Positions 1-15,607 of a stretch of 15,607 bases of DNA are shown here, one piece after another. The DNA is from Spirochaetes bacterium RBG_16_67_19. GTDB lineage: Bacteria > Spirochaetota > Spirochaetia > SZUA-6 > DRHE01. Within the stretch, counting starts at the first letter, position 1, and every line of letters starts with the position of its first letter. The translations under genes were made by a program, and so were the position numbers. Location of the stretch: contig MIBK01000161.1 of the NCBI GenBank assembly GCA_001829505.1, positions 1 to 15,607 of the forward strand, given 5' to 3'. Under the pieces are notes generated by a model. That model worked only from the letters and a program-made list of their open reading frames with translations, ran no database searches and was not told the origin of the DNA.

Positions 1-2857
1 GTTTCACGATCCGCAGGCCCGAGGCGCCGTCCGTGGCCAGGGCATGGCGGCCGTTCAGGATCAGGTCCTGCGGGTCCGCTCCCAGGGCCAGAGAGGTGAC
101 CAGGGAAGCGTCCGAGAGCGCCGCCGGATTGGACACGTTGATCAGCACCAGGCCCGCGGTGGGCTCCAGCACGTAAGCCTGGGCGCCGAAGGCGGCCACC
201 CCCGCGCTGCCGAAACTGTCCGGAGCTCCGGGCCGGGTATCACACGGGCCATAAGCGCTCATGTAGGAGGCGCTGGCCGGGTTGACATTCACGGCCCACA
301 GCCCCAGGCCGGGTCCCTGGTCGCTCACGAAGGCCCAGTCCCCGTACAGCGACAGGTAGCCGATGATCATGCCCGAGCCCAGACCGCTGCCGACCGAAGC
401 CGGGATGGCCGGCTGGGAAACGTCCAGCACCTTCAGGCTATTGGGCTGGAAGTAGGCCCCGTCGGTGGTATAAGCCCGCTCGCCGCGCAGCTCCACGTCC
501 TGCATTCCGCCCCCCGCCGAGTCGTAGATGCCGATGCCAACCGGCTGGGCGGGGTTGGAAACGTCATACACCTGCAGCCCGCTGCCGGACGCGGCGTACA
601 GGTAGTCCCCCTTGATCGCCACCCGCTCCAGGTAGCTGGAAATGGGCGCGACCGAGCCGACGAAAGCCGGGGAGCCGGAGTTGGAAACGTCCACTACCGT
701 CAGGCCATTGACGCCGGCGGCCACGAAGGCGTACGGGCCCGAAAGGGCCACGTCCACCGCACCCGTGATGGTGTAGCTTCCCAGCCCCGCATCAGGTGGC
801 AAAGTCGGATCGCCGATGTCGATGAGCTGCAGCGCTGCAGTTCCCGCCGCATACACGATGTCGCCGCGCACCGCCAGGCCTTTCAGCCCGCCGGCCGAGC
901 TATAGCTGCCCTCCACGGACATGGAGCCGGGCAGACGCAGGTCCACCACCTGGAACAGCGGCAGGCCGGAAGCTAGGAAGGCGTAGCTGCCATCTGTATC
1001 GATGCCGCCCGGCGTGCCGGGGGTGTCCAGGAACTCGCTCTTCACCGGCGCGCTCGGGGTGGATACGCCGTAGACCTGCATGCCGATCTTGTCAGCGGCG
1101 TAGGCCTTGCCGCCCGATATGCGCAGGTCGGAGGCGTAGCCGCTGGTATCCGCGGTCTGGCCCACTTCCGTCAGGTTCAAAGGGTACTTGCCCACTACGA
1201 ACAAACAGTATTCCGGCGGCGGCTCGATGTCCGCGTTGCGGGTGGCCAGCAGATACACGTAGTCATCGCTGACGGCCAGGAGGTTGGGATTGTAGTCAGG
1301 GTCCGTGAAGGTACGGTACTCGAACAGCTTCTGGCTGGCGCCGAGGTTGTAATAGTAGAACTCCCTCAGCTCGTTGGCCGAGGTGGAGGTGTTCAGCGCC
1401 GTCACGTAGACAAAGGTGTAGTTGGGGTAGGCCTCCACGTAATCCACTTCCACGTCCAACAGGCTCAGCACGCTAGCCGGATAGCGCGTGCGGTAGTCGT
1501 CGATATTGTCCAGGTTGTCGGCGTTCAACAACAATAGGTTGGTGTTCCCCGAACCATCGATCACGTACAGGTGGTTGCGCATGGCATCCAGCGCCAGCGC
1601 CGTAGCATCAGCGATCGCAGGGGCGCCGGTATAGGTTGACTGAATTACAGGAAAGTCCGGCGAGGCGAGGCTCAGTACCCGCACCCCGCCAGCGCCATCC
1701 GCCAGGTACAGGTAACTTCCTTGAATGACCAGGTCTTTAGCATTGGTCGTGCCGATCGTACGCAGGTAGACCGGAGCGGCCGGGTCGGTGATGTCGACCA
1801 CCAGCAGCCCCTGCGCGCCGGCGGCCACGTAGGCGTAGTTGCCGGCGATCCGCACCTTTTGGGCGGCATAGGGCAGGGTCAGGCTGGTGATGCGCTCGGC
1901 TTGAGGCGGCACCTGGAAGGTCTGCGCCGCGTTGAAGGTGCTGACAATGCTGCCCTCCAGAGAGGGCTTCACCTTGTAGTAGTACCAGGTGTCCTCGGAA
2001 ACGTTGGTGTCCGTGAAGGAGAAGCCGCTCAAGACCCCGGTGTAGTTCTCGTAAGGGCCGTTTTCGCTGGTGGCCCGCAGAACCTCGAACTCCTCCGTGG
2101 CTTCGATTTGAGCCCACTCCAGGGAGATTTCCCTGTACCCGCCCCGGACCAGGGGGGCCAGGGTCAGCGGGGACAGCGGGATGGTGCGTACGTACCCGGA
2201 CCAGTAGTCCGGCGGCTCGTCCATGTGCGCCCGCAGCAGGAAGATGTGCAGGGCCCCGTTCTTCAGCCCGGTCAGGGGTACCGTGGTGGCCATGGGCCCC
2301 AGATCGATCGTGCTGCCGTAGCTCTCCGAGGGCAGGGTGCCGTTGGCGGTGTAATACACGGTGTAGCCGGTGGCCCCGTCCACCGGCTCCCAGCTCAGGT
2401 CGACCCGCTTGCTGGAAGGGGTAGCGGTGAAGGAGGAGACGGAGCTGCCGGGGTAGTTCAGGGTGATGGTTTTGCTGGCCTGGTTGTCGTTCCAGTCCTG
2501 CGCCGTCAGGGTGATGACGATCGGGCCGTTGAAGGTCACCGTATCGAACTGGAAGGAAAAGGCGCCGTCCGCGCCGATGGAGGCCAGAGGCACCTCCCCC
2601 TGCGTCAGCAGCCCCAGGGTGCCGGCCACCAGGAAGCCTACCTCCCGCAGCTCGCCCGGGACATGCGCGATGCTCCCCTGCACCGTCACGGTCTGGGTGT
2701 ATTGGCTGTTGTCCTGCGGCGAGGAAATAGTGATCACGGGAGCCGACTTGTCGGTCATCTGAGCCAGCACGCTGCCGGTGATCGGATTGGGGCAGGCGCT
2801 CAGGCCCAGCAGGGCGGCGGCGGCCGCCAGCAGCTTGAAGAAGCTCGGCCGGTTCAT
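1..2857 (-). CDS. LVIVD-repeat lipoprotein with Ig-like and fibronectin III domains (partial, C-terminus off window)
   Basis: The frame is open from ATG 2857 to the left edge, giving 952 visible residues and no stop. The N-terminus is a lipoprotein signal: MNRPSFFKLL, an alanine-rich core, then lipobox LSAC with the acylated Cys at residue 22. A bacterial Ig-like domain follows (about 38-130; APVITISSPQD), then two fibronectin type III-like domains (about 137-230 and 231-306; VDLSWEPVDGATGYTVYY and YYYKVKPS). From about 320 to the edge there are repeated units of the type GNYAYVAAGAQGLLVVDIT-DP.AP, recognisable as LVIVD repeats that form a beta-propeller. The protein should be anchored to the envelope and exposed for binding; no catalytic motif was seen and the ligand is unknown. 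The start is supported by a strong AGGAGG (2862-2867) and by ATGA overlap with the upstream gene, so the two are translationally coupled. Confidence 0.88.
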   Translation of the reverse strand, partial: MNRPSFFKLLAAAAALLGLSACPNPITGSVLAQMTDKSAPVITISSPQDNSQYTQTVTVQGSIAHVPGELREVGFLVAGTLGLLTQGEVPLASIGADGAFSFQFDTVTFNGPIVITLTAQDWNDNQASKTITLNYPGSSVSSFTATPSSKRVDLSWEPVDGATGYTVYYTANGTLPSESYGSTIDLGPMATTVPLTGLKNGALHIFLLRAHMDEPPDYWSGYVRTIPLSPLTLAPLVRGGYREISLEWAQIEATEEFEVLRATSENGPYENYTGVLSGFSFTDTNVSEDTWYYYKVKPSLEGSIVSTFNAAQTFQVPPQAERITSLTLPYAAQKVRIAGNYAYVAAGAQGLLVVDITDPAAPVYLRTIGTTNAKDLVIQGSYLYLADGAGGVRVLSLASPDFPVIQSTYTGAPAIADATALALDAMRNHLYVIDGSGNTNLLLLNADNLDNIDDYRTRYPASVLSLLDVEVDYVEAYPNYTFVYVTALNTSTSANELREFYYYNLGASQKLFEYRTFTDPDYNPNLLAVSDDYVYLLATRNADIEPPPEYCLFVVGKYPLNLTEVGQTADTSGYASDLRISGGKAYAADKIGMQVYGVSTPSAPVKSEFLDTPGTPGGIDTDGSYAFLASGLPLFQVVDLRLPGSMSVEGSYSSAGGLKGLAVRGDIVYAAGTAALQLIDIGDPTLPPDAGLGSYTITGAVDVALSGPYAFVAAGVNGLTVVDVSNSGSPAFVGSVAPISSYLERVAIKGDYLYAASGSGLQVYDVSNPAQPVGIGIYDSAGGGMQDVELRGERAYTTDGAYFQPNSLKVLDVSQPAIPASVGSGLGSGMIIGYLSLYGDWAFVSDQGPGLGLWAVNVNPASASYMSAYGPCDTRPGAPDSFGSAGVAAFGAQAYVLEPTAGLVLINVSNPAALSDASLVTSLALGADPQDLILNGRHALATDGASGLRIVK

Positions 2858-5037
2858 TGCTCCTCCTCTTCCACGAACGACACGCCGCGGCTTCTGCCCG
2901 CGGCGGCGGCCCGCTCCGTGCCGGAGGCGCCGACCTGGGCCAGATAGGTGAACTCCCTGGCTCGTTCCGGATCCAGCTCGGCGGCCCGGGCGTAGTACTT
3001 CTGGGCCTCCGGGTAGTTCTCCAGCTCGTGGTAGGCCTTGGACATGTTCAGCAGCACCAGCTGGGCCAGCGACTTGCCCTGCCCGCCCCTCTTGGCCAGG
3101 GCCTCCTGCACGCCCTGGTAGCTCTTCAAAGCCTGGGCGTAGTTCTTCCGGGCGAAAGCCACGTTGCCCAGGTTGACCCGGGCAGCCAGGTAGCCGGGAT
3201 CGATCTGCAGTGCCCGGCCAAAAGCCGCCTCCGCCTCCTCGTACTTGCCGAAGCGCACATAGGCCATACCCAGGCGGTTGTAGTCCAGCTTGTCCCCGCT
3301 CCTGCGGGCCTTGTCGGCGCTGTCCTTGACCAGCAGCCCGGCCAGCTTGTCCAGGTCGCGGGCGAAGCCGCGGGCGATGTTGGCCCGGTTCCCGTACTGC
3401 AGCCCCAGGTCCGACTCCCGCAGGCCCACCGGCCGGAACAGGGCCTGGGCCTCGCGGGTGCGGTACAGCCGGCGCTCCTGCCCGGCGAAGGCGTTCCACA
3501 GCTCCATCCCCCGCCTCCAGGCCTCCGGGAAATCCCCGGTGCCGATCAGGGTGATCTCCACCGGGACCCACAGCTCCCCGTCAAGGGCGAGGGTCATGGC
3601 CCGATCCGGGTGCAGCTCCCGGTAGCCGGCGGCCGCCACCTTGGTGTTCAACGCCGCGTAGATGTGGCCGGGCACGGTGATGAAGGCCGTTTCCACGCCC
3701 ACCGATTCCAGCAGGCTGCAGAAAAGCACGGTCAGGTCGTCGCAGTCCCCAGCGATGGTCTTGAGCGTATCCCGGGGCAGGCTCACCGAGTCCACCAGCT
3801 TCGCGTCGCCCTGCGCCCGGGTGAAGGGCGAGCTGGGATCCGCCTGGTAGAGCAGCCCGATCTCGGCCAGCGCGCTGAACAGCTGCATGGCCACCTGCAG
3901 GGGCTCGTTGTACAGCGGCTGCGTGGAATCCTTGAAGAGCTGGCGCACGAAGCTGGCGTAGTTGCGGATGGCCGAGTCCGCCGGGGTGATGAAGGCCCCC
4001 ACCTTGCGGTCGTCGTCCCAGGTGATGGCCTTCTTGTCGTACAGGTCGTAGCTCACCGACTGGCGCTGCTCCGCGGGGCGGTCCCGCAGGCGGTAGGTGA
4101 CGATCACCTCCCCGGTGAGGGGGGTGACCCCCTCGGTGGTGAACACCGCCTGGTTGAAGGAGGCCAGCAGCGGCACCGTGACGCTCTGGCCGGCGGCCAG
4201 CTCGGGCACGGCGAGGCTCTGGGTGGGCGAATCCATGAAGCCCGCCTGGTAGAAGGAAACCTCCAGGTCGCGCACCGGCTGCTTTTCGGTGTTGGTCAGC
4301 ACCACCTGGCCGATGGGGTTCTTGACGTAGTGGCTCTGCATCGCGCCGAAGGCCGGCGGGACGGACACCTCGCTGAAACGCAGGCTGCGGATCAGGGACT
4401 GGGCGGAATCCGGGTCTTCCCCGAAGCGGTAGTTCAGGGCGAAGCCCAGCCCGAAAAGCAGGCCGTTGAAATCCTTCAGCGGGCTCAAGGACAGCAGGTA
4501 CTTGAGGCTGGGGCGGATGTCGATGCTCAGGCTGTAAGAAGGGTCCAGGCTGATCTTGCCGCCGGCGCTGAATATCAAATTCGGGCTGCCCACCGCGCCG
4601 GTGTCCACGACGTTCGGAAACACCGCCTCGCTGAAACCCGCGGCCAGCTCGGCGCCCAGCTCGAAGTTCTTCACGAAGCGGTTGCTGTATCCCAGGCCGA
4701 CGGCCCCGAACCAGTGGCTGTGGTCCCACTTTTCCGGGAAGACGGGGTCCATGCTGTCGAAGCGCAGCATCCCGCCGCGCAGAAAGCCCTGCAGCACCGG
4801 CCAGCGGGGCAGCGGGTAGCGCACGTCGGCGGAAAGCTCGAAGATCGTGTAATCGCCGTTGTAGGTGCGCAGGGGCGTCAGGGTCTGGTACTCCACCCCG
4901 ATGGACAGCGGGAAGCGGTAGCGGTCGTTGAAATCGATCTTCTGCTCCTGGGCGGAAGCCGGCCGGCTCCATCCGGCCAGCAGGAGCCCGGCCGCCAATA
5001 ACGCCGAGGGGCCAAGCCTTTTTCCTGGTTTCTTCAT
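2854..5037 (-). CDS. Exported protein with barrel-like N-terminus, transglutaminase-like domain and TPRs
   Basis: 727 residues. A Sec signal peptide (charged start, LLAAGLLLAG core, probable cleavage ASA|QEQ after residue 29) is followed by about 170 residues of alternating aromatic beta strands resembling an outer-membrane beta-barrel (about 34-205). A beta-rich segment (about 225-340) comes next, then a transglutaminase-like domain: GDCDDLTVLF with the probable nucleophile Cys432, and PGHIYAAL with His458; a third triad member may lie in WVPVEIT. TPR helices span about 583-686 (YNRLGMAYVRFGKYEEAEAAF and two further copies), ending in an acidic VEEEEQ tail. It is first in an operon with the LVIVD lipoprotein; its TGA overlaps that gene's ATG. 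A promoter lies at 5069-5097 and AGAGG at 5044-5048. The enzyme activity is inferred from the Cys-His motif only; a structural peptide-binding role is possible. Confidence 0.85.
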   Translation of the reverse strand: MKKPGKRLGPSALLAAGLLLAGWSRPASAQEQKIDFNDRYRFPLSIGVEYQTLTPLRTYNGDYTIFELSADVRYPLPRWPVLQGFLRGGMLRFDSMDPVFPEKWDHSHWFGAVGLGYSNRFVKNFELGAELAAGFSEAVFPNVVDTGAVGSPNLIFSAGGKISLDPSYSLSIDIRPSLKYLLSLSPLKDFNGLLFGLGFALNYRFGEDPDSAQSLIRSLRFSEVSVPPAFGAMQSHYVKNPIGQVVLTNTEKQPVRDLEVSFYQAGFMDSPTQSLAVPELAAGQSVTVPLLASFNQAVFTTEGVTPLTGEVIVTYRLRDRPAEQRQSVSYDLYDKKAITWDDDRKVGAFITPADSAIRNYASFVRQLFKDSTQPLYNEPLQVAMQLFSALAEIGLLYQADPSSPFTRAQGDAKLVDSVSLPRDTLKTIAGDCDDLTVLFCSLLESVGVETAFITVPGHIYAALNTKVAAAGYRELHPDRAMTLALDGELWVPVEITLIGTGDFPEAWRRGMELWNAFAGQERRLYRTREAQALFRPVGLRESDLGLQYGNRANIARGFARDLDKLAGLLVKDSADKARRSGDKLDYNRLGMAYVRFGKYEEAEAAFGRALQIDPGYLAARVNLGNVAFARKNYAQALKSYQGVQEALAKRGGQGKSLAQLVLLNMSKAYHELENYPEAQKYYARAAELDPERAREFTYLAQVGASGTERAAAAGRSRGVSFVEEEEQ

Positions 5038-5068
5038 GGGGTGCCTCTATAGGTAAGCATCTTGGTAA

Positions 5069-5097
5069 AGTATATCGCTCTCAAAAACAGAAAACAA
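5069..5097 (-). promoter_or_regulatory. sigma70-type promoter of the surface-protein operon
   Basis: On the minus strand TTGTTT (5097-5092) and TATACT (5074-5069) are separated by exactly 17 bases. Transcription would begin near 5062, giving a leader of about 25 bases to ATG 5037 with AGAGG six bases before the start. It lies in the divergent gap in front of the hydrolase gene. Matched by eye only. Confidence 0.6.
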
Positions 5098-5104
5098 AGT
5101 CCCG

Positions 5105-6100
5105 TTGACCAGCCTCCAGGGGCCGTACTATCCTGCAGTTCCGATGGAACAGTTGATGAGCCTGGCACTGCAGGCCGACGAGGCGCACCTGCGCCGGGTA
5201 GGAGAGCTCCTCGGAAACGGAGCGCGGCAGGCGCCCGAGCTCTGGGCCCCGGGGGTCTGCCGTGAAGTGTACGTGACGGTGCCCGGCGCCGAGATCCGGG
5301 CCTTCCACTGCCGGCCCGCCGTCCCGGCGGCCCGCCGGCCGATCGTGCTGGTGCCGGGCTGGGGGACCATCCCCCAGGGCTTTCAGGGCTTCTACGAGAT
5401 GGTCCACGGGCAGGCCGAGCTGTACTACCTGGAGACGCGCGAGAAGCTGTCCAGCCGTCTGGGCCGGAAGCCGGACATGTCCGTGCTGCGCAGCGCGCGG
5501 GACATCCAGGCAGCCCTCCAGGCCCTGGGGCTGGCCGGCAGGGACTTCGTGCTAGTGGGCACCTGCTGGGGGGCCTCGATGATTCTGGAAGGCCTCCTGA
5601 GCGGCGAGCTGGACGCCCCGACCATCATCCTGGCCGACCCGATGCACACCCTGTGGTTTCCCAAGTGGGTGCTGCGCTGGATCTCCCCGCTGCTGCCCGC
5701 CGCCCTGGTGCGCCTGATGCGCCCCGTGCTGAGGCAGGCCATGCTGGGGGACATGAAGGAGAACGCCCAGAAGCAGCGCACCTTCGCCTTCGTGAACAGC
5801 GCCGACATCTGGAAGTGGAAGAAGTCCGCCGAGGCGGCGCGCGAGTTCGAGCTGTTCGGCCGCCTGCAGAAGGTGGACCGCGAGCTGTTCGTGCTCAACG
5901 GCACCGCGGACAAGGTGCACGACCAGAGCCATTATCCGCGCATCGCCCGGGAGCTGCCGGGCGGGCGGTTCCTGTTCGCGCCCGTGGACGAGAGCCACCG
6001 AGAGCGGATGTTCGCCGCCGTGGCGCTGCAGTTCGCCCGCCAGTCGGCCGCCGACGGGCTGCCGGCCTCTTTGGCCGGCTTCGAGAAGAGGGTCCGTTAG
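5105..6100 (+). CDS. alpha/beta hydrolase with cysteine nucleophile (PhaC-like lipase box)
   Basis: 331 residues from TTG 5105; ATG 5144 (residue 14) is an alternative. Neither has a clear Shine-Dalgarno sequence, so the start is uncertain. The fold is recognised from the oxyanion strand IVLVPGWG (80-87), the nucleophile elbow GTCWGAS with Cys154, the acid NGTADKV (Asp269) and the His ESHRERMF (His298), all in canonical order and spacing. Serine is usual at the elbow; G-x-C-x-G is the arrangement of polyhydroxyalkanoate synthases, but the protein is shorter than class I PhaC and no PhaE, PhaR or phasin is nearby. No signal peptide is visible, so it is probably cytoplasmic. Substrate unknown: a thioester or acyl transfer role is a possibility, not a conclusion. 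It is a single-gene unit divergent from the surface operon. Confidence 0.8.
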   Translation: MTSLQGPYYPAVPMEQLMSLALQADEAHLRRVGELLGNGARQAPELWAPGVCREVYVTVPGAEIRAFHCRPAVPAARRPIVLVPGWGTIPQGFQGFYEMVHGQAELYYLETREKLSSRLGRKPDMSVLRSARDIQAALQALGLAGRDFVLVGTCWGASMILEGLLSGELDAPTIILADPMHTLWFPKWVLRWISPLLPAALVRLMRPVLRQAMLGDMKENAQKQRTFAFVNSADIWKWKKSAEAAREFELFGRLQKVDRELFVLNGTADKVHDQSHYPRIARELPGGRFLFAPVDESHRERMFAAVALQFARQSAADGLPASLAGFEKRVR

Positions 6101-6160
6101 GCAGGGGCCCGGACGGCGAGGAATGTGGAGATTCGATCCTGAGCTGAGATCACTCGCTTG

Positions 6161-6190
6161 TTGACAAGGCCGAATGGGGCGAGATAGCAT
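6161..6190 (+). promoter_or_regulatory. possible sigma70 promoter for the nucleotidyltransferase pair
   Basis: A consensus TTGACA (6161-6166) is followed after 18 bases by TAGCAT (6185-6190). The start would fall near 6197, very close to GTG 6209, leaving a very short leader that would begin inside the GAGAAGG ribosome-binding sequence (6195-6201). The -35 is convincing; the -10 is weak. Confidence 0.4.
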
Positions 6191-6208
6191 TATCGAGAAG
6201 GATTGCAG

Positions 6209-6424
6209 GTGAATCCGAAGCAACGCCCGCATCACGCTCTCTACATCCGGATTCTGCGCGCCATGACCCCAGAGCAGCGGCTCGCCAAGGCATTCGAGCT
6301 CGGCGAACTGGGCAGGGAGCTGCTGCGGGCTGGAGTCCGGCAGCGATACCCCGACTACCCGGCGGCGGCGCTGCGTGGCATGGAGCTGGAGCGGATCGCC
6401 CGATGTCACAACAGGAACTACTGA
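6209..6424 (+). CDS. small conserved partner protein of the nucleotidyltransferase
   Basis: 71 residues if started at GTG 6209, preferred because GAGAAGG (6195-6201) sits seven bases upstream; TTG 6203 would add two residues but would abut that site. The protein is helical and charged (MTPEQRLAKAFELGELGRELLRAG) and ends in RIARCHNRNY. I recognise this N-terminal phrase and the terminal CHNRNY as a recurring small-protein type found directly upstream of nucleotidyltransferases, but no function is assigned. Its end overlaps the nucleotidyltransferase start by 22 bases in another frame, so the two are translated together and may form a complex or a toxin-antitoxin-like pair. No membrane segment or signal peptide is present. 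Confidence 0.75.
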   Translation: MNPKQRPHHALYIRILRAMTPEQRLAKAFELGELGRELLRAGVRQRYPDYPAAALRGMELERIARCHNRNY

Positions 6425-6975
6425 TCGCGGTAGCTGCGTCCCTCGATGAGCAGAGCGTTGCGTACTTGCTCACGGGCTCGATCGTCTCAAGTCTGTTCGG
6501 CGAACCCAGGCTGACCCATGACATCGATATACTGGTGCAGGCCTCCGCGCTCGATCCGCCCAAGCTCGCCCGGTCCTTCCCGCCGCCCCGCTACTACCTT
6601 GACGCCCCGGAAAGTATCGAGCGGACGATACGCGAAGGCTCGATGTTCAACCTCATCGACGTAAGTACCGGGGACAAGGTCGACTTCTGGATCCTGTCGG
6701 ACAGTCCATTCGACCTGTCGCGCCTGCAAAGGCGGAAACGGCTGAACCTGTTCGGTGCCCTGGTCTGGGTCTCCTCCCCCGAGGACATCATCATCGCCAA
6801 GCTGAGCTGGGCGAAGCTCTCTGGAAGTAGTGAAAAGCAGTTCCAGGATGCGCTGAGAGTATTCGAGGTGCAAGGCGTAGCTCTGGACTTGGGCTACTGC
6901 GAACTGTGGGCCGCTCGGCAGGGCGTAAGGCAGCTCTGGGAGAGGCTGCTCGCTGAAGCTGAGCAGCAGCCATGA
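6403..6975 (+). CDS. AbiEii/DUF6036-like nucleotidyltransferase
   Basis: 190 residues. It has the polymerase-beta-type nucleotidyltransferase signature: LTGSIVSSLFG (Gly25-Ser26), THDIDILV (Asp40 and Asp42 as metal ligands) and GDKVDFWIL (Asp94 as the third carboxylate). The following SPEDIIIAKL (Glu127, Asp128, Lys133) is the conserved block of AbiEii/AbiGii and DUF6036 proteins. These enzymes transfer nucleotides to protein or RNA; several act as the toxin of type IV toxin-antitoxin or abortive-infection systems, usually with a partner. The partner here is the 71-residue protein it overlaps. The intact metal-binding triad suggests activity; the target is unknown. The gene converges on the ABC permease gene 27 bases away. 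Confidence 0.85.
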   Translation: MSQQELLIAVAASLDEQSVAYLLTGSIVSSLFGEPRLTHDIDILVQASALDPPKLARSFPPPRYYLDAPESIERTIREGSMFNLIDVSTGDKVDFWILSDSPFDLSRLQRRKRLNLFGALVWVSSPEDIIIAKLSWAKLSGSSEKQFQDALRVFEVQGVALDLGYCELWAARQGVRQLWERLLAEAEQQP

Positions 6976-7002
6976 ACTTGGGCACATAGGCCCCAATCTC
7001 CG

Positions 7003-7860
7003 CTAGGCCGCCGGGGCGATCGAGGAGCCGGCCCGCCCCCGGGCGAGGCGGCGCTCCAGCAGGCGCACGATCAGGGACAGGCTGATGGTCAGGGACAGGT
7101 ACAGGAAAGCCACCACGTTGTAGGTCTCGAAGAACTTGAAGGTGCTGGCCGCGTAGACCTTGCCCATCTGGGTGATGTCCTGCACGCCCAGGGCGCTGAC
7201 CAGGGCCGAATCCTTGATCATGGCCACCAGCTCGTTGCCCAGCGGGGGCAGCACGTTGCGCACCGCCTGGGGCAGGATGATGTGCCGCAGGGCCTGCCCG
7301 CGGCGCAAGCCCAGGGAGCTGGCCGCCTCCCACTGCCCGGCGTGGATGGACTCGATGCCGGCGCGGAAGATCTCCGAGATGAAAGCCCCGTAGCCGATGG
7401 TCAGGGCGATGATGGCCCGGGCGGTGAAATCCAGGCTGCGGATGTCCAGGGGCCGGACCAGGCCGCTGACCAGCAGCGGGGTCAGCAGGAAGTTCACGGC
7501 TTCCACCAGTCCCGGAGCCCCGATGAAGGCGATGTAGTAGAGGATCACCAGCATCGGCACCCCGCGGATGACCTCCACCCAGAAGGTGGCGATCTCCCGC
7601 AGCACCCGGGAAAGGGAGACCCGGCACAGGGCAATGAAAAGCCCGCCCAGCGTGGCCAGCACGAAGGCTGCCACCGAGACCCACAAGGTGGTGGCCAAGC
7701 CCCGGACGGCGGCCCGGAAGATGAGGCGGTAGTCCCCGCGGCTGGCCACGCTCCAGGCCAGCAGCAGGCCCAGCAGGATCACCGCCAGCAGCCAGAACGG
7801 CAGCTGCCGGAGGCCGCCGGACAGCGGGAGCAGGTGCTCGGAGCCGGGGCGGTCCTTCAA
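7003..7860 (-). CDS. polar amino-acid ABC transporter permease (HisM/GlnP family)
   Basis: 285 residues from TTG 7860, one base after the stop of the binding-protein gene. There are about five hydrophobic membrane segments (roughly 21-39, 54-81, 97-126, 146-168, 246-269). The ABC-coupling EAA loop is clear: [20 protein letters not shown], followed by [23 protein letters not shown], diagnostic of the HisM/GlnP/GltK family. The protein forms the membrane channel through which the cytoplasmic ATPase drives amino-acid import. It is second in an operon with the solute-binding protein, and the TTG start with almost no spacer implies translational coupling. No ATP-binding subunit gene follows; the next gene downstream is convergent and unrelated, so an ATPase encoded elsewhere must be shared. 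Confidence 0.92.
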
Positions 7861-7861
7861 G

Positions 7862-8647
7862 CTATTTCGCGCTGTACTCGAAGAACCACTTGGTATCCAG
7901 CCTGGCCAGGGTGCCGTCCGCCTTCATGGCCCGGATGGCGGCGTTGAAGGGGGCCACCAGGTCGGAGCCGGGCTTGAAGATGAAGCCGAAGTCCTCGGTG
8001 CCCAGGGGCTCTCCGATGACCTTGAGCTTCTCGGGATTGGCGCCCACGTACCCTCGGCCGGAGGCGGCGTCCATGAGCACGCAGTCCACGTCCCCGGCGA
8101 TCAGGGCCTGCACCGCGGCGCCGAAGGTCTCGAAGAGCTTGATGCGCGGATTCGCTTCGTCCCCGTCCAGCACGCTGTACACCGCCACGTAGAAGTTGGT
8201 CGTGCCGGCCTGCGAGCCAATCAGCAGCTTGGGGTCGGCGCCCAGCTCCGGGGCGCTGCGGAAGCGAGCCTCCTCCTTGCGCACCAGCATGAACTGCTGG
8301 CTCACCATGTAGGGCTCGGAGAAGTCCACCTGCTGCCTGCGCTCCTCGGTGATGGTGATCCCGTCCATGCCCACGTCGTACTGCCCTTCCCGCACGGCCT
8401 GGATCATGGTGTCCCAGGCGGTCACGTTCCACTGCACCCTGGCCTTCAGCCGCCGGGCGATTTCGTTGACTGCGTCGTACTCCCAGCCCATGGCCTTGCC
8501 GGTCCGCGGGTCGACGAAGTTCAGCGGCAGGTAGGCGTTCTCCGTGACGGCGCGGATCAGGCGCCCCTTCAGGTCCGGCAGCTTACCCTGTGCGGAAAGG
8601 GAAACGACCAGCAGGAGGCCCAGGACCGCGAGTAGGAGCTTCTTCAT
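7862..8647 (-). CDS. extracellular solute-binding protein family 3 (polar amino acids)
   Basis: 261 residues from ATG 8647. The frame extends further upstream, but this start is fixed by a perfect AAGGAGGG (8653-8660) five bases away and by the signal peptide [20 protein letters not shown]. The mature part follows the family-3 periplasmic binding protein pattern: an N-terminal strand [55 protein letters not shown], the hinge [30 protein letters not shown] and a C-terminal [21 protein letters not shown]. It captures a polar amino acid or similar ligand and delivers it to the adjacent permease; the exact ligand cannot be told from sequence. It is the first gene of the operon, with a promoter at 8673-8701. 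Confidence 0.92.
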
Positions 8648-8652
8648 AGGAT

Positions 8653-8660
8653 CCCTCCTT
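8653..8660 (-). promoter_or_regulatory. strong Shine-Dalgarno of the binding-protein gene
   Basis: AAGGAGGG on the minus strand, five bases before ATG 8647. It decides the start over longer in-frame readings that would place residues before the signal peptide. Confidence 0.8.
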
Positions 8661-8672
8661 ATCCCTAGCCGG

Positions 8673-8701
8673 AAGATATAGAAAAACCCCTGCACCTTCA
8701 A
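8673..8701 (-). promoter_or_regulatory. probable sigma70 promoter of the amino-acid transporter operon
   Basis: Minus-strand TTGAAG (8701-8696) and TATCTT (8678-8673) are 17 bases apart, placing the start near 8667 and a 20-base leader containing the AAGGAGGG. The -35 lies only five bases from the first usable codon of the divergent HNH gene. Confidence 0.5.
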
Positions 8702-9728
8702 CCATTTGCTACTGCGAGACGTCGCGGAGAGGCAGCGCAGCGCCCAGATTGCCAGCCTGTCAGCGCACCTCGATGCAGCCACTCATCGTTTGCTCGAATG
8801 CATCAGGGGCTTCGACGAGGCGTGCGGCTGGCACGAGCAGGGTGCCGTTTCTTGCGCGCACTGGCTGGTCTGGCGGGTCGGATGGGACCCGGGCACCGCG
8901 CGCGAACGAGTGCGGGTGGCGAGGGCGTTGGGCAAGCTGCCCGCGATCGACGAAGCGCTTCGTTCCGGCAGGCTGTCGTATGCCAAGGTCCGGGCGCTCA
9001 CGCGGGTGGCGACGCCCGAAACCGAGCCGAAGCTCCTGGAAATGGCGATGGTGGCGACCGGGGCTCAGCTGGAGCGGCTGTGCCGGGGCTATCGGGCCGC
9101 TTGTGAGGGCGAGAGGGCGCCGGTGCCGGAGGAGCGTTCAGTACACCAGCGGCTGTTGCCTGGAGGAATGGTCAAGCTGGAGTTGGTGCTCGAGCCGGAT
9201 GAGGCGGATCTGATCCTGCGCGCCGTGGACCGTGCCCGGGAGGTGCACGCCGAGCAGGCCGAGTTGCCCCAGCCAGGGAAGGCCGCCGAAAGCGGTGGCG
9301 TTTCCGCGGAAACGTGCTGGCCGTCGCGGGCGGACGGCGCGGTGAGGCTCGCCGAGTCATTTCTCGCTGGCCATGCCGTGACGGGAACCGGCGGGGATCG
9401 GTTCCAGGTGGTGGTTCATCTGGGCCAGGAGGTGCTCGGCGCGGACGGCGCCTGGGCAGGGACCCTGGAAGACGGAAGCCGCGTTTCCGCGGAAACGCTG
9501 CGCAGGGTAGCCTGCGATTGCGGTCTGCTCGCCGTAAGTCAGGATGGAGAGGGGCTGAACATCGGCCGCCGTGCCCGCAGCGTTCCTCCTGCCATCCGCC
9601 GCGCCTTGATGCTGCGCGACCACGGCTGCGCCTTCCCGGGGTGCACGCACACGCGATTCCTGCACGCCCACCACATCGAGCACTGGCTCCACGGAGGGAA
9701 CACCAGCCTTGAGAACCTAGTCATGCTC

Positions 9729-9736
9729 TGCACCTT
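9729..9736 (+). repeat. left copy of 8-bp junction direct repeat (attL core)
   Basis: TGCACCTT, repeated in the same orientation at 13111-13118. It encodes Cys-Thr and part of Phe in the HNH motif. It is either the crossover core shared by element and target or a target duplication. Confidence 0.8.
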
Positions 9737-9760
9737 ATGCCGATATCGGCATAAGGTGCA
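9729..9760. repeat. perfect 32-bp palindrome at the left junction
   Basis: The first arm, TGCACCTTATGCCGAT, is followed directly by its exact reverse complement, centred between 9744 and 9745. It consists of the 8-bp target copy, a 16-bp palindromic spacer (9737-9752) and an inverted copy of the 8 bp that begins the left terminal repeat. The right end has no counterpart of the spacer. Confidence 0.9.
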
Positions 9761-9789
9761 CTATGCCGCCTGCCGGATTATGCCGACTT
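9753..9789 (+). repeat. left terminal inverted repeat (37 bp)
   Basis: Begins AAGGTGCACTATGCCGCC and ends GGATTATGCCGACTT; identical over 37 bases to the reverse complement of 13082-13118. It contains two spaced TATGCCG units, likely recombinase-binding sites. Confidence 0.92.
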
Positions 9790-9831
9790 CGGGGGCCCAC
9801 GGGCTATCGCAACGGTTGTTGCCGCTTGGGC

Positions 9832-9844
9832 TGGCGGCATAATC
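9832..9844 (-). repeat. left subterminal inverted repeat
   Basis: TGGCGGCATAATC; its reverse complement occurs at 13015-13027. It carries the same ATTATGCCG core as the terminal repeat in opposite orientation, supplies the TAA that ends the truncated HNH frame, and overlaps the stop codon of the third recombinase gene. Confidence 0.75.
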
Positions 9845-10835
9845 AGAGCGCGTTCAGGAAGGCCAGCAGGCGGTCGGGAGGCCGGTAACGGCGTGCGGCC
9901 GCGGGGCTGGGGGCGGTCTTGGCCAGGGCACGTTGCTTCGCGGCGAGGTCGACTGCGAGATAGACGTGGGTGGTTTCGACCGACTCGTGTCCGAGCCACA
10001 GGGCGATGACTGCGGAATCGATGCCGGCCTCGAGCATCCGAACCGCCCGTGTGTGCCTCAGGAGGTGGGGAGAGAGGCGCTTGGTGGTGAGCGAAGGGCA
10101 GGAGGCGGCGCCCGTGGCAGCATGCTTGTGTAAACGCTTCTCGACTGCGTCGCGGCTCATGAAACCGCCACGGCTGCTTGGGAAAAGCGGCCCGGTGGGC
10201 TCAGCGGGCTGTTCGCTGAGCCAGGCTCGCAGGACGGCGCAGGTCTCTTTCCGCAACGGGGTTACCCGCTCCTTGCGTCCCTTGCCCAGGCACCGGACGT
10301 GGGCCCCAGGCCCGTCAACCTCGAGGTCGGCCCGCGTGAGGTGAGTGATCTCCGAGACACGCAAACCGGTCTGCTCGGCGAGCAGCAACAGCGCGTGGTC
10401 GCGTCGGCCGATCCAGCTGGCGCGCTCCGGTGCCGCGAGCAAGGCATCGGTTTCCTGCTGGGTCAGGAACTGGACCGTCTTTCGGTCGAAGCGCTTCTGC
10501 GGGATGGCCAGCACGCGCTGGATCAAAGCGCTGTGCTCGGGAGCCTCGGTGGCCGCGTAGTGGAAGAAGGAGTGGATGGCCGACAGCCGTGCGTTGCGCG
10601 AGCGGGGCGAGTTCTTCCGCTGGGTCTGCAGGGAATCGAGGAAGGCGGTGATCAGCGGGGCTTGGAGGTCGGCGAGGAGGAGCTCTGAGGGGTTCTTCCC
10701 CAGCTGTTGCTGCACAAATCGCAGCAGCAGCCGGAAGGTGTCGCGGTAGGAGGCGATGGTGTTCGGGCTGGCTTGGCGTTGCTTGATGAGCCGATTGAGG
10801 AAAAATGTCTCCAGAAGGGGGGCGAGGTCGGTCAT
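9843..10835 (-). CDS. ritC: tyrosine recombinase, third gene of the RIT trio
   Basis: 330 residues from ATG 10835, chosen because it overlaps the previous stop as ATGA and has AGGAGG (10843-10848) seven bases upstream; the frame could extend six codons further. The N-terminal SAM-like core-binding domain spans about 1-105 (SPNTIASYRDTFRLLLRFVQQQ). The catalytic domain is complete: Arg159 (TGLRVSE), Lys185 (LGKGRKER), His257 and Arg260 (SPHLLRHT), His283 (WLGHESVETT) and Tyr292 (THVYLAVD), so activity is expected. It resembles XerC/D-type integrases. It is last in the three-gene operon and ends at the left subterminal repeat. The symbol follows the RIT convention by position and size; assignment to the RitC subgroup was not tested. 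Confidence 0.88.
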   Translation of the reverse strand: MTDLAPLLETFFLNRLIKQRQASPNTIASYRDTFRLLLRFVQQQLGKNPSELLLADLQAPLITAFLDSLQTQRKNSPRSRNARLSAIHSFFHYAATEAPEHSALIQRVLAIPQKRFDRKTVQFLTQQETDALLAAPERASWIGRRDHALLLLAEQTGLRVSEITHLTRADLEVDGPGAHVRCLGKGRKERVTPLRKETCAVLRAWLSEQPAEPTGPLFPSSRGGFMSRDAVEKRLHKHAATGAASCPSLTTKRLSPHLLRHTRAVRMLEAGIDSAVIALWLGHESVETTHVYLAVDLAAKQRALAKTAPSPAAARRYRPPDRLLAFLNAL

Positions 10836-11755
10836 GGACTCACCTCCTGGCAAAGGCTGCGGCGCTCGCTGACCAACAGGAGAAGCTCAGGGACCGCGCT
10901 GAGATACCAGTAGGTCATGGTCGGGTTGAGGTGGCCCAGGTAGGTGGACAGCAGGGGCAGCCGCGATTGCACCTGCACACCGCTGCGATACCAGCCGATG
11001 AGCGTCTGCGCGGCGTAGGTATGCCTCAGGTCGTGGATACGCGGGCGGCGTGGGCTGGCCGTGGCCAGACCCGCCCGGTCGATCAAACGATGGAACCGGC
11101 GATGGACGTTGCTGTAGATCAGCGGCTTGCCACTGCGCGAGAGGAACAGGCGCGAGGAGTACTGCAGGGGCAGAAGGCGGTCGCGAGTTCGGGCATAGCG
11201 GCCGAGGGCCTGCACGGTCGAGGGGTGAAGCGGGAGCTCACGGGACTTGCCGAACTTCGTCTCGCGGACCAGCAGTACAGCTCGGTTGTGGTCGAGGTCA
11301 CGGCGGTCAAGCCGTATGGCCTCCCCCACGCGCATGCCTGTGACGGCGAGCAAGCCCAGGAGGGTCATGTCGGTACAGGCACTGAGGCGATCCCGCTGTC
11401 CCCGCGCGGCCTCCAGGAGCCTCTGGATGTCCTGCTGCGAGTAGATGTAGGGTGTCGGGCGCCTGGATACGTGGCAGATCAGGTGATGAGGCGGGACCTC
11501 GGTCCGGGGATCAAAGGCCTGAGCGTACAGAGCAAACTGGCGGATGAGCCCTAAGCGGCTGGCAAACCAGTTGGGCGACGCCCCGAGCGGTTGGGTAGCC
11601 CACTGGAGGGCGAGCTTCGTCGTGATGCAGCTGCTGCCCTGAGCGAGCACTGACTGGACGAACTCCAGCAGGCGCCTGTCGGCATGCTGGAGCTTGTAGC
11701 CCATGGCGCGGCGGGTGGCGAGGTAGTCGGCGAGGATCTGGTGGAGGCTGTTCAT
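10832..11755 (-). CDS. ritB: tyrosine recombinase, second gene of the RIT trio
   Basis: 307 residues from ATG 11755, which overlaps the first gene's TGA as ATGA; GTG 11773 would add six residues. The catalytic set is intact: Arg142 (TGMRVGEAIRL), Lys167 (ETKFGKSREL), His241 and Arg244 (RIHDLRHTYA), His275 (YLGHLNPTMT) and Tyr284 (YWYLSAV). The N-terminal domain (about 1-100) begins MNSLHQILADYLATRRAMGY, a pattern familiar from short integrases of this kind. No strong Shine-Dalgarno precedes the start, so its translation probably depends on reinitiation after the first gene. It should act jointly with its two neighbours on the element ends; whether each has a separate role in strand exchange cannot be read from sequence. 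Confidence 0.88.
   Translation of the reverse strand: MNSLHQILADYLATRRAMGYKLQHADRRLLEFVQSVLAQGSSCITTKLALQWATQPLGASPNWFASRLGLIRQFALYAQAFDPRTEVPPHHLICHVSRRPTPYIYSQQDIQRLLEAARGQRDRLSACTDMTLLGLLAVTGMRVGEAIRLDRRDLDHNRAVLLVRETKFGKSRELPLHPSTVQALGRYARTRDRLLPLQYSSRLFLSRSGKPLIYSNVHRRFHRLIDRAGLATASPRRPRIHDLRHTYAAQTLIGWYRSGVQVQSRLPLLSTYLGHLNPTMTYWYLSAVPELLLLVSERRSLCQEVSP
10843..10848 (-). promoter_or_regulatory. Shine-Dalgarno deciding the start of the third recombinase gene
   Basis: AGGAGG on the minus strand, seven bases before ATG 10835, inside the end of the second recombinase gene. It favours ATG 10835 over the longer reading. Confidence 0.7.
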
Positions 11756-12957
11756 GCCAAAGCTCCGGGCCACCTCTGGGCGAGCTCGCGCAACCGGGTA
11801 TGGTCCACCTTGGCGTAGATCGCCGTGGTGGCGTGGTGGCGATGGCGCAGGACCTGTGAGATCTCCTCAAGAGTCGCTCCCCGGCGAAGCATGGTGGTGG
11901 CGGCGCTGTGCCTCAGGCGGTGAGCACCCACCGGCGGCAGCTGGGCGCGCTTGCAGGCGCTCCGGACGATAGCGATGATCGCGCCGCACTCCAGTGGGGT
12001 GTGGGGGGCCCGATGGCGCAGGAACACCGAGCGGCAGCTGGTCTTCCTGCGTCGCCGCAGGTAGGAGGCCAGCGCGCTGCCTACCTCGGCCAGAAGCGGC
12101 ATGCGGTCCTTGCGCCCAGCTTTGCCACGGATGAGTAGAATGCCCTCCGACCAGTCCACGTCCTCGAGGCTCAGCGCCGCCACCTCCTTCGCCCGCAGTC
12201 CCAGGCGAGCCAGTAGCAGGAGCACCGCGTAGTCGCGTCGGCCCAGAGTGCAGCGTCTGTCGCAGCTCTCCACGATGGCCTTCACCTGCTCGGCAGCGAG
12301 GTACTTGGGCAGGGAAGCCATTCGCCAGCCGGCGATCTTCGGCACAGCGCCCCTGAGGTCCGTGGCGATGTCGCCTCTGAGGTGCAGGAAGCGCAGGAAG
12401 GAGCGCAGGCCGGTGAGCGTCGCCCGGGTGCGCTCGAGGCTCGATCCCCGCGAGCTCTCCAGCACATAGCCCTTGACCGTAGCACCGTCGAGCCGACACA
12501 GATCCAGCTGCCCAGACGCTGAGGTCTTCACAAGCAACTGCCGGGCTACGCTGCGGTAGATTTGAGCCACACGGGGGCTGAGCTCTCGATCGTGGAGCAG
12601 CGAGCCCTCGTAGTCGATCAGCAACTGCTCCAGCGGTGTCTGTGGCGGCGCGGCCGCCGGAATCTCGGGCGTCAGCCCCGCCTCGGCAAGGTAGCGGCGT
12701 ATCGCAGCGAGGCTGCGGGGGCTCAGGAAATGAGTGTAGCCTTCAGCTCGCCTCGCGCGAAAGAATGAGTCGATCTGTTCATCGAATAGGTCGCGTAGGC
12801 CAAGGCCCTGCTGCTGGAGCCATCGGCTCAGGTGACTGGCGAGGCGCAGCAGATTCCGGCACGAGAGCATCGTGTAGCCCTGTCGAAGCAGGTACGACCT
12901 GATCTCAGCTACGTGATCGGCCAGGGGTCCGGAAATCCGGATGGTAGGGAAATGCAT
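11752..12957 (-). CDS. ritA: tyrosine recombinase, first gene of the RIT trio
   Basis: 401 residues from ATG 12957, preferred because GGAGG (12963-12967) is five bases upstream; ATG 12996 would add 13 residues without such a site. It is the longest of the three: an extra N-terminal helical segment (about 1-105) precedes the SAM-like domain (about 108-195) and the catalytic domain. Active-site residues are Arg255 (LGLRAKEVAAL), Lys279 (RGKAGRKD), His346 and Arg349 (AHRLRHSAAT), His372 (VLRHRHHATT, an Arg replacing the usual Gly of LGH) and Tyr381 (AIYAKVD). All six positions are present, so it is probably active. It is first in the operon, about 125 bases inside the right terminal repeat, so expression may be controlled by recombinase binding there. 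Confidence 0.88.
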   Translation of the reverse strand: MHFPTIRISGPLADHVAEIRSYLLRQGYTMLSCRNLLRLASHLSRWLQQQGLGLRDLFDEQIDSFFRARRAEGYTHFLSPRSLAAIRRYLAEAGLTPEIPAAAPPQTPLEQLLIDYEGSLLHDRELSPRVAQIYRSVARQLLVKTSASGQLDLCRLDGATVKGYVLESSRGSSLERTRATLTGLRSFLRFLHLRGDIATDLRGAVPKIAGWRMASLPKYLAAEQVKAIVESCDRRCTLGRRDYAVLLLLARLGLRAKEVAALSLEDVDWSEGILLIRGKAGRKDRMPLLAEVGSALASYLRRRRKTSCRSVFLRHRAPHTPLECGAIIAIVRSACKRAQLPPVGAHRLRHSAATTMLRRGATLEEISQVLRHRHHATTAIYAKVDHTRLRELAQRWPGALA

Positions 12958-12962
12958 TGTAA

Positions 12963-12967
12963 CCTCC
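12963..12967 (-). promoter_or_regulatory. Shine-Dalgarno deciding the start of the first recombinase gene
   Basis: GGAGG on the minus strand, five bases before ATG 12957; a small palindrome CCAACCGTTGG (12971-12981) lies just upstream and could be an operator or chance. Confidence 0.65.
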
Positions 12968-13014
12968 ATCCCAACCGTTGGTCGGGTAGAGGTCATAGTG
13001 CCTCAAGAGGCCCG

Positions 13015-13027
13015 GATTATGCCGCCA
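13015..13027 (+). repeat. right subterminal inverted repeat
   Basis: GATTATGCCGCCA, the reverse complement of 9832-9844, lying 54 bases inside the right terminal repeat compared with 42 bases on the left. Confidence 0.75.
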
Positions 13028-13081
13028 AGGGTAGAGAGAAAAACTCAATCGGTGGCAGGAAAACCGCGGGCCTGGCCGCGC

Positions 13082-13118
13082 AAGTCGGCATAATCCGGCA
13101 GGCGGCATAGTGCACCTT
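13082..13118 (-). repeat. right terminal inverted repeat (37 bp)
   Basis: Perfect inverted match to 9753-9789. Its outer 8 bases are the right copy of TGCACCTT. Beyond 37 bases the two ends diverge completely until the subterminal repeats. Confidence 0.92.
13111..13118 (+). repeat. right copy of 8-bp junction direct repeat (attR core)
   Basis: TGCACCTT, directly followed by CCATCATCACCTGGTG, the continuation of the HNH gene. Matches 9729-9736. Confidence 0.8.
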
Positions 13119-13374
13119 CCATCATCACCTGGTGCATGAGGGCGGGTGGACGATTATCGCGCAGGCGAATGGCGCTTTTACTTTCCACTCACCCGTTGGC
13201 AAGCCGCTTGCGCAGGAGCCACCACGGGAGCGCATTGACAACGTCCTGGTGTGGCTGCACGAATGGGCGCAGCAGAGGAACCTGGACCTCGGCCCTGAGG
13301 TCAACACGCCGCAGGGCGACGGAACGACCCCGGATTACGACCTGGTGGTGAGCGGGCTATTGTCGGCGGGGTGA
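13111..13374 (+). pseudogene. DUF222/HNH endonuclease, 3' part, separated by the element
   Basis: In the frame of TGC 13111 the sequence reads CTFHHHLVHEGGWTIIAQ and ends at TGA 13372-13374 with VVSGLLSAG. This is the canonical end of an HNH domain (the final conserved His residues after the LC) plus the usual C-terminal extension. It has no start of its own (GTG 13132 is only the first in-frame start-like codon). Joined to 8706-9736 it gives a continuous 428-residue product of normal length for the family. The tail itself shows no frameshift or stop, so the insertion looks recent. Confidence 0.88.
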
Positions 13375-13473
13375 CATCCCAGACGAACGATGAGAATTAC
13401 CTGACAGGCTGTAGTTATCCGCCGCTGTTTTGGATCGCCCGACGCTTGCCCAATTCGGGGCGTTGCCTGCTCG

Positions 13474-14308
13474 TCAAATCCCCAACCGTGCGATCCCTGC
13501 CCGCCAGGGCAGGCACCAGACCGACCCGATCTTCTTCTCATGCGGGTCCCGGCTGAGGCAGAAGGCCTCTGCCGGAACAAGGTCGGGGTAAGAACGGTTG
13601 AGCGCCAGAGTGTCGCGCTCGGTCACCCGGTCGCTTGACTTGATCTCCACAAGGGCCCTGGGCATGCCCGGCCGGTCGATGATCAGGTCGATCTCCGCAT
13701 CGCCCTCGGTCTTGAGGTAGGAAAATCTCCAGTCGTTTTTGGCGTAGGAGCTGAGACGCATGATATCAACGATCAGGAAGTGTTCGAAGGCTTCTCCGAA
13801 GGCATAAGTCCCTTCGCGCAACTCCACCGTGAGCGTCCTCTCCAGAGCGCGTTTGGCCCCGGTATCGAAGGTCAAGGCGTACGCTCTGAGAAACTGGCTC
13901 CTGTCCTCGTTAGAAGCGTACTGGAACACCTTCGGAAGCGTGCCCCACTGAAGGCAGCTGAGAGATCAAAGGCATCGCCAATTTCCCTGTGGGTCAGAGG
14001 AAAGAGGTTGTACACGAACGCCCTTCCCGCGAGGAGGTTCGATGCGCCCCGCCTGAGCTTCCTGCCGCTGGATCCGGTGATGACATACTGCAGCGAGGTC
14101 GTCTCGATCAGTTTGTGCACCAGGTCGAGCAGGCGTGGGGCTTTTTGGATTTCGTCGATGACGACCCTTTGGATCGATCCGGAGAGCCCGCTGATTCGTC
14201 GCTCCAGTTCCTGCGGGGTCCTCGCAAAGAGAGCAAAAAGCGAATGCAGGAGCGTCGTCTACAGAAAGAAGCTGTTCTCAGGAGGCAACGACAAGCTTGT
14301 TGAGCGGC
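13474..14308 (-). pseudogene. decayed AAA-family ATPase with DUF4143 domain
   Basis: Fragments of an AAA_14/DUF4143 ATPase can be read in three frames. Near the start LNKLV and LPPENSFFL lie in different frames and end at a TAG (14259-14261); the Walker A loop expected next is absent. The frame then runs through Walker B-like IQRVVIDEIQKAPRLLDLVH and YVITGSSGRKLRRGASNLLAGRA. At LSAA a one-base loss in a C run shifts the frame; the other frame continues QWGTLPKVFQYASNEDRSQF. FLRAYALT then joins directly to FDTGAKRALERTL, where intact relatives have roughly 90 more residues as I recall the family. The tail LKTEGDAEIDLIIDRPG...LVEIKSSDR is the nuclease-like end, stopping at 13474. At least four lesions make it non-functional. 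The 99 bases between its end and the HNH tail hold nothing recognisable. Confidence 0.82.
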
Positions 14309-14316
14309 CCGCCGGG

Positions 14317-15607
14317 CTACTTTCCCCGCAGGTAGGCCAGGTGCGGGATGAGGATGCGGTTGGGGTTGCCCGTGCCCTCGTAGAACAGGTCCACGATCGG
14401 CACCCCGTAGTCCTCCTGCATCTTGCGGTAGATCGAGGCGGTGACCACCCCCGGGCAGCAGAACATGGGGTTCAAGTGCAGCACCGCCTCCGCCCCGCCG
14501 TGCTCCAGGTAGTACAGGGCGCGGCCCAGGTTGATCGAGGTCTCCCCCACGATGAAGTGCTTCACCCGCCAGGCCTCCATCAGGCGCACGCCTTCGGCGA
14601 AGTCCGGCTCCAGCTGCTCGCCGATCAGGTCCGCGGCCAGCTTCTCATAGCGGCTCTCGATGGCGCGCAGCAGGCGGTAGTGACGCGGGTCGTCCCCGTG
14701 GAAGCGCACGTCGGCGTAGTAGTAGCAGAAGGCGTACTCGGTCATGGAGGGCAGCACCAGCTCCGCGCCCTGGCTCTCCACCAGGTCCAGCACGCGCTGG
14801 TTGGCGGCTTCGCTGTACTTCACGTACAGGTCGCCCAGCACCGCCACGCGCGGCCGGCGGCCGGCGGACTCGTCGCGGGGGATGGCCCGGAACTCCTCGA
14901 CGACGGCCGACAGCGCGGCGCGCAGGTCCCCGCCCTCGCGGATGGCCGCGCTCACCCGCTCCACGGCCCGGTCGAACACCTCGACCGTCTGCCCGGCCTG
15001 GCGCTCGTAGGGTTTGATGCGGTAGCGCAGCTTGTACAGCAGGCCGGCGGCGATGTTGGACTCGAAAATCCTGGCCGCCACGCTCTGGGGCAGGCGCTCG
15101 GCCAGGGCCATGCCGTTGATCTGGCCGATCTTCACCCCGCCCAGGCCGGCGGTGCGGAAAGCCAGCTCGGCCAGCACATTGAACTGGGGGAAGTTGCAGG
15201 CGTAGCAGGAGGTGGGCATGAAGAAGAAGGTGCGCGCCGGGTCCAGGCCGCCCTCCCGCAGCTTCTCGATGGCCCCGCCGACGATGGACACCAGCGGCAG
15301 GCACTCCCCGCCGCTGGCGTAGCGGTAGCCGGTGTTCAGGGCCTTCTCGTCGGCCTCCAGCACCACCGCCGGGTAGCCGGCGCGCGTGAAGCTGTCGGCC
15401 CAGAAGCGGCTGATCAGGCGGTCCAGGTACGGCACCAGAACCGTATCGCCGGGCTCGAGGCGATCGTCGCGCGGGCGGGTGGGCTCCGGCTTCACCAGGC
15501 CGGCCTCCCGGCGCAGGTGGTTGGCGAAGGAGCGCAGGCCCGCCTCCAGGCGCGTGGTGTAGCCCACGTCCGAGGCGTGCTCGTCCAGCTGCAGCACCAG
15601 GAAGGGC
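14317..15607 (-). CDS. 2-hydroxyacyl-CoA dehydratase activase-type protein, C-terminal part (start off window)
   Basis: 429 residues are visible, beginning inside the protein (PFLVLQLDEHASDVGYTTRLEA), so the start lies beyond the right edge; GTG 15597 is not a genuine start. Conserved features are GGECLPL, the double Cys motif PTSCYACNFPQF, KIGQINGMALAERLPQ, FIVGETSINLGRALYYLE and the late FCCPGVV Cys pair, ending NRILIPHLAYLRGK. These match the C-terminal portion of the large CoA-activase proteins in which an HgdC-like ATPase is fused to HgdB-like, Fe-S-binding dehydratase-type domains (DUF2229-related). The family drives electron transfer at the expense of ATP in anaerobes; the specific substrate of the fused type is not established. 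Its stop is followed closely by the ATPase pseudogene on the same strand. Confidence 0.85.
   Translation of the reverse strand, partial: PFLVLQLDEHASDVGYTTRLEAGLRSFANHLRREAGLVKPEPTRPRDDRLEPGDTVLVPYLDRLISRFWADSFTRAGYPAVVLEADEKALNTGYRYASGGECLPLVSIVGGAIEKLREGGLDPARTFFFMPTSCYACNFPQFNVLAELAFRTAGLGGVKIGQINGMALAERLPQSVAARIFESNIAAGLLYKLRYRIKPYERQAGQTVEVFDRAVERVSAAIREGGDLRAALSAVVEEFRAIPRDESAGRRPRVAVLGDLYVKYSEAANQRVLDLVESQGAELVLPSMTEYAFCYYYADVRFHGDDPRHYRLLRAIESRYEKLAADLIGEQLEPDFAEGVRLMEAWRVKHFIVGETSINLGRALYYLEHGGAEAVLHLNPMFCCPGVVTASIYRKMQEDYGVPIVDLFYEGTGNPNRILIPHLAYLRGK

Follow-up and report, generated by a model that had tools for sequence, protein, structure and literature searches.

The locus examined here raises the question of how an element that encodes three tyrosine recombinases enters a gene, and which bases at its two ends were brought by the element and which belonged to the target. 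RIT elements are widespread in bacteria; in the available part of a 2023 comparison (PMC10214605, Table 1) target specificity, the formation of empty sites and movement are listed for them as not tested. The window, by which we mean the whole stretch of 15,607 nucleotides analysed, holds such an element in a readable site and so offers one more place for testing an insertion rule, with which the question of how three recombinases move one element becomes experimentally approachable.

A RIT element within an HNH gene

When positions 8706-9736 and 13119-13374 were joined, 1287 bases in frame were obtained, coding for 428 residues and a stop codon, with CTF-HHH at the joint. The 5' part of this gene was matched in 5 of 148 genomes, including the window's own. 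Seven loci fetched from two genomes of the window's order, G009 and G014, represented six distinct uninterrupted genes (L026 and L039 are one gene); their alignments cross the joint, gap-free there, and the joint region reads C-[RK]-[FL]-H-H. A weak match in G147 likewise aligned through the joint. The preliminary description had proposed a DUF222/HNH gene split by the element with a frame restorable to 428 residues, and had pointed to related genomes for the uninterrupted gene; the joined flanks and the relatives in G009 and G014 bear this out, and these relatives do have the 3' segment (13119-13374) that they might have lacked. Its claim of a readable empty sequence stands at the protein level, where relatives align through the joint, and not at the DNA level, where no empty allele of the window's HNH gene was found. 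As judged from sequence, the intact genes and identical spacers fit a recent and perhaps still mobile insertion. Genes for an ABC-transporter solute-binding protein and permease adjoin the split gene (window 7003-8644, minus strand; Pfam), and a minus-strand open reading frame at 13474-13929 matches the C-terminal half of DUF4143 only (profile positions 81-160), perhaps a remnant.

The unit's genes lie in the order ritA-ritB-ritC on the minus strand, from 12996 to 9843, with neighbours overlapping by ATGA (Table 1). All three products matched Pfam Phage_integrase, and alignment confirmed that each keeps the complete R-K-H-R-H-Y set first reported for them. For phylogenetic placement, a tree of 12 RITs and six Xer-like proteins was used, which included the elements of pHG1 and EbN1 plasmid 2, treated as RIT carriers in the available part of PMC3414803. 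The window proteins fell in the RitA, RitB and RitC clades with support of 1.0, 1.0 and 0.999, rather than outside these families; because each recombinase sits in its own clade, the unit is a true RIT. Identity to the 11 other RITs was moderate (RitA 32-43%, RitB 41-50%, RitC 52-59%). The available part of PMC8138268 describes a RitA with two core-binding domains and a RitC with an extra C-terminal helix; in the window's protein sequences, residues 38-105 of RitA give a SAM-like match and an Xer-like stretch follows from 129 on, and the C-terminus of RitC is conserved. The unit measures 3382 bp, near the approximately 3.5 kb of RITs, and has an inverted repeat and a palindrome at its ends. 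As a RIT it is complete and ordinary, and its site is clean; the part of interest is the insertion rule.

Table 1. Features of the split gene and of the inserted element, in window positions
Feature	Position	Strand	Remarks
Host half x, 5' part of split DUF222/HNH gene	8706..9728	+	Pfam DUF222 and HNH; relatives align across joint
Outer spacer O (TGCACC)	9729..9734	+	Palindrome end; by the family rule would be the donor hexamer, here identical to the target's
Palindrome TTATGCCGA-TA-TCGGCATAA	9735..9754	.	Same 20 letters in L153, L075 and L084
Inner spacer I (GGTGCA)	9755..9760	+	Reverse complement of O and P
Left TIR	9761..9797	+	Inside the spacer; inverted-repeat pair I1
ritC	9843..10835	-	330 aa from ATG at 10835; tyrosine recombinase
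ritB	10832..11755	-	307 aa from ATG at 11755; tyrosine recombinase; overlaps both neighbours by 4 bp (ATGA)
ritA	11752..12996	-	414 aa; tyrosine recombinase with additional N-terminal SAM-like match
Right TIR (TIR')	13074..13110	+	Inverted-repeat pair I1
Spacer P (TGCACC)	13111..13116	+	Plain end; target's own hexamer by the family rule
Host half y, 3' part of split HNH gene	13117..13374	+	Stop codon 13372-13374

The layout of the ends reads host-[O]-palindrome-[I]-TIR-body-TIR'-[P]-host, with spacers of 6 bp and with TIR and body spanning 9761-13110. Two features had gone unmentioned in the preliminary description: the stretch 9729-9760 is a perfect palindrome of 32 bp, and the unit ends in 45-nt inverted repeats with 93% complementarity. 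The unit size given there (3382 bp) stood; the placement at 9737-13118 is only one of nine equivalent ones, because TGCACCTT occurs at both 9729-9736 and 13111-13118, and by the family rule 9729-13110 (also 3382 bp) is the better. Additional copies of the arm motif TTATGCCG were seen inside both ends (9778-9786, 9832-9843, 13012-13024 and 13086-13098), and these are possibly further binding sites for the recombinases. No second copy was found in the window's own genome (83.67% complete), where the search hit nothing beyond the element itself and its inverted repeats, and a DNA search of plasmids with the element returned 0 records at 80% cover.

RITs of actinobacteria and proteobacteria, and also one in a genome that belongs to the window's own family, show an identical end layout. 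Since the genome is fragmentary (245 contigs), a RIT contig misjoined into the HNH gene during assembly was considered; the exact frame, the 6-bp spacers and the palindrome register match those of independent RITs on plasmids recorded as complete, and such an artefact can scarcely be credited.

Spacers at the ends of RIT elements

For comparison of the spacers, 31 RITs were parsed; 23 of them carried a palindrome in which 7 or more of the 9 arm letters were paired. The working table of 26 palindrome-bearing RITs was reached by leaving out L154 (P not found) and adding L013, L165, L168 and L171. Degenerate palindromes occur in L013 and L168, which were tabled, and in L129, which was left out and whose three hexamers start with TG by eye. 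L118, an S. fredii copy with an inner spacer of seven letters, not six, at its C end, was placed by hand; L166, L167, L169 and L170 were left out, their palindromes being unclear or their ends recombined or missing. Of 38 regions fetched, 12 were tabled, 5 were parsed and had no palindrome, and 21 had incomplete or unworked ends. Six further lineages were taken as a test, of which L165 and L168 were tabled; several contig-end loci lie outside the table.

Across the 26 RITs, O and P agreed at positions 1 to 6 in 24, 24, 14, 19, 18 and 17 cases, against shuffled means of 9.8, 7.0, 10.3, 6.8, 11.6 and 8.6. The agreement at positions 1-2 jointly was reached by 0 of 20,000 shuffles, as was that at positions 4-6, and position 3 was near chance (1827 shuffles). 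With one row per lineage and all-equal rows removed, 10 rows remained, for which 1 of 20,000 shuffles matched the agreement at positions 1-2 and 128 matched that at positions 4-6; the limits of arms and hexamers were judged by eye, and the 9-letter arms and the one-per-lineage set (15 rows) were our choices. Because positions 4-6 also exceeded chance, the homology may be longer than 2 bp. The two-base agreement is broken by L171 and L124 at position 1 and by L014 and L015 at position 2. As to classes, all three spacers were equal in 6 RITs (including the window), the reverse complement of I matched O only in 4 and P only in 2, O equalled P only in 3, and 11 showed none of these relations. The window obeys the spacer rule without testing it, because its O equals its P. 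The rule is absent from the available part of PMC3414803 and may already stand in Ricker 2013 or Nielsen 2017.

In the window, the equal hexamers could be read as the norm, with a two-strand exchange that demands a fully identical core, as with lambda or Cre. O equalled P in 9 of the 26 RITs, the window among them; it was unlike P in the other 17, and real empty sites (below) had a target hexamer different from the donor's. Family-wide this reading is contradicted and we hold it to be very unlikely, and single lineages could still behave in this way.

Empty sites and targets

To read empty sites, 150 flank bases from either side of ten insertions were joined and searched against plasmids. The direction, with the target hexamer at the plain end, was fixed before any empty site was read. 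Eight insertions gave a joint-crossing match, and ten empty loci could be read, every one of which exceeds the joined flanks by exactly 6 bp. For seven of these eight insertions (L120, L116, L122, L071, L084, L019 and L075) the empty-site hexamer was P. L071 is uninformative for polarity, its O being equal to P; in the seven insertions where O differs from P, the hexamer was P in six, O in none and neither in one. The last is L115, for which the empty site was read in the relative L174 (94.8% over 226 bases); this relative differs beside the site. For L117 only partial plasmid matches were found (best cover 77%) and none was read, and for L128 the plasmid search returned its own record only.

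These empty-site hexamers indicate that the plain end keeps the target's six bases and that the palindrome end brings the donor hexamer. The occupied and empty pairs thus define a core of six bases, with the target's bases kept at the plain end. An ordinary two-strand exchange in which a spacer mismatch is resolved at random, as in Tn916-like elements, would accommodate 6-bp spacers that need not match fully. The six informative empty sites all match the plain end and none matches the palindrome end, for which chance is approximately 1 in 64 with the direction named beforehand, and the agreement at positions 1-2 is unexpected on such a scheme, which we therefore regard as improbable.

Two other candidates were rejected. 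An earlier rule, that the target's bases are kept at the palindrome end, is contradicted by the empty-site hexamers. Target duplication by a DDE-type enzyme was set aside since the unit encodes no such enzyme and end hexamers often differ.

In the flanks, with frames read by eye and gene names taken from annotated records, conserved-motif codons were found to be hit repeatedly. In L123/L125, L124, L127-L130, L134, L167 and L168 the target is the catalytic HxxRH box in genes of other tyrosine recombinases, often of other RITs. Further targets are IS66 at its T-[AC]-K-[LM]-N box (L117, L120-L122), radC (L014, L015, L019; a RIT in radC is also mentioned in the available part of PMC3414803), the HExGH of a zincin-like gene (L075, L084), istA (L071) and HNH genes (the window and L171). 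L171 (G014:C1:44000-51500) is of another RIT lineage and lies in a relative's HNH gene, a few codons from the motif position used in the window.

Unusual RITs were also observed. Those with no palindrome (L012, L127, L130, L138, L156 and L170) have the same half of the target on both sides, as inverted copies, and their end hexamers are often reverse-complementary or similar; L167 has the palindrome at both ends and resembles a reciprocal product. Their sequences suggest recombination between two insertions.

Proposed route of insertion and comparison with known systems

Tyrosine recombinases join DNA via a 3'-phosphotyrosine, and they probe homology in the initial bases of the spacer that is exchanged. 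On the evidence above, we think it probable that a complete RIT inserted into the HNH gene by a polar exchange, by way of a circle and a one-strand swap, with approximately 2 bp of homology and the target hexamer left at the plain end. The unit would leave as a circle joining 13110 to 9729, so that TIR' is followed by TGCACC and the palindrome, i.e. GGCGGCATAG-TGCACC-TTATGCCGA. One strand would then be cut at the border of TIR' and the spacer and swapped with the target over the approximately 2 bp of homology, and replication would fix the product. In the relatives the element-borne hexamer lies at the palindrome end, its first two letters nearly always common to the target. If the unit were excised along this route, the HNH gene would be made whole again. 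A single exchange at that border predicts both the homology at letters 1-2, beside TIR' and host half x, and the target hexamer left at TIR'. Within one lineage the palindrome lies at the ritA end in some copies and at the ritC end in others (L116 and L117 against L115 and L118; L120 and L122 against L121), so that both sides can be used.

As to the form of the DNA at the exchange step, we give single- and double-stranded DNA about equal weight. The predicted circle junction forms a perfect hairpin in folding models, where 0 of 200 shuffles folded equally well, and a folded single-strand intermediate is possible. Tentatively, and at somewhat less than an even chance, the element would resemble an integron cassette that mobilises itself: the hairpin would rebuild one core site and be retained at one end of the inserted copy, with targets in conserved-motif codons, including the HxxRH box of rival tyrosine recombinases. 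Mismatch repair in the folded site would in that case make the three spacers alike and explain how they became copies of each other.

Equally tentative is a double-stranded circle with two equivalent core sites flanking the palindrome, either of which is used, with no hairpin; a change of the inner spacer would require the two sites to exchange roles, and new hexamers would be captured from earlier targets. In line with this, copies within a lineage differ in their palindrome end (L116 and L117 vs L115 and L118; L120 and L122 vs L121), TGGCCG, which is O in L075, recurs as the target hexamer of L084, the two insertions lying in genes of one kind, and GGCCGT, a spacer seen in S. fredii copies, recurs as the hexamer read at L174, an empty IS66 copy. 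Such a circle gives no simple reason for the reverse complement of I equalling O in 10 of 26 and P in 8 of 26 RITs (six in both).

Against known RITs, such as those of pHG1 of Cupriavidus necator H16 and of EbN1 plasmid 2, nothing distinctive was seen apart from a moderate identity: gene order, 4-bp overlaps, three clades, a size of approximately 3.5 kb and an inverted repeat with overlapping palindrome are all common to the window unit (PMC3414803, available part). The strand-biased circularizing elements (SE) are alike in their 6-bp spacer, with a donor hexamer at one end and a target hexamer at the other, and in polarity (PMC10214605, available part). Unlike RITs, SE carry intA-tfp-intB-srap, have no two-core palindrome and leave no empty site (same source); the window unit has three catalytic recombinases, and its list of open reading frames leaves no room for a further non-overlapping gene. 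The Tn554 family shares tyrosine recombinases and a 6-bp footprint and differs in its gene set, TnpA/TnpB/TnpC (PMC10214605 and PMC3414803, available parts). GInt islands likewise have several integrases per operon, all needed in GInt; in contrast to the three genes of the window unit, they have four, ginABCD, and carry cargo (PMC5385486, available part), and the ginC product is described as having no catalytic motif (PMC10214605, available part). Integron attC and CTX-phi attP sites likewise keep, at one end, a palindrome able to form a core site by folding, as may be the case in the window; unlike them, the window element codes for its own three recombinases.
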